Positions 1 through 64,000 of a stretch of 64,000 nucleotides of DNA are shown here, in pieces. Under the pieces are notes generated by a model that worked only from the letters and a program-made list of their open reading frames with translations, was not told the origin of the DNA and made no database searches. Made by a program: the position numbers and the translations under genes. The stretch's first letter is position 1. The number at the start of each line of letters is the position of its first letter. This DNA comes from Hyalangium gracile (GTDB taxonomy: Bacteria; Myxococcota; Myxococcia; Myxococcales; Myxococcaceae): NCBI RefSeq assembly GCF_020103725.1, contig NZ_JAHXBG010000001.1, positions 248,001 to 312,000 on the forward strand, in the 5' to 3' direction.

Positions 1-821
1 GGCTCATCACCGAGCCGCTGGGGGAGATCGAGAGCAAGGAGGCGGTGTTCGCCCACATCGTCACGCTGCTCGAGGAGGCGAAGGGCCACCTGAATGCGGG
101 CGGGGACGCGTTCCCGTTCCCGCTGAGCAGCGGCTACACGGGCTTCAACAAGCCGAAGGACTTCCTGAAGTTCAACCGCGCGCTCGCGGCCCGCGTGTAT
201 GTGTACCGGGGCGACTTCAACGCCGCGCTGACGGCGCTGGGGGAGTCCTTCCTCGACACCACCAAGCCGCTGACGCTGGGCGTGTACCACACCTTCAGCA
301 CGGGCCCGGGCGACGTGCCCAACGCCCTCAAGAACGACAACATCTACGCCAACCCGACGCTCCGGACCGACGCGGACCTCAAGGCGAACGGCGCCATCGA
401 TGATCGCGTCACCCGGAAGACGGCGTCGGCGGACGAGACCAAGTACGACGACAACCTGAAGTCGGACCTGGTCTTCACGCTGTACGACAGCCAGTCGACG
501 CCGGTGCCCATCATCCGCAACGAGGAGCTCATCCTCCTGCGGGCCGAGGCGAACATCGGCCTGAGGAACTACGGCCCGGCCACGGAGGACATCAACTTCA
601 TCCGCACCACCTCGGGCGGCCTGGAGCCGCGCACGGACCTGGGTGAGGCCAACATCCTGGACGAGCTGCTCAAGCAGAAGCGGTACTCACTGCTGTTCGA
701 GGGTGGACACCGCTGGATCGACATGCGGCGCTACGGGAAGCTGGATCAGCTGGACAAGGCGGGGGGCATCATCCACGACAAGTTCCCCCTCCCGAAGTCC
801 GAGACGGACGCGCGGCAGTAG
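1..821 (+). CDS. SusD/RagB-family outer-membrane nutrient-binding protein (3' part)
   Basis: The gene is cut by the left window edge; the open frame enters at base 3 and runs about 272 codons to TAG. The C-terminal hallmarks of SusD are present: a helical RNEELILLRAEA segment, an INFIRTTSGG stretch, and a LLFEGGHRWIDMRRYGKL segment close to the end. In Bacteroidota these surface lipoproteins bind glycans or peptides for a SusC TonB-dependent porin; here the SusC partner would have to lie upstream, outside the window. SusD homologues also occur in some myxobacteria. The signal peptide and lipobox are not visible. Family assignment is firm, substrate unknown. Confidence 0.85.
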   Translation, partial: LITEPLGEIESKEAVFAHIVTLLEEAKGHLNAGGDAFPFPLSSGYTGFNKPKDFLKFNRALAARVYVYRGDFNAALTALGESFLDTTKPLTLGVYHTFSTGPGDVPNALKNDNIYANPTLRTDADLKANGAIDDRVTRKTASADETKYDDNLKSDLVFTLYDSQSTPVPIIRNEELILLRAEANIGLRNYGPATEDINFIRTTSGGLEPRTDLGEANILDELLKQKRYSLLFEGGHRWIDMRRYGKLDQLDKAGGIIHDKFPLPKSETDARQ

Positions 822-849
822 TCGAACCGCCGTAGCCTTCCGGGGGCCT

Positions 850-895
850 CCACCGCGCCGCTCAGGCGGCTGTGGTGTGAGGTCCCTGGTTTTTT
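850..895 (+). terminator. Possible terminator after the SusD-like gene
   Basis: GCCGC (857-861), loop TCAG, GCGGC (866-870) form a short stem that CCAC (850-853) and GTGG (872-875) can extend across an internal loop. Six T residues follow at 890-895, further away than in a classical intrinsic terminator, so this is tentative. Confidence 0.3.
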
Positions 896-993
896 GGGGT
901 TCACCCCAAGCGAAGTGCCCTGCCGACGCGCTAGAGTGCCGCGGCCTCCCGGGTTGCACGGTTTCGAGGTCTCTCACAGTTGAAGGAGCAGTC

Positions 994-3060
994 ATGGCTA
1001 TGAAGCATGTCGCCCCCGCGGCGTTGTTGCTCTGGGGTGCCACCCCGGTGCTGGCGCACGCCGGGCCCCCCGTCCAGGCCATCGCGCAGCAGCCGGTGGC
1101 GGAGCGCGAGCAGTGGATCACCCTGGGAGCCGACACCCTGGAGCCGGTGCTGGAGGGGCTGCGCGCCGCGGGCTGGCAGCAGCCGCCCGAGCCGCTGGCG
1201 AAGAAGAACGGCGTGGTGGTGCTGAAGGTGCCCGAGTCGCTGATGCCGGTCATCGGCAAGGTGATGCACGACAAGTACAACCGGTGCGCTGGCTTCATCG
1301 CCCATGACTCGCAGCAGGAGGCGACGCAGGCGATGGAGCAGGCGGGCACCCAGGTGCCTGTGAAGAACCTCATCACCTATACGATCGACAACGGGCAGAC
1401 GGTGAACGCGCTGATGAGCGAGGTGCAGGAGCCGAACATCCGCGCCACCATCACGACGATGTCGAGCTACAACAACCGGTACTACACGGCGACCACGGGC
1501 ACGGAGTCGGCGCTGTGGCTGAAGTCGCACTGGGAGAGCCTGGCGACGGCGATGGGGCGCACGGATGTGACGGTCACCACGTTCACCCATCCGAGCTGGG
1601 CCCAGCCCTCCGTCATCCTGAGCATCCCGGGCACCACGCTGCCGAACGAGGTGGTGGTGCTGGGCGGACACCTGGACTCCATCAACGGCAGCAGCCCGTC
1701 CGCGGGCCGGGCGCCTGGCGCGGATGACGATGCTTCGGGCATCGCGTCGCTCACGGAGGTGATCCGGGTGGCGATGCTCCGGGGCTACCGGCCGGCGCGC
1801 ACGGTGCGGTTCATGGGCTACGCGGCCGAGGAGGTGGGCCTGAGGGGCTCCAAGGAGATCGCCGCGTCGTACAAGGCGAGCAACGTGAACGTGGTGGGCG
1901 TGCTGCAGCTGGACATGACGAACTACCACGGCTCGAGCGTGGACATCGGCGTGCTGACGGACAACGTGAACGCGGCGCAGACGCAGTTCATGCGTGACTT
2001 GATCGACAAGTACGGGATTGGGACGTGGGCGAACACCTCGTGCGGCTATGGGTGCTCGGACCACGTGTCGTGGACGAACAACGGCTATGCGTCCTCGCTG
2101 CCGTTCGAGTCGTTGCTGGCGGATGACAACAAGGCCATCCACACGACGGCGGACACGCTGGAGCAGAGCGCGGGCACGGCGACGCACGCGGTGAAGTTCT
2201 CCAAGCTGGCGGCGGCCTTCATGGCGGAGCTGGCCAAGGGCGAGGTGGCGGGGGCCTCGAGCGACACGACGCCTCCGATGGCGGCGCTCACGGCGCCGGC
2301 GGCGGGCGCGACGGTGCGGGGGACGACGACCATCACGGCGGACGCGGCGGACGACGTGGCGGTGACGCGGGTGGAGTTCTACGTGGACGGGGCGCTGAAG
2401 GGCACGGACACGACGGCGCCGTACAGCTACGCCTGGGACACGACGGGGACGACGAACGGCAGCCGGGTGCTGGTGGTGAAGGCGTATGACGCGGCACGCA
2501 ACGTGGGCACGAGCGCGAGTGTCCCGGTGACGGTGAGCAACGTGAGCACGACGGCGGCGTACGACGCGGCGCTGAAGGCGCCCCGGTGCTTCAGCGTGAA
2601 CAGCATGTGCGACTCGGGCACGCTGCTCAACGGGCGAGGCAACCTGGGCCCCGAGACGACCAAGCCGAACACGGTGAACAGCTCGTGCGCGGACGGCTCC
2701 GGGGGCGTGTACCACTCGGACGAGTCGAACGACAGGCTGCGGGTGTCCTCGGTGGACGGCACGGCTTTCGCGGCGGGCAAGCAGGTGAAGGTGGAGGCCA
2801 CGGTGTGGGCCTACTCCAGCTACACCTCGGACAAGCTGGACCTGTACTACGCGGCGGATGCGAACAACCCGACGTGGGTGCGCATCGGCACGCTGGCGCC
2901 GACGAAGTCCGGCGCGCAGACGCTGACGGCCACGTACACGCTGCCGGCCGGCACGGTGCAGGCGGTGCGCGCGCGCTTCCGCTACGGCGGCACCGTGGCC
3001 TCGTGCGGCTCGGGCTCGTATGACGACCACGATGATCTGATCTTCGCCGTGTCGCAGTAA
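994..3060 (+). CDS. Secreted M28-family zinc aminopeptidase with Ig-like domain
   Basis: 688 residues. Start ATG 994 is chosen over upstream in-frame codons because GAAGGAG lies 7 nt before it and a signal peptide follows (hydrophobic to about residue 22, AHA cleavage region). The catalytic M28 domain spans roughly residues 155-415: His226 and Asp228 in GGHLDS, the ADDDASG metal/bridging Asp, the AAEEVGLRGS Glu-Glu pair (general base and ligand), the LQLDMTNY Asp and the GCSDHVSW His region. An Ig-like adhesion domain follows (about 425-515, starting TPPMAALTAP), then a Cys-containing C-terminal domain. This is a predicted extracellular leucyl-type aminopeptidase for predation or protein feeding. 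Its 3' end is marked by two hairpins. Confidence 0.9.
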   Translation: MAMKHVAPAALLLWGATPVLAHAGPPVQAIAQQPVAEREQWITLGADTLEPVLEGLRAAGWQQPPEPLAKKNGVVVLKVPESLMPVIGKVMHDKYNRCAGFIAHDSQQEATQAMEQAGTQVPVKNLITYTIDNGQTVNALMSEVQEPNIRATITTMSSYNNRYYTATTGTESALWLKSHWESLATAMGRTDVTVTTFTHPSWAQPSVILSIPGTTLPNEVVVLGGHLDSINGSSPSAGRAPGADDDASGIASLTEVIRVAMLRGYRPARTVRFMGYAAEEVGLRGSKEIAASYKASNVNVVGVLQLDMTNYHGSSVDIGVLTDNVNAAQTQFMRDLIDKYGIGTWANTSCGYGCSDHVSWTNNGYASSLPFESLLADDNKAIHTTADTLEQSAGTATHAVKFSKLAAAFMAELAKGEVAGASSDTTPPMAALTAPAAGATVRGTTTITADAADDVAVTRVEFYVDGALKGTDTTAPYSYAWDTTGTTNGSRVLVVKAYDAARNVGTSASVPVTVSNVSTTAAYDAALKAPRCFSVNSMCDSGTLLNGRGNLGPETTKPNTVNSSCADGSGGVYHSDESNDRLRVSSVDGTAFAAGKQVKVEATVWAYSSYTSDKLDLYYAADANNPTWVRIGTLAPTKSGAQTLTATYTLPAGTVQAVRARFRYGGTVASCGSGSYDDHDDLIFAVSQ

Positions 3061-3087
3061 CGGGCGTGAGAAGGAGCGTGAACCTGG

Positions 3088-3110
3088 GGTGAGGGCGTCT
3101 GGCCCTCACC
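3088..3110 (+). terminator. Perfect 9-bp hairpin downstream of the M28 peptidase
   Basis: GGTGAGGGC (3088-3096) and GCCCTCACC (3102-3110) flank a GTCTG loop. No T run follows, so it may act as a 3' stabiliser or pause ahead of the stronger hairpin just downstream. Confidence 0.4.
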
Positions 3111-3120
3111 GCTTCTCGGT

Positions 3121-3154
3121 GGGCCTGGGACTCGTTCCCGGGCCCATTTATTTT
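3121..3154 (+). terminator. Intrinsic terminator of the M28 peptidase gene
   Basis: GGGCCTGGGA (3121-3130) pairs over 10 bp (one G-T) with TCCCGGGCCC (3136-3145) around a 5-nt loop. ATTTATTTT follows immediately. This is the clearest intrinsic terminator in the window. Confidence 0.72.
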
Positions 3155-3297
3155 GGGGGCCCGACCTTCAAGGGGTGGCCCCTCCCAGCCCGAGGTTTTC
3201 CCGCCGTCGATCGGGCTGGAACGTCGCCATGTGTGTGCACCGGGGCCAAGTCGAGGATGCTGGATGTAGACTTGTCGGCCAGAGGCAAGGAGGAATC

Positions 3298-3744
3298 ATG
3301 CGATGGGGCATCCTGCTGGTCCTGCTCCTGGTCCCGGGGCTCTACGGGTGCAGTCATGGCACCTTCGCGGGTCTCCCGGATGCCGAGCAGGAAGCAGGTA
3401 TCCGGACCAAAGGGGGTTCGGCGAGCGCGCGCATCTGGGCCTTGATCGCCAAGGGCCAGTTCGCTGAGGCGGAGGCCCTGATCGCCGAGGGAACCCGCTC
3501 TGGGCTCCTCGCAACAGCCACTGCGCAGAAGATGCTGGAGAAGATGGCCGTGCTGAATACAAAGCTCGGCGAAATCCCCGCGAGGCTCCAGCGTGCCCCT
3601 GACTTCCCTTCACAGCTCAAGGACTTCACCTGCTTCCAGATAGAGAACATGCTGAAAGCAGCGGATTACAGCCTCGCAACCCAGCCACAACTGCGCATGG
3701 CCGTGAAGCTCATTGAGCAACAGGCTCGCCTGATGGAGAAATGA
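3298..3744 (+). CDS. Small predicted lipoprotein, myxobacterial type
   Basis: 148 residues. ATG 3298 follows an AAGGAGG-like site; residues 1-17 form a lipoprotein signal peptide ending in the lipobox LYGC (Cys18). The mature part is helical (KGQFAEAEALIAEG, then a C-terminal LRMAVKLIEQQARLMEK helix) with one further Cys in DFTCFQIE. I cannot name a family with certainty; it resembles the DUF2380-type lipoproteins described from Myxococcus. The next gene starts 7 nt after its stop, so the two form an operon. Short lipoprotein plus soluble partner is the arrangement of other gene pairs in this island, so a toxin/immunity or envelope role is possible, but that is inference. Confidence 0.7.
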   Translation: MRWGILLVLLLVPGLYGCSHGTFAGLPDAEQEAGIRTKGGSASARIWALIAKGQFAEAEALIAEGTRSGLLATATAQKMLEKMAVLNTKLGEIPARLQRAPDFPSQLKDFTCFQIENMLKAADYSLATQPQLRMAVKLIEQQARLMEK

Positions 3745-3751
3745 GGACGCC

Positions 3752-4300
3752 ATGGCGCATCTCAGCCCTGAAGAGTTGATGGCGAGATTTCATGCGGCCC
3801 GTAAAACGGGAAAGGAGCATCGCGGGAGCCCTTTGCAGTTCCAACTCCATCGAGAACTGGCCGAGTCCTGCCCCGCTTTCACACCCAACCTCCTTCAGCT
3901 GGCTCGGTCGCTGCTCCTTGGCGACGAGCCAGGCCCCAGAGACGATCCTGCCCTCGCGGAGGTCCAGCGCTTGCTGGAACAGGCTGTCCAGGTCTCAGGC
4001 CGAAGCGCTCCCACGCTCGTGGAGTTGGCCTATTTCCACGACTCCATTCACAACGATTTCAAGACGGCTCGACCGCTTTATGAAGAGGGTGCTGCCCAAG
4101 CATTGGCAGTCCTGGAGGATGCCTGGGCGGGACTCCTCACCTCGCTTGTCCTTGAGCAGCAACTCCCAGAGGCGCTGGCACTCGCTCAACAGGCCGAGAG
4201 CCTCTTCCCTGAGTCGGCGCGCCTCATGCCCCGTGTCCATGAGGCGCGGGAACGTGCTGTCGCCGCTGGGCTGCTCCCGCCGGAATCGAAGGACCCGTGA
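3752..4300 (+). CDS. Hypothetical helical (TPR-like) protein, operon partner of the lipoprotein
   Basis: 182 residues, no signal peptide. ATG 3752 has GAGG 5 nt upstream and sits 7 nt after the preceding stop. The protein is Leu/Ala-rich and amphipathic; segments such as LAYFHDSIHNDFKTARPLYE and LPEALALAQQAESLFPES look like degenerate TPR hairpins. A second long reading frame overlaps it (3792-4328) but is Ser/Arg-rich with no domain-like pattern, so the present frame is preferred. It could be a cytoplasmic partner or immunity protein for the lipoprotein; nothing in the sequence proves this. Confidence 0.65.
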   Translation: MAHLSPEELMARFHAARKTGKEHRGSPLQFQLHRELAESCPAFTPNLLQLARSLLLGDEPGPRDDPALAEVQRLLEQAVQVSGRSAPTLVELAYFHDSIHNDFKTARPLYEEGAAQALAVLEDAWAGLLTSLVLEQQLPEALALAQQAESLFPESARLMPRVHEARERAVAAGLLPPESKDP

Positions 4301-4430
4301 GCAGTGGGTCCCCAGGGCCCGGTCTTGAAGAAGGAGGGTCAGTCCCTTCTCCGCTGCGGGTGGCAATCACGCTAAGGTGATGTCCGTGAATTGCACAGAC
4401 TGGTCACATGTAGGCTGCAGCGCGGGGCGA

Positions 4431-5150
4431 ATGCATCACGTCCTGCTGGTCATGCTGCTGGCTGTTGTGGGGTGCTCGCCCCCCAAGCCTGTCCCAGGAG
4501 TCGTGCGCCCTGGCCCAGGGGAATCCTTCCTCAAGAGCCTTCCGGGCCCCATGCCTGGCTTTGGGCCATACGCCACCTACCCAGAAGCACTGCTGGCGGC
4601 CTGTCCCATCATCCTTTCCAAGCCGCATGCCACTGCTGGCCGCCTGGGCGCACAGAACTTCGAACTGCGGTGGCGCCTCTCGAACGAGTATTGCGGATGG
4701 GTGTACTACACGCCGGATCATCAATACGAGCTGAGCATGCTGACAGATCAGGCCGTGCCGGATCCTGCAAACAGGTGGAAGAACTGCAAACTGCCTCCCT
4801 TCGTGAGCGACCCCCGCTATCCGGCAGACAGCCTTCAGTACATCCTCGCCATACACAACCACCCCTTCGAAGACATTCTCTCCGAGCGGGACATCCGGTT
4901 CATCGTCGAGATGGGGAAGCTTCATGGGTTCGAGTCCAAGACCCAAGCCACGACGACCCGCCTTGCCATCATCGCGTTCTTCTCGCGCTCAGATGCTCTT
5001 GAGTCTCCCCCATGCGATGGTTTCTTCGAATACATCCCCTTCACTGGAGCGTTGGCGAAGTGGACTCGCGCAGGAGAGAAGTGGCGCAAGGAGCAACTCG
5101 GCTCCGTCAAGTGGATCAACGATGACACATATGAAATCCACTGGAACTAA
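4431..5150 (+). CDS. Lipoprotein with JAMM/MPN-like metalloprotease motif
   Basis: 239 residues from ATG 4431, preferred over upstream ATG 4377 because a lipoprotein signal peptide starts here (MHHVLLVMLLAVVGC, Cys15). The distinctive part is HNHPFEDILSERD at residues 142-154: His142 and His144, then Ser151 and Asp154. This matches the zinc-binding H-x-H-P...S-x2-D pattern of JAMM isopeptidases and RadC-like proteins, but with six rather than seven residues between the second His and the Ser. A further C-terminal segment ends in DDTYEIHWN. The next lipoprotein gene overlaps its last 20 bases. It is probably an exported toxin or cell-envelope hydrolase with the overlapping gene as partner. The family call rests on the motif only. 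Confidence 0.6.
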   Translation: MHHVLLVMLLAVVGCSPPKPVPGVVRPGPGESFLKSLPGPMPGFGPYATYPEALLAACPIILSKPHATAGRLGAQNFELRWRLSNEYCGWVYYTPDHQYELSMLTDQAVPDPANRWKNCKLPPFVSDPRYPADSLQYILAIHNHPFEDILSERDIRFIVEMGKLHGFESKTQATTTRLAIIAFFSRSDALESPPCDGFFEYIPFTGALAKWTRAGEKWRKEQLGSVKWINDDTYEIHWN

Positions 5151-5778
5151 CGGACGCCCGAGAGGGCTGTTGTTCACTTTGGTTATTGTTGGGGCGAGTT
5201 GTATTCACAGCGTGTCACCTCCCGCTCCTCAAGAAGAGGATCCATCCATCCGGTTCCCTCCTCTCGGCGCGCTCGACACCATGAAGGTCGATGCGCGCCA
5301 ACAACCGTATGAGATCGATGGCGTGCTTCTTGAGGCCATTGACATCGCCGTCAACGACTTCCTGCCTCCTGGGGATTCGGAGATCCCGTGCGAACGGAGG
5401 AAGGAATCCTATCGCTACCGCATCTTTCGGCAGGGTGACGTCGTCTTCGTTGAGATCATGGAAGATCCTTCACGGTGTGGCAGCCAGTATCCGTCATTGG
5501 ATTCAGGTGCCGCCTATGCCGTCACCACGGATGGCCGGATCCTCAGACGCCTCTTTGGCAGTCGGATGGGTGAGCTTCTCGGTGCACCTTCGACAGGGAG
5601 AGCTAGCTCCGTGCCGGCCTCTGAAGCGGGTGGTTCTCAAGAGCACTTCGATGGCCTCTCTCCCTACTTGCCGCTCGAGTGGCAGGATGCGGGGCCACGT
5701 CCCTCGACTCCAGATGGCGGCCCTTCGACCCAGGATGGTGGCGCTGTTGGAGAACTCTCGGATGGGGGAAGGCGGTGA
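5131..5778 (+). CDS. Predicted lipoprotein overlapping the JAMM-like gene
   Basis: 215 residues. ATG 5131 lies inside the preceding gene (20-nt overlap), suggesting translational coupling. The signal peptide ends with GASC (Cys24), consistent with lipidation. A compact domain follows (about 45-150; KVDARQQPYEIDGVLLEAI, FRQGDVVFVEIME, GAAYAVTTDGRILRRLFG). The tail is low-complexity, Gly/Pro/Ser-rich. No family recognised. Coupling and co-localisation make it a candidate antagonist, chaperone or immunity protein for the JAMM-like lipoprotein. Another open stretch continues in the same frame 3 nt after its TGA. Confidence 0.65.
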   Translation: MKSTGTNGRPRGLLFTLVIVGASCIHSVSPPAPQEEDPSIRFPPLGALDTMKVDARQQPYEIDGVLLEAIDIAVNDFLPPGDSEIPCERRKESYRYRIFRQGDVVFVEIMEDPSRCGSQYPSLDSGAAYAVTTDGRILRRLFGSRMGELLGAPSTGRASSVPASEAGGSQEHFDGLSPYLPLEWQDAGPRPSTPDGGPSTQDGGAVGELSDGGRR

Positions 5779-5781
5779 GAC

Positions 5782-6054
5782 ATGCTCCCGGTTTCGCTAT
5801 GGGAGCCACGCTTGGACTGCGCCACCGGATCAAGAAGTTCCTGCTCACCCATTGGAGAATGGAAGCAGCGGTGCATCAAGAACTACCATGCTTGTCAGCA
5901 GGAGCCAGACTGGACAGGCCCTTGTTACGATGTGCGGACCGCACAAGCGCAAGACCCGGAGGTGAACAGGTGGAGTACGTGGATGCCGACCTGGATGCCG
6001 TCTGGAACCAGCTCTGGGAGTTGGAGAACCGGCTCCAACAGGGTGAAGTCCTGA
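5782..6054 (+). CDS. Possible Cys-rich small ORF or read-through/frameshift remnant
   Basis: Ninety codons from ATG 5782, in the same frame as the lipoprotein that stops at 5778. The first about 50 residues look protein-like and Cys-rich (LDCATG, RCIKNYHACQQEPDW, TGPCYD), similar in texture to Cys-rich tails of polymorphic toxin lipoproteins. From about 5935 the frame becomes Trp/Ser-rich and overlaps the DUSAM gene, as expected out of frame. The site may be a small gene, a nonsense-truncated 3' end of the lipoprotein, or a fragment whose true continuation lies in another frame. Low confidence. Confidence 0.25.
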   Translation: MLPVSLWEPRLDCATGSRSSCSPIGEWKQRCIKNYHACQQEPDWTGPCYDVRTAQAQDPEVNRWSTWMPTWMPSGTSSGSWRTGSNRVKS

Positions 6055-6362
6055 AGCTCACCCCGGAAGTATGCGACCTGCTCCAGCACGCGGCGCCCAC
6101 AGTTGCCATCAGCAGGGCCGAGGCAGAAACAGCCCTCGCCAGCGTGGAGGGGACCACGGTGCTGCTCCGGGGCATCCGGGCACGCGTTCGCGACGGTTCC
6201 CATCGTTTGAGTGACGCACTGCACAGGATGTATCGCCTCAGAGACGCAGGGGACCTTGATGGGGCACGACAGCAGATGCGCGATCTGCTCGCTGTCGAGG
6301 TGGTGCCTCTCTACCGGGAGATTGCTGAAGGGCAGTTGGATCGGCTCGACGAGCTGACCTAG
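5970..6362 (+). CDS. DUSAM-domain protein
   Basis: 130 residues from GTG 5970, chosen because GGAGGTG ends 5 nt upstream and because the DUSAM homology begins here (VWNQLWELENRLQQGE). The domain continues through LTPEVCDLLQHAAPTVAIS, a GTTVLLRGIRARVRDGS helix, LSDALHRMYRLRDAGDLDGA and VEVVPLYREIAEGQLD. DUSAM is a small all-helical domain found almost only in myxobacteria, often in many paralogues per genome and often beside toxin/immunity-like lipoproteins; its molecular role is not established. It is cytoplasmic (no signal peptide). Family call strong, function unknown. Confidence 0.85.
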   Translation: MEYVDADLDAVWNQLWELENRLQQGEVLKLTPEVCDLLQHAAPTVAISRAEAETALASVEGTTVLLRGIRARVRDGSHRLSDALHRMYRLRDAGDLDGARQQMRDLLAVEVVPLYREIAEGQLDRLDELT

Positions 6363-6698
6363 GTGAAGGTGCGGGTACTTCGCAGGTTCCCCCGTCTCTG
6401 CTCACTGAGTCCCCACGGCCTGACCTTGAAGAGACAGATAGCTCTGACCCCTTGGCTTTCTGACCTTGGAGCCACTCGGCATCACGCTCCTGTGGAACAG
6501 CAGCGCCCTCCCCGTCACGGACTCACCGCTCATGGACGTGTAGACGGCCCATCCCTTGATAGCAAGGTTCTCCATGCTCTCGATGAAGCAGCAGTGCCCA
6601 TGAACGAGTGGGGCCCGCCCGAACATGAAGGCTCCCGGTGTTGACGCAACCTGGCACGTCATAGGCGCTCCGCGCGCTGAGTGCTAGCGTCCTCAGGG
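6363..6698. other. Gene-poor gap within the accessory island
   Basis: About 335 bases between the DUSAM gene and the papain-like gene with no convincing CDS. An 86-codon frame on the minus strand (6402-6662) contains a patch of natural-looking composition (FMFGRAPLVHGHCCFIES, then SMSGESVTGRALLFHR) but has no ribosome binding site or recognisable family; it may be a decayed gene fragment. Promoter elements for the gene at 6699 should lie near the right end; I could not define -35/-10 boxes with confidence. Confidence 0.4.
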
Positions 6699-7259
6699 AT
6701 GCTCCGTCCGCACATTCTGGGGTGCTTCCTGGTGCTGTGCGTGGCCGGCCCGCAGTGGGCTCACGGCTCGGTGCCAGGCATCACTGCGTCGCAGGTGCAG
6801 GGCATCACGGACTCGGCGCGAGCGAAGGTGCTGGCGCATCTGACGCGCGGAGAACTGGCGGAAGCCATTCAGGCCTACGAGGTGGCCACGGGACTCAAGG
6901 CACCGGTGTGGCTCACCGGCTTCAAGGCCGCCTTCGACGCGAGTAAACAGGTGCCCGGTGCGTGCCAGGGTGTGGCGCGCAGCATCCATACCGTGTTCAC
7001 CCGGTTGGGCGGCAAGCCAGAGTACGTCCGACTGACGACCGTCGCGGACGAGACCGGGAACAGGGCTGGGTTCATGGTCTTCAAGATGGCGGATGGGCGG
7101 GACTTGGGGGTGACAGAGCTGGGAGTCCACGTCGTGGTCCGGATGAAGGACCGCATCTATGACGCGTTCACGGGTGCGGGTGGGCTCTCCTGGCAGGAGT
7201 ACATGAGCCGCCTGGGCGCAAGGACTCCCATCCTGGATGAGATCGTGAGCGCACCATGA
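6699..7259 (+). CDS. Secreted papain-fold (Tox-PL-2-like) putative toxin
   Basis: 186 residues from ATG 6699; residues 1-28 form a Sec signal peptide (hydrophobic core ILGCFLVLCVAG). The C-terminal half carries a plausible Cys-His-Asp triad in papain-fold order and spacing: Cys89 in PGACQGVARS, His144 in LGVHVVVRMKD, and Asp155 in RIYDAFTG. That layout (Cys at a helix start, then a His strand, then YD) is what small papain-like toxin domains of polymorphic systems show. The next gene overlaps its stop by ATGA, so the two are translationally coupled. An extracellular or delivered cysteine peptidase/deamidase toxin is the best guess; catalytic activity is untested inference. Confidence 0.55.
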   Translation: MLRPHILGCFLVLCVAGPQWAHGSVPGITASQVQGITDSARAKVLAHLTRGELAEAIQAYEVATGLKAPVWLTGFKAAFDASKQVPGACQGVARSIHTVFTRLGGKPEYVRLTTVADETGNRAGFMVFKMADGRDLGVTELGVHVVVRMKDRIYDAFTGAGGLSWQEYMSRLGARTPILDEIVSAP

Positions 7260-7996
7260 GCCTTCCGTCGCCTCCAGCGAAAGCAACGAAAGTGCCTCCT
7301 CCACTGCTGGACCTCGTGCTCCAGGCCCGCCCTGGCACATCGAGGCGCGAGTTGGAGCTCGAGCTCTTCGAGGGGCAGCCGGGCGTCTCTCGCACGGTGG
7401 GCGTCACCGTAGGGTACCTGGATTGTTTGGGTGACCTGGGAGTAGGGGACAGGGAGCACAGCGCCTTCGTCGGTTGGATGCAAGAGGCTGGGAAGACGCT
7501 CCCCGGCCAGGGCTGGTGGAGCGCGTTCCTCCAGAAGTTCGACTCGGATGAGCGGCAGGTCTTGCGCGCATTCGTAGCTATCGCCGCCGAGTTCCGCGCG
7601 CTCTCCCCGGCTGAGCTTGCTTCGCTCACCTGGCGGTACGGCGGCTCAGCTCCAGATCCCACAGCTCCGCGAACTCTCGCTCCGACTTCCCGCGCGATCC
7701 TGGATGTCCTCCTCGAGATGCGCCGTGTGGGCCGCATCCTCATGTACATCGGCGAAGCGCGCGTGGAGCGCATGGCCGGGTACATCGACGGCTATCGGCT
7801 GTGCCTGTCCCTGGCGGGACTGAAGGACGAGGAGTACTCGCGCTTCGAGCGCTGGCTCCAGGACACGGGCCGCGTTCCCCTGGGGTACACCTGGGAGGGC
7901 TCCTTCCTCCAGGCCGCCCACGACGATCATGAAGCTGCCATCCACCGGCTCCTGGACTGCGCCGCCGAGTTCCGCGCCCTCCCCGCAGCTTCCTGA
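7256..7996 (+). CDS. Internally duplicated protein, putative immunity partner
   Basis: 246 residues, cytoplasmic. ATG 7256 overlaps the preceding TGA. The protein consists of two copies of a module of about 95 residues: copy one has LLDLVLQARPGTSRRELELE ... FVGWMQEAGKTLPG ... IAAEFRALSPA (about 19-125); copy two has ILDVLLEMRRVGRI ... FERWLQDTGRVPLG ... CAAEFRALPAA (about 145-246). WMQ/WLQ, W-x3-FLQ and AAEFRAL recur at matching positions. No family recognised. The coupled position behind a secreted papain-like protein makes immunity the natural hypothesis; the duplication could supply two binding sites or reflect two toxin variants. Confidence 0.6.
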   Translation: MSLPSPPAKATKVPPPLLDLVLQARPGTSRRELELELFEGQPGVSRTVGVTVGYLDCLGDLGVGDREHSAFVGWMQEAGKTLPGQGWWSAFLQKFDSDERQVLRAFVAIAAEFRALSPAELASLTWRYGGSAPDPTAPRTLAPTSRAILDVLLEMRRVGRILMYIGEARVERMAGYIDGYRLCLSLAGLKDEEYSRFERWLQDTGRVPLGYTWEGSFLQAAHDDHEAAIHRLLDCAAEFRALPAAS

Positions 7997-8116
7997 CCCA
8001 GGCGAATTCACGCCCCACGGAACCGGAGCTACTCACCGCCTCTCCCGGGGCCGTTCCTTTTTGGGACCTGGGTCCTCATGGTCTGCCCAGAAAAGAGTGC
8101 GTCGACCTGCCTCTGG

Positions 8117-9594
<1,478 letters not shown>

Positions 9595-9729
9595 GGCAGG
9601 CAGAATCCTGTCATGCCTGCGGAGCAGACCCCATTTGCGACGCTCCTGAGCGCGGAGTTCCCTCCTCACGAGAGCGCAGCGCCAGCACCCGCGTCCGGCT
9701 CGCGAACGCCATGATAAGGTCCTGGGCGC

Positions 9730-10251
9730 TTGCCTGGAAGAATCCTGATCATCGAAGCAGAGAAAACCCCAGCGGAGCCTCTTCGCCAGGCGCTGGAGGC
9801 GCGCGGCTTCACGGCCGAGGTAGTGACACACACCGACGGGCTCATGCAGCGCATCAGCCAGGAGCCACCCGCGCTGGTGGTCCTCGCCGTGGATCTGGCT
9901 GAGGGTCAGAACGGCTACCTGCTCTGCGGCAAGATGAAGAAGGACGCTGCCCTCCAGCGCATACCCATCATCATCACCGGCAAGCCGGACGGCTTCGACG
10001 CTCATCGCAAGCTCAAGGCCCGCGCGGATGCCTACGTCGCCCGCCCGGTAGCACCTGACGCGCTCGTCGAGGTGGCCGAGCAACTGCTGCGAGGCGCGCC
10101 CGGAGAGCCCCAGCCTTCCAAGCGCGCCTCCTCCCGAGAGCCTCCACCTCCCGAGCGCTCTCAGACCGAGCCAGGGCTTCTCTGGGGAGGCATCGGCGCG
10201 GCGCTGGCGCTCGCCGCGGCCCTGGCCGCGGGCTGGTTCCTTCTCCGGTAG
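9730..10251 (+). CDS. FrzS-like pseudo-receiver protein with C-terminal membrane anchor
   Basis: 173 residues from a TTG start (AAGG about 10 nt upstream; first residues PGRILIIEAE match receiver starts). The receiver-like domain (3-122) closely follows the atypical receiver of the motility protein FrzS: LVVLAVDLAEGQNGYLLCGK with Asp55, PIIITGKPDGFDAHRKLK with His92, and AYVARPV. Normal receivers have a Thr/Ser after the fourth strand and a DxMPxxdG loop; these are altered here, so phosphotransfer is unlikely. FrzS continues with a coiled coil; this protein instead has a Pro-rich linker and one membrane helix (about 148-172, GIGAALALAAALAAGWFLL). Likely a membrane-tethered protein-interaction module. 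Confidence 0.75.
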   Translation: MPGRILIIEAEKTPAEPLRQALEARGFTAEVVTHTDGLMQRISQEPPALVVLAVDLAEGQNGYLLCGKMKKDAALQRIPIIITGKPDGFDAHRKLKARADAYVARPVAPDALVEVAEQLLRGAPGEPQPSKRASSREPPPPERSQTEPGLLWGGIGAALALAAALAAGWFLLR

Positions 10252-10298
10252 GTCTTCTCGCTCCCTCCTCCGGTGTCGGCCGTCTATTCTGAGCGCGC

Positions 10299-11369
10299 AT
10301 GGCCCCCCAGACGCTGGAAGCACGAGCTCTCAAGCAGGGCTCGCCCGTCATCGATGGAGACACCGCCACCTTCGTGTGGCGCGGGCGCAAGCCTGTCCTC
10401 GTTCATGGGGACTTCCAGGACTGGAGCGGACAACCCCTGCCGCTGGAGCGGGTGTCCCCCTCGCTGTGGACCCGTACGCTCACGCTCCCGCGAGATGCCT
10501 ACGTCGAGTACTCGCTCTCCGATGCTCGTGGCCGCAAGGTGGAGGATCCCCTCAACCGCCAGCTCACCGACAACGGGTTCGGCGGCTTCAACCACTCCTT
10601 CTCCATGCCCGAGCACACGCCCACGCCGCTGGCTCGGCAACTCCGCGGAAAGGCCGCGCGCGGCCGCATCACCCGCCACCAGGTACAGACCTGGGAGCTC
10701 GCCGTCGGAGACACCCGCGAGGTGGTCCTCTATGAGCCTCCCGTGGCCGGCCCCCACCCGCTCGTGGTGGTGCTCGACGGGACGGACTATCTGCGCCGCG
10801 CGAGCCTCGTCACCGTGGTGGACAACCTCATCCGTGAGAAGCGCATCCGCCCCGTGGCCCTCGCCATGGTCGCCAATGGCGGCCCGGCTCGCACCGTGGA
10901 GTACGCGTGCAGCGAGGCCACACTGGGCTTCCTGCTCAACAAGGTCCTCCCGCTCGCCCGGGAGAAGCTCCCGCTCATCGACGAGCGTCGCAAGCCCGGC
11001 GTCCACGGCGTCCTCGGCGCGTCCCTCGGCGGGCTGATGGCCCTCTACACCGGAATGCGCGCTCCCCACGTCTTCGGACGCGTACTCAGCCAGTCCGGCG
11101 CCTTCGCCCTCAGGAACTACGACTTCGTCCTCTCCACCCACGACTTCGTCGTGTTCGAGCTCGCCCGAGCACCCCAGCGCCGACGCCTCTCGGTGTGGCT
11201 CGACTGCGGCTCCTTCGAGCGCCTCACCGAGGGCAACCGACTCATCCTCCCCGTCCTCGAGCAAGCCGGGCATCGCGTCCACTACCGCGAGTACTCCGGA
11301 GGCCACAACTACCCGGCCTGGCGAGACGATGTGTGGCGGGGCCTCGAGTGGCTCTACCCGTACCGGTAG
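10299..11369 (+). CDS. Fes-like esterase with N-terminal E-set domain
   Basis: 356 residues. An N-terminal domain (about 20-105; VLVHGDFQDW, then AYVEYSLSDARG) resembles the glycogen/carbohydrate-binding-like E-set found in enterochelin-esterase-type enzymes. An alpha/beta hydrolase follows: LVVVLDGTDYL, nucleophile Ser242 in GASLGG, a WLDCGSFE acid region, and His336 in GGHNYPAW. Such enzymes hydrolyse ester bonds, for example of siderophores or feruloyl groups. There is no signal peptide, so it acts in the cytoplasm. It starts 47 nt after the pseudo-receiver gene. No siderophore genes are nearby, so the substrate is open. Confidence 0.8.
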   Translation: MAPQTLEARALKQGSPVIDGDTATFVWRGRKPVLVHGDFQDWSGQPLPLERVSPSLWTRTLTLPRDAYVEYSLSDARGRKVEDPLNRQLTDNGFGGFNHSFSMPEHTPTPLARQLRGKAARGRITRHQVQTWELAVGDTREVVLYEPPVAGPHPLVVVLDGTDYLRRASLVTVVDNLIREKRIRPVALAMVANGGPARTVEYACSEATLGFLLNKVLPLAREKLPLIDERRKPGVHGVLGASLGGLMALYTGMRAPHVFGRVLSQSGAFALRNYDFVLSTHDFVVFELARAPQRRRLSVWLDCGSFERLTEGNRLILPVLEQAGHRVHYREYSGGHNYPAWRDDVWRGLEWLYPYR

Positions 11370-11380
11370 CGCCCTGCCCC

Positions 11381-12478
11381 TCACCAGTTCCCGCTGGCGC
11401 CTCGCCCCGACGAGTGTCCGCCGCCGTGCGTGTCGTGGTGCGAACGCGAGCGCCTCCGCGACGAGACTTCCCGCGCGGACGTGCCCACATGGCCGCAGCG
11501 CCGACACCGCACCGTCACCTCCACCAGCCCGTCACTGCCGTCCGTCGCCGGGAGCAGCGTGGAGGTGGACACCTTGACGCTCGTCGAGCCACAGCTCTCA
11601 CAAGCGACCCCACGACGGCGCAGCGCGTTCGCCACCAGCAGGAACAGGATGAACCCGCCCACCACCGCCCAAACCCACGGCGAGACCGAGGAGTGCACCG
11701 TCACCCCTGAGCCCCCCGCGCTCGAAGAAGAGGGCCTCGGGGCCCCGGAGCTCGAGCCCGCCGTCTCCTCGTCTCCAGAGGCGCTGGACGTACGCAGGTC
11801 GACGTACATCCCCTCGTCGTCCAGGAACTCCTTGGGCTCGGGCCCCACAGGCGGAGGCTCCTTGGCGCGAGGCTTCGCGGGCTCTCCCGTCACCGGAGTG
11901 GGCCGATCCATCACGCGCCCCATCCCCTCGTTGAGCGGGGCCTGGGCCAGCAGCGCCTTCAAGCCCCGGCCGCCCTCGAGCATCGCTTCGCCGATCTGCC
12001 TCCTCTTGAGTGCCGGGATGATGCGCTGCTGCATCAACACCTCGCTGCGCGTCACATCCGCGGGCGTGTCCACGCCGTCCCCCAGGATGATCTCCGCCTT
12101 GCGATCCAGCAGCGCGACGAGCAGGAGCACGCCATCGTTGCGCCGGCTGTGACCGAGCTTCCACCGGTTGAACAGCTCCGTGCCGAAGGTTCGCGGCGGA
12201 CGCCCCTCGGTGGTGGCCACCACCACGAAGAGCAGCTGCCCAAGCCCGCTCTGATCCACCTCCGTGCCCAGCCGGTTCAGCTCCGCGCGCGTCCCCTCGT
12301 CCAGTCCTCCCGTCCCATCCACCACCCAGGGGCTGCGCGGCGACCGGGACAGGGACGCCACCGTCTCTCCCCAGGCCGGTGTGCCCAGCGCCCAGAGCAG
12401 CAGCCCCGGCACCACCAGCACCCGAGCCACCCACGCCCGAAGCGAGCTTTCTGTCGCGGTCAACACTTGGAGATCCAT
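11381..12478 (-). CDS. TPM-domain membrane protein (YgcG-like)
   Basis: 365 residues from ATG 12478; signal peptide ends near TPAWG. The TPM domain (TLP18.3/Psb32/MOLO-1 fold, about 45-180) shows GLDEGTRAELNRLG, QLLFVVVATTEG and NDGVLLLVALLDRKAEI, then a helical LMQQRIIPALKRRQIGE. A disordered linker, one membrane helix (about 278-298, VWAVVGGFILFLLVANAL), a zinc-ribbon-like pair (ACESCG and CRRCGHVG), and the GGGHSSGRGASGNW tail typical of YgcG-type proteins complete it. Homologues are envelope proteins, some with acid phosphatase activity, tied to membrane-protein turnover. Convergent with the esterase, divergent from the RDD gene. Confidence 0.85.
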   Translation of the reverse strand: MDLQVLTATESSLRAWVARVLVVPGLLLWALGTPAWGETVASLSRSPRSPWVVDGTGGLDEGTRAELNRLGTEVDQSGLGQLLFVVVATTEGRPPRTFGTELFNRWKLGHSRRNDGVLLLVALLDRKAEIILGDGVDTPADVTRSEVLMQQRIIPALKRRQIGEAMLEGGRGLKALLAQAPLNEGMGRVMDRPTPVTGEPAKPRAKEPPPVGPEPKEFLDDEGMYVDLRTSSASGDEETAGSSSGAPRPSSSSAGGSGVTVHSSVSPWVWAVVGGFILFLLVANALRRRGVACESCGSTSVKVSTSTLLPATDGSDGLVEVTVRCRRCGHVGTSAREVSSRRRSRSHHDTHGGGHSSGRGASGNW

Positions 12479-12600
12479 GTTACCGGACAGCCAGCCCGTA
12501 CGAATACCGAGGGACCACAGCGGCCAGGCCCACAGCTCCACCCGGCCATGCCTCCCGGCAGCCGGACCGTGTACGCTTCAGCCACGCGCCCAGGAGTCCC

Positions 12601-13191
12601 ATGGAACTGTCTCCCTCGATGGTCGTGGAGGTGGCGAGCAACAGCTCGGCCGGCTTCGGCCTGCGCCTGGCGGCTCGCCTCATCGACCTGCTCTTCGGTC
12701 TCCTGGTCATGGCCCTCGGTGGCGCGCTCGGCGCCCTGCTCCTGCGCATACTCGTGTCCCGAGGCGCGGTTCACGGAGAGTGGAGTGCCACGGACCGGCT
12801 GATGTCGCCCGCCGGCATGGCGTGGGGGCTGCTCGGAGGGCTGCTGTACTGCGTCACGGCCGAAGCCGTGGGCGGCGCCACGCTGGGAAAGCTCCTCCTG
12901 CGGCTGCGCGTCACCTCGGAGGACCTCACGCCCTCCACCTTCAAGGGAGCCCTCCTGCGCAACGCGGCGCTCTGCGTCGATGCGCTGGGCATCCCCGCCT
13001 ACCGGGCCATGACGCACTCGCTCATGAGCCAGCGCCTCGGTGACCAGTGGGGCCACACCGTCGTGCTCCGCGCCAGCGCCGTCCCTCCCGACTCTCGCAG
13101 GAGCACGGGCCTGCTCGTGCTGGGCGTCCTCGGTGGCACCCTGCTCTGGGCGCTCTGGGTCGCCATGACCCTCGTCCTCCGCGCGCTGTAG
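12601..13191 (+). CDS. RDD-family membrane protein
   Basis: 196 residues from ATG 12601. The RDD signature is present as LRLAARLIDLLFGLL at about 23-37, followed by a second membrane segment and the GGATLGKLLLRLRVTSED loop, and finally GDQWGHTVV. A last hydrophobic segment closes the protein (LLVLGVLGGTLLWALWVA). RDD proteins are small integral membrane proteins with proposed ion-antiport or scaffold roles; the function here is unknown. The 122 bases separating it from the TPM gene should hold promoters for both. Confidence 0.85.
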   Translation: MELSPSMVVEVASNSSAGFGLRLAARLIDLLFGLLVMALGGALGALLLRILVSRGAVHGEWSATDRLMSPAGMAWGLLGGLLYCVTAEAVGGATLGKLLLRLRVTSEDLTPSTFKGALLRNAALCVDALGIPAYRAMTHSLMSQRLGDQWGHTVVLRASAVPPDSRRSTGLLVLGVLGGTLLWALWVAMTLVLRAL

Positions 13192-13215
13192 CGCTCCGGG
13201 GCCTCGCGGCCTCCC

Positions 13216-13235
13216 GGCTGTCCCCCAGGACAGCC
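13216..13235 (+). terminator. Hairpin between RDD and SDR genes
   Basis: GGCTGTCC (13216-13223) and GGACAGCC (13228-13235) form a perfect 8-bp stem with a CCCA tetraloop, 25 bases after the RDD stop. No T run follows, so termination is uncertain. Confidence 0.3.
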
Positions 13236-13329
13236 ACGTCGTCCTGGGAAGAGAGGTGACGTGTGAGGTAGGGTTTCACCTGCTCCTCCTGCGCCTCCTG
13301 CTCCGAGGAGCTTCGAGCCGAGGTCACTC

Positions 13330-14142
13330 ATGGCGGAAGGACAATTCATCCTCATCACTGGAGCCACGGCGGGCATCGGCCTGCAGACGGCGCTCGACCT
13401 GGCCCAGCTGGGCGCGCGGCTCGTGGTGCACGGCCGCAGCACGGCGAAGGTGGACGAGGCCCGGCGCGCCATCGAGAAGGTGGGCGGACAGGCCGAGGGC
13501 GTCGCGTTCGAGCTGACCTCCTTGAAGAGCGTGCGGCAGGGCGCGGAGGAGCTCGCGCGACGCTTCTCCCGGCTGGACGTGCTCGTGAACAACGCGGGCG
13601 TCTTCATGAACGAGCGCGTGCTCACCGAGGACGGCCTGGAGACGACGTTCCAGGTCAATCACCTGGCGCCCTTCCTCCTGACGAACCTGCTGCTGAAGGG
13701 CCCGCTCACGGGGCCCGGCGCACGCGTGGTGAACGTGAGCTCCATCGCGCACAGCCGGGGACGGATGCGCTTCGAGGACCTCCAGCTCACCCGCGGCTTC
13801 CAGGGCTACGCGGCCTACGCCCAGTCGAAGCTGGCCAACATCCTCTTCACCCTCGAGCTGGCCGAGCACCTGCCGCCCGCGCGAATCACCGCGAACTGCC
13901 TGCACCCGGGCGTGGTGAGCACGAAGCTGCTCACCCAGGGCTTCGGCATGAGCGGGAGCGACACGGTGGAGGAGGCCGCGGCCACCTCCGTGTTCCTGGC
14001 CGCCTCCCCCGCCGTCGAGGGCGTCACGGGCCGCTACTTCGCCCGCCAGCGCGAGGTGAGCCCCGCCCCGCAGGCCCTCGAGGTGAGCGCGCGCAAGCAG
14101 CTGTGGGAAGTCAGCGAGCAGCTCTGCGGACTGAGCGGGTAG
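13330..14142 (+). CDS. Short-chain dehydrogenase (retinol-dehydrogenase-like)
   Basis: 270 residues. Classical SDR layout: nucleotide-binding TGATAGIG at 10-17, VNNAG, catalytic Ser in VNVSSIAH, Tyr163 and Lys167 in YAQSK, then CLHPGVVSTKL. An Arg in HGRST following the second strand suggests NADPH preference. It is closest in style to the retinol dehydrogenase/WWOX-like SDR group acting on lipophilic carbonyls, but the substrate cannot be deduced. A stand-alone gene, with a hairpin upstream and a gap of about 160 bases before the next gene. Confidence 0.88.
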   Translation: MAEGQFILITGATAGIGLQTALDLAQLGARLVVHGRSTAKVDEARRAIEKVGGQAEGVAFELTSLKSVRQGAEELARRFSRLDVLVNNAGVFMNERVLTEDGLETTFQVNHLAPFLLTNLLLKGPLTGPGARVVNVSSIAHSRGRMRFEDLQLTRGFQGYAAYAQSKLANILFTLELAEHLPPARITANCLHPGVVSTKLLTQGFGMSGSDTVEEAAATSVFLAASPAVEGVTGRYFARQREVSPAPQALEVSARKQLWEVSEQLCGLSG

Positions 14143-14304
14143 GCTCCCGCGTGGCCCCTTCCGCCTGATCCCTCCCTCGGTCAGCGTCCCGGCAAGCCGC
14201 TTGCCCTGTCCTGACGGGTATGGCCCGGCTGGAACTGTCGTCCGCGCGGCCGCTCTCGCGAGTGGCGACAGACCCCGTCTTGGAGGAAGCTAGAGGGGTC
14301 TCTG

Positions 14305-17694
<3,390 letters not shown>

Positions 17695-17793
17695 GCGCCT
17701 TGGCGGCTGCCGCGTAGCGGGGTCGCTCCCGTCACAAGCCACTCCCGTCGGCTCAGCCTCTCTGGATGGGCGCCATGCCCGAAGGAGAGCGCG

Positions 17794-18003
17794 ATGAGCA
17801 CGCAGAGCACCCGGAAGTCCTTCATCCAGTACGAGCTGCCCACCAAGGCCCTGGAGCAGGTTCAAGGAGGCAAGGGGAAGGTGACGACCCTGGCGGTGGG
17901 CGAGGAAGGTGGCACCGTCACGACGACGGGGGTGGGCGAGGAGTGCTGCGAGCCTCGCATCACGACGTTCGGGCTGGGCGAGGAGGCCGGCACCTGTACC
18001 TGA
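17794..18003 (+). CDS. Graspetide-like (plesiocin-type) RiPP precursor peptide
   Basis: 69 residues from ATG 17794, with GAAGGAG 6 nt upstream. A leader-like N-terminus (SFIQYELPTKALEQVQGG, residues 9-26) is followed by three exact TTxxxxEE blocks: TTLAVGEE (31-38), TTTGVGEE (43-50) and TTFGLGEE (57-64), spaced 12 and 14 residues. TTxxxxEE is the defining core repeat of plesiocin, the graspetide from the myxobacterium Plesiocystis, in which an ATP-grasp ligase joins Thr side chains to Glu carboxylates. Cys51, Cys52 and Cys68 are additional. No ATP-grasp gene is visible in this window; neighbours are a WD40 kinase and an amidohydrolase. Precursor identity is strong on motif; the maturation partner is unknown. 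Confidence 0.8.
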   Translation: MSTQSTRKSFIQYELPTKALEQVQGGKGKVTTLAVGEEGGTVTTTGVGEECCEPRITTFGLGEEAGTCT

Positions 18004-18108
18004 TGTCCCTCGAGCCAGGGCACGGCCAGGTGGCACCCTCTCCTCTTGGCTTTGGCGCGGACCCGCTCTCTACTGGCGGGCACTCGCGGCTGAGAGGAGG
18101 AGGCTTCC

Positions 18109-19848
18109 ATGGACCTCATCATCGAGAATGGCCTCGTCTTCGATGGGCTCGGCGGCGCGCCACGCGCGTGTCATGTGGGCATCCAGGGAGACACCGTGGC
18201 CGCGCTCTCCGAGGCGCCGCTGCCGCGGACACCCGCCACGCGAGTCATCGACGCGCGCGGGCACTGGGTGATGCCGGGCTTCATCGACTTCCACACGCAC
18301 TATGACGCCGAGGTGGAGCTTGCCCCGTCGCTCTCGGAGTCCGTGCGGCACGGCGTCACCACCGTGGTGCTCGGGAGCTGCTCGCTGAGCCTGGCGGTGG
18401 GCACGCCCGAGGACCTGGCGGACATGTTCTGCCGCGTGGAGGCCATCCCCTACGCCACCGTGCGCTCGCTGCTCGAGGAGCGCAAGAGCTGGGAGACGTT
18501 GGGCGGGTACCTGGAGCACCTGGACTCGCTGCCGCTGGGGCCCCACGTCGCCTCGTTCCTCGGCCACTCGGCGCTGCGCTCCCATGTGATGGGGCTGCAC
18601 CGCAGCCTGGAGCAGCGCACGCGTCCCAGCACCGAGGAGCTGGCACGGATGGAGTCGCTCGTCCGGGAGGGCCTGGACCTGGGCTACCTGGGCCTGTCCA
18701 TCCAGACGCTCAAGTGGGACAAGATGGGCGGCAGCCGGGACATCCGCAGCAGGCCCCTGCCCTCCACCTTCGCCCGCTGGAGCGAGTACCGCCGCCTCAC
18801 CCGCCTGCTGCGCGAGCGGGGCCGCGTCTTCCAGGGCGTGCCCAACGTCAGCACCAAGGTGAACGTCCTGCTCTTCCTGTTGGAGAGCGTGGGCCTGTTC
18901 CGCAAGCCGCTGAAGACCACGGTCATCTCGATGATGGACGCGCGGGCCAGCCGGGGAATCCACCGGCTGGTGGGCGTGCTCTCGCGTACGTTCAACCGCC
19001 TGCTGGGCGCGGACTTCCGGTGGCAGGCGCTGCCCGAGGTGTTCGACCTGTGGGCCGACGGCATCGACCTGGTCGTCTTCGAGGAGTTCGGCGCGGGCAC
19101 GGCGGCCCTGCACCTCCAGGATGCCGCCTCGCGCGCGGAGCTGCTGAGAGACCCGGCCTACCGCGAGCGCTTCCGGCGGCAGTGGACGAGCCGCTGGCTG
19201 CCCAAGGCCTTCCACCGCGACTTCAACCAGTCGCAGATCCTCGACTGTCCGAACGAGAGCCTCGTGGGCAAGTCCTTCGCGCAGGTGGCGCAGGAGCAGG
19301 GCCGGCACGCGGTGGACGTGTTCCTGGACCTGGTGGCCACATACGGGGACGCGCTGCGCTGGTTCACGGTGATGGCGAATGACAGGCCCCAGGAGCTGGA
19401 CTTCATCTGCCAGCACCCGGATGTGCTCATCGGCTTCTCGGACGCCGGAGCGCACCTGCGCAACATGGCCCACTACAACTTCCCGCTGCGGCTGCTGCGC
19501 CGGGTGCGCGAGGCCGAGCGCCGGGGGCAGCCCTTCATGAGCATGGAGCGCGCCGTGCATCGACTCACGGGGGAGATCGGCCAGTGGATGGGGCTGGATG
19601 CGGGCGTGCTCGCGCAGGGCAAGCGGGCGGACGTGGTGGTCGTGAACCCCGAGGGGCTGGATGAGACGCTCGAGGTCGCCACCGAGGCCCCGATGGAGAA
19701 CTTCGGAGGTTTCGTGCGGCTGGTGCGCCGCAACGACGCGGCCGTGAAGGCGGTGCTCATCTCCGGCCGCGAGGCCGTGTCCGAGGGCTCCGTGAGCTCC
19801 CGCCTCGGGCAGGAGCGTGGCTTCGGACGAGTGCTGCGCGCGAGCTGA
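18109..19848 (+). CDS. D-aminoacylase-like amidohydrolase
   Basis: 579 residues from ATG 18109 after a strong GAGAGGAGGAGG site. It is an amidohydrolase-3 / N-acyl-D-amino-acid deacylase: an N-terminal beta-sandwich strand with ARGHWVMPGFIDFHTHYD (metal-binding HTHYD), GVTTVVLGSCS, a FLGHSALR His, GLSIQTL, VMANDRPQ, and the catalytic Asp in IGFSDAGAH. The C-terminal strand ends with the usual GKRADVVVVNPEG. Such zinc enzymes remove acyl groups from D-amino acids or cleave related amides. It begins 105 bases after the graspetide-like precursor on the same strand; co-transcription is possible, and a tailoring role would be speculative. Confidence 0.87.
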   Translation: MDLIIENGLVFDGLGGAPRACHVGIQGDTVAALSEAPLPRTPATRVIDARGHWVMPGFIDFHTHYDAEVELAPSLSESVRHGVTTVVLGSCSLSLAVGTPEDLADMFCRVEAIPYATVRSLLEERKSWETLGGYLEHLDSLPLGPHVASFLGHSALRSHVMGLHRSLEQRTRPSTEELARMESLVREGLDLGYLGLSIQTLKWDKMGGSRDIRSRPLPSTFARWSEYRRLTRLLRERGRVFQGVPNVSTKVNVLLFLLESVGLFRKPLKTTVISMMDARASRGIHRLVGVLSRTFNRLLGADFRWQALPEVFDLWADGIDLVVFEEFGAGTAALHLQDAASRAELLRDPAYRERFRRQWTSRWLPKAFHRDFNQSQILDCPNESLVGKSFAQVAQEQGRHAVDVFLDLVATYGDALRWFTVMANDRPQELDFICQHPDVLIGFSDAGAHLRNMAHYNFPLRLLRRVREAERRGQPFMSMERAVHRLTGEIGQWMGLDAGVLAQGKRADVVVVNPEGLDETLEVATEAPMENFGGFVRLVRRNDAAVKAVLISGREAVSEGSVSSRLGQERGFGRVLRAS

Positions 19849-19862
19849 CCGGTTGGGAAGGG

Positions 19863-22067
19863 TCAGCCTCTGGCCGTGGCCCGGGTGACTCGCACCGGCA
19901 CCCCACTGAACGCGGCATTGCCCGTGAGCGTGTCCAGCCTCTGTTCGTCGGTGAGATCGTTGAGGCTCACGCCCGCGTGCTTCGTCGCCACGGACTGGCG
20001 CACGCCTTCTCGGCGGTGGCCGTAGCCGTGAGGCAGGCTCACCACGCCGCGCATCACCTCATCCGTCACGCTCACCGGCACGGACACCTCGCCCACCCGC
20101 GAGGTGACGAGGGCCTCGTCCCCCTCCTCCAACCCGAGCGCCCGCGCGTCCTCCGGATGCATCATCAACGTGCAGCGAGACTTCCCGCTCATCAGCATGG
20201 GCACGTTGTGCATCCAGGAGTTGTTGTCGCGAAGGTGGCGCCGACCAATCAGGAGCAGCTCGCCGTCCGCCAGCGGGGCCGCGCCTTCCGGGAAGGTGTC
20301 ACGCAGCCGCTTCACGTCCTCCACGAAGGGCGCGGGGGCCAGTTGGAGGCGCTTGCCCGGAGTGGCCAGCCGCCGGGGCAGGCTCGGCTTGAGCGCTCCC
20401 AGGTCCACGCCATGGGGCTCACGCTTCAGCGCAGAGAGGCTCAACCCGTTCCGCAGCCCTCTGGCCCGCACGCCATATGGCCCGGCACGCAGCCCCACGT
20501 CGAGGATGCCCTCGGGCCCCAGCCGCTTCATTGCCTGATACTTGAGCGTCCCACGCAGGCTCCGACCGTGCCGGAGCACCTCGATGCGGTGCCGCAGCTC
20601 CAGGAGGATGCGCCAGTCCTGCATCGCTCCGGGCCCGGGCTCGAACAGCGCGGGTGCGTAGCGGGCCGTGTCGCGGATCGCCAGCACGTGGAAGGCGATG
20701 TCGTAGTGCGAGCGCTCCAGCGGGGACGGGGGCGGCAGGATGAGGTGCGCGTGCCGCGTCGTCTCGTTGAGGTACGGGTCGATGGACACCATGAAGTCCA
20801 GCGACGCCAGCGCCTTGTCGAGCTGTCCCCCGTTGGGCGTCGAGAGCACCGGGTTGCCCGCGAAGGTGAGCAGCGCGCGAACCTGTCCCTGCCCCTCGGT
20901 GAGGATCTCCTCGGCCAGCGCCGCCACGGGCAGCTCTCCCGCAAACTCCGGCAGCCCTCGCACGCGGCTCTTCCAGCGGCCGAAGCCGCCTCGGCTGCCA
21001 GACAGCGCCCGAGGCCCTCCCACCAGATCGAACGCCGGGCGCGTGAACATGACGCCGCCCTCGCGATCGAGGTTGCCGCTCACCACGTTGATGACGTTGA
21101 TGAGCCACTGGCACAACCCGCCGAACGCTTGCGTGGACGTGCCCACCCGCCCGTAGCAGATGGCCGTCGGCGCCTCGGAGAACTCCCGAGCGATGCGGCG
21201 GATGCTCTCCGCGGAGATGCCCGTGGGCCCCGCGGCGCGCTCCGGGGTGAACTCGCGCGCCAGCTCTCGCACCGTCTCCAGGCCGTCGGTGAACGACGCC
21301 AGGCGCTCCATCCGGGGGCGCTGCAGCAGCTCGTGGAGCAGCGCGAACAGGAAGAGCGCGTCCGTGCCCGGACGGATGAACAGGTGCTCGTCCGCGATGC
21401 GCGCCGTCTCTGTCTTGCGCGGGTCCACCACCACCACCCTGCCGCCTCGCTGCTGGATGGCTCGGAGCCGCGCCCGCACGTCCGGCGCCGTCATCATACT
21501 GCCGTTGGAGGCCAGCGGGTTGGCACCCAGCGCCAGCAGGTAGCTCGTCCGGTCCAGGTCCGGGATGGGCACCAGCAGCTGGTGGCCGAACATCTGGTTC
21601 GCGGCCAGCAGGTGCGGGAGCTGATCCACCGACGTCGCGCTGTAGCTGTTGCGCGAGCGCAGCATGCGCAGCAGCTGGGGCACGAAGAGCATCGCCCCCG
21701 CGTTGTGGACCGTGGGGTTGCCCAGGTAGACGGCCAGCGCGTCCCGGCCATGCTTGCTCTGCGCCTCGTGCAGCCGCCGCGCAGCCTCCTCCAGCGCCTC
21801 CTCCCAGGACACGGGCTGCCAGCCGCTGGCGGTGCGGCGCATCGGCTGGCGCAGCCGCTCGGGGTCCTCGTGGAGATCCTTCAGCGCCACCGCCTTGGGG
21901 CAGATGTGGCCACGGCTGAAGGGGTCCTTCTCATCGCCCCGGATGGAGGTGATGCGGCCTCCCTCCACCTCGATGCGGACTCCGCACATGGCCTCGCAGA
22001 GGTTGCAGGCGCGGAAGTGGGTCTGGGTGCCAGCGGCGGAAGAGGCCATGGCGGGCACTATACCCAC
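19863..22067 (-). CDS. Molybdopterin-dependent oxidoreductase
   Basis: 734 residues from GTG 22067 (GGGAG about 7 nt upstream; ATG 22049 is an alternative six codons in). The N-terminus binds a 4Fe-4S cluster: CNLCEAMCG and later GHICPKA give Cys-x2-Cys-x3-Cys...Cys. The molybdopterin domain follows (SVDQLPHLLAANQMFG, LALGANPLASNGS, VVVVDPRKTETA) and a C-terminal dinucleotide-binding barrel (MHPEDARALGLEEGDEA, SLPHGYGHRREGVR). There is no twin-arginine signal, so it is probably cytoplasmic. It resembles formate dehydrogenase/BisC-type enzymes; the substrate is unknown. The gene follows trehalase by 20 nt on the same strand. Confidence 0.87.
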   Translation of the reverse strand: MGIVPAMASSAAGTQTHFRACNLCEAMCGVRIEVEGGRITSIRGDEKDPFSRGHICPKAVALKDLHEDPERLRQPMRRTASGWQPVSWEEALEEAARRLHEAQSKHGRDALAVYLGNPTVHNAGAMLFVPQLLRMLRSRNSYSATSVDQLPHLLAANQMFGHQLLVPIPDLDRTSYLLALGANPLASNGSMMTAPDVRARLRAIQQRGGRVVVVDPRKTETARIADEHLFIRPGTDALFLFALLHELLQRPRMERLASFTDGLETVRELAREFTPERAAGPTGISAESIRRIAREFSEAPTAICYGRVGTSTQAFGGLCQWLINVINVVSGNLDREGGVMFTRPAFDLVGGPRALSGSRGGFGRWKSRVRGLPEFAGELPVAALAEEILTEGQGQVRALLTFAGNPVLSTPNGGQLDKALASLDFMVSIDPYLNETTRHAHLILPPPSPLERSHYDIAFHVLAIRDTARYAPALFEPGPGAMQDWRILLELRHRIEVLRHGRSLRGTLKYQAMKRLGPEGILDVGLRAGPYGVRARGLRNGLSLSALKREPHGVDLGALKPSLPRRLATPGKRLQLAPAPFVEDVKRLRDTFPEGAAPLADGELLLIGRRHLRDNNSWMHNVPMLMSGKSRCTLMMHPEDARALGLEEGDEALVTSRVGEVSVPVSVTDEVMRGVVSLPHGYGHRREGVRQSVATKHAGVSLNDLTDEQRLDTLTGNAAFSGVPVRVTRATARG

Positions 22068-22087
22068 CCCGGCGCTCCCGCTGCCGC

Positions 22088-24007
22088 TCAGCCGGTGGCG
22101 CGAATCGGCTCGGCAACGTCCGTCGGGCCCGGCACCTTCTCCGCCACGCCGCCGACGTCCAGCGCCTCTCGCAAGTCAGGCGACAGCCCCTCGAGCAGCA
22201 GGAGCACCGACGCGTTCGTCCACGCGAAGCCCAGCGTCCGCTGGGAGCGCGACGCCATGTACGGCCCGCGGTCCGCGCCCTGGTTGCCGTACTCGACCGG
22301 CACGTCCGCCGAGCACCGCACCACGTCGTACTTCTCCTTGATGAGGCCGTTGTGCTTGCCGGCGATGTCCATCACCATCGACAGCCAGCGGTACGCCACC
22401 TGGTCAGCCTCGGCGTGGAAGCCATAGCGGCGCAGGCCCTCGACCACGATGACCTGGTGGGGCGCCCACCCGAACGGCCAGTCCCACTGCAGGTCCTCTC
22501 CGCCCGCCGCCTCGCGAGAGGCCCGGCTGCTGGAGGTCAGCCCACCCGCCTGCAGGAAGCGCGGGACCGAGGCGGCCACGGCGGCGGCCTCCTTGCGCGA
22601 GGCCCACCCCGTCCACAGCGGATAGAAGGTGGCCAGCGTCTCGTACTGGGAGCGGCGCCCGGTGGTGAAGTGGTGGTCGAAGAACATCCCCCGCTCCTCG
22701 TCCCAGAAGCGCGCGCGCATCGTCCGCGCCCGCGCCCGCGCCGCCTTCTCGTACGCCGCCGCCCGGGCCGAGTCCTCACCCTCCAGGATGCGCAGGATGC
22801 GCGCCAGGTCCTGCTCGTACTGGAAGAGCAGCGAGTTCAGGCACACCGGCTCGTGGTGGTGGATGGCCGTGCCGAAGCGGTGGCACATGTCCCAGCCGCT
22901 CTCGCGGATGGCCCGGTCGTGCCGGTGGAACTCGGCGTCGTCCGGCCGGTGCTCCGCGTAGAACGCGGACACGTCCTCCGCGTCGGGGCCCTCCGCGTCG
23001 TCCTTGTAGCGGGACAGGCCGCTCGGCGTGGAGCGCGGACCGGTGCGGAAGTTGGTCTCCAGCTCGTGCATGGCCGCCTTCGCCACCCGCTGCAGCATGC
23101 GCCGGTCCGGCTGCACCGCGTGCAGCTCCAGCGCCAGCCTGGGCAGCAGCGGCGGCTGCGTGCGCGACAGGTGGAAGCTCAGGTTGGAGTTCGGGATCTT
23201 CCCGTAGTGCTCGATGGCGTAGACATGGTTCTCCACCATGTCGCGCACGAGGTCCGCGCGCCCCGAGCTCAGCGCGCCGCGCCCGTTGAAGTAGCTGTCC
23301 CAGCCGAACATCTGCATGAACCGGCCGCCCGGGACGATGTACGGCCGAGGCAGGTAGGCCATCCCCGGCTCGCGCATCAGCCGCTGCCAGTCCGCCTGCT
23401 CGTGCGGCTTGCGCAGGGCCACCACCTCCCAGCCATGCCGCGCGGCCTGGGGACGCAGCTTCTTCAGGGCCTGCTTGTCGTCGGCGGGCACGTACAGCCG
23501 CCAGCGCCCATCCGGGCTCTTCACCCGCATGCCCGCGAGCGCCTCGTTGAGCTGCTCGAACCGGTCGGCCTGGCGCACCAGCCCGTCCCAGCCCTGATCG
23601 ATGAGCCGCCGCAGCGCCACGGTGCGGCGCTCCAGCATCCGCGCCACCGGCAGGCCGGGCACATCCCCTCGGCCCTCGAGGATCTCCTCGGCGAGCACGT
23701 CCGCCACATGAGCCAGTCGCTCCGCGCTCTTCAGCTCCACGCTCACGCCCGGCGCCAGCTGGAAGTCCACCGCGAAGCGCAGGTTGCTGGCGCGTGCCTT
23801 CTCGGCATCGCGCGCCGTGATGCAGCCATCCCCGTCGAGATCCAGCGCCATGATCACCTCGTAGGCGAGGCGCGCGGTGAAGGTGCTCGGAGAGAGGGGA
23901 CGGGGCGCGGGCTGCGCGCTCGGGAGACGGGCACGCTCCGGCACACGGGTGGACAGTGCCGCGGGAGCGCGGGCGGAGACAGTTCGAGAGTGAGTGGAGA
24001 GTGACAT
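22088..24007 (-). CDS. GH37 alpha,alpha-trehalase with N-terminal EF-hand
   Basis: 639 residues from ATG 24007. Both trehalase signatures are visible: PGGRFMQMFGWDSYF at 226-240 and QWDWPFGWAP at 507-516, with SGWDMCHRFG carrying the likely catalytic acid between them. An EF-hand loop (Asp56, Asp58, Asp60, Gly61, Ile63, Asp67) precedes the barrel, suggesting calcium binding as in some fungal and bacterial trehalases. The enzyme would hydrolyse trehalose to glucose; no clear Sec signal is seen, although the N-terminal 40 residues are disordered. Its 3' neighbour, 20 nt away, is a molybdopterin oxidoreductase. Confidence 0.88.
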   Translation of the reverse strand: MSLSTHSRTVSARAPAALSTRVPERARLPSAQPAPRPLSPSTFTARLAYEVIMALDLDGDGCITARDAEKARASNLRFAVDFQLAPGVSVELKSAERLAHVADVLAEEILEGRGDVPGLPVARMLERRTVALRRLIDQGWDGLVRQADRFEQLNEALAGMRVKSPDGRWRLYVPADDKQALKKLRPQAARHGWEVVALRKPHEQADWQRLMREPGMAYLPRPYIVPGGRFMQMFGWDSYFNGRGALSSGRADLVRDMVENHVYAIEHYGKIPNSNLSFHLSRTQPPLLPRLALELHAVQPDRRMLQRVAKAAMHELETNFRTGPRSTPSGLSRYKDDAEGPDAEDVSAFYAEHRPDDAEFHRHDRAIRESGWDMCHRFGTAIHHHEPVCLNSLLFQYEQDLARILRILEGEDSARAAAYEKAARARARTMRARFWDEERGMFFDHHFTTGRRSQYETLATFYPLWTGWASRKEAAAVAASVPRFLQAGGLTSSSRASREAAGGEDLQWDWPFGWAPHQVIVVEGLRRYGFHAEADQVAYRWLSMVMDIAGKHNGLIKEKYDVVRCSADVPVEYGNQGADRGPYMASRSQRTLGFAWTNASVLLLLEGLSPDLREALDVGGVAEKVPGPTDVAEPIRATG

Positions 24008-24224
24008 CCGGGAGGGCACCTTCGGCTAGGAGCCAGCCGAAAAGGTACACGAATTTCCCGGGCGAATCTGGAGTGTTCCCCTCACTCCAGTGTGCCTGCT
24101 CACGCCGATGATTTCAACCCACATTGTTTGGACGCAAATCAATTGGCCCGGCTCGCCTATGCCCATCCAAGGTGCGCCGGTAGAGTCTGGGTCCTCGTTC
24201 GGGTCCTTCCACGAGGGTGGACCC

Positions 24225-25397
24225 ATGGAGCGAGGCGAAGCCACAGGGGCCGCGCTGGCGTGGCCTCCCGACCGGGGACGACATGTGAAGGAGTTGGAAG
24301 ACATCCTCCGAGCCCGTGCTCGGATGAAGGGGCCGCTCGTACTGGCCACGGTGGTAGCGGTGTCGGGCTCGGCGTACCGGCGGCCCGGGGCGCGCATGGT
24401 GATGGGCGAGGAGGGCTGGCTCGCGGGCGGCGTAAGCGGCGGGTGCCTGGAGGGAGACATCATCCGCAAGGCCTTCTTCTGGACGGCCAGCGGTCCGCGC
24501 GTGCTGCGCTACGACTCCACGGGCGACAACGTCGAGGAGGAGGACGCCCTCTCCTTCGCGCTGGGGTGCAACGGCGTGGTGGACGTGCTGCTCGAGCGCT
24601 GGGAGCCCGGGCCGATGGATCCGCTCGCGTTCGCCGAGGAGGCGCGGCGGCAGTCGCGGCGCGCGGTGCTGGCGACGGTGTATCGCGGGCCGAGCGACGC
24701 GGTGGGTGCGCGGCTGCTGCTGCGGGATGACGGGGTGGAGGCGAGCAACCTCTCCGGCCCGCTGAAGGACGCGGTGCGCAGGGCGGCGGACGAGGCGCTC
24801 GTGGTGGGGAAGACCTGGAGCGGCCCGTGTGGCGGCGCCGAGGTGTTGGTGGAGGTGGTGGATCCGCCCATCCCGCTGGTGCTGTTCGGCGGTGGCTTCG
24901 ACGTGGCGCCGGTGGTGGCGCAGGCGGTGGGGCTGGGGTGGCACGTCACGGTGGTCGCGGACAAGTCCGCGGAGACGCTGCGGCGGCGCTTCCCTCGAGC
25001 GCACGCCGTGGTGTCGGCCAAGGCCCGGGAGCTGGACGAGAAGGTGTCGCTCTCGGCGCGCACGATGGTGGTGGTGATGACGCACAGCCTGCCGCAGGAC
25101 CGCGAGCTGCTCGCGCGGCTGCTGCCGATGCCGCTGCGTTATCTGGGCGTGCTGGGTCCGCGCGCGCGCACGGAGCGGCTGCTCTCGGAGATGAAGCCGG
25201 CGCCCGTGCCGGCGCAGCTCGACAAGCTGCACGCTCCGGTCGGGCTGGACCTGGGAGCCGAGGGGCCGGATGAGGTGGCCCTCTCGATCGTGGCCGAGCT
25301 GCGAGCCGTCCTGGCTGATCGCGAAGGGGGCAAGCTCCGCTACCGGCAGGCGCCCATCTACGCCGCGGAGCCGCCAGCAGCGCGGAAGCTGGCGTGA
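24225..25397 (+). CDS. XdhC/CoxI-family molybdenum enzyme maturation protein
   Basis: 390 residues from ATG 24225. The N-terminal XdhC_CoxI domain shows LATVVAVSGSAYRRPGARM and GGVSGGCLEGDI; the C-terminal Rossmann-like domain has LVLFGGGFDVAPVVA, WHVTVVADK, MTHSLPQDRELLARLL and YLGVLGPRART. XdhC proteins bind molybdenum cofactor, protect its sulfurated form and insert it into xanthine dehydrogenase or CO dehydrogenase. The stop overlaps the GTG of the next gene, a MocA-like cytidylyltransferase, giving a coupled cofactor-maturation pair. No xdhA/B or coxL genes lie in the window. Confidence 0.9.
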   Translation: MERGEATGAALAWPPDRGRHVKELEDILRARARMKGPLVLATVVAVSGSAYRRPGARMVMGEEGWLAGGVSGGCLEGDIIRKAFFWTASGPRVLRYDSTGDNVEEEDALSFALGCNGVVDVLLERWEPGPMDPLAFAEEARRQSRRAVLATVYRGPSDAVGARLLLRDDGVEASNLSGPLKDAVRRAADEALVVGKTWSGPCGGAEVLVEVVDPPIPLVLFGGGFDVAPVVAQAVGLGWHVTVVADKSAETLRRRFPRAHAVVSAKARELDEKVSLSARTMVVVMTHSLPQDRELLARLLPMPLRYLGVLGPRARTERLLSEMKPAPVPAQLDKLHAPVGLDLGAEGPDEVALSIVAELRAVLADREGGKLRYRQAPIYAAEPPAARKLA

Positions 25398-25990
25398 AGG
25401 TGGGCGTGGTGCTGCTGGCCGCGGGGGGTTCCTCGCGACTGGGGCAGCCCAAGCAGCTGCTCGTGCATCAGGGAAAGACCCTGGTGCGACGCGCGGCCGA
25501 TGCCGCGGTGGAGGCCAGGTGTGGGCCCGTGGTGGCGGTGCTCGGGGCCCAGGCCGAGGCGGTGGCGACGGAGCTGGCCCGGCTGCCAGTGAACACGGTG
25601 CGGAACCCGGACTGGGAGGCGGGGCTGGGCAGCTCGCTGCGCGTGGGTCTTCAGGCGCTTGAAGCGGCGGAGCCGGCGGGAGCGGGCTCGGCGGTGGATG
25701 CCGTACTGGTGCTGCTGTGTGACCAGTTCCGGGTGGATGCCAGCCATGTGCGCGCGCTGGTGAAGGCCTTCCAGCGGACGCAGGCGCCCATCGTGGCCTC
25801 GGGTTACAACGGGACGCGCGGGGTGCCTGCGCTGTTCTCGCGCGCGCTCTTTCCAGAGCTGGAAGCTCTCGCGCCTGATCAGGGCGCGCGAGGGGTGATT
25901 GCCCGCGAGCCTTCTCGCGTGGTGGAGGTGACGCTGGAGGGTGGCGGCGAGGACGTGGACACGAAGGCGGACCTCACACGCCTCGCCTGA
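25394..25990 (+). CDS. MocA/MobA-like molybdopterin nucleotidyltransferase
   Basis: 198 residues from GTG 25394, overlapping the xdhC stop by 4 nt. The nucleotidyltransferase signature is clear: VVLLAAGGSSRLGQPKQLL at 5-23, then VLVLLCDQFRVD for metal binding and GTRGVPALFSR with QGARGVIARE in the second half. MocA transfers CMP to molybdopterin, making the cytosine dinucleotide used by xanthine dehydrogenase-family enzymes. Coupling with XdhC supports this role over bis-MGD synthesis. It converges with the PEGA kinase gene 25 nt away. Confidence 0.88.
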   Translation: MKVGVVLLAAGGSSRLGQPKQLLVHQGKTLVRRAADAAVEARCGPVVAVLGAQAEAVATELARLPVNTVRNPDWEAGLGSSLRVGLQALEAAEPAGAGSAVDAVLVLLCDQFRVDASHVRALVKAFQRTQAPIVASGYNGTRGVPALFSRALFPELEALAPDQGARGVIAREPSRVVEVTLEGGGEDVDTKADLTRLA

Positions 25991-26015
25991 GGAGCCTCAC
26001 GCTCTGATGGCCTCT

Positions 26016-28460
26016 CTATCTTTCTGATGACGCAGGGCCCACGCTGAGCGCCACGTCCATCTCCACCTCGGCTCCGCCACGCTGCGAACGAGGAAGCGAG
26101 AACCACAGCTCCCGAGCCCCCTTCACCGTGTAGCGGCCCGGCGGAAGCGCGTAGCGGAAGTCCGTCGAAGGCTGCCCCGACACCTCCACCGGCTCGCCGG
26201 GGTGGGGCACAGCCAGCACCGCCACGGGAGTCGCGGCCGCGCCCTCATGCGTCCGGATGTCCAGCGCGTACGAAACCCTCGGGTCGAGCTGCCGGACCGA
26301 GTAGCGGCTCTCCAGCCCCACCGTGTTCGCGAACCTGCGTGGATCCAGCCGGTGATGGGCCACCTTCTTGGACACGTTGTCTCGAATGTGGAGCGTCAGG
26401 TCCTGGTCCACGGTGTGCTCGGAGCCTGCTCCCACCAGCAAGAAGGCGTGCAGGGCCTCGGCGCTCGTCAGCGTGTGCAGGTTGGAGGACAGCATGAACA
26501 GCCGCTCCTCGGTCGGCACCCGCTCCCCTTCCAGATAGACATAGACCTGCGTGGAGCGCACCTCGTCCGCGCTCAGGCCCTGCCGCACCTCCTCCTCGGA
26601 GATCGGCGCGTCTCCTTTATAGGAGCCCGTGAGCCACACCGTGTACGCCCGCTTCGGATCGAGCACCTCCCGGAACGAGCGGGCCACCACGTCGAAGGAG
26701 TGCTCCTTCTCCCGCACCGTGAAGCGCGTTGGCGTCTTCTCCGCGCCGGAGCGAGAGGCTGAAGCATCCCCCATGGAAGGAGGAGCTTGCGCAGGTGCGG
26801 AGGGCTTCGGCGGGGTCCCCGATACCGGCTCCAAGGAGACGCGGAGCTGATCCTCCAGCGTTCCGGGCTCGAAGCGGCGAGACCACGCCTTCATCCCCAC
26901 CCGGCTCAGCTCCACCGTGTGCGGCTCCGCTCTCGAGACGTTCTCGAGCTTCAGCGGCGTCACGCCCTTGAACTCGCGGTCGAGGCTCACCAGCGCTCCC
27001 GGCGGCTCGGAGACGATCATCAGCGGCGGAGTCCCGAAGAAGACCCAGGTGACGATCTTCACGGCCATCACGGCCACGACCGCCACTCCCACCACCACGC
27101 GCCAGTGGGGAATGAGCCCCATCAAGAACCGGGTCACCCCCGCGTACGCGTCCCCCGTCGCCTCCGGCTCCCTCGCCTTCGGCTCCCTGGCTCTCGCGGC
27201 GGCTCGCGGGCGGGAGACTGGCTTCTCGACAGGCGCCATCTCCTGGGTCGCTTCCGCGAGCTCCACCGACGGCATCTCCGGGACCGTCTGGGTTACCCGA
27301 TGGTCCGGCCGGGACACCCGTCGCGCCGGCCGCGTGGTCTGGGAGTCCACCTCGGGAGACTCGCGCGGCCCCGTCCGGCCCGACGTGGGCGCCGGAGTCC
27401 CCGGCCACTGCGCGGCCGGCACGCTGTCGGTCCTCGGCAGCTGCCGCTGCTGGGAGCGGCTCCACATCGCCACCTGCTCCTCGAAGCGCGGCGGGAGCTG
27501 AGGGGTTCGCCCCTTCTCCCTCAGCTCGGACTCGAAGACCAGGCCCATCAGGTGCTTCAGCGTGTGCACCGGAAACAGCGGCGCCATCACCGCGAACCAC
27601 TGCGACAGCTGCAGGTGCAGCGCCTCCGCGCTCGGCGTGCGCGCCTCCCGGTCCGTCGCCAGGGCGTTCTGGAGGATCTGCACCAGCTCGGCATCCAGCT
27701 CGGGCGCCAGCTCCCTCGGCGGCGTGAGCTGCCCGTTGGCGATGCGCTGCATCACCGACAGCTCATGCCCATCCGCCGGAAGGCGCCCGCAGAGCATCCG
27801 GTAGAGCACCACCCCCACCGCGTACACATCCGAGCGCGCATCCAGATCCGGCACCGCGTACGCCTGCTCCGGCGACAGATAGCGGTACTTGCCCTTCACC
27901 ACCCCGGACTCCGTCACCGGCCGCCCCGCCAGCTGCGCCTTGGCGATGCCGAAGTCGGAGATCTTCACCTCCCCCTCGTAGCTGATGAGCACGTTGTCCG
28001 GAGAGATGTCGCGGTGCACCAGCCCCAGCGGCCGCCCGCGCTCGTCCTTGCGCGTGTGCGCGTGGTGCAGCCCCTTGCACATCTCGATGGCGATGCTCAC
28101 CGCCAGCGGCGGCGGCAGCTGCGCCAGCCCCATCGCCTCCGCCTGCTTGAGCAGCCGGGAGAGCGGCTGGCCGTCTACCAGCTCCATGGCCAGGAAGTAC
28201 TCGCCGTCCACCTGCCCGAAGTCGAAGACCTGGACGATGTTGCCGTGGTTGAGCCCCACGGAGATGCGCGCCTCCTGGACGAACATCTCCACGAAGGCCT
28301 GGTCCTCGGCGTAGTGGCCCAGCACCCGCTTGATGACCACCGGCTTGGTGATGCCCGGCGCGGCCGTGTAGCGCGCCCGGTAGACGATGGCCATCCCCCC
28401 CGCGCCCAGCCGCTCGAGCAGCTCGTACTTCCCGAAAGGGGTCGTCGTCCCGTCGCTCAA
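26016..28460 (-). CDS. Ser/Thr protein kinase with PEGA domain
   Basis: 814 residues from a TTG start at 28460 (MSDGTTTPFGKYELLERL is the usual N-terminus of such kinases). Kinase domain about 10-280: GAGGMAIVYRA, VIKRVLGHY with the ATP-binding Lys, HRDISPDNVL with the catalytic Asp near 151, and DFG. A Pro/Arg-rich juxtamembrane linker leads to a membrane helix (about 452-472), then a PEGA motif (SEPPGALVSLDREFKG) and a long periplasmic C-terminus in which FTVREKEHSFDVVARSF starts a second conserved module. It is predicted to transduce envelope signals to cytoplasmic phosphorylation. Divergent from the zinc-ribbon gene. Confidence 0.93.
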   Translation of the reverse strand: MSDGTTTPFGKYELLERLGAGGMAIVYRARYTAAPGITKPVVIKRVLGHYAEDQAFVEMFVQEARISVGLNHGNIVQVFDFGQVDGEYFLAMELVDGQPLSRLLKQAEAMGLAQLPPPLAVSIAIEMCKGLHHAHTRKDERGRPLGLVHRDISPDNVLISYEGEVKISDFGIAKAQLAGRPVTESGVVKGKYRYLSPEQAYAVPDLDARSDVYAVGVVLYRMLCGRLPADGHELSVMQRIANGQLTPPRELAPELDAELVQILQNALATDREARTPSAEALHLQLSQWFAVMAPLFPVHTLKHLMGLVFESELREKGRTPQLPPRFEEQVAMWSRSQQRQLPRTDSVPAAQWPGTPAPTSGRTGPRESPEVDSQTTRPARRVSRPDHRVTQTVPEMPSVELAEATQEMAPVEKPVSRPRAAARAREPKAREPEATGDAYAGVTRFLMGLIPHWRVVVGVAVVAVMAVKIVTWVFFGTPPLMIVSEPPGALVSLDREFKGVTPLKLENVSRAEPHTVELSRVGMKAWSRRFEPGTLEDQLRVSLEPVSGTPPKPSAPAQAPPSMGDASASRSGAEKTPTRFTVREKEHSFDVVARSFREVLDPKRAYTVWLTGSYKGDAPISEEEVRQGLSADEVRSTQVYVYLEGERVPTEERLFMLSSNLHTLTSAEALHAFLLVGAGSEHTVDQDLTLHIRDNVSKKVAHHRLDPRRFANTVGLESRYSVRQLDPRVSYALDIRTHEGAAATPVAVLAVPHPGEPVEVSGQPSTDFRYALPPGRYTVKGARELWFSLPRSQRGGAEVEMDVALSVGPASSER

Positions 28461-28559
28461 GATGGGCGCACTCTACCAGCCAGGCAACGCTTCCGGCGCC
28501 CCCCTGAAGCCTCGGGGCGGCACATCGGCTACACTCATGCACCGCGAGACAGGATCCCC

Positions 28560-29243
28560 ATGAACACCTGCCCTTTCTGCCCCGGAAGGCTGTACCCCAC
28601 CTTCACCAACAGCCTTCCGCGCGAGAAGTGTGGCAAGTGCGACTCCATCTGGTTCGAAGGTGAAGCGCTGGCCAACCTCGTCGGCATCCAGGCCGCCAAC
28701 GCGCTCGTCGAGAAGACCAAGGGCAAGCCCGGCAAGTGCAAGCACTGCAGCGCCTCGCTCTCCTACGTGGCCCAGTGCACCCGCTGTCACCACGACGCCC
28801 CCACCTGTCCCCAGTGTGGAACCGCCCCCCTCGCCGTCGCCGTGGTGGACGGCGTCCGGGTGGATGTCTGCACCGGCTGCAAGGGCATGGCGCTGGACAA
28901 GGACGGACTGACGCAGCTGCAGAAGATCGTCGCGGAGCGGCGCCCCGCCAAGCCCGTCACCAAGCCCAAGGAGGAGCCCAAGAACCTCACCAAGGCTCCC
29001 TGCGCCGCGTGCCAGCGCAAGCTCCTGCTCAAGTACGCCTTCGTCTACGACAGCAAGATCTACTGCGGCAGCTGCGCGCCCCCCGGCGCCGCGCCCTTCA
29101 ACGTCGATCTGGCCAAGGCCAGCCCGACGCTCGCGCCCTCCCTGGGCACCTATCTCACCGGAGACGAGGACCTCACGGCGGACGCCGTCTCGGTGGGCAT
29201 CAGCATCCTCTTCAAGGTCGCCGCCTCTCGGCTCATGCGCTGA
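28560..29243 (+). CDS. Multi-zinc-ribbon (zf-TFIIB-type) protein
   Basis: 227 residues from ATG 28560. The N-terminal CPFCPGRL...CGKC ribbon with SIWFEGEAL is the zf-TFIIB-like motif; CKHCSASL, CTRC, CPQCG, CTGCKGMALDKDGL, CAACQRKLL and YCGSC add several more CxxC pairs. A Lys/Pro-rich linker separates two halves, and the C-terminus (TADAVSVGISILFKV) is amphipathic. No catalytic motif. It is likely a structural or nucleic-acid/protein-binding zinc protein of unknown role. Divergently transcribed from the PEGA kinase with 99 bases between. Confidence 0.8.
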   Translation: MNTCPFCPGRLYPTFTNSLPREKCGKCDSIWFEGEALANLVGIQAANALVEKTKGKPGKCKHCSASLSYVAQCTRCHHDAPTCPQCGTAPLAVAVVDGVRVDVCTGCKGMALDKDGLTQLQKIVAERRPAKPVTKPKEEPKNLTKAPCAACQRKLLLKYAFVYDSKIYCGSCAPPGAAPFNVDLAKASPTLAPSLGTYLTGDEDLTADAVSVGISILFKVAASRLMR

Positions 29244-29439
29244 GCCGCCCTGTCTCCTCCCTCGACGCGAGCCCCGCCGTGGTGAAGGACTCCCCGCGCG
29301 CGCCAGCGACGGACCGGGACAGGTAGGGCGTCGTCGATCCCACCCAGCCCATGGTTGACTTGCAGTGCGTCTTGCTGCGTCATGTCAATCAGGGTTTCCC
29401 CTCCATGCCACTTCTCGAGGGTTTCACTCAGGGTGTCCA

Positions 29440-30657
29440 TTGCCGCTAGAAGGTCCTCCCTCTCCTCCTTCTCAGGTTCCCGCTTCGACGGGCCTCGTTC
29501 CGGGTCTCAAGCTCTTCAGCCGCCGCGACTTCGTACGCGACCGCTTCGGAGAAGCCGCGTGGGAGCAGGTGCTCTCCCACCTGTCCACGGAGGACCGCAC
29601 GCGCATCGCGTCAGCGGACCCCGGTGGCTGGTACGACGTGCGCCTGTTGGAGCGGGTGATGAACGCCATCTCCCAGCAGCTCCAGGCGGATGACGCCCTG
29701 CTGACGGAGATTGGCCGGTTCGACGCGGACCGGGAGCTGTCCGGCGTGCACCGCTGGTACCTGCGGCTGATGCGCCCCTCCTTCGCCATCCGCCACATGA
29801 ACATGTACTGGCGCCGCTCGCATGACACGGGGACGTGGAGCTCGACGCAGAACGGCGGCCAGGTCTCCGCCGAGCTGCGGGACTGGGTCATCGTCAACCG
29901 CACCCTGTGCATGACGGTGATGGGCTACCTGGGGCGCACGCTCGAGCTGTTCGGAGGAAAGATCAGCCACCTGGAGCACCCCGAGTGCCGCGCCCTGGGT
30001 GCCCCCGCGTGCGTGTTCCGCACCCAGCTGGAGCTGCCCGCCGACGAGCCTCGGCCCGGCCGCCGGCCCACGCGCGAGGACGTGTCCGCCGTGGCGCACG
30101 AGCTGGCGCAGTACCCGGATCGCGAGGCGCTCGCGGAGGCGCTGGTGTCGCTGCTGCGGTTCCAGTTCGGCTGCGGCTGGGTGGAGCTGTGGAGCACCGG
30201 CCCCGACGGCCAGATGCAGCTGCAGGGCGTCTCGGGCGAGCGCGGCCTGGGCACGCAGCGCCGCTTCGTCCTCGAGGTGGGCGGCCGCAACGTGGGGCGC
30301 CTCGAGGTGCAGCTGCCGGTCGGCCCCGGCCAGGAGAGCGTGGACGAGGTGATCAACGAGCTGGTCCCCTGGTTCGCCATCGCCCTGGAGGTGGCGCGCT
30401 CATCCCGCAACGCGCCTCCGGTGCTCGAGGAGGACGAGCTGGCTCGGAGGCTGCGCCGCGCCAAGGAGACGGCTCAGCTCACGCCGCGCCAGATCGAGGT
30501 GCTGGAGCTCGTCGCCCGAGGCAAGACGAACAAGGAGATCGCCGCCGTGCTGGGCCGGAGCGAGGGCACGGTGGAGGTGCACGTCACCAACCTGCTGCGC
30601 AAGTACGGCGCCAGCAACCGCGCCGGGCTCGTGGCCCTGTTCTGGGGCAAGCTGTAG
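29440..30657 (+). CDS. LuxR-type regulator with V4R/HNOB-like sensory domain
   Basis: About 405 residues; the start is uncertain (TTG 29440 with AGGG upstream, or GTG 29365). The N-terminal domain (about 20-215) begins GLKLFSRRDFVRDRFGEAAW and ends HPECRALGAPACVF, the pattern of heme-NO-binding/V4R-like ligand domains common in myxobacteria. A middle region carries a GAF-like strand pattern (LEVGGRNVGRLEVQLPVG). The C-terminal LuxR helix-turn-helix (about 346-398) has LTPRQIEVLELVARGKTNK and SEGTVEVHVTNLLRKYG. It is a one-component transcription regulator; ligand and target genes are unknown. Confidence 0.85.
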   Translation: MPLEGPPSPPSQVPASTGLVPGLKLFSRRDFVRDRFGEAAWEQVLSHLSTEDRTRIASADPGGWYDVRLLERVMNAISQQLQADDALLTEIGRFDADRELSGVHRWYLRLMRPSFAIRHMNMYWRRSHDTGTWSSTQNGGQVSAELRDWVIVNRTLCMTVMGYLGRTLELFGGKISHLEHPECRALGAPACVFRTQLELPADEPRPGRRPTREDVSAVAHELAQYPDREALAEALVSLLRFQFGCGWVELWSTGPDGQMQLQGVSGERGLGTQRRFVLEVGGRNVGRLEVQLPVGPGQESVDEVINELVPWFAIALEVARSSRNAPPVLEEDELARRLRRAKETAQLTPRQIEVLELVARGKTNKEIAAVLGRSEGTVEVHVTNLLRKYGASNRAGLVALFWGKL

Positions 30658-30686
30658 CCACCGCGCCCGGACTCGCGTCCCGCCAG

Positions 30687-30711
30687 GCCCGCCGGCTCCT
30701 CGGCGGCGGGC
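30687..30711. terminator. Hairpin between convergent genes
   Basis: GCCCGCCG (30687-30694) and CGGCGGGC (30704-30711) form an 8-bp stem with a 9-nt loop between the LuxR stop and the Lys-rich gene stop. It lacks a T run on either strand but is placed as a bidirectional terminator would be. Confidence 0.35.
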
Positions 30712-30729
30712 TCCGAGCGTGGCCTGCGG

Positions 30730-30948
30730 CTACTTCCCGCGCTTCCTCGAGCCGCCCTTCTTCCCACCGTCGTCCGTCGCTCCACTGGGCATGAGGATGC
30801 GCGCCTGGGCCTTCTTGCCTCCCTTGGGGCCCTCCGCCGTCTTCCCAGCGGGCATGAGGATCCGCGAGCTGCTCTTCTTCGCCGTCGACTTCTTCGCGGG
30901 GCTCTTCTTCGCCGCGCTCTTCTTCGCCGTCTTCGCCTTGGTCGCCAT
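30730..30948 (-). CDS. Small Lys/Ala-rich basic protein
   Basis: 72 residues from ATG 30948. The first 25 residues are a histone H1-like AKK repeat (KKSAAKKSPAKKSTAKKSS). Then come two copies of a short motif, SRILMPAGKT (about 27-36) and ARILMPSGAT (about 48-57), and a GKKGGSRKRGK tail. Such AlaLys-rich tails occur in bacterial nucleoid-associated proteins, so DNA or RNA binding is likely. The repeated RILMP(A/S)G motif is not one I recognise. It lies 50 nt downstream of rpiA on the same strand, so co-transcription with tal-rpiA is possible. Confidence 0.65.
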   Translation of the reverse strand: MATKAKTAKKSAAKKSPAKKSTAKKSSSRILMPAGKTAEGPKGGKKAQARILMPSGATDDGGKKGGSRKRGK

Positions 30949-30998
30949 GGTGCCGGGGATGATAGCGCATTCGAGCAGCATGGATGCGCGGAGGCGCG

Positions 30999-31709
30999 TC
31001 AGTCCGGACGACGGCGGTGCTCCACTCCCTCCGGGCCCGCCACGATGAGCTCGGTGGCCAGATGGATGAACAGCCCGTGCTCCACCAGCCCCGCGCGCGC
31101 CTCCAGCCTGGAGGCCAGCTCGGCCGGGGCGTCCATGGGCCCGAAGGCACCGTCGAGGATGAAGTTGCCCTGATCCGTCCGGAAGGGCGCCCCGTCGCGC
31201 CCCTCGCGCCGCGTGACGCGTGCGCCCAGCTCCTCCAGGAAGAGCGCCTGCGAGCGCCAGCCGAACGGCAGCACCTCCACCGGCACCGCCCACCGCGTCC
31301 CGAGCCGCGGCGACAGCTTGCCGGCATCCACCACGATGACCACCCGCCGGCTCGCCTGCGCGACGATCTTCTCCCGCAGCAGCGCGCCGCCGCCGCCCTT
31401 GATGAGCCGCAGCCGCGGGTCCACCTCGTCCGCTCCGTCGAGCGTGAGATCCAACCTCGGATGCTCCTCCAAGGTGGTGAGTGGCACTCCCAGCGAGCGC
31501 GCCAGGGCCTCCGTCTCCAGCGACGTGGGCACGCCCACCACGTCCGTCAGCCGGCCCTCCGCGCGCAGCGCCGCCAGCCGACGCACCATGAGGGCCGAGG
31601 TGCTGCCCGAGCCGAGCCCCACCACCATGCCCGGCTGGAGCAGCTCCACCGCGCGCTCGGCGGCCAGGCGCTTGAAGCGGGCAACCTCGCTCTCCTCGGG
31701 ACGGGACAT
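30999..31709 (-). CDS. rpiA: Ribose-5-phosphate isomerase A
   Basis: 236 residues from ATG 31709. All RpiA landmarks are present: [11 protein letters not shown] phosphate loop near 28-38, [26 protein letters not shown] with catalytic acids, [12 protein letters not shown], and [12 protein letters not shown]. It interconverts ribose-5-phosphate and ribulose-5-phosphate in the pentose phosphate pathway. The transaldolase gene lies 28 nt upstream on the same strand, so the two non-oxidative pathway enzymes form an operon. Confidence 0.95.
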
Positions 31710-31737
31710 GGCGGAGCGCCCTCCTGGGACGGGAGGC

Positions 31738-32835
31738 TCAGCGCGTGACGCCGTGCCCCATGCCCAGAGCCTCGCTCTTGTCGGCCAGACACGCCAAGAG
31801 ATCCTTCCAGGACTTCACGAAGGCGTCGGCTCCCTCATGCTGGAGCTGCTCGGCGAGCGCCTCCACGTCCACCCCCGCGGCGATGAACTCCTCGAAGACG
31901 TCCTCGCAGTCGCCCCCATCTCGCGGCAACAACCTCCCCACCCTTCCGTGGTCGGCGAAGGCCAGCAGGGTGCCCTCGGGCATCGTGTTGATGGTGTCCG
32001 GCGCGGCCAGCGCCTCCACGTAGAGCGTGTCCGGAGCGCTCGCATCCTTGGTGCCGGTGCTCGCCCACAGCAGCTTCTGAATGGCGGCTCCCTCGGACTC
32101 CAGGTGTCGCACCCGCCGGCTCTCGCGCAGCCCGCAGTACGCCTGGTACGTCCGCCGCCCCATGGCGATGCCCAGCCGGTTGCGCAGCGCCTGCGGCACC
32201 CGGTCGTTCACCGCCTTGTCCCAGCGGCTGATGAAGAGCGAGGCCACCGACGGCACATCCGGCGAGCGTCCATCCTCCAGCCTCCGCTCGATTCCCCGCA
32301 TGTACGCGTTGGACGCGGCCAGGTACTGCTCGACCGAGAAGAGGAGCGTCACGTTGACGGGCACCCCCGCGTAGATGGCCTCCTCGATGGCCCGCAGGCC
32401 CGGAGGCGTGCCGGGAATCTTGATGAAGAGGTTGGGCAGGCTGGCCCGAGCGTGCAGGGTGAGCACCTGCTCCAGCGTGGGCACCGGCTGCCAGGCGAGC
32501 AGCGGAGACACCTCCAGCGACACCCAGCCGTCCTCCCCCTGCGTCTGCTGGTGGATGGACTGGAAGAGCGCCGCGGCGCGCGTCAGGTCCTCCAGTGCGA
32601 GCTGGAAGAAGAGCTCCTCGCCTCGCAGCCCGCGCTCCAGCCCGGCCCGGATGGAGTCGTCATAGCCCTCGCCCCGCCGGATGGCCTGGTCGAAGATGGT
32701 GGGGTTGGACGTGAGCCCGGTGATGGCCAGGTCGTTGATGTAGTGCCGCAGCGTGCCCTGGGACAGCAGCCCGCGCGTGAGGTGGTCCAGCCAGAGACTC
32801 TGGCCAACCTCGTGCAGCGCTTGGGTCGCGATCAT
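31738..32835 (-). CDS. tal: Transaldolase
   Basis: 365 residues from ATG 32835 after an AAGGAGG site. It shows the transaldolase pattern: [12 protein letters not shown], the [15 protein letters not shown] signature, [11 protein letters not shown], the Schiff-base Lys in [19 protein letters not shown] and [13 protein letters not shown]. It follows the longer transaldolase subgroup often encoded beside other pentose-phosphate genes. The enzyme transfers a dihydroxyacetone unit between sugar phosphates. First gene of a tal-rpiA unit. Confidence 0.94.
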
Positions 32836-32977
32836 GCCCGTGGCCTCCTTCCGAGGGACGCCGCTCGCCGCGCCCCGCTCCTCCCACGAAGGTGTGCACC
32901 GAGCCACGGACGCGCACACCGCACGGGAGGAGAGCCCGAGGGCGTAGGCCCCGCTGCTCGCCCCCGAGCGTGGAGAC

Positions 32978-33355
32978 CTACTGAGGCGTGAGCACCACGT
33001 CCACCACCCGGCTCTTGTAGCCACAGACGCAGCACCTGCCCGACCGCTCCTCCTCGTCCACCTTCTCGCGCACGTGGACCTTCTGGTAGCCCGTGGCCTG
33101 GATGTCGAACTCGAAGGTGCCCGCGCGGCGCTCGGTGACGTTGCACACGGTGAGGCCCTCGTCCTGGAAGCACCCGCCCTGGACGCCCTCGAGGACCGCC
33201 TCGGGCGCGGCCGCTCCCCCGGGGACCAGGAGGCGCACTCCCAGCGCCGGAGGACAGGGGGCACAGGAGATACGGCTACAGTCTTCCTCCTCATCGAAGA
33301 GGCCACAGGAGGTGAGCAGGAGGACGGGCAGCAGCAGGAGCAGTCGAGGAGTCAT
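32978..33355 (-). CDS. Small Cys-rich lipoprotein
   Basis: 125 residues from ATG 33355. The signal peptide (RLLLLLPVLLLTSC) ends in lipobox Cys17. The mature protein contains an acidic patch (FDEEEDCS), CAPCPP, then a beta-rich domain (GVRLLVPGGAAAPEAVLEG, TFEFDIQATGYQKVHV) and CCVCGYKSRVVDVVL near the end. The fold resembles a carboxypeptidase-regulatory/PEGA-like sandwich, the VHVREKV strand preceding a Cys pair, but this is weak. No neighbour suggests its task. Envelope-anchored, function unknown. Confidence 0.72.
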   Translation of the reverse strand: MTPRLLLLLPVLLLTSCGLFDEEEDCSRISCAPCPPALGVRLLVPGGAAAPEAVLEGVQGGCFQDEGLTVCNVTERRAGTFEFDIQATGYQKVHVREKVDEEERSGRCCVCGYKSRVVDVVLTPQ

Positions 33356-33599
33356 GCCTCCGCTCCCCGCAAGGATCATGCCGCGCCCGCCCACCTCGGA
33401 GGGGGCCCGGGAAGGCCCGCGGGGGGCCTCGAAAATCCGAGCCCCCGGCAGGAAATCCGAGGGCCGCGGCCCCTGGGGGCCCGGCGTGCCCACGCCATGG
33501 ATGGCTCGGGAACAGGTGAGGGGCTGCCGCTGCTGTCCGCCAGCAGTTGGCGTCTCCACCCCGGCCCTCCAGCTTCCTGGAGAGAAGGAGGCTAGAGCC

Positions 33600-33818
33600 A
33601 TGATCAACGGAAACTGGGGCCACTGCCAGCACTGCCGCTACTTCGCGAGCCTTGCCCGCATCCCCCTGGCGGGCGAGGAGGCACGGTGCCTTCAGCCCGA
33701 ACTCTCTCGTTATGACCTGAAGGTCTTCGGCGCCAGCGGCTGCAAGGCGTTCGAGCTGCGCCAGGGCCTGAGCAAGGAGGTCGAGGAACCCACCGCCGCT
33801 CCGCACCTGAGCATGTGA
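33600..33818 (+). CDS. Small CxxC protein of myxobacterial type
   Basis: 72 residues from ATG 33600 with GAAGGAGG upstream. It contains CQHCRYF near residue 9, then a single Cys in ARCLQPELS and a GCKAFELRQG motif, giving four Cys that could bind one zinc ion. Similar peptides are scattered through myxobacterial genomes without assigned function. Divergent from the lipoprotein gene by about 245 GC-rich bases, which must include promoters for both. Confidence 0.7.
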   Translation: MINGNWGHCQHCRYFASLARIPLAGEEARCLQPELSRYDLKVFGASGCKAFELRQGLSKEVEEPTAAPHLSM

Positions 33819-33888
33819 GTCCGGGGCCCGCCCTCTCAAGGCGCGGGGCCAGCGCCGGAGCCCGAGCACGCTCCCGTCTCGTGAGCGC

Positions 33889-36432
33889 TCAGAGCCGCCG
33901 CGCGGCGGGCACGGAGAGCGGGGGCGGCGCGCCCCGACTCTCGGCGGCAGCCCGTGGCTGGCTCCTGGCGAGCAGGCCTGGCACCAGCGGCAGGCAGGCG
34001 ACGAGACCTCCCGCCAGGGCCAGGCCCCAGTCCACCACGTGCAGCGGTGACAGGTGCAGCACCCGAGCCAGTGCGGGCACCTGGACGAGCAGCACGGCGC
34101 TGGCCAGGGAACCAGCGCACAGGAGCCGGGCCATGCGGGTGCGCAGGCCTGCGAGGAGCGCGGCGAAGGAAGCGCTCGCCACCGTGAGCGCGACCAGCGC
34201 CATGGCCCGGGCGTGCTCCACGTCGCGGCGGCCGCCGAGGCTCCACTCGTAGCCCAGCACCATCACGAGCACCATCACCCCGCCGGAGGCACCGATGGCG
34301 ACCCAGTCCGAGCGGGAGAAGAAGCGCGCCTGGGGCAGGTGCCGCGTGCTCCCCAGCGCCTTCGGGTCCGCGTGCTTCTGGAAGGCCAGCATGGCCGTGG
34401 GGTGGATGATGAGCTCCAGCCAGATGATGTGGATGGGCAGGTACAGCAGCGGGTAGCCCGCGAGCGGGATGAGGGCCGCCGTCACCACCAGCGGGATGTG
34501 GACCAGCAGCAGGTACTGGAAGCTCTTGCGCAGGTTGTCGAAGAGCTGCCGTCCCTCCGCGATGGCTCCGACGATGGTGCGGATGTCGTCGTCCAGCAGG
34601 ACGATGGAGGCCACCTCGCGCGCGCTACGTGTGCCTCGCTCGCCCATGGCGATGCCCACGTCCGCCGCCTGGAGCGCCGGCACGTCGTTCACCCCATCCC
34701 CCGTCACCGCCACCACCTCCCCGGCCGCCTGCAGCGCGCTCACCAGCGCCAGCTTCTGGGCCGGCAGCGTGCGCGCGACCACGTCCACCTCTCGCGGGCA
34801 GACGCGCTCGCCGCGCCGCAGCCTCGCCTCCAGCTCGTCCCCCAGCAGCAGGCGCGGGGCCCCCCGGCCCAGGCCGATCTCCCGCGCCACGACGCGTGCC
34901 GTCTCCGGATGGTCCCCCGTCACCATCATCGGGTGGATGCCCGCCCTGTAGCAGGCGGCGATGGACTCGGTGACTCCCGGACGCACCGGATCCGCGCAGG
35001 CCACCAGCCCCAGGAAGCGCAGCCCCCGCGAAGGCTCACCGCCATGCCAGGCCTCCGCGTCGAGCCGCCTCTGCGCGCAGGCGATCACCTTCCCGCCCTC
35101 CGCCGCCAGCACGTCCACCTCGTGCGTCCACCTCGCGCGCTCCTCGGGCGAGAGCGTGCACGCGCTCAGCACCACCTCCGGCGAGCCCTTGGTGAAGGCC
35201 CACGCGCCGTCCGCCTCGCGCACCACCACCGTCTCGAGGCGCCGCTCCTCCGTGAAGGGGAAGGTGGCCAGCACCTCCAAGGGAGCCTCCACCACGGCCT
35301 GGGCACGGGCCGCGGCGGCGAGAGCCTCGTCCAGCGGATCCCCATTCTCGGGGCGGGAGGCCCGGGCCGCCGCGCGCAGCAGCCGCTCCGGCGCCACCCC
35401 GCTCGAGGGCACGGTGCGGGTGACGCGCAGCCGCCCCTCGGTGAGCGTGCCCGTCTTGTCCGAGCAGATGCAGGTGACGCGGCCGATGTCCTCCACCGAG
35501 ACCGCGCGCCGCACGAGCGCTCGCCGCCGCGCGAGCCGGTACACCCCCGCCCCCAGGAAGAAGGTCAGGGCCACGGGGAACTCCTCCGGGAGCGCCGCCA
35601 CTCCCAGCGTGGCCGCGCTCACCAGCGCATCCAACCACCCGTAGCCCTGGCGCCAGCGCACGATGGCGAGGATGAGGCAGAACACCGCCGCCGCGGCCAC
35701 GAGCACCGCCACCAGCCCCTGGATGGCTCGCTGCAGGGGCGTGTAGACCCTCCCGCGGCGCGAGGCCATGCGGACGATGCGCCCATACAGCGTCTCCGCG
35801 CCCGTGAAGACGACGGCCAGCGTCGCCCGCCCGGTGAGCAGCCGCGTCCCGGCCAGCCCCCAGTGCTCCCACTCGACCAGGGGCGTCTCCCCCGGCGGCA
35901 GCCCCTCCCGAAGCGGGCGCTTGCGGACGGGCTGGGACTCCCCCGTCAGCGACGACTCCTCCGCCTGGAGCTCCTCGCCCGCCAGCACGAGCCCATCCGC
36001 GGGGAAGGGCTCACCCGCGGCCACCTCCACCACGTCCCCCACCACCACCTCGGAGACCTCCACCCGCCTGCGCCGGCCCTCGCGCAGCACGAGCGCATGC
36101 GCGGCGAGCTGGCGGCTCAGCCCCTCCGTGGAAGCGCGCGTGCGCCGGTGCAGCCACGCATCCATGCCGATCAGCGGCACGATGGCGGCCAGCAACGTCC
36201 CTCCTTCCACGGGCTGACCCAGCAGGAGGTAGAGCAGGCTGGTGCCCACCAGGAACCAGATCATCGGATCGCTCGCCGTGTTCCGAACGAGCTCCAGCCA
36301 GATGCTCCGGTGAGCCTCGAGGATGTCGTTGGGGCCGTACCGCTGCCGCCGCTCCGCCACCTCCGGCTCGCTCAGCCCGCCAGCCCTCCCCAGGAGCGCG
36401 GGGAGACGGAGGCGAGGGACGGGCATGCGCAT
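33889..36432 (-). CDS. P-type cation-transporting ATPase (P2-like)
   Basis: 847 residues. The architecture is complete: N-terminal cation-ATPase segment (GLSEPEVAERRQRYGPNDI), actuator with LTGES, membrane M4 with ALPEEFPVAL (PEEFP instead of the usual PEGLP), phosphorylation site Asp325 in SDKTGTLTEG, the nucleotide-binding FTKGSPEVVL, hinge MVTGDHPETA and TGDGVNDVPAL, then the C-terminal membrane helices. It is related to Ca/Mg-type pumps. The changed M4 motif is in the ion-binding region, so specificity cannot be assumed. No regulator adjacent. Confidence 0.92.
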   Translation of the reverse strand: MRMPVPRLRLPALLGRAGGLSEPEVAERRQRYGPNDILEAHRSIWLELVRNTASDPMIWFLVGTSLLYLLLGQPVEGGTLLAAIVPLIGMDAWLHRRTRASTEGLSRQLAAHALVLREGRRRRVEVSEVVVGDVVEVAAGEPFPADGLVLAGEELQAEESSLTGESQPVRKRPLREGLPPGETPLVEWEHWGLAGTRLLTGRATLAVVFTGAETLYGRIVRMASRRGRVYTPLQRAIQGLVAVLVAAAAVFCLILAIVRWRQGYGWLDALVSAATLGVAALPEEFPVALTFFLGAGVYRLARRRALVRRAVSVEDIGRVTCICSDKTGTLTEGRLRVTRTVPSSGVAPERLLRAAARASRPENGDPLDEALAAAARAQAVVEAPLEVLATFPFTEERRLETVVVREADGAWAFTKGSPEVVLSACTLSPEERARWTHEVDVLAAEGGKVIACAQRRLDAEAWHGGEPSRGLRFLGLVACADPVRPGVTESIAACYRAGIHPMMVTGDHPETARVVAREIGLGRGAPRLLLGDELEARLRRGERVCPREVDVVARTLPAQKLALVSALQAAGEVVAVTGDGVNDVPALQAADVGIAMGERGTRSAREVASIVLLDDDIRTIVGAIAEGRQLFDNLRKSFQYLLLVHIPLVVTAALIPLAGYPLLYLPIHIIWLELIIHPTAMLAFQKHADPKALGSTRHLPQARFFSRSDWVAIGASGGVMVLVMVLGYEWSLGGRRDVEHARAMALVALTVASASFAALLAGLRTRMARLLCAGSLASAVLLVQVPALARVLHLSPLHVVDWGLALAGGLVACLPLVPGLLARSQPRAAAESRGAPPPLSVPAARRL

Positions 36433-36604
36433 GACGCTGACTCCACTCGGAGGATTCCAGCCTTCGAGCCCGCCAGGCGCTCACCCAGGCCCGGGTGGAA
36501 GCTGTCCACCCGGCTCCGGGAAGCCATCGGCTCGAGGGGCAGGCCGCTGTCCAGCGATCAAAGGTCTCCCCCTCTCGGTGAGCGGCGCCTGCCTCCGGCG
36601 AGGC

Positions 36605-37090
36605 TCAGGGACGGTCCCCGTTCTCCAGATACGCGTGGAGGCCCTCCCAGGACTCGAGCACCGCGCGATCATTCGCCAGCGCGCTCTGGTACGTGGTGCC
36701 CTGCTGCGTGCGCAGCCGCAGGTGCCAGCGGCCCTTGTGCGAGGGAACGCGCTCGGCGTCCGCGAGCTCCAGCCGCGACACCGTGACGGTGTGCGCGGGG
36801 AACAGGTAGTGCAGCCGCACCTCGTCGTCGAGCAGCTCCACCCGGTAGAAGCCCTCGAGCGTGGTGGCGAACAGCACCCCGAAGAGCAGCGCGAACACCG
36901 CCGTGCTCACCAGCGCCGCGCAGGGCATCTGGATGGCCACGCCGTCGAGCGGCGCGTGGCGCGCGGCGCGGCGCAGGAGCACCGCGTAGACGCCCATGGA
37001 GATCCCCAGCGAGACGAGCAGGAACACGACGAACGCCACCGTCGCCCGCGAGGCACTGACCAGCTCGTAGATCGTCGTCATCGCGTTCAT
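36605..37090 (-). CDS. Hypothetical two-helix membrane protein
   Basis: 161 residues from ATG 37090, overlapping the upstream gene's stop (ATGA). Two membrane helices (about 17-40, VAFVVFLLVSLGISMGVYAV, and about 58-80, ALVSTAVFALLFGVLFATTL) are followed by a cytoplasmic beta-rich domain resembling a PH-like fold (FYRVELLDDEVRLHYL, TVTVSRLELADAERVP, HLRLRTQQGTTYQS). No named family. Translational coupling suggests a complex with the preceding soluble protein. Confidence 0.68.
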   Translation of the reverse strand: MNAMTTIYELVSASRATVAFVVFLLVSLGISMGVYAVLLRRAARHAPLDGVAIQMPCAALVSTAVFALLFGVLFATTLEGFYRVELLDDEVRLHYLFPAHTVTVSRLELADAERVPSHKGRWHLRLRTQQGTTYQSALANDRAVLESWEGLHAYLENGDRP

Positions 37091-37611
37091 CAGTTCAGGT
37101 AGTCCGGCAGCATCGGCAGCCCGTGGAAGAAGCGCCGGCCGCTCTCGAAGCGACGGATGAACGCGGTGCGATCGTGCAGGAACAGCTCCGCCATCTCCGC
37201 CTCGCCATACGTGCGGAAGAAGGCCGCCCGAGCCTCGTCGCACGCAATCTCGTACTGTCGGCTGAGGGCCTCCCACTCCTCGGGGGCCTCGCCCGGGCCC
37301 CAGGACTTCTCGTCCGGCAGCCCGTAGTCGCGCTCCATCACCTCCAGCTCTTTCCCCAGCGCGCGCACCTTCGGATCATCCGGGATGGCCTCGTCCGCCA
37401 TCGCCAGGAGGATGTGCGCCACGAGGAAGAAGCCCGCGTCCGCCGGCACCGTGCCGTTGTCCCGCGCCTCGCGGAACGTCACCAGCAGCTGCGCGTCCAG
37501 CGCATCCGCCTCCAGGTCCGCCAGACGGCGGGCCAGCTCCCTCAGCTCCCGCTCCTTCTCGCCCGCCTCCTCGGGGTCCGGGGTGGACTTGCCATGTCGT
37601 GTCTTCTTCAT
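37090..37611 (-). CDS. Hypothetical soluble helical protein
   Basis: 173 residues from ATG 37611 (GGGAG 5 nt upstream; GTG 37629 is an alternative). It opens with a charged coiled coil (EAGEKERELRELARRLADLE), then a globular helical part (FREARDNGTVPADAGFFLV, MADEAIPDDPKVRALGKELE, RTYGEAEMAELFLHDRTAF). No recognised domain or catalytic motif. It is the first gene of a two-gene operon with the membrane protein, stop and start sharing ATGA. Confidence 0.65.
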   Translation of the reverse strand: MKKTRHGKSTPDPEEAGEKERELRELARRLADLEADALDAQLLVTFREARDNGTVPADAGFFLVAHILLAMADEAIPDDPKVRALGKELEVMERDYGLPDEKSWGPGEAPEEWEALSRQYEIACDEARAAFFRTYGEAEMAELFLHDRTAFIRRFESGRRFFHGLPMLPDYLN

Positions 37612-37786
37612 GGTTTCTCCCGCGCTCACACCCCGGAGCGTCTCATGTGGGTCTGACGCTCCTCTCCCTCTGCTCTGACGCTCGGAGCGGCACGTGTGTT
37701 CAGCGCGGTGTCCGACTCATGACGTCGGATCCGCGCAATGTTCGAAGGTGGGGAGAAGCACCCGAGGCGCTAAGGTGGGAGCCACC

Positions 37787-38281
37787 GTGTCCCACCCGCT
37801 CTCCCTGCGCCCCGTCACCCCCGCGGACGACGCCTTCCTCTTCGAGCTGTACGCCAGTACACGCCCGGACATCGCGGCCCTGGGTCTGCCCGTTGCCCAG
37901 CGCGACATGCTCCTGCGCATGCAGTGGACGGCGCAGCGACACGGCTACCAGGCGCGTTTTCCGAGCGGCGATCACCAGCTCGTGCTCCTGGGCGAGCGCC
38001 CGGCTGGCCGCCTGTGGGTCGCCCGAGAGCCGGTGGAGCTGCGGCTGGTGGACATCACCCTGCTACCGGCGCACCGGGGCTCGGGCGTGGGCACGGAGCT
38101 GCTGCGGATGCTCCAGCGGGAGGCCTCCGCGGCCAGCAGGCCGCTGCGCCTGAGCGTGGCTCGCGACAGCCCGGCCCGGCGGCTCTACACGCGGCTCGGC
38201 TTCACGCCCGTCGCCGGGGTGGAGGACGGCGCGGATCCATACCTCGGGCTCGAGTGGCGGCCCGGGCCGCGCGAGGGCTGA
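37787..38281 (+). CDS. GNAT-family N-acetyltransferase
   Basis: 164 residues from GTG 37787, with GGTGGGAG just upstream. Classic GNAT features: LSLRPVTPADDAFLFELYA at the start, an ELRLVDITLLPAHRGSGVG acetyl-CoA loop, LRMLQREA helix, and LSVARDSPARRLYTRLGFTP with the conserved strand 6/7 pair. The acceptor substrate is unknown. Convergent with the collagen-like gene; a long hairpin separates them. Confidence 0.87.
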   Translation: MSHPLSLRPVTPADDAFLFELYASTRPDIAALGLPVAQRDMLLRMQWTAQRHGYQARFPSGDHQLVLLGERPAGRLWVAREPVELRLVDITLLPAHRGSGVGTELLRMLQREASAASRPLRLSVARDSPARRLYTRLGFTPVAGVEDGADPYLGLEWRPGPREG

Positions 38282-38312
38282 GCCCTCAGCGCACGCGGCG
38301 CTGGAAACGACA

Positions 38313-38342
38313 CGGCCCGCGAGCACGAGTGCCCGCGGGCCG
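38313..38342. terminator. Bidirectional hairpin between GNAT and collagen-like genes
   Basis: CGGCCCGCG (38313-38321) pairs perfectly with CGCGGGCCG (38334-38342); the inner GCAC/GTGC can extend the stem. It sits between convergent stops, so it likely terminates both genes, although there is no T run. Confidence 0.5.
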
Positions 38343-38370
38343 CTGAATCCACTTCGAGAGGCGAGCTACC

Positions 38371-40347
38371 TCACAGCAGGTTCTCGGGCGCGGCCGTCGT
38401 GAGCTGGATGACGTAGCCCGCACCGCCCGCCTGCGCGGCCGAGGCGGGACCGGTGAAGGAGGTGAAGCCTCCTCCATTGCCGCCATTGCCGCCGCATGCA
38501 CCACCACCGCTTCCCGCCTGATTGCTGCCCACAGGGGTGACGAGTAGATCCGTGCCCGGAGCTCCACCGTTCGCCTGTGCGGTGCCCGTAACGGAGATGG
38601 GGTTGGCGGAGATGAGCTGGACGATGCCGCCGCCGCCACCGCCACCACCTCCCGCGCCCGTGGTCCCTCCGTTCGAGTTGACGGCATTACCGCCCGCGCC
38701 GCCGTTGGCACGAATGGCCCCACCCACGGTGAGGTTTCCCCTGGCCGCGACGACGATGATGCCGCCTGCGCCTCCTCCTGGCCCACCAATGTCGGAGGCC
38801 GTCCCGGCAGTGACACCGCTGGTTCCGTTCGCGTTGATGCTGCCTCCCACGGGGATGCTGACGTTCCCCAGCGCCGCGATGATGAGGCTGCCGCCTCCGG
38901 CGCCGCCCGTCCCGTTGGTGAGCGTGCCCTCTCCCGCGCCACCGGCCACGGTGTCCGGTCTCGTCAACCGCGAGGCCGCGAGCAGCGAGATGCCCGTGCC
39001 ACCGTGGAAGGGGCCTGGAGTGCCCCGCGAGACCCCTGGAGCGGGAGGACCGTTACCCGTGTCCTCGGTCCCCGGGTTGACGGTGATGGTGCCGGTCACG
39101 GTGACGTCGCCCGTGGCGCGCAGGATGGTGCCGCTGGGCACGATGAGGCTGCCCGCGATGGTGATGTTCGTGAACTGCGTGTTCGTCCTGAAGGGCTGCG
39201 AGTTGACCACCGCGGTGTTCGACAGATCCAGCGTGTTGCCCACGGGCACGCTGAGCGCGCCGGCCGAGCCATCCCCGAAGACGGTGAGCGCTCCCGCCGG
39301 CCCCTGCGGCCCCTGCGGCCCCTGCACACCCTGCGGCCCCGCCGGACCCGTGGCTCCCGCCGGACCCGTGGCTCCCGCCGGACCCGTGGCCCCCTGCGGG
39401 CCCTGAGCCCCGTTGCACACGTACCGCGTCAGCGCGGCGTTCACCTCACCCGTGTCGAGCGTGCCGTTGGCATTGGTGTCGGTGCCCAGCTCCACCTTCA
39501 CGCCGCCCGTCGCGCAGTTGGCTCCCGCCGCCTCCGCCGCGGTCCGGGCCAGCGTGGCCAGTCCCGCCGAGCCCTGCGGACCGATGGGGCCTTGAGGGCC
39601 CGTGGGACCAGCAGGCCCCGTGGCTCCCTGCGGACCCGCCGGGCCAGTGGCACCCGCGGGGCCCACCGGGCCTTGCGGGCCTGTATCCCCCGTGTCTCCC
39701 TTGGCTCCCTGCGGACCCGCCGGGCCAGTGGCACCCGCGGGGCCCACCGGGCCCTGCGGGCCCGTATCCCCCGTGTCTCCCTTGGCTCCCTGTGGACCGG
39801 TCGCACCCGCCGGGCCAACGAGCCCCTGCGGGCCCTGCGCCCCGTTGCACAGGTAGCGCGTCAGCGAGACATCCACCTCGCCCGGATCCAACGTGGCATC
39901 ACGGTCCGTGTCGACGCCGATCTCCAGCTTCGTCCCGCCCGTGGCGCAGTTGGCGCCCGCCGCCTCGGGAGTCGTCAGCGCCAGCGTGGCCAGGCCCTCC
40001 GCGCCGATGGGCCCCTGCGGACCGGTGGCGCCTTGTGGACCGGCGGCGCCTGTGTCGCCCTTGGCGCCCGGATCTCCCTTCGGCCCCTGCGGACCGGCCG
40101 GACCCGCGGGCCCGACTTCACCCTGGGGCCCCGGGGGTCCTCCCGCGGGACCCGGCTCGCCCTGAGGACCCGCTGGACCCGCCGGACCCGCCGGACCCGC
40201 TGGACCCGCTGGACCTGGGTCACCCGGATCTCCCTTCGGCCCCTGGGACTCGTCGCACGCGCTCAGCGCCACCACCGCGGTGAGAGGAAGGATTCGCAGC
40301 CAGCGCCATCCAGAGAGACTTCGCCACGTCTTGGGTGTCTTCCGCAT
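38371..40347 (-). CDS. Collagen-like repeat lipoprotein
   Basis: 658 residues from ATG 40347 (AAGGAG 7 nt upstream). The lipoprotein signal peptide ends in ALSAC (Cys31). Long Gly-X-Y tracts ([23 protein letters not shown]) alternate with two copies of a module of about 55 residues ([18 protein letters not shown] and [18 protein letters not shown], each ending TRYLCNG/TRYVCNG) that looks Ca-binding (DUF7151-type). The C-terminal 300 residues form a Gly/Ala/Asn-rich predicted beta-helix ([24 protein letters not shown]). It is predicted to be a surface fibre protein, trimeric through collagen-like helices. The repeats include an exact 81-bp tandem unit. Confidence 0.9.
39622..39783 (-). repeat. 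Tandem 81-bp repeat within the collagen-like gene
   Basis: Bases 39622-39702 and 39703-39783 are near-identical 81-bp units encoding 27 residues (nine Gly-X-Y triplets, [16 protein letters not shown] within). In-frame tandem repeats of this kind readily expand or contract, changing fibre length. Confidence 0.85.
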
Positions 40348-40625
40348 TCCAGCTCCTTGGAGAGAGGGCGGGGCGCCCAGGACACCAGGGCCCCCGCCGT
40401 GAGCGATGCCCGTGCGGGGCCGCGCACGGTGTCTCGGAACCAACACATTGAGTGTGCTCCGAGCCAGACGCCGTGGCGAGCACTTAGCCGGTGGGTGCGG
40501 ATCATCCGACCCGGTTGCGCTGGGATTCCCCGGCTTTCCTCAAACTCTACTCAGCGTGTTCTTCCCCAGAGTGAAACCCCGTGGTTTGTTGGGCGGCCAA
40601 CACTTTGTGTGAAAGGCACGCGCGC

Positions 40626-41156
40626 ATGTCCGAGCCGTACATTGGTGAGATCCGGATGTTTGCTGGCAACTTCGCTCCCCGAGGCTGGGCGTTCTGCAAC
40701 GGGCAGCTGCTGAGCATCGCGCAGAACTCCGCTCTCTTCTCCCTCCTGGGCACCACGTATGGCGGGAACGGGCAGACGACGTTTGCCCTGCCCAACCTGC
40801 AGGGACGCGTCCCCATGCACTGGGGAACGGGGCCGGGCCTCACGCCGCGCACCCTGGGCGAGAGCAGCGGCTCGGAGAGCGTCACCCTGATCAGCACGCA
40901 GATGCCAGCCCACACCCACTCGCTCCATGCGAGCGGTACCCAGGGCGATCAGTTCACCCCCGAGGGGCACGTGCCCGCGATGCTGATCAACTCGACGGGC
41001 CAGCCGGAGAACGCCTACAGCGCGACGATCAACACCACGATGAACGCGGCGGCCATCGGCGCGGCGGGAGGCAACCAGCCCCACAACAACATGCAGCCCT
41101 ACCAGTGCGTGTCCTTCATCATCGCGCTCCAGGGCATCTACCCCTCGCGCAACTGA
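40626..41156 (+). CDS. Tail-collar (microcystin-dependent MdpB-like) protein
   Basis: 176 residues from ATG 40626. The phage-tail-collar domain is complete: EPYIGEIRMFAGNFAPRGWA, FCNGQLLSIAQNSALFSLLG, TYGGNGQTTFALPNLQGRVP and MPAHTHSLHAS; the C-terminus QPYQCVSFIIALQGIYPSR is the family's usual ending. In phages the domain forms the short tail-fibre tip; stand-alone bacterial copies such as MdpB have no settled function. No other phage genes lie nearby, so this is not a prophage. Its 3' end meets a convergent membrane-protein gene. Confidence 0.9.
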   Translation: MSEPYIGEIRMFAGNFAPRGWAFCNGQLLSIAQNSALFSLLGTTYGGNGQTTFALPNLQGRVPMHWGTGPGLTPRTLGESSGSESVTLISTQMPAHTHSLHASGTQGDQFTPEGHVPAMLINSTGQPENAYSATINTTMNAAAIGAAGGNQPHNNMQPYQCVSFIIALQGIYPSRN

Positions 41157-41157
41157 G

Positions 41158-41610
41158 TCACCGCCCGGCGGGCGAGGACGCGCTGGCGCCCTCGCTCCCG
41201 GCGGCATGCGCGCTGAAGGTGCTCCGGTAGGACGGCCACGCGTCGTACAGGTAGAGCGAGAACGGCACCCACCAGATGAAGTCGTTGGTGAGGCAGAGCA
41301 CCAGCGTGGCCGGAGGCCACTCGCCCCGGAGGATGAGCAGGCCCAGGCCGATGGGGCCCAGCACCTTGCCCAGCAGCCCCACCGCCGCCAGCAAGAAGCC
41401 GTGCTCGGGCCGGCGCGCCACCTCCGCGTAGGCGATGCCGTACACGCCGATGACCATGCCCAGGCAGGCGAAGATGGCCGGGTGGTTGAGCAGCGGCATC
41501 CGCGCGAACCGGAAGAGCCACTGCGGCTCCACCGCCGAGTACAGGCCCCACACCACGTTGTAGCCCGCGGCGGCCGAGAACACCGCGCGGTGCAGCGAGC
41601 GCCGCTTCAT
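41158..41610 (-). CDS. Four-helix membrane protein
   Basis: 150 residues from ATG 41610. Hydrophobic segments at about 10-30, 44-63, 73-95 and 102-122 predict four membrane helices; conserved-looking features are WGLYSAVEPQWLFR, GMVIGVYGIAYAEVAR and TNDFIWWVPF. A C-terminal Ser/Ala tail is cytoplasmic or extruded. The pattern recalls small alkyl-hydroperoxide/DoxX-like membrane proteins, but no signature is firm. It converges with the tail-collar gene with 1 nt between stops. Confidence 0.72.
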   Translation of the reverse strand: MKRRSLHRAVFSAAAGYNVVWGLYSAVEPQWLFRFARMPLLNHPAIFACLGMVIGVYGIAYAEVARRPEHGFLLAAVGLLGKVLGPIGLGLLILRGEWPPATLVLCLTNDFIWWVPFSLYLYDAWPSYRSTFSAHAAGSEGASASSPAGR

Positions 41611-41650
41611 GACCGGGAGCCTAGCCTCGGCGCCAGGGTGGCGGGCTCCG

Positions 41651-41770
41651 AAAAATTCCGGACTCCGGGCCGCGCCCTCTCACGCGGCCCGGAGCCTCGG
41701 TCCTTCCAGCAAAAATTCCGGGCTCCGGGACGCGCCCTCTCACGCGGCCCGGAGCCTCGGTCCCTCAGCC
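41651..41770 (-). repeat. Two tandem 60-bp palindromic repeats, probable double terminator
   Basis: Copies 41651-41710 and 41711-41770 share 60-bp periodicity and differ at only a few bases. In the first copy CTCCGGGCCGCG (41663-41674) pairs perfectly with CGCGGCCCGGAG (41683-41694); the second has one mismatch. On the minus strand each stem is followed by a short spacer and five T residues (41651-41655; 41711-41715). They lie directly downstream of the subtilase stop, so they should terminate that transcript twice. Confidence 0.75.
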
Positions 41771-41792
41771 AATCCAAGGGGGGATTGTCCGG

Positions 41793-43706
<1,914 letters not shown>

Positions 43707-43993
43707 CATCGCTCCCTTCAACGGAGACGCCTCCCGGCGTGAAAGACCCCGGGACCTTGTCAGCGCTCACTGGCTTTTCTTGTCGCGAGCCGGTGTGACT
43801 GGATCGCCTCGAAAACCGCTCTCTCTGGGAGCCGTTGCACCTACCTCCACCGATGTGCCCGGAGGGCAGGCTCCGCGTTGAGCGGTGAACGCGGCTCCGC
43901 GAGCCACTGGACACCTTTGCCCCGAGCCGGGTTGCCCGCCTGCCGCAGGAGGCACATCGGTGAGGGGGGCGTCAGCAGCGGGGCGGAGGCACG

Positions 43994-45085
43994 GTGGCTA
44001 CGGGCGAGTGGATGAACTGGCGGCGATCCCAGGTGACACCGAAGACGGTGTTCACCGTGGCCTTCTCGGTGCTGGCGGTGGTGGTGCTCTCCGTACTGGT
44101 GGTGAAGACGCGCTTCGCGATGACGCTGACGGGCATCGCGCTGCTGCTGGCGCTGGCGCTCGAGCACGGCGTGTCCTTCCTGGAGCGCAAGCGGCTGCGG
44201 CGGTGGCAGGCCATCGCGCTGGTGCTCACGGGGCTGCTGGTGGCGGTGACGGCGCTGGGGCTGCTGGTCATCCCGGCGGCCTTCTCTCAAGGCGAGGAGT
44301 TGCTCACCCAGTTCCCCAAGCTGATGAAGCAGGTGCGCTCGCTGCGCGTGTTCCGGCTGCTGAACACGCACCTGTCGACCCTGACGCAGTTCTTCGGCCA
44401 GAAGCCCGAGGCCACCCCGGCCAGCCCCATCGGCCCGGTGCCCATGCCGTCGCTGCTGCACGCGATTGGCGGGGCGGTGAGCGTGGTGACGGGGGCCATC
44501 ACCGTCTTCTTCCTGGTGGTGTTCATGCTGGTGTTCGGCGGAGGGGTGCTGCAGCGGCTGCTGGAGCTGCTCCCCCAGGAGCACCGCGAGCGCTACGAGC
44601 GGGTAATGCGCAAGACGTACCACGCCACGGGCGGCTACCTGTCCGGGCTGACGTTCATCTGCACCATCAACGCCACGCTCACCACCACCGTGCTCGCGGT
44701 GCTGGGCATGCCCTTCTTCCTGCCGCTGGGCATCGCCAGCGGGTTCTCCAGCATGGTGCCGTACGCGGGGCCGGTGGTGGCCGGCGGCCTCATCACCCTG
44801 CTCACCTGGGCGACGGGCGGCGGGCTCAAGGCGCTGGTGGTGCTCGTCTACTTCATCATCTACGGGCAGATCGAAGGCAACGTACTGGCGCCGCTGGTGT
44901 TCCGCCGCACCGTCCACGTCAACCCGCTGCTGACGCTGCTCAGCGTGCTGTTCTGCGCGGAGCTGGCGGGCATCATCGGCGCGATGGTGGCCGTGCCGGT
45001 GATGGCCACCGTGCAGATCATCGTCCGCGAGCTGCTCCTGCTCCGGCAGGAGCGGGCCGCGCCGCCGCCGCCCCTGCAGGGCTGA
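43994..45085 (+). CDS. AI-2E family transporter
   Basis: 363 residues from GTG 43994 with GGAGG 5 nt upstream (ATG 44012 is an alternative). Hydrophobic segments at about 18-40, 43-60, 72-95, 155-180, 210-232, 237-260, 268-290 and 305-330 match the eight-helix AI-2E/TerC-superfamily topology; the family motif SGFSSMVPYAGPVVAGG and QIEGNVLAPLV are present. Despite the name, the substrate is generally unproven; members export small molecules or act as antiporters. Divergent from the subtilase gene, with about 285 bases between holding both promoters. Confidence 0.88.
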   Translation: MATGEWMNWRRSQVTPKTVFTVAFSVLAVVVLSVLVVKTRFAMTLTGIALLLALALEHGVSFLERKRLRRWQAIALVLTGLLVAVTALGLLVIPAAFSQGEELLTQFPKLMKQVRSLRVFRLLNTHLSTLTQFFGQKPEATPASPIGPVPMPSLLHAIGGAVSVVTGAITVFFLVVFMLVFGGGVLQRLLELLPQEHRERYERVMRKTYHATGGYLSGLTFICTINATLTTTVLAVLGMPFFLPLGIASGFSSMVPYAGPVVAGGLITLLTWATGGGLKALVVLVYFIIYGQIEGNVLAPLVFRRTVHVNPLLTLLSVLFCAELAGIIGAMVAVPVMATVQIIVRELLLLRQERAAPPPPLQG

Positions 45086-45100
45086 GCCGAGCGCTCCAGC

Positions 45101-45829
45101 TCAGGCGGGCGGGCTCCAGCTGGAGAAGAAGCGCTGCTGGAAGCGATCGACGTACTGGACCAGGTTCTCCTGCGCTCGGGTGAACTGGCGGAACGGCGAG
45201 TCCACCGGGAACGCGATGATGCTGGCGAGGATCGCGTAGAGCGACGCGTCGAACGAGGTGGGGTGGTCTCCCAGCAGGAAGGGCTTGTCGCCCAGCACCG
45301 TCGACACCGCGGAGATGTCCTCCTGGCCCATCTCGAGGACCTCCGCCGGCTGGTGGCGCCCCAGCCCCTGGGCGTCGAGCGCCTGGATGACCTTTCGGCG
45401 GACCATGGGCGCGGCCACCGGGCCGATGAGCGGTGGGAACAGGGGCAGGATGATGGACTTGTAGAGGCGCCAGCCGTCGTCGCGGGCCCAGCGCTCGTAG
45501 AGGATGTGGAAGTAGAGGCTCTCCTCCAGCAGGCGCCGCACGAGGTGGCCCTGGGCCACGTCCTTCGGGCGCAGCTTCGCGTCCAGCGTGTCGCCGTGCT
45601 TCGTCTTGAGGTGCTGGATGATGAGCTGGGAGTCCCCCAGGAACTTCCCGTCCTCCTCGATGAACGGAATCTTCCGCTTGGGCGCCTTGCCGAGGTCCGC
45701 GATCCGGGCCGTGTAGGGCACGCCCGTCATCCGCAGATAGCTCTCGAGCTTCACACAGAACGGGCCGATGTTCGCGATGCCCCATGCCGCCGGGCCTTGA
45801 TGAAGGATGATCACATCTCCCCCTGCCAC
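45101..45829 (-). CDS. GST-fold protein (metaxin/Tom37-like)
   Basis: 242 residues from GTG 45829, one base after the bioA stop. The N-terminal thioredoxin-like half shows FCVKLESYLRMTGVPY, KRKIPFIEEDGKFLGDSQLII; the helical half contains LYFHILYERWARDDGW and KPFLLGDHPTSFDASLYAIL. This combination is the metaxin/failed-axon-connection type of GST rather than a classical detoxifying form. Tight linkage to bioA suggests co-transcription, but no biochemical connection with biotin is known. Confidence 0.85.
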   Translation of the reverse strand: MAGGDVIILHQGPAAWGIANIGPFCVKLESYLRMTGVPYTARIADLGKAPKRKIPFIEEDGKFLGDSQLIIQHLKTKHGDTLDAKLRPKDVAQGHLVRRLLEESLYFHILYERWARDDGWRLYKSIILPLFPPLIGPVAAPMVRRKVIQALDAQGLGRHQPAEVLEMGQEDISAVSTVLGDKPFLLGDHPTSFDASLYAILASIIAFPVDSPFRQFTRAQENLVQYVDRFQQRFFSSWSPPA

Positions 45830-45830
45830 G

Positions 45831-47162
45831 TCAGTTCCCGGCGACCTCGCGCAGCGAGTCCTCGACGCCTTGGAGCAGCGCGTCCAGCGCCTCGTCCGGG
45901 ATGTTCAGCGCGGGCGCGATGTAGACCGTGTCGCCCAGGGGCCTCAAGTAGAGACCGCGTCGCCGCGCCGCCTCGTACACGCGCCATCCTCCGTTGGCGA
46001 GGTATCCCCCGCTGCCCAGGTCCACCGCTCCCACCATGCCGATGGCCCGAGGCCGCACCAGGCCTGGAATCGTCCCGGCCATGCGCTCGAAGGCGGCCTT
46101 CACCCGAGGCGCCTTGCGCGCCACCTGGCCCGGCACGTCCTCGTCCCGGTACACCGCGAGCACCTCGCGCGCCACCGCCGCGCCCAGCGGGTTTCCGCAG
46201 TAGGAGTGGCCGTAGTACAGCGCGCGGCTCCTGGCGCCCAGGAAGCCCGAGAACACGCGCTCCGTCGCCAGCGTCGCGCCGAAGGGCAGCAGGCCCCCGC
46301 TCAGCGCCTTCGCCAGGCAGAGCAGGTCCGGCACCACGCCGGCCAGGTTACACGCGAAGCGCGCGCCCGTGCGGCCCAGGCCCGTGAACACCTCGTCGGC
46401 GATGAGGAAGGTGTCCACCGCCCGCGTCGCCTCGCGCACGGCGCGCACGAAGTCCGGTGAGTAGAGCTGCATGCCCGCGGCGCCCTGGAGCACCGGCTCC
46501 AGGATGACGCCCGCCACCGAGTCCCCCTGCTCTCGCAGCGCCCGCTCCACCTCCGCGAAGGCCCGCTCCCAGCCGCCCTCCTCCGCGGGCGAGGGTACGT
46601 GCACCACGTCGAACAGCAGCGGCCCGAAGACCTCCCGGAACAGCGGCACGCCACCCACGCTGGTGGCGCCCACCGTCTCGCCGTGGAAGGCGCCCGACAG
46701 CGTGATGAAGCGCGTGCGCTCCGGCCGCCCGTTCTGCGCCCAGTACTGCGCGGCCATCTTGATGGCCACCTCCACCGCCGTGCTCCCGTTGTCCGAGTAG
46801 AACACGCGCGTCATGCGGTGCTCGGCTGGCACCTCGGCGCGCTCGGCCCCGGGGGCCAGCGCCACCAGTTCCGCCGCCAGCCGCGCCGCCGGCTCGTGGG
46901 TGATGCCCGCGAGCGAGGCGTGAGCCAGGGTGGAGGCCTGCTCCACCAGCGCCTTCACCAGCCGGGGGTGCCGGTGGCCCAGCGTGGACACCCACCACGA
47001 GCCATTGGCGTCCAGGTACCGCTTCCCGTCCGCGTCATGGAGGTAGGGCCCCTCGGAGCGGACCACCACCAGCGGGTCCGTCTCGGCGATGTAGGTCTCC
47101 ATCGCCGTGTACGGGTGCCACACGTGCCGCTTGTCCAGGGTGACGATTCCCGCTCGCTCCAC
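45831..47162 (-). CDS. bioA: Adenosylmethionine-8-amino-7-oxononanoate aminotransferase
   Basis: 443 residues from GTG 47162 with GGGAGGAG just upstream. It is a class-III PLP aminotransferase of the BioA type: HVWHPYTAMETY at the start, YLDANGSWWVSTLGHRHPRL, VFYSDNGSTAVEVAIKMA, ILEPVLQGAAGM, FLIADEVFTGLGRTG, and the PLP Lys in LLCLAKALSGG. The HPYT and WWVSTLGHRHP stretches separate BioA from other class-III enzymes. It makes 7,8-diaminopelargonate in biotin synthesis, using SAM as amino donor. No other bio genes are in the window. The GST-like gene follows immediately. Confidence 0.94.
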   Translation of the reverse strand: MERAGIVTLDKRHVWHPYTAMETYIAETDPLVVVRSEGPYLHDADGKRYLDANGSWWVSTLGHRHPRLVKALVEQASTLAHASLAGITHEPAARLAAELVALAPGAERAEVPAEHRMTRVFYSDNGSTAVEVAIKMAAQYWAQNGRPERTRFITLSGAFHGETVGATSVGGVPLFREVFGPLLFDVVHVPSPAEEGGWERAFAEVERALREQGDSVAGVILEPVLQGAAGMQLYSPDFVRAVREATRAVDTFLIADEVFTGLGRTGARFACNLAGVVPDLLCLAKALSGGLLPFGATLATERVFSGFLGARSRALYYGHSYCGNPLGAAVAREVLAVYRDEDVPGQVARKAPRVKAAFERMAGTIPGLVRPRAIGMVGAVDLGSGGYLANGGWRVYEAARRRGLYLRPLGDTVYIAPALNIPDEALDALLQGVEDSLREVAGN

Positions 47163-47298
47163 GCTCTCTCCTCCCGGGGGCCTACCCTTCAAGACACGTC
47201 GCCGAGGGTCCCACCGCACACGGGCGCGTTCTGCCTGATCCCACGCCTGCTCGGCATGGGATATTGTTCTGACTCCTCTCAGGAGCCCTTCTGCCGTC

Positions 47299-47928
47299 AT
47301 GACGCACACGAACGTGGCTGCGACATCCGCTGCTGGTGGCGTGGAGTCTGATTACGAGCGGCGCATCGCCCTGGCGACCCCTGAGGACACGGCTCGGGGG
47401 CTGTTCTTCAATGGCATCCTGAATGCCGTCATCACCTTCGGCGGCGAGCCGGCCCTGAAGCGCTGCCACGGGCTGCTCAACGACAAGCGCTTCGAGCGGC
47501 GCTTCATCGACTTCTCCAGCTACCCCGTGTCGGACTTCCTCCGGCTGGCGCTCGCCGCCACCCAGGTGCTCAGCATGCAGCTGGGCGGCCCCGAGCCCAC
47601 CCAGCGCCGCCTGGGCATGCAGGCCACGCGCGACTTCCTGGGCTCCATGGCCGGCCGCACCCTGCTGCTGCTCTCGGGAGACTCGCCCAAGCGCGTCATG
47701 GGCAACCTCGCCTCCGGCTACCGCTCGGCGGTGAGCTACGGCGAGCGCACCGTCACCCTGCTGAGCGACACCAGCGCCCGCGTCGTCGTCAAGCGCGACT
47801 TCATGCTCCCGCTCTACAACGAGGGCGTCCTGCTCGCGGTGCTCGAGTCCGTGCACATCAAGAACCCCCAGGTTCGCTCCCGACCCACCGGGGTGCTGGA
47901 CTGCGAGTACGAGCTGTCCTGGGGTTAG
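47299..47928 (+). CDS. TIGR02265/DUF2378-family protein
   Basis: 209 residues from ATG 47299. The myxobacterial paralogous family is recognisable from DTARGLFFNGILNAVITFGG, LNDKRFERRFIDFSSYPVS, DFLRLALAATQVLS, QATRDFLGSMAGRTLLLL and the beta-rich GERTVTLLSDTSARVVVKRD ending. The fold is thought to be V4R/HNOB-like. Many copies occur per myxobacterial genome; none has a settled function, though a ligand- or signal-binding role fits the fold. It is divergent from bioA. Confidence 0.85.
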   Translation: MTHTNVAATSAAGGVESDYERRIALATPEDTARGLFFNGILNAVITFGGEPALKRCHGLLNDKRFERRFIDFSSYPVSDFLRLALAATQVLSMQLGGPEPTQRRLGMQATRDFLGSMAGRTLLLLSGDSPKRVMGNLASGYRSAVSYGERTVTLLSDTSARVVVKRDFMLPLYNEGVLLAVLESVHIKNPQVRSRPTGVLDCEYELSWG

Positions 47929-48007
47929 CCCCCCTCTCGCCCGCTCCCCCCGGCAGGCCCCGCCGGGGATTCGGCACGCGCCCGGAGTCCGCGCTAGAAC
48001 TGTCTCC

Positions 48008-49174
48008 GTGCTCGATCCCTCCATCCGCGTCCAGGTGTTGGACTCCATCACGGACATCCCCGCCGAGCAGTGGGACAGGCTCGCGGGCCCGGAGGCCCCG
48101 CCCTTCGTGCGGCACGCCTGGCTGACCGCCATGGAGGAGAGCGGCAGCGCCCAGCGGGACACCGGCTGGGCCCCCCACCACCTGACGCTGTGGCGCGAGG
48201 ACACGCTCGTGGCCGCCTCACCCGCCTACTGCAAGTACCACAGCATGGGCGAGTACATCTATGACTTCGCCTGGGCGCAGGCCGCCGCGCGCATGGGCCT
48301 GGAGTACTACCCCAAGCTCGTCATCGGCGCGCCCCTGTCTCCGGCCACCGCGCCGCGCTTCCTGGTGGCGCCCGGCGAGAACGTGCGCGAGGCGCGCCAC
48401 GCGCTCATGGAGGCCGCCATCGAGAGCGCCCGCGAGGAGGGCTGCTCCTCCATTCACGTCATCTACCCCACCCAGGAGGAGGCGGACTTCCTGGAGGAGT
48501 CCGGCATGGCCCGGCGGATGACGCTGCAGTTCCACTGGAAGAACCCGGGCTACAGCTCCTACGAGGACTACCTGGCGCGCTTCAACTCCAAGCGGCGCAA
48601 CCAATTGCGGCGCGAGCGCGGCGCGGCGGAGACGCAGGGCATCACCCTGCGCACCGTGGCGGGCGCGGAGCTGGGCCCCGAGCACGCGCGGCGGGCCCAC
48701 GGCTTCTACGCGGCCACCTGCGAGCGCTACGCCTGGGGCCAGGTGCAGCTCACCCCGGACTTCTTCGCCCGCATCTTCCGCACCATGCCGGAGGCCATGC
48801 AGATGGTGGAGGCGGTGCGCGGCAAGCGCGTCATCGCCGGCGCCTTCAACGTGGTGACGCCGCAGCGGCTCTACGGGCGCTACTGGGGCTGCTTCGAGGA
48901 GCACCCCTTCCTGCACTTCAACGTGTGCCTCTACCACTCGGTGGACGAGTGCATCCGCGCCGGCCGCAAGGTGTTCGAGCCCGGCGCGGGCGGCGAGCAC
49001 AAGGTGTCTCGCGGCTTCGAGCCCACCCCGGTGCACAGCACGCACCTCATCTTCGATGCGAACCTGAACCGGGCCATCCGAGACTTCCTGCGCCGCGAGC
49101 GGGAGCACCTGGCTCCCGCCGTGGAGGAGGCCGAGCGCCTGGCCGGCCTCAAGCCCTGGCCCCTGACGGGCTGA
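48008..49174 (+). CDS. FemAB-like GNAT acyltransferase
   Basis: 388 residues from GTG 48008. It belongs to the peptidoglycan-biosynthesis/FemAB-like GNAT group: DIPAEQWDRLAGPEAPPFV, HAWLTAMEESGSA, KYHSMGEYIYDFAWAQAA, YYPKLVIGAPLSPAT, FNSKRRNQLRRERG and YWGCFEEHPFLHFNVCLYH, then FEPGAGGEHKVSRGFEP. These cytoplasmic enzymes transfer acyl or aminoacyl groups to cell-surface or lipid acceptors; the exact substrate is unknown. Convergent with the lipoprotein gene 9 nt away. Confidence 0.88.
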   Translation: MLDPSIRVQVLDSITDIPAEQWDRLAGPEAPPFVRHAWLTAMEESGSAQRDTGWAPHHLTLWREDTLVAASPAYCKYHSMGEYIYDFAWAQAAARMGLEYYPKLVIGAPLSPATAPRFLVAPGENVREARHALMEAAIESAREEGCSSIHVIYPTQEEADFLEESGMARRMTLQFHWKNPGYSSYEDYLARFNSKRRNQLRRERGAAETQGITLRTVAGAELGPEHARRAHGFYAATCERYAWGQVQLTPDFFARIFRTMPEAMQMVEAVRGKRVIAGAFNVVTPQRLYGRYWGCFEEHPFLHFNVCLYHSVDECIRAGRKVFEPGAGGEHKVSRGFEPTPVHSTHLIFDANLNRAIRDFLRREREHLAPAVEEAERLAGLKPWPLTG

Positions 49175-49183
49175 GCCGCCGGG

Positions 49184-49735
49184 CTAGTAGTTCACCTTGA
49201 GCGTCGGCAGCAGCAGGCGCTCCGACTCGGTGGTCGGCTGCAGCGAGCGGCCCACGTCCAGCAGCAGCACCGCGCGGCCGCGCTCGGAGAGCGAAGCCAC
49301 CGGCGCCTCGAAGCTCACCGGCGCCACCTGCGTGTCCAGCGCGCCGGCCTTCCCACCCTGCTGCCAGCCCCCGAAGTCGTCGAAGGCCACCTTCACCTTC
49401 ACCGCGCCCACGCCCTCGGGGACGAAGAAGTGGCCCACCAGGTACGCGTGGTCCTTGCGGGACAGGTCCACCGTGCGCGCCATCAGGCGCACCGGGAGCA
49501 CCTCTCCCGTCGGCGTCGTCACCTCCAGCGAGCGCACCGGCACCAGCACGGAGTCATAGCGCTCGGCGTTCGTGCCGCGCAGGCGCAGCTCGAAGCCGCG
49601 GCCCACCGGCGCGGCATCCGGCGTGCGCGTGGTGGTGAAGTCGGGCCCTTGCGGCGGCGCGGGGTGCTCGGAGTCTCCGCAGGCGGACAGGGCGAGCGCG
49701 GCGGCGCTCAGCGCGGACAGCATCAGCTTCTTCAT
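49184..49735 (-). CDS. Hypothetical lipoprotein, beta-rich
   Basis: 183 residues from ATG 49735. Signal peptide with lipobox ALSAC (Cys19). The mature domain alternates strands, for example RGFELRLRGTNAERYDSVLV, LEVTTPTGEVLPVRLM, VGAVKVKVAFDDFGG, and ends with LLLPTLKVNY; it resembles DUF4382-type extracellular domains only loosely. It is 37 nt downstream of another exported protein on the same strand, so the two form a probable operon of cell-surface proteins. Confidence 0.75.
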   Translation of the reverse strand: MKKLMLSALSAAALALSACGDSEHPAPPQGPDFTTTRTPDAAPVGRGFELRLRGTNAERYDSVLVPVRSLEVTTPTGEVLPVRLMARTVDLSRKDHAYLVGHFFVPEGVGAVKVKVAFDDFGGWQQGGKAGALDTQVAPVSFEAPVASLSERGRAVLLLDVGRSLQPTTESERLLLPTLKVNY

Positions 49736-49772
49736 GGCGTGTTCTCCTCGAAGTGGGTGGTGGGTCCGCGAC

Positions 49773-50732
49773 TCACTGGCCAGGCATGCAGCTCTGTCCG
49801 CTGGGCTGCGTGAAGTCCTCGGCGATGCTCTGCGCGTGGCCCGGCGTGGCCGAGCCCGCCTCGAAGTCTCCCGGCAGCGGCTGCGTGCGGCCCTCCACGT
49901 TCATCTCCCTCAGCGCGGCCCGCAGCGCCCCGATGCCCTGGCACTGGTTGCTGGAGAGCGCGGCCCGCCCGTTCTCCAGCAGGTCCACGGGGATGGGGTA
50001 GGAGCCGAAGAGGTAGGCGTTGCAGTGCGCCACGAGCACCTGGCGCGCCAGCAGCAGGCGGGCCGTGTCGAGCGGCGTGCGCGGCTCGCCGTTGCGGTAC
50101 AGGGAAGGGCTGCCCCAGAGCACCCCCAGCGCCTGCCGCAGCGTGGACACCGTGCCCACCCCGCCCAGCTCGATGGGGAACAGGTCCACGCACTGCTGGA
50201 GCGCCTGCTCATGCACCTTGAAGAAGCCCTCGTCCCGCGTCACCCGCGGCTCCGGGCAGCTGTCGGTCGTCTCGCAGTCCGTGGGCGGAGGCGGTGCGTA
50301 GGGCGCGTCGCACACCAGCCGCGCCGCGCACTGGTCCTCGCCCAGCGGCCACACCACGCGGAAGGTGGTGTCGAAGGCGCCGTCGTCCGCGCCATCCTGG
50401 GCCGCCATCGCCCGGCACTCCTCGTAGCTGTTCACCTGGAGCAGGAACTTCTGGTCCGCCGCGCCGCCCACCGGCACCGCCATGGGCAGGGCGTACTGGA
50501 AGCTCCAGCCATGCGTGGCCAGCGAGGCGTCCTCCGCGCCAATGGCCACCGACTGCGCCGTCGGGTGGATGTTGATGAGGCGGTCGTCGAAGCGCACCGT
50601 CGTCGGGTACTCCTCGATGTGCACCACGGCCTGACCGTTGACGCGCTTCTCGCAGTCGAACTCGTGCGCGGACGCCGTGCTCCCCACTCCCAGCGCCGCG
50701 GCGAAGACCGCGACCCTCCATCCCCTCTGCAT
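49773..50732 (-). CDS. Exported Cys-rich hypothetical protein
   Basis: 319 residues from ATG 50732. Sec signal peptide (VAVFAAALGVGSTASA). The mature part has paired cysteines in several places (EFDCEKR, SYEECRAM, EDQCAARLVCDAP, DCETTDSCPEP, QQCVDLF, HCNAYLFG, NQCQGIG, QSCMPGQ), suggesting disulfides and a periplasmic or extracellular site. No family recognised. The gene is upstream of the DUF-like lipoprotein and divergent from the SUFU gene (about 265 bases between). Confidence 0.75.
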   Translation of the reverse strand: MQRGWRVAVFAAALGVGSTASAHEFDCEKRVNGQAVVHIEEYPTTVRFDDRLINIHPTAQSVAIGAEDASLATHGWSFQYALPMAVPVGGAADQKFLLQVNSYEECRAMAAQDGADDGAFDTTFRVVWPLGEDQCAARLVCDAPYAPPPPTDCETTDSCPEPRVTRDEGFFKVHEQALQQCVDLFPIELGGVGTVSTLRQALGVLWGSPSLYRNGEPRTPLDTARLLLARQVLVAHCNAYLFGSYPIPVDLLENGRAALSSNQCQGIGALRAALREMNVEGRTQPLPGDFEAGSATPGHAQSIAEDFTQPSGQSCMPGQ

Positions 50733-50998
50733 GTGGCTCTCCCCGTGGCGAAGGTGGGGCCCCGTCCAGGCCGGGCCCGTGCCCACCCGGGCCTCTTCAC
50801 GTCCCGTACCGGGCGCCTGGAGGCCACCCTGTGTCCACCGGAAGTCACCCGCGGGCCCCTGACCGACGCTCGGCGGGTCGCTCGGCGCCCTCTCCTGGGA
50901 AGCGCGGCTCCTCGGAGTGAGTAAAGGGTTTCCCACATCAGGCACGGCCAGCGAGTTTCGAAGTTGTGAAACCAGGCAGGACCTTTAGAGTCCCCCAC

Positions 50999-51685
50999 AT
51001 GAAAGTGCCCGAGACGGAAGAGGACTTCGTCCAGTGGTACGAGGACTGCTGGGCCGACCGCGACGAGGTGGAGTACCCCAAGCTCTTCGGAGCCATCAGC
51101 GATGACGTCTACACGTTGGATCAGACGGACGCGCTGCAGGCCTGGCTCGAGAGCGATCTGGCCCAGGTGCAGGAGCTGGATCCGAACTGGGGCCCCCTGG
51201 GCGTACGCGTGGCGCCGCCGAGTGAACAGTTCCCGTACTGGTCCTACGTGACGAGCGGCCTGTCCAACCCCTTCACCGTGGCGCCAGGCGCGGAGCTGGC
51301 GGAGGACGCGCCCAGCGGCATCGGCTACGAGATGGTCATCCACACGCCCGAGGAGGCGTCGTGGCCGGTGTTCCGGCTGCTGGACATGATGGCCTACAAC
51401 CTCGTCTGCCTGCGCGCCTTCGCCCTGGGGCACCGCTACCCGGTGGAGGGCTCGCTCACCGGCGGCGAGACGAAGCTCAACGGCTTCGTCTTCGTGAAGG
51501 ACCCCTCGCGAGCCGCCGAGTTCACCCTGCCCTCCGGCAAGGTGCAGCTGCTGACGCTGGTGGGCGCCACGCGCAACGAGATGGCCTTCAGCCGCTCCAA
51601 CGGCGCCGACAAGCTGATGGCCAAGCTCGTCGCCGCGGGCACCGGCTACATCACCCACCCGAACCGGGAAGAGGTGAAGCTGTAG
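50999..51685 (+). CDS. SUFU (suppressor of fused)-domain protein
   Basis: 228 residues from ATG 50999 (GTG 50966 possible). The SUFU-like domain includes QFPYWSYVTSGLSNP, GYEMVIHTPEEASWPVFRLL, LNGFVFVKDPSR, and the closing VQLLTLVGATRNEMAFSRS. Bacterial SUFU proteins are frequent immunity components in polymorphic toxin loci but also occur alone. No toxin gene adjoins this one: its neighbours are an exported protein and a BNR-repeat protein. Role unresolved. Confidence 0.82.
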   Translation: MKVPETEEDFVQWYEDCWADRDEVEYPKLFGAISDDVYTLDQTDALQAWLESDLAQVQELDPNWGPLGVRVAPPSEQFPYWSYVTSGLSNPFTVAPGAELAEDAPSGIGYEMVIHTPEEASWPVFRLLDMMAYNLVCLRAFALGHRYPVEGSLTGGETKLNGFVFVKDPSRAAEFTLPSGKVQLLTLVGATRNEMAFSRSNGADKLMAKLVAAGTGYITHPNREEVKL

Positions 51686-51709
51686 CCGGCTCGCCTTCGC
51701 CCGAGGGCC

Positions 51710-52630
51710 TCAGGACAGCCGGCCGAACACCCGGCCCCTGAGGTCCAGCCCCAGGCCGTAGGGGCCCGCCACGTCCACGTGCGGCCCCACTTCCAGCTTC
51801 TGCGTGGCCCAGCTGCGCCCACCGTCCGTGCTCTGGTGCACGCAGGGGTCCACCCCTCGGCCCGGCTCCGCGTGGCGCGTCAGCACCCGCAGCACCGAGC
51901 CCGCCGCCGCCAGCCGCAGCGGCTCACGCCCCGGAGGCAGCGGCGTCAGCCAGCGCACCTCGCCACCTCGCCGCTCGCCGATGCGCGCCTGGCCGCTCTC
52001 CACCGCCAGCGCGTGCGCGCCATCCACGTCCACCAGGCGCGCGTTGCCCGACGTCTCGCGGCCCCAGGTGGCGCCCCCGTCGTGCGTGTGGCGCAGGCCC
52101 TTGCCGAGCACCGCCACGCCGCGCTCGGTGCGCCGCAGCCGCTCCGCCTGCGCGTGGCGCTCGCCCTCCAGGGACACCTCCGTCCAGCTCGCGCCGCCGT
52201 CGGCCGTGCGTCCCAGGAAGAAGGCGCCCAGCACCCAGGCCTCCTCCGCGCTCACCGCCAGCACCTGCGTGGCGCTGGGCGCGGGCACCGGGCCCCGGAC
52301 GCTCCACTTCCGCCCGCCATCGGTGGACACCAGCAGGTGGTAGTCCGAGCCCGAGCCCACCGGCTTCAGCGTGGCCCCGAGCGCCACGCACAGCGTCCCG
52401 TGGCAGTCCACCGCCTGGATCCACCCCGGGCCCTCGTAGACGCGCTCCAGCCCCCGGGCCGTCACCCGGTGGAGCTGCGCGCGCCGCGCTCTCAGTCGGT
52501 CCGCCAGCGTGCCGGTGGCGGGCTCCACCGAGGCGCCCACCAGCCCGAAGCCGTCGCGGCTGGCGGCCACCGAGCCCACGCGGAGCTCCGGCGCCAGCTC
52601 ACCCAGTCGCTCCCAGTCTCTCTCGGCCAC
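51710..52630 (-). CDS. BNR/Ycf48-like beta-propeller protein
   Basis: 306 residues from GTG 52630. Repeated Asp-box (BNR) motifs STDGGRKWSVRG, RTADGGASWTEV, HTHDGGATWGRE and STDGGRSWATQ mark successive propeller blades. No signal peptide or membrane helix, so the protein seems cytoplasmic, unlike most sialidase-type propellers. Function unknown; a binding scaffold is likely. Convergent with the SUFU gene. Confidence 0.8.
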   Translation of the reverse strand: MAERDWERLGELAPELRVGSVAASRDGFGLVGASVEPATGTLADRLRARRAQLHRVTARGLERVYEGPGWIQAVDCHGTLCVALGATLKPVGSGSDYHLLVSTDGGRKWSVRGPVPAPSATQVLAVSAEEAWVLGAFFLGRTADGGASWTEVSLEGERHAQAERLRRTERGVAVLGKGLRHTHDGGATWGRETSGNARLVDVDGAHALAVESGQARIGERRGGEVRWLTPLPPGREPLRLAAAGSVLRVLTRHAEPGRGVDPCVHQSTDGGRSWATQKLEVGPHVDVAGPYGLGLDLRGRVFGRLS

Positions 52631-52690
52631 ACGTCACCCTCTCTCCGGCGCCAGGAGCGCCCACGAGGATGTGAGCCTGCTTCACGCCTC

Positions 52691-53485
52691 TCAGGAGAGG
52701 CGGACGCTCGGCAGCGGCAGCCGGGGCAGCTCCAGCCGCGGCAGCTTGAGGCTCTTGCGGAACTCGGCCAGGGCGTTGCCCAGCTCCTCCACGGCCTTGC
52801 CACCCCGCGCCACGTCCTCCGGCTTCAGCCGGCCGATCGTGTCGGCGATCTGCTTCACGCCGTCCTTGCCCAGCAGCTCGCGCAGCTCCGGCGTGGTGGC
52901 GATCTTCACCTGGTCCTGCGCGGGCAGGTTCAGCAGGCCGGCGTGCACGCACGCCTGGGACAGCGCGTCCGCCGCGAACTTCTTGAAGGCCTCCGGGTCG
53001 CGCTCGAGCTGCGCGAAGGCGGCCGGATCCCCGGCGCGCTGCAGCTCCACCGCGTCCTGCAGCGCCTTCACCGCCCGGTCGCGCCACGCCAGCCCCGCGG
53101 GCTGCAGATCCTTCGCGCCCAGGCTGGAGAGCTTCTCCAGGGACTTCTGCCCCTGGCCCAGGTACAGCTCCGGCACCGCGGCGCCCGGGTTGCGGCGCGC
53201 GAAGTCGTCGAAGCGCTGCCGGAAGTAGTCCGCGCTCGGAGTGCGGACCTCGGCGGGCAGCGGCCGCGCCGCGCCCGAGCCGGAAGCCCGACCCGCGCCA
53301 CCGGAACCTCCGGCTCGCGAAGCGGACTCGAAACCATCACCCACCACCGAGGACTGCCGCGTCTCCGTTCCCCTCGTCGTCGCCGTCGTGACCGCCGGAA
53401 TCTCCTTGGTCGTCGTTGCAGGCTTGGACGTCTCTGTCTCTGCTTGCTTGGGGCGGAAAGGCCCTCCTGAGCCGTTGACGCGCAT
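52691..53485 (-). CDS. Hypothetical helical protein with disordered N-terminus
   Basis: 264 residues from ATG 53485 (GAGGAG upstream). The first about 80 residues are Thr/Gly/Ser-rich and disordered (MRVNGSGGPFRPKQ...). From about 85 the protein is helical: DYFRQRFDDFARRNPG, LGQGQKSLEKLSSLGAKD, AFAQLERDPEAFKKFAADAL, LLGKDGVKQIADTIGRLKPE. A C-terminal LPRLELPRLPLPSVRLS tail is repetitive. No family recognised. The start resembles other myxobacterial proteins beginning MRVNGSGG. Confidence 0.68.
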   Translation of the reverse strand: MRVNGSGGPFRPKQAETETSKPATTTKEIPAVTTATTRGTETRQSSVVGDGFESASRAGGSGGAGRASGSGAARPLPAEVRTPSADYFRQRFDDFARRNPGAAVPELYLGQGQKSLEKLSSLGAKDLQPAGLAWRDRAVKALQDAVELQRAGDPAAFAQLERDPEAFKKFAADALSQACVHAGLLNLPAQDQVKIATTPELRELLGKDGVKQIADTIGRLKPEDVARGGKAVEELGNALAEFRKSLKLPRLELPRLPLPSVRLS

Positions 53486-53740
53486 GACACTACTCCTCGA
53501 TGTGGTTCGGCCCATCTCTGAAGGCATGGGCGGGTGATCCTCGAATCCATTGTCGCACCAGTCCGGTGGAAGTTGCGCGTGCCCGGCCGCGAAAAAGTGG
53601 CCCGACTGTCTACCCCCAGTGGCGTACTGCCCCATCCCACAATGTAGGACACCAATCCGAACGGGGACTTACCGTCAGGATCAGGCAGCGCTAGGGTGGG
53701 GCCTTTCGTTCTGTCGTGGGCAGGCGAGCCGACGCCTGGA

Positions 53741-55906
53741 ATGACGATGATCGCTCAAGCGGTGGTCTTCTCCCTCCATGTAGTGCTCGTGCTGGCGGTC
53801 TTCGGCTGGGTGGGGCTGAGCCTGGTGCGGCTGCTGCCTGCTCCGCTCGCCTCCCGGCCGGTGTACTCGGCGGCGCCGCTGGGGTTCACGCTCGCCACCA
53901 CCTGGATGGGCGTGCTGACCGAGCTGGGCGTGACGGGGGGGTACTCCGGAGGCACGCTGCTGCTGGCCGCGACGGTGGCCAACGCGCTCCAGGCCCCGAG
54001 CGCGCTTCGAGCCATGGCCACCACGCCGCGCGGCAGCGTGGCGCGTCCCCTGGCCATCACCCTGGGCCTGACGCTGCTCGCCTGCGCCGTCTCCTCCTTC
54101 ATGGCGTTCCGGGACTCGGAGATGCACTTCGGAGACCCGTGGGGCTCGGGGGACTACTTCTATTACTGGTTCGCGGGCGACTACATCGCCGAGCTGGGAG
54201 GAGCCCCCGCGCAGGCCCTGCTCCAGCAGCGATTCTCCCACGACCTGGCGGGGGTGCTCTTCCTGCTGTCCTTCCGCCCCGGCAGCTACGCCCCCCTGGA
54301 TCTGTTCCTCGGGTTCGGCCCGTCGGGGGCGGTGGATCGCTTCCTGCTCCCGCTGCTGACGGCCGATGTCGTCCTCATCCTGCTGGCGCTCCGCCTGCTG
54401 CTGGAGCTGCACCAGGTCCGCTGGGTGCTGCCGCTGCTGCTCGTCGCACTCAGTCCGCTGAACTACTTCGGCGTCCGCTTCAGCTACGTCGCCCAGTACG
54501 CGGGCGTGGCGCTGCTGGTGTTCGCGGCGGCCGGGCTCGACGCGCTGACCCAGGCGGGCCCCCACCGCCGCGCGGCACCCTGGATGGTGGGCCTGCTGCT
54601 GGCCGCGGGCGTCCTCTCCTATGACAACCAGCTGTTCCCCGTGGGCCTGCTGGTGGCGGGACACGCCACGCTTCAAGTGCTGATGGCCCGAGGCGAGGCG
54701 GGGATGAGCTGGAAGGAGGCCCTGCGGCGGGCGGCCCGCGTGAGCGCGATTCCCATCGCGGTGGTGACGGGCACCGCCCTGGCCTTCTCTCCCCGGATCC
54801 TCTCCGGGCTCCGCCTGTTCGCCTCCTTGCGGCCGCTGCCCGGCTGGGAGTGGACACGGCTGCCCCGGCTCGAAGACATCCTGGGCTTCCGGGGGTTCTA
54901 CCCCGTGCCCGAGCCGGCGCTCCCGCTCTGGGTGGAGGTCGCTCTCTTCATCGGCGCGGCGGGCCTGTGCTGGCTGGCCTGGAGGCGGCGCCTGCGCTCC
55001 GCCGCCGCCGTGAGCGCCCTGGTGGCGCAGACCGCGCAGCTCATCATCGCGCTCCTGTATTACCGCGCGGGGATTGGCAATGCGTCCCACGCGGTCTGGA
55101 AGTCGGTGTCGCTCTTCGCCCTGCTCGTCCCGCTGCTGTGCGCGGTGGGGGTGCTGGAGCTCGGCGAGCGGTGGCGCGGCAGGGCCTGGCGGCTGGCGTC
55201 CGTGGCCCTGCTCCTCGTGGCCGCCGGCGTGCAGCTCCGAGCCCTGTGGGTGCTCCCGCCAGTCGGCCCCTGGTTCGACCGGTCGCTGGTGGAGCTCGTT
55301 CGAGCCCACATGGAGCAGCGCGATCTCTTCGTCCCCTTGTTCGACCCCCAGCACATCATCCCCGTGGTGAGGCGGCCCGAGAGCAGCAGGGTTCGGGTCG
55401 TCGAGATGAACGGGCGAGTCCTCCCGCGGTGCACACCGGAGGGCGTCGCCATCTGGGACGCACGCAAGGGGGAGGGCGGCACCGTGATGGACAGCGCGGG
55501 CCACTACCGGCTCGGGCTGCCGCCGCGCGAGCTGGACTTTCCGGCGGGGCGGGGCCAGGCGTGGGTGCTCTGGGGGCTGTGGCCCCAGGGCGACGGCAGC
55601 CAGCAGCTGGTGGAGAGCACCGCCGCCATCCTGCTGGGGGCGCCCGGGCCCGAGCTGGAGCTGACGGCGCGTGTCCTGAACTCCTCGCGCCCCGCGCGGG
55701 TGAAGGTCGCCGTGGATGGCATCCCCCTGGGCGAGGCCGTGTTCGAGGGCGCCGAGCCGAGCACGCAGCGCTTCGCGGTGCCCGCGGAAGTGCTGGAGCG
55801 CTGCCGGTCCTCGTTCGCCTCCATCCGACTCGAGCCGGCTCCCGGCACCGAAGCGCCGGCAGGGGTGTCGAGCACCCTGGGCGTCATGAGGCTCGCGTTC
55901 CGATAG
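53741..55906 (+). CDS. Large multi-pass membrane protein, GT-C-like
   Basis: 721 residues from ATG 53741. About eleven or twelve hydrophobic segments fill residues 1-490 (for example VVFSLHVVLVLAVFGWVGL, AITLGLTLLACAVSSFMAF, VLPLLLVALSPLNYFGV), and the C-terminal 230 residues form a soluble, probably periplasmic domain (HYRLGLPPRELDFPAG, ARVKVAVDGIPLGEAVFEG). Early loop acidic residues (FRDSEMHFGDPWGSGDYF) recall the Asp/Glu catalytic loop of GT-C glycosyltransferases, a plausible but unproven assignment. Single-gene unit. Confidence 0.72.
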   Translation: MTMIAQAVVFSLHVVLVLAVFGWVGLSLVRLLPAPLASRPVYSAAPLGFTLATTWMGVLTELGVTGGYSGGTLLLAATVANALQAPSALRAMATTPRGSVARPLAITLGLTLLACAVSSFMAFRDSEMHFGDPWGSGDYFYYWFAGDYIAELGGAPAQALLQQRFSHDLAGVLFLLSFRPGSYAPLDLFLGFGPSGAVDRFLLPLLTADVVLILLALRLLLELHQVRWVLPLLLVALSPLNYFGVRFSYVAQYAGVALLVFAAAGLDALTQAGPHRRAAPWMVGLLLAAGVLSYDNQLFPVGLLVAGHATLQVLMARGEAGMSWKEALRRAARVSAIPIAVVTGTALAFSPRILSGLRLFASLRPLPGWEWTRLPRLEDILGFRGFYPVPEPALPLWVEVALFIGAAGLCWLAWRRRLRSAAAVSALVAQTAQLIIALLYYRAGIGNASHAVWKSVSLFALLVPLLCAVGVLELGERWRGRAWRLASVALLLVAAGVQLRALWVLPPVGPWFDRSLVELVRAHMEQRDLFVPLFDPQHIIPVVRRPESSRVRVVEMNGRVLPRCTPEGVAIWDARKGEGGTVMDSAGHYRLGLPPRELDFPAGRGQAWVLWGLWPQGDGSQQLVESTAAILLGAPGPELELTARVLNSSRPARVKVAVDGIPLGEAVFEGAEPSTQRFAVPAEVLERCRSSFASIRLEPAPGTEAPAGVSSTLGVMRLAFR

Positions 55907-55994
55907 GGGTGAGGGGATTCCAGCCTCACCGCTCCCGCCTGTACGAAAGGTGGCGGACAGGCTGCGCCGCACCTTGCGCTCCGCTACGAAAGGG

Positions 55995-56417
55995 ATGGAG
56001 CCTGTACCTGGAGGGATGCCGACGGGGGACGATGTGCTACGGGTGCTCGTACTCGAGGACGACAAAGACCTGCGGACCTTGCTGTGCGAGCTGATGGAGG
56101 CCTGTGGCGCGGAGGCGTGTGTGCGCGCCGCCTCCTTCGACGAGATGGTCCGCCAGAAGCAGCAGGTGCTCGGGTGCGGGCTGGCCCTCATGGACGTCAA
56201 CCTGGGCTCGGGTCAGCCCAGCGGGCTGGATGCGTACCACTGGCTTCGGGACAATGGCTTCACCGGGCGCATCGTCTTCCTCACCGGTCACGCCCGCCAC
56301 CACCCGCTCGTGCGCAAGGCGCAGGAGCTCACCCAGGCCCAGGTGCTGTCCAAGCCCGTGAACACCAAGGAGCTGATGGCGCTCGTGAAGGACTCCCATG
56401 GCTCGTCCGGCTCCTAG
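55995..56417 (+). CDS. Response regulator (single receiver domain)
   Basis: 140 residues from ATG 55995; other starts (ATG 56016, GTG 56031) are possible since ribosome sites are weak. The receiver domain is intact: VLVLEDDKDLRTLL acidic pair, phospho-acceptor Asp67 in ALMDVNLGSG, Thr in VFLTGHARHH and Lys in VLSKPVNTKEL. No output domain, so it acts by protein contact (CheY-like). Its 3' end overlaps the next gene by 20 nt, a degenerate kinase-like membrane protein, so the two are very likely partners. Confidence 0.88.
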   Translation: MEPVPGGMPTGDDVLRVLVLEDDKDLRTLLCELMEACGAEACVRAASFDEMVRQKQQVLGCGLALMDVNLGSGQPSGLDAYHWLRDNGFTGRIVFLTGHARHHPLVRKAQELTQAQVLSKPVNTKELMALVKDSHGSSGS

Positions 56418-57297
56418 CGGCCCGTTGCTGCTGGCGACGGAGGAGCAGCGCGCTCGCGCCTGGTGGGGTGCCTTCTTCGCCACGCTCCTGACGCTGCTGG
56501 GCGAGGTGGCCTACTTCTTCATCGACTGGCGGGTGCACCCCGGCAACCTCACGCTCCCCACGCTCCGGGCGCTGCACGTGCTGGAGTCGGTGGGGCTGCT
56601 GGCGCTGCTCGTCGTCCGCCGGAACACGGCGAGCCCCGGGCTGAGCGCGGGCGTCTTCACCGCCGTGGCGCTGCCCCACCTGCTCATCTTCGCCGTGGCG
56701 GAGGTGGCCATGGCCGCCTCGGGCCATCCGTGGCAGCCGCTGACGGGCCACCGCCTGTTGATGCTGGGCATCGGCCTGCTGGCGCCCATGGAGCTCGGGC
56801 TCGGCGTGGGCCTCATTGGCGCCTTCGCGCTGGAGGCGGTGGTCCTCTGGTACGGCCTGGGGCTGCACACCCGCCTGCAGATGCCGTGGGAGCCGTGGAT
56901 CACCCTGGTGTGGGGCGGCACGGCGTGCGGGCTGCTGGTCTTCCGGCTGCGGATGCAGCGCATGGAGCAGCGGCTGTTGAAGGCCCGCTCCGAGGCCGAG
57001 TCCCTGGAGCAGGTGGCGCGGCTGCTCCTGGCGATGCGCGACGCGGCCAACACCCCGCTGCAGTCGCTGGAGGTGGGGGTCAGCCTGCTACAGCAGCGCT
57101 CCCCGGAGCACGCCACCCTGCTGGCCAGCATGGAGCGAGCGCTCGCCCGGCTGCGCTCTCTCACGCTGCGCATGGGGGTGGCGGATCCGCTGCTGAAGTG
57201 GGACTCCAGCCAGGAGTCCATCGACTCCGAGGAGGTCCTCCGGAGCCTGGAGGAGTCCCTCACCCGCGAGCTGGAGCGGCGGCGCCAGCAGCCGTGA
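56398..57297 (+). CDS. Membrane protein with degenerate histidine-kinase dimerisation region
   Basis: 299 residues from ATG 56398, overlapping the receiver gene. Six hydrophobic segments fill residues 20-185 in the 6-TM sensor style. A coiled coil (LKARSEAESLEQVARLLL) leads to AMRDAANTPLQSLEVG, which aligns with the H-box of kinases (typically HDLNNPL) but has Arg214 where His should be. A second helix follows (ERALARLRSLTLRMG). There is no ATP-binding HATPase domain. It is probably a sensor that modulates the coupled response regulator by binding rather than phosphotransfer. Confidence 0.7.
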   Translation: MARPAPSGPLLLATEEQRARAWWGAFFATLLTLLGEVAYFFIDWRVHPGNLTLPTLRALHVLESVGLLALLVVRRNTASPGLSAGVFTAVALPHLLIFAVAEVAMAASGHPWQPLTGHRLLMLGIGLLAPMELGLGVGLIGAFALEAVVLWYGLGLHTRLQMPWEPWITLVWGGTACGLLVFRLRMQRMEQRLLKARSEAESLEQVARLLLAMRDAANTPLQSLEVGVSLLQQRSPEHATLLASMERALARLRSLTLRMGVADPLLKWDSSQESIDSEEVLRSLEESLTRELERRRQQP

Positions 57298-57435
57298 CGG
57301 CCCCACCATCCCGGCGCTGGGGTGGGTGGCTTCCGCCCGGGTGAGGGCGCCGTCCTCGAGCTGATCAACCCCGATGGCAGCCTGGGGCTGCGCATCTCCC
57401 CCCTTCTACCGGAGCCGCATCCGCGAGCACGCCGG

Positions 57436-58236
57436 CTACGAGCAGTCCCCCAGGAGGGGACCCGCCCGCAACGGGCCTCCGAGCCAGCCTGAGCCGGACG
57501 CCCCCTCGCCGACGGGCTGGAGCTGGGGATCGAAGAAGAAGTCCTTGCCCTCATTGAAGTAGTACTGCTCGGCGACCGGCTTCCAGAGCGTTGCCTTGCC
57601 GTTCGCCGGGGTGATCTCGAGCTGGCCGCCCTTGAGGCTCCACTGGCCGGCGATCGTCTCTTCCATCGTGTGGTCCTGGGTGACGACCTTCTTGTCCGGT
57701 CTCAGGGAGATGTGCACGGGGATGGCGGCAGGCTGCTCGTACAGCCAGTCCGGCGTCTCGCGGAGCACCTTCTCCGCTGCCCCCGCCTCGGCGCCGAGGA
57801 GGCTCACCGCCTTGCGCCACTTCAGGTACTCCCCCCGCTCCTTGAGCGCCTTCAGCCCCTTCTGGTCCTCGTCGATCTTCGGGAGCACGGCGGCCCGCTC
57901 CAGCTCGACGGCCTTCGAGAGGTCCGCCAGCGCTCGGAAGATCCAGTTGGACGGGTAGTCGCAGTACTCGAAGCCGTCCTTCTCCTCCTTGCCCTTGTTC
58001 AGGAGGGTGGTGGTCCGCGCGCGGTTGAGCCGGGCGTAGGCGTTGTCGGGGTTCTGCTTCAGCGCCTTCTCGAACAGGCCGTGGGCCTTCTTGTAGTCCC
58101 CCTTCTCGTACGCCTTGAAGCCCAGGGCGTTCGAGTCGGTGTCCTTGGCCCACCCGAGCCCGGGAAGAGCGAGGCAGGCGAGGCAGGCGAGCAGGGGCAG
58201 CAGCGCGCGACGTGACGGCATGGGAGCGGAGTGCAT
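57436..58236 (-). CDS. Exported TPR protein
   Basis: 266 residues from ATG 58236 (ATG 58221 also possible). Sec signal peptide ending near LGWAKD. Two TPR units follow (NALGFKAYEKGDYKKAHGLF, EKALKQNPDNAYARLNRART), then a helical stretch and a C-terminal beta domain (IPVHISLRPDKKVVTQD, QWSLKGGQLEITPANG, AEQYYFNEGKDFFFDP). No family name known. Periplasmic protein-interaction role expected. It lies 23 nt upstream (same strand: downstream) of the LysR gene's stop. Confidence 0.78.
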   Translation of the reverse strand: MHSAPMPSRRALLPLLACLACLALPGLGWAKDTDSNALGFKAYEKGDYKKAHGLFEKALKQNPDNAYARLNRARTTTLLNKGKEEKDGFEYCDYPSNWIFRALADLSKAVELERAAVLPKIDEDQKGLKALKERGEYLKWRKAVSLLGAEAGAAEKVLRETPDWLYEQPAAIPVHISLRPDKKVVTQDHTMEETIAGQWSLKGGQLEITPANGKATLWKPVAEQYYFNEGKDFFFDPQLQPVGEGASGSGWLGGPLRAGPLLGDCS

Positions 58237-58259
58237 GGACCGGATTTCTACCACTCCGG

Positions 58260-59159
58260 TCAGCGCAGGGACTCCTCGGCTCGGAGCCGCTCGACCGCGA
58301 AGTCCACGAAGGCGCGCACCCGCGCGTTGGCACGTCGGCCTTCGGCGTGCACGACGTGGATCGGAATGGGCGGAGGCTCGTAGTCCTCGAGCAGGAGCTG
58401 GAGCCGTCCCCGGCGCAGCTCCGAGGCCACCTGGTAGGAGAGCACCCTCGCCACTCCTCGCCCGGCCAGCGCGGCCTCGATGGCGACCTCGGCGGAGTTG
58501 ACGATCAGCCGCGTGGGCGGGTTGACCGTCTGCACCTTCGAGCCCGACGTGAAGGACCAGCCCTGCTGCGCGGCCGTCTGGGAGAAGGTGATCGCCTCGA
58601 AGCGGGACAGCTCGGCCGGAGTCCGCGGGCGGCCGTGCTCGGCCAGGTAGCGCGGCGATGCGCAGACCACGCGCCGCACCGCGCCCACCCGGACCGCGTT
58701 CAGTGACGAGTCCTGCAGCTGAGCAATCCGGATGGCGACGTCGATGCCCTCGTCCACGAGATCGACGACGCGATCGACGAACAGGGCACGCGCCACCACG
58801 TGCGGATGCCGGCCCAGGAAGTCGAGGAGGAGGGGCGCGATGTAGAGGCGCCCGAACATCAAGGACGCCGTCACGCTGAGCTGCCCTCGAGGCTCTGTCT
58901 GCGAGCCCGCCGCCGAGGACTCGGCCTCCTCGAGCTCTCCGAGGATGCGCTTGCAGTCCGCGAGGAAGCGGCGGCCGGCCTCGGTCGGGCGCACGGTGCG
59001 CGTGGTGCGGTGCAGCAGGCGCGTGCCGATCCGCTCCTCGAGCGCCGCGATGGCCCGCGTCACCGCGGGAGGCGACAGCCCCAGGCGTCGCGCCGCGGCT
59101 GCGAAGCCTGCCTCCTCCGCCACGGCGACAAAGACGCGCAGGGTCTCGAGACGGTCCAC
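58260..59159 (-). CDS. LysR-family transcriptional regulator
   Basis: 299 residues from GTG 59159 (VDRLETLRVFVAVAEE matches usual LysR starts; longer upstream frame ignored). The winged helix-turn-helix has FAAAARRLGLSPPAVTRAI and LLHRTTRTVRPTEAGRRFL. The effector domain follows: RGQLSVTASLMFGRLYIAPLL, DEGIDVAIRIAQLQDSSL, GVARVLSYQVASELRRGRL. It is divergent from a GST gene with 100 bases between, the standard LysR/target arrangement, so regulation of the GST and the flavoprotein behind it is likely. Confidence 0.92.
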   Translation of the reverse strand: MDRLETLRVFVAVAEEAGFAAAARRLGLSPPAVTRAIAALEERIGTRLLHRTTRTVRPTEAGRRFLADCKRILGELEEAESSAAGSQTEPRGQLSVTASLMFGRLYIAPLLLDFLGRHPHVVARALFVDRVVDLVDEGIDVAIRIAQLQDSSLNAVRVGAVRRVVCASPRYLAEHGRPRTPAELSRFEAITFSQTAAQQGWSFTSGSKVQTVNPPTRLIVNSAEVAIEAALAGRGVARVLSYQVASELRRGRLQLLLEDYEPPPIPIHVVHAEGRRANARVRAFVDFAVERLRAEESLR

Positions 59160-59194
59160 GCAATCATTCCGCGCCGTGGAACAGTGCATTGTCA

Positions 59195-59213
59195 AGAACG
59201 AGCATTCCGTTCT
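59195..59213. promoter_or_regulatory. Candidate LysR operator between lysR and the GST gene
   Basis: AGAACG (59195-59200) and CGTTCT (59208-59213) form a perfect 6-bp inverted repeat with 7-bp spacer in the divergent intergenic region, close to the T-N11-A symmetry of LysR boxes. A second dyad, TTCC (59167-59170) and GGAA (59178-59181), lies nearer the lysR start. Confidence 0.45.
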
Positions 59214-59259
59214 CCCGCGACAACGCGCATCTTCCCCTCCAGAGAAAGGAACACCGACC

Positions 59260-59898
59260 GTGACGACCCCCACCCGCCCCATCCGCCTCTATCGCCATCC
59301 CCTGTCCGGCCACTCCCACCGCGCGCAGTTGCTCCTGTCGATGCTGGGCCTGCCGTTCGAGCTCATCGAGGTCGACTTCGCCAAGGGGGAGCACAAGCGG
59401 CCCGAGTTCGTGGCCAAGAACAACCCCTTCGGCCAGATCCCCGTGCTCGAGGACGGGGACGTGACGCTCGCCGACAGCAACGCCATCCTCGTGTACCTCG
59501 CGTCGCGCTATGACACGGAGGGGCGCTGGCTCCCGCGCGATCCGGTCGCGGCGGCGCGAGTGCAGCAGTGGCTCTCGGTCGCGGCCGGGCAGCTCGCCTT
59601 CGGTCCCTCGGCGGCGCGCCGGGTCACCCTGCTGGGCGCGAAGCTCGACTATGAGGCCGCGAAGGCGACGGCCACCCAGCTCTTCACGGTGCTCGACGGC
59701 CAGCTGGCCAACCGACGCTTCCTCGTCGGAGACGCACCGACAATCGCGGACCTGGCCATCTACGCCTATACCGCCCTGGCTCCCGAGGGCGGCATCTCGA
59801 TCGAGCCCTACGGCCACCTCCGCGCGTGGCTGGCGCGAGTCGAAGCCCTGCCCGGCTTCGTTCCGGTGCAGCGGACGCCGGCTCGGCCCGCGGCCTGA
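59260..59898 (+). CDS. Glutathione S-transferase family protein
   Basis: 212 residues from GTG 59260 (AAAGGA about 9 nt upstream). Thioredoxin-like half: IRLYRHPLSGHSHRAQLLLS, NPFGQIPVLEDGDVTLADS with the cis-Pro and the glutathione-binding ADSNAI segment; helical half: RRFLVGDAPTIADLAIYAYT with the N-capping Asp. The Ser/His of HPLSGHSHR suggests a Ser-type catalytic residue. It is likely a LysR-controlled detoxification enzyme, followed 31 nt later by a PPOx-fold flavoprotein. Confidence 0.9.
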   Translation: MTTPTRPIRLYRHPLSGHSHRAQLLLSMLGLPFELIEVDFAKGEHKRPEFVAKNNPFGQIPVLEDGDVTLADSNAILVYLASRYDTEGRWLPRDPVAAARVQQWLSVAAGQLAFGPSAARRVTLLGAKLDYEAAKATATQLFTVLDGQLANRRFLVGDAPTIADLAIYAYTALAPEGGISIEPYGHLRAWLARVEALPGFVPVQRTPARPAA

Positions 59899-59929
59899 TC
59901 TCTCGTCACCCACCCGAGGAGTTCGTGTC

Positions 59930-60985
59930 ATGTCGCAGAGCACTCCACCCCAGACTCCCACCGCAGCCCTGACCGGGTGGCCGCTGGAATCATCGCCGTT
60001 CCATGCGGGAGAGCAGGCTGTCCAGGCGCGAGTCGGGATGCGGGAGCGCATGGAGCAGATCGGCCGCAAGGTCATCCGCTCGTTCATGCCGGACCAGCAC
60101 CGGGAGCTGTTCTGCAAGCTGCCCTTCCTGATCGTCGGCAGCGTGGATGCTCAGTGGCGTCCCTCGGCTTCCATCCTGGTGGGCCGGCCGGGCTTCATCG
60201 GCTCACCTGATGCGCGGACACTGACCATCGCGTCCCTGCCGGGCGCTGGAGACTCCCTGGGCGAGAACCTCACCCAGGGTGCGCCGCTGGGGCTGCTCGG
60301 AATCCAGCTCGAGACGCGCCGGCGCAACCGGATGAACGGGCGGGTGGTCTCGCTCGACGAGGGCGGATTCGTCGTCCAGGTCGAGCAGAGCTTCGGCAAC
60401 TGCCCCCAGTACATCCAGGCCCGCGAGCCCGTGTTCGTGGCGGAGCCTTCCCGTGTTCCAGCGCCACGACCGGTCCAAAAGGAAGGAGCGCGGCTGTCCG
60501 AGGCCATGGCCGGGCTCGTGAGCCGGGCGGACACGTTCTTCATCGCGACGGCCTCCCCGAACGCCGGAGGGAACGGAGCGAGCGAAGGCGTCGACGTCTC
60601 GCACCGAGGCGGCAAACCCGGCTTCGTGCGAGTGACGGAGGAGGACGGCCGCACGGTGCTCACGGTCCCGGACTTCTCGGGCAACCGGATGTTCAACACG
60701 CTGGGGAACCTGGTGCTCAACCCGCGCGCCGGGCTCCTGTTCGTCGACTTCACGACCGGAGGAACCCTCTCGCTGAACGGCGAGGCCGAGATCGTCTGGG
60801 GCGGGCCCGAGGTCGAGGCCTTCGAGGGAGCCGAGCGGCTCGTGCGCTTCCGCGTCACGGAGGGCACGTGGATCGACCATGCGGTGCCGCTCCGCTGGTC
60901 TCCGGCACAGCCTTCACCTCACCTCGCCTCCACCGGCTCCTGGACCGAGCCTCTCAAGCACTCCCATCGGGATCAGCCTCGTTGA
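59930..60985 (+). CDS. Pyridoxamine-5'-phosphate oxidase-fold flavoprotein
   Basis: 351 residues from ATG 59930 with GAGGAG upstream. Two split-barrel PPOx-like halves: LPFLIVGSVDAQWRPSASIL and FFIATASPNAGGNGASEGVD, the second with SHRGGKPGFVRV and FSGNRMFNTLGNLVLNPRAG, the FMN-binding dimer motif of pyridoxamine oxidase-like proteins. The family reduces or oxidises small substrates with FMN or F420. Position behind GST under a divergent LysR suggests a role in redox or xenobiotic metabolism. Its last 32 bases overlap the end of the convergent TPR gene. Confidence 0.85.
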   Translation: MSQSTPPQTPTAALTGWPLESSPFHAGEQAVQARVGMRERMEQIGRKVIRSFMPDQHRELFCKLPFLIVGSVDAQWRPSASILVGRPGFIGSPDARTLTIASLPGAGDSLGENLTQGAPLGLLGIQLETRRRNRMNGRVVSLDEGGFVVQVEQSFGNCPQYIQAREPVFVAEPSRVPAPRPVQKEGARLSEAMAGLVSRADTFFIATASPNAGGNGASEGVDVSHRGGKPGFVRVTEEDGRTVLTVPDFSGNRMFNTLGNLVLNPRAGLLFVDFTTGGTLSLNGEAEIVWGGPEVEAFEGAERLVRFRVTEGTWIDHAVPLRWSPAQPSPHLASTGSWTEPLKHSHRDQPR

Positions 60986-63900
60986 GAGAGTGCAGCAGGC
61001 TCTCAATGGTCGGCAGCCATTGCAGTTGCCGCACATGAGGAAGGCGGGGCTTCGCCTCGAGGGAGCGCAGCGTGTCTCGAGCTTGAAGGAGCACTCCTTG
61101 GGCATTCCCGCGATCAGCGGGGGACTCCTTCAACATGACCATCGCCAGCTTGAGCTGGGAGAAGACGAGATCCATCCGCCACCCCACGCTGTCTGCTTCG
61201 CGCCGCGTCAGCCTCTGACGAAGCTCCAGCTCCCGCTCGAAGACCTGGCGCGCCTCCTTAAGAGCCCCCAGCTCGCACAACACGGATCCGAGCTCGCACA
61301 AGCTCACGGACACGTCCGCCTGTCTCGCTGGATTGTCCGGCTCCCGCTCTGCCTGCCGCTGGCGGATCTCCAGCCCTCGTTCAAAGGCCTGGCGCGCTTC
61401 CTCCAGATGCCCCTGGGCTCTCAGCACGCGTCCCAGCTCATTCAGGCTCACGGATACGTCCGCCTGCCTCCCAGCATCTTCCGGCTCCCGCTCCGCCTGT
61501 CGCTGACGGATCTCCAGCCCACGCTCGAATGCCCGGCGAGCCTCCTCAAGGCATCCTAGCGCTCGCAGCACGCTCCCCAGGCGTTCCCAGCTCGCGGCGA
61601 GGCCGAGCCGCCACATAGGCGTGTCCGGGTCGAGTTCCACCAGCCGCTGATGGATCTCCACCCCCTGCTCGAAGGTTCGACGCGCCTCCTCTCGTCGGCC
61701 ATGCGCGCTCAGCAGGTCCCCCATCCTCTCGAGCTCCGCCGCGAAATACTGATGCCACTGAGTCCGGCGTGACGCGTCCTCCTCCAGCTCCACCCCCTGC
61801 GCCAGAGCCTTGCGCCCTGCCTCCACATCCCCCCGAGCTATCAGGACGCTCCCCAGCCACCCCAGGCTCACCGACACCTCGTGCGGCCACAAGGCGCCGT
61901 AGGGGCTGCTCTCCGCCATCCTCCGCGCAAAGCCGAGCGCCCGCTCAGCGGCATGGCGAGCCTCCTCCAGGTCTCCTTTCGCCGTCAGTACTCCCACCAG
62001 GAGCCTGACGCCGACGAACATGATGGCCGCCACGTCAGCATCCCCTGGCCCCCTCACGACCAGCCGCTGTGCGAGGGCAACTCCTTGCTCGAAGGCCTGT
62101 CGTGCTCCTTCCAGCTCCCTTCTGGCCCTCAACACGGCTCCCAGCGCGTAGTGCATGGCTGACAACTCGCGCTCCGATTCAGCGCTGTCGGGGAGCTTCT
62201 CCGCCAGTGCCTGGTAGGCCATCAGCCCCTGCTCGAGAGTGAGACTCGCTTCTTCGAGTTGGCCCCGCGCGCTCAGCGTCTTTCCCAGCTTGTACAGGCA
62301 CAAGGCCACGGCCGCCTGCCGCGCAAGATTGTCCGCTTCACGCTTCGCCAGCTGCCGACGAATCTCCAGCTCCTGCTCGAAGACTCGACATGCCTCCTCG
62401 ACCTCCCCTCGCACCCTCAGCACGAGCCCCAATCGATCCAGAAGGGTACACACCGCCTCTTGCCTCTGAACATCGTCCTTCTCTAGCGCCACGAGCTTCT
62501 GACATGCCTGGAGCCCGAGGACGTAAGCGGAGCGCGCCCCATCCAGCTCTGCCTGTGCGCACAGCACGTTTCCAAGCATCGTCGCTCTCTCACCCACGTC
62601 ATCCAGCCATCGGACGTTATCCGGCTCCCGCTCCGTCAACCGCACCACGATCTCCAACGACTCTTCCAAGCACGGCCGCGCCAGACTCAACAGTCTCTGC
62701 GGGATATGCCACTCCGCCAGTCTCTGCAGTCGAACGGAGACAGCATGCTGCAACCAGGCGTTGCTCGGCTCCCGCTCCAGCAATCGCCGCGCTGTCTCCA
62801 GCTCCAAATCGAGGGCCTCGAATGGCCGCACCGTCTCCACTCGGATTCCGAGGTCGCGGAGAGTGACAGTCACCTCCCGATGCCACCACCTGACGGCACG
62901 CATCTCCTGCGCCACCAGTCCTTGACGAATCTCCAGGGCCCGCTGGAAGGCCTCACGCGCCTCCTGGGGGTTCCCTTGCGCGCTCATCACGGTCCCGGAC
63001 CGCTCCAAGGCCACGGCTACATCCAGCTGCCGCCCGGCATGGGTCGGCTCCCCGTCCAACAGACGCTGACGGATCTTCAGCGCCTGCTGGAAGACGCGCC
63101 GAGCCTTCACCAGGACTCCCAGGGAGCTCAACACAGCTCCCAGCTTGCTCAGGCTCACGGACACATCCCGCCGCCACTCGATGTTGTCTGGCCGCGCCTT
63201 CTCCAGTTGCTGACGCAGCTTCAGCGCCTGCTCGAATGACCGTCGAGCCTTCTTCAGCCCGCCCTGCGCCTTCTGCACTGTCCCCAGCTTCTCGAGACTC
63301 GCCGCGATGCCGCGCATCCACGCCAGGTTGTCCGGCTCCCGCTCCGTCAGCTGTCGGCAGATCTCCAGGGCCTGCTCGTAGCTCTTGTGAGCCTCCGTCC
63401 AATGTCCCTGGGCGCTGAAGACATCCCCTCTCCTGGTCAAGCTCCCCGAGATGTCCGCCTGCCACTGCGCCTTGTCCGGCTCTCGCTCCGCCAACTGACG
63501 CGCACACCCGAGCGCTTGCTCGAAGACCTCTCGCGCGCTTCTCAGACTGCCCCGGCGGAGGTACAGATCGCCCAGGCACCACGACAGGAGGGTTCGAGCT
63601 GGAGTCAGAACCCTTCGGCAGTGGTTCCAGACCGAGGTCACGTGAGCCTCGCGCTCCACTGACAGGTAGTCCCACGCGGGGTGCGACTCCTCTTGCATGA
63701 CCATCCAGAACTCGCTCGAGGCCTCTGGAAACAAGCCGCACATTCCCACCAGCAGGGCGTGCTGGATCTCCTCCAGCTCCTGTCCCCTGATGCGCCACCG
63801 GGTCCACGCCGCGATGAGCGGATGGATCACCACCTCCTCACGCCTCGCCCCACCGCTCTGGCCCAGGCCCAGGAGGGCCAGGTCCTTCGTGAGCCGCGCC

Positions 63901-64000
63901 AGGGCGAACCCAATCTTGTTCAGGTCGGTCGTCTGTCCCCTCGCCTTCAGCAGTCGGGCCAGCAGCTTGCGGTCGATGGGTACTCCGGGCTCCAGGAAGG
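60954..64000 (-). CDS. Large TPR-repeat protein, probable STAND/NB-ARC receptor (C-terminal part)
   Basis: The frame is open to the right window edge (1014 residues visible), so the N-terminus is missing. The first visible stretch (VPIDRKLLARLLKARGQT, LTKDLALLGLG, VVIHPLIAAW) looks like the winged-helix end of an NB-ARC module, followed by about sixteen TPR-type repeats with a 48-residue period, each containing AREPDN-like, LGxVLxAQGxLEEAR and FExGLEIRQR elements; the last repeats are almost identical. This is the plan of STAND ATPases, sensor proteins used in signalling and in antiphage defence. The nucleotide-binding part and effector lie beyond the edge, so the class is inferred. Confidence 0.75.
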   Translation of the reverse strand, partial: FLEPGVPIDRKLLARLLKARGQTTDLNKIGFALARLTKDLALLGLGQSGGARREEVVIHPLIAAWTRWRIRGQELEEIQHALLVGMCGLFPEASSEFWMVMQEESHPAWDYLSVEREAHVTSVWNHCRRVLTPARTLLSWCLGDLYLRRGSLRSAREVFEQALGCARQLAEREPDKAQWQADISGSLTRRGDVFSAQGHWTEAHKSYEQALEICRQLTEREPDNLAWMRGIAASLEKLGTVQKAQGGLKKARRSFEQALKLRQQLEKARPDNIEWRRDVSVSLSKLGAVLSSLGVLVKARRVFQQALKIRQRLLDGEPTHAGRQLDVAVALERSGTVMSAQGNPQEAREAFQRALEIRQGLVAQEMRAVRWWHREVTVTLRDLGIRVETVRPFEALDLELETARRLLEREPSNAWLQHAVSVRLQRLAEWHIPQRLLSLARPCLEESLEIVVRLTEREPDNVRWLDDVGERATMLGNVLCAQAELDGARSAYVLGLQACQKLVALEKDDVQRQEAVCTLLDRLGLVLRVRGEVEEACRVFEQELEIRRQLAKREADNLARQAAVALCLYKLGKTLSARGQLEEASLTLEQGLMAYQALAEKLPDSAESERELSAMHYALGAVLRARRELEGARQAFEQGVALAQRLVVRGPGDADVAAIMFVGVRLLVGVLTAKGDLEEARHAAERALGFARRMAESSPYGALWPHEVSVSLGWLGSVLIARGDVEAGRKALAQGVELEEDASRRTQWHQYFAAELERMGDLLSAHGRREEARRTFEQGVEIHQRLVELDPDTPMWRLGLAASWERLGSVLRALGCLEEARRAFERGLEIRQRQAEREPEDAGRQADVSVSLNELGRVLRAQGHLEEARQAFERGLEIRQRQAEREPDNPARQADVSVSLCELGSVLCELGALKEARQVFERELELRQRLTRREADSVGWRMDLVFSQLKLAMVMLKESPADRGNAQGVLLQARDTLRSLEAKPRLPHVRQLQWLPTIESLLHSLNEADPDGSA

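Follow-up and report, generated by a model that had tools for sequence, protein, structure and literature searches.

A peptide of 69 residues encoded in the Hyalangium gracile genome is likely, at a level of good though not decisive confidence, to belong to a dispersed graspetide pathway, in which the precursor would be modified in trans by a PsnB-type ligase, exported by a separately encoded C39 exporter and released as a three-hairpin product. The window, i.e. the whole 64-kb stretch of DNA that was analysed, corresponds to G000:C1:248001-312000 of this 11.7-Mb genome (G000). As judged from the sequences, the precursor would be transcribed from its own promoter, carrying a GTCACAA...CTC element. 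The PsnB-like ligase (G000:C1:112846-113793), encoded 152 kb away, would bind the leader motif KSFIQYELP and form Thr-Glu esters within every TTxxxxEE block. An HlyD/HlyD/C39-ABC exporter on contig C2, located behind a GTCACAA-N14-CTC element, would then cleave after Gly25-Gly26 and export the product, which is probably a secreted serine-protease inhibitor with loops differing at the first x of TTxxxxEE. The preliminary description of this DNA had missed the double-glycine leader, the common element upstream of it and the exporter operon located elsewhere. In the following, a full-length precursor of the window type that is remote from the ligase gene is termed a satellite.

The features of the window gene are listed in Table 1. 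The product (MSTQ...GTCT) has cysteines at 51, 52 and 68. Reading of the open reading frame confirmed the places given earlier for the three TTxxxxEE blocks, and a strong ribosome binding site is indeed found just upstream of the ATG. The real window holds three TTxxxxEE blocks in its open reading frames, forming one triplet within 60 aa. Across 30 shuffles that approximately preserved the dinucleotides of the window, the mean was 0.2 blocks in open reading frames and the maximum two, and a triplet within 60 aa never occurred. The three blocks, present in 7/7 orthologues, are the core pattern of the plesiocin group (group 2). By its sequence the window peptide is a plesiocin-type graspetide precursor, as the preliminary description had claimed; the conservation of TTxxxxEE in orthologues, proposed there as a check, is complete. 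The single window peptide matched nothing in NCBIfam or in a PDB sequence search, and a degenerate TTxxxxEE DNA pattern was too common in the whole genome to be useful (296 occurrences versus 198 for the reversed control). A PDB search with the satellite profile gave as its best match the PsnA2 14-38 peptide of 7drm, although this match is weak (E 0.032).

Table 1. Features of the satellite precursor gene and its upstream region in the window.
Feature	Position	Strand	Remarks
Satellite graspetide precursor, 69 aa	17794..18003	+	Full-length relatives in 7/96 family genomes, same 7 of 195 phylum genomes
Promoter-like element GTCACAA-N14-CTC	17731..17754	+	63 bp 5' of start codon; core TCACA-N15-CTC in 7/7 satellites
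Ribosome binding site AAGGAG	17782..17787	+	Direct reading; directly 5' of ATG
Leader motif KSFIQYELP, residues 8-16, putative recognition element of the ligase	17815..17841	+	K[ST]FI[QD]YELP in 7/7 satellites
Double-glycine processing motif LEQVQGG, residues 20-26	17851..17871	+	LxxxxLxx[VI]xGG: 7/7 satellites, 0/24 ligase-linked precursors
Core block 1 TTLAVGEE, residues 31-38	17884..17907	+	
Core block 2 TTTGVGEE, residues 43-50	17920..17943	+	
Core block 3 TTFGLGEE, residues 57-64	17962..17985	+	

Searching the family genomes with the peptide gave matches in nine of 96 at E<=0.001, seven being full-length. With the profile, 24 of 195 phylum genomes were matched at E<=1e-5, and the full-length relatives were found in the same seven. 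The carriers are G000 and G006 of the genus Hyalangium, G020 of genus g15, and G013, G033, G060 and G061 of the genus Archangium. Two peptide-search matches (G067, G100) were rejected as satellites because they are multi-repeat precursors adjoining a ligase, and two further candidates (G115:C303, G182:C20) because they are fragments of multi-repeat precursors at contig ends. The six other full-length relatives are 56-74% identical to the window peptide over the alignment. In the seven satellites all 12 T/T/E/E block positions are invariant, together with every GEE glycine and leader residues K8, F10, I11, Y13, E14, L15, P16, K18, L20, V23, G25 and G26. Rough pairwise dN/dS values for seven pairs range from 0.21 to 0.51. 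It should be mentioned that every satellite has at least one cysteine (counts 3, 2, 1, 1, 1, 1, 1), between blocks 2 and 3 in 5/7, and that the ligase-linked precursors of the seven satellite genomes have none. The cysteine positions shift between satellites, so that the three cysteines noted earlier are treated as an observation and not read as a second modification.

The satellites occupy two unrelated genomic sites. In the genus Hyalangium and g15 they adjoin, or lie a few kb from, an amidohydrolase gene, and in the four Archangium genomes they stand beside a phospholipase-D-like gene (assigned from sequence). The site is kept in 4/4 Archangium carriers and in both Hyalangium-genus carriers. 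A search for an empty site by an HpnE-like flank in four Archangium genomes matched only one (G013), leaving the empty site unproven. The kinase and the amidohydrolase, presented earlier as the genomic context of the peptide, were rejected as partners: the kinase adjoins the satellite in G000 and G006 only, and gene calling around the Archangium satellites gave neither of the two as a neighbour.

The earlier statement that no ATP-grasp gene lies in the window agrees with our searches. Using tblastn, PsnB gave no match at E<=1 in the 64-kb window, and none below E 0.03 in the flanking 10 kb on each side or in the six other satellite loci (~20 kb each). A genome search with the MvdD family gave five matches, all below the curated cut-off and none inside the window: two on C13, one on C21, one at C1:113209 and a weak one at C1:97747. 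The C21 match is an MvdD-like ATP-grasp ligase (L117, about 9235-10712, minus strand) with a small upstream open reading frame, whose leader ends EELEQVRGG and whose core is without TTxxxxEE; close orthologues of this ligase are found in 5 of the 14 genomes examined, G000 included. The match at C1:113209 belongs to the PsnB-like ligase gene mentioned above, on the same contig as the window peptide. Its product has a RimK-like ATP-grasp domain (Pfam), with all NCBIfam matches below curated cut-offs, and the top PDB match is PsnB 7drm (E 2e-40), followed by one at 5.5e-18. The gene is divergent from its own adjacent precursor, which has the leader SFIRYELP and two blocks, TSMAVGEE and TTMGLAEE. 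The leader motif SFI[QR]YELP is common to this precursor and the window satellite. The genome search for a ligase, proposed earlier as a check, thus comes out in favour of the suggestion that the maturase may act in trans, giving a candidate enzyme whose neighbouring precursor has the leader motif of the window peptide. The other option raised at the time, a new class without a local ligase, is not supported, a PsnB-like ATP-grasp gene being present in the genome.

A close PsnB (at least 58%, E<=1e-110) is found in 24 of the 96 family genomes, or 25 including a partial gene in G009. All seven satellite genomes have one, with 77-100% identity and never within the satellite loci examined, and among the genomes searched satellites occur only together with a close PsnB. 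In Archangium (g8) the satellite is present in 4/4 genomes with a close PsnB and in 0/2 without it (G059, G062). In the genus Hyalangium, G001 and G003 have neither, and G002, G004 and G005 have PsnB without a satellite. The chance of such co-occurrence is 3e-5 (7 in 24 of 96), or 0.035 within 14 genomes of three genera; both values ignore phylogeny, and the test is weak once relatedness is counted.

To compare the satellites with ligase-linked precursors, 24 ligase loci from 23 of the 25 genomes were examined (G090 and G009 were left out). At each of them the neighbouring precursor fits a loose leader pattern of the F[ITV]x[YF][EA] type, which was chosen after seeing the sequences. The double-glycine pattern separates the two kinds of precursor completely (Table 1). 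Double-glycine leaders have hydrophobic residues at -12, -7 and -4 and Gly-Gly at -2/-1, and this arrangement, as in PCAT substrates, is found in 7/7 satellites (LPTKALEQVQGG). The plesiocin leader motif LFIEDL is absent from the satellite. Since the solved plesiocin fragment likewise has GG upstream of its core, the leader of the satellites seems to join the ligase motif found locally to a GG end of plesiocin type.

Ligase-linked precursors contain one block in the four Archangium genomes and one or two in the genus Hyalangium and g15; the remaining ones have 5-18 blocks (some cut at contig ends) joined by Pro/Gly/Lys-rich linkers. Six such loci (L107, L102, L103, L101, L044 and L045) encode 14-18 T[TS]xxxxEE blocks in one protein with linkers of this kind. 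It is noted that the multi-repeat precursor of L045 (8239-11252, G023:C193) lies between a close (58%) and a distant (33%) PsnB-like ligase, and that in G002 a second PsnB-type ligase (L099, 10461-11540, G002:C370) stands beside a long precursor with RTxAxPEEGGG blocks and a core without TT. Within TTxxxxEE the second x is A in 162/169 ligase-linked and 18/21 satellite blocks, and the fourth x is G in 162/169 and 21/21, respectively. The first x is the most variable (L, M, K, Q, A, R in ligase-linked blocks; L, M, Q, E, T, F, K in satellites). This variability fits a position that faces the protease. Plesiocin is a serine-protease inhibitor, with potency growing with the number of motifs (PMC13097080).

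The satellites also have an upstream element in common. The sequence TCACA-N15-CTC stands 62-115 bp upstream of the start in 7/7 satellites, despite the two unrelated genomic sites. A shared-word test was applied to the 150 bp upstream of the seven satellites, with dinucleotide shuffles of four representatives as control. One word was common to all seven, and any such word appeared in only 1 of 1000 shuffles of the four representatives. The exact form GTCACAA-N14-CTC is present in three satellites (G000, G006, G060). It has six sites in the G000 genome, compared to two for the reversed pattern. One precedes the satellite, one the C2 exporter operon (by 56 bp) and one a gene on C11 for a small lipoprotein; the other three have no obvious target gene. 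The product of the C11 gene (L187 from 1501; G000 C11:81441) is Cys-rich. In 11 relatives the exact element has 4-13 sites each, 102 in total, versus 1-8 and 55 for the reversed control, and it equals the control in G002 (5 vs 5) and falls below it in G005 (4 vs 8). The enrichment is only about twofold by number alone, and the case therefore rests on what stands downstream of the sites.

In G002, three of the five exact sites belong to the exporter operon and to two pairs of a double-glycine precursor and an ATP-grasp gene, 56-77 bp upstream of the start codon. In the two pairs the element lies 63 and 77 bp upstream of the precursor, which is followed by the ATP-grasp gene; for the first pair, where the gene finder gave a longer open reading frame, the ATG behind the ribosome binding site was taken as the start. 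The cores of these pairs (L219, G002:C38:102900-106000; L220, G002:C156:24000-27500) are unlike plesiocin (WFISTYSNNGGPDVDWLK; RLAVQDLACTCPNTCGPCGPDDH). Inspection covered 20 of the 102 sites, and most of the 18 besides the G002 pairs precede or fall inside unrelated genes, so the element is not confined to peptide genes. No copy of it was detected at the G000 PsnB locus, from which it follows that ligase and satellite need not be co-expressed. As a general link between satellite and ligase locus the element was rejected, since among the ligase-linked loci scanned only that of G006 has it upstream of the precursor.

The candidate exporter operon (G000:C2, about 710.2-714.4 kb) encodes two HlyD-family proteins and an ABC exporter with C39 peptidase, ABC membrane and ABC ATPase domains. 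Its best NCBIfam match is NHLM_micro_ABC1, below the cut-off. There are three C39 ABC exporter matches in G000, on C2, C22 and C23, with frames of 745-763 aa, the other two standing beside lanthipeptide-type genes (assigned by inspection). Orthologues of the C2 exporter (at least 77%) are found in 12 of the 14 genomes of three genera. GTCACAA precedes the operon in 12/12 of them and the full element in 10/12, G060 and G062 differing in the last three bases. The distance from element to start in these orthologues, about 44-60 bp, was extrapolated from tblastn. Exporter and element are also found in genomes without satellites.

Several other explanations have to be weighed against this pathway. 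The link to the C2 exporter may be a matter of chance, with PsnB maturing the satellite and another C39 transporter or a protease processing it. We regard this as unlikely, though by no means negligible: two other full-length C39 ABC transporters are available in G000, the element also precedes unrelated genes, and it is only modestly more frequent than the control. On the other side, the exact element is found, among the three C39 exporters, only on the contig stretch of the C2 operon, where it is kept in 10-12 of 12 orthologues. It is improbable that the satellite leaves the cell as an unmodified double-glycine peptide, such as a signal, with inherited TTxxxxEE blocks that are no longer cyclised. 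Such a peptide would explain the double-glycine leader and the ligase in trans, and the satellite gave a weak match to the ComC leader (E 0.019, below the family cut-off). However, the 12 ester-forming positions and the three GEE glycines stay fixed in all satellites whereas the first and third x vary, and the restriction of satellites, among the genomes searched, to those with a close PsnB also speaks against it.

Maturation by a different ATP-grasp system, either the MvdC/MvdD-like pair on C13 or the C21 ligase, is a decidedly improbable alternative. Both are present in G000, and the leader of the candidate C21 precursor likewise ends in LEQVRGG. Nevertheless, the C13 pair is accompanied by a PFFARLLE-type precursor of its own, whose core differs; a close C21-type orthologue (at least 74%) is missing from satellite genomes G013, G033 and G061, where the best match reaches 34-39%; and TTxxxxEE cores adjoin PsnB types only, among the ligase loci inspected. 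Finally, the satellite could be a decaying, functionless copy of a former graspetide cluster, being isolated, without a local ligase and patchy in distribution (7/96 genomes). We find this very hard to credit, as the gene is intact in 7/7 genomes under the dN/dS values given above, its upstream element is conserved, and its place is kept among the Archangium carriers and the two of the genus Hyalangium. The dispersed pathway with PsnB acting in trans is thus the reading we prefer.

Taken more broadly, it is about as likely as not that graspetides in some myxobacteria are organised in a dispersed regulon and not in clusters. A GTCACAA-N14-CTC promoter, possibly read by a common sigma factor, would turn on scattered double-glycine precursors and one common HlyD/C39 exporter, and PsnB, encoded beside its own precursor, would modify a remote one in trans. 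Graspetide mining generally begins at ATP-grasp genes and then inspects their neighbours, and remote precursors are therefore missed. A literature search, mostly outside subscription papers, found no description of a graspetide whose precursor gene lies far from that of the ligase. With its ligase motif and its double-glycine site, such a precursor offers a direct test case for in-trans maturation, and the common upstream element a route to further scattered precursors and their exporter.

Among known systems, plesiocin (PsnA2/PsnB, group 2) is similar in its TTxxxxEE repeats, in the GG upstream of the core (the PsnA2 14-38 peptide, 7drm_E, reads LFIEDLGKVTGGKGGPYTTLAIGEE) and in the PsnB-type ligase, which G000 also encodes. 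In contrast, the satellite gene is not beside the ligase gene, an adjacency that is usual in known loci but lies outside the chemical definition. Its leader has K[ST]FI[QD]YELP in place of LFIEDL, and at a greater distance from the GG, and there are three repeats compared to four in plesiocin (PMC5934393). The upstream element resembles ECF41 sigma promoters, for which PMC3426412 gives a -35 of TGTCACA, similar to [C/T]GTCACAA. However, the spacer to the 3' part is ~14 instead of 16 +/- 1, with CTC and not CGTC; the window reads CGTCACA-n14-GCTC and does not match the ECF41 promoter TGTCACA-n16-CGTC.

Microviridins of class II/III with C39 transporters have a PFFARFL-type leader and two ligases. 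They combine a double-glycine leader with a C39 peptidase/ABC exporter (PMC13039773). Their exporter is usually located in the cluster, whereas the candidate exporter of the satellite is elsewhere. Scattered precursors are already known in other peptide classes. Heterocycloanthracin precursors often lie outside the local context of their modifying enzymes (PMC4603692), with azoline chemistry as opposed to ATP-grasp esters. For prochlorosins and synechococsins, lanthipeptides made by ProcM and SyncM, a single remote enzyme serves precursor genes dispersed across the genome (PMC10783134). These systems differ in chemistry from the graspetide case, which has one satellite per genome together with a separate ligase-adjacent precursor.
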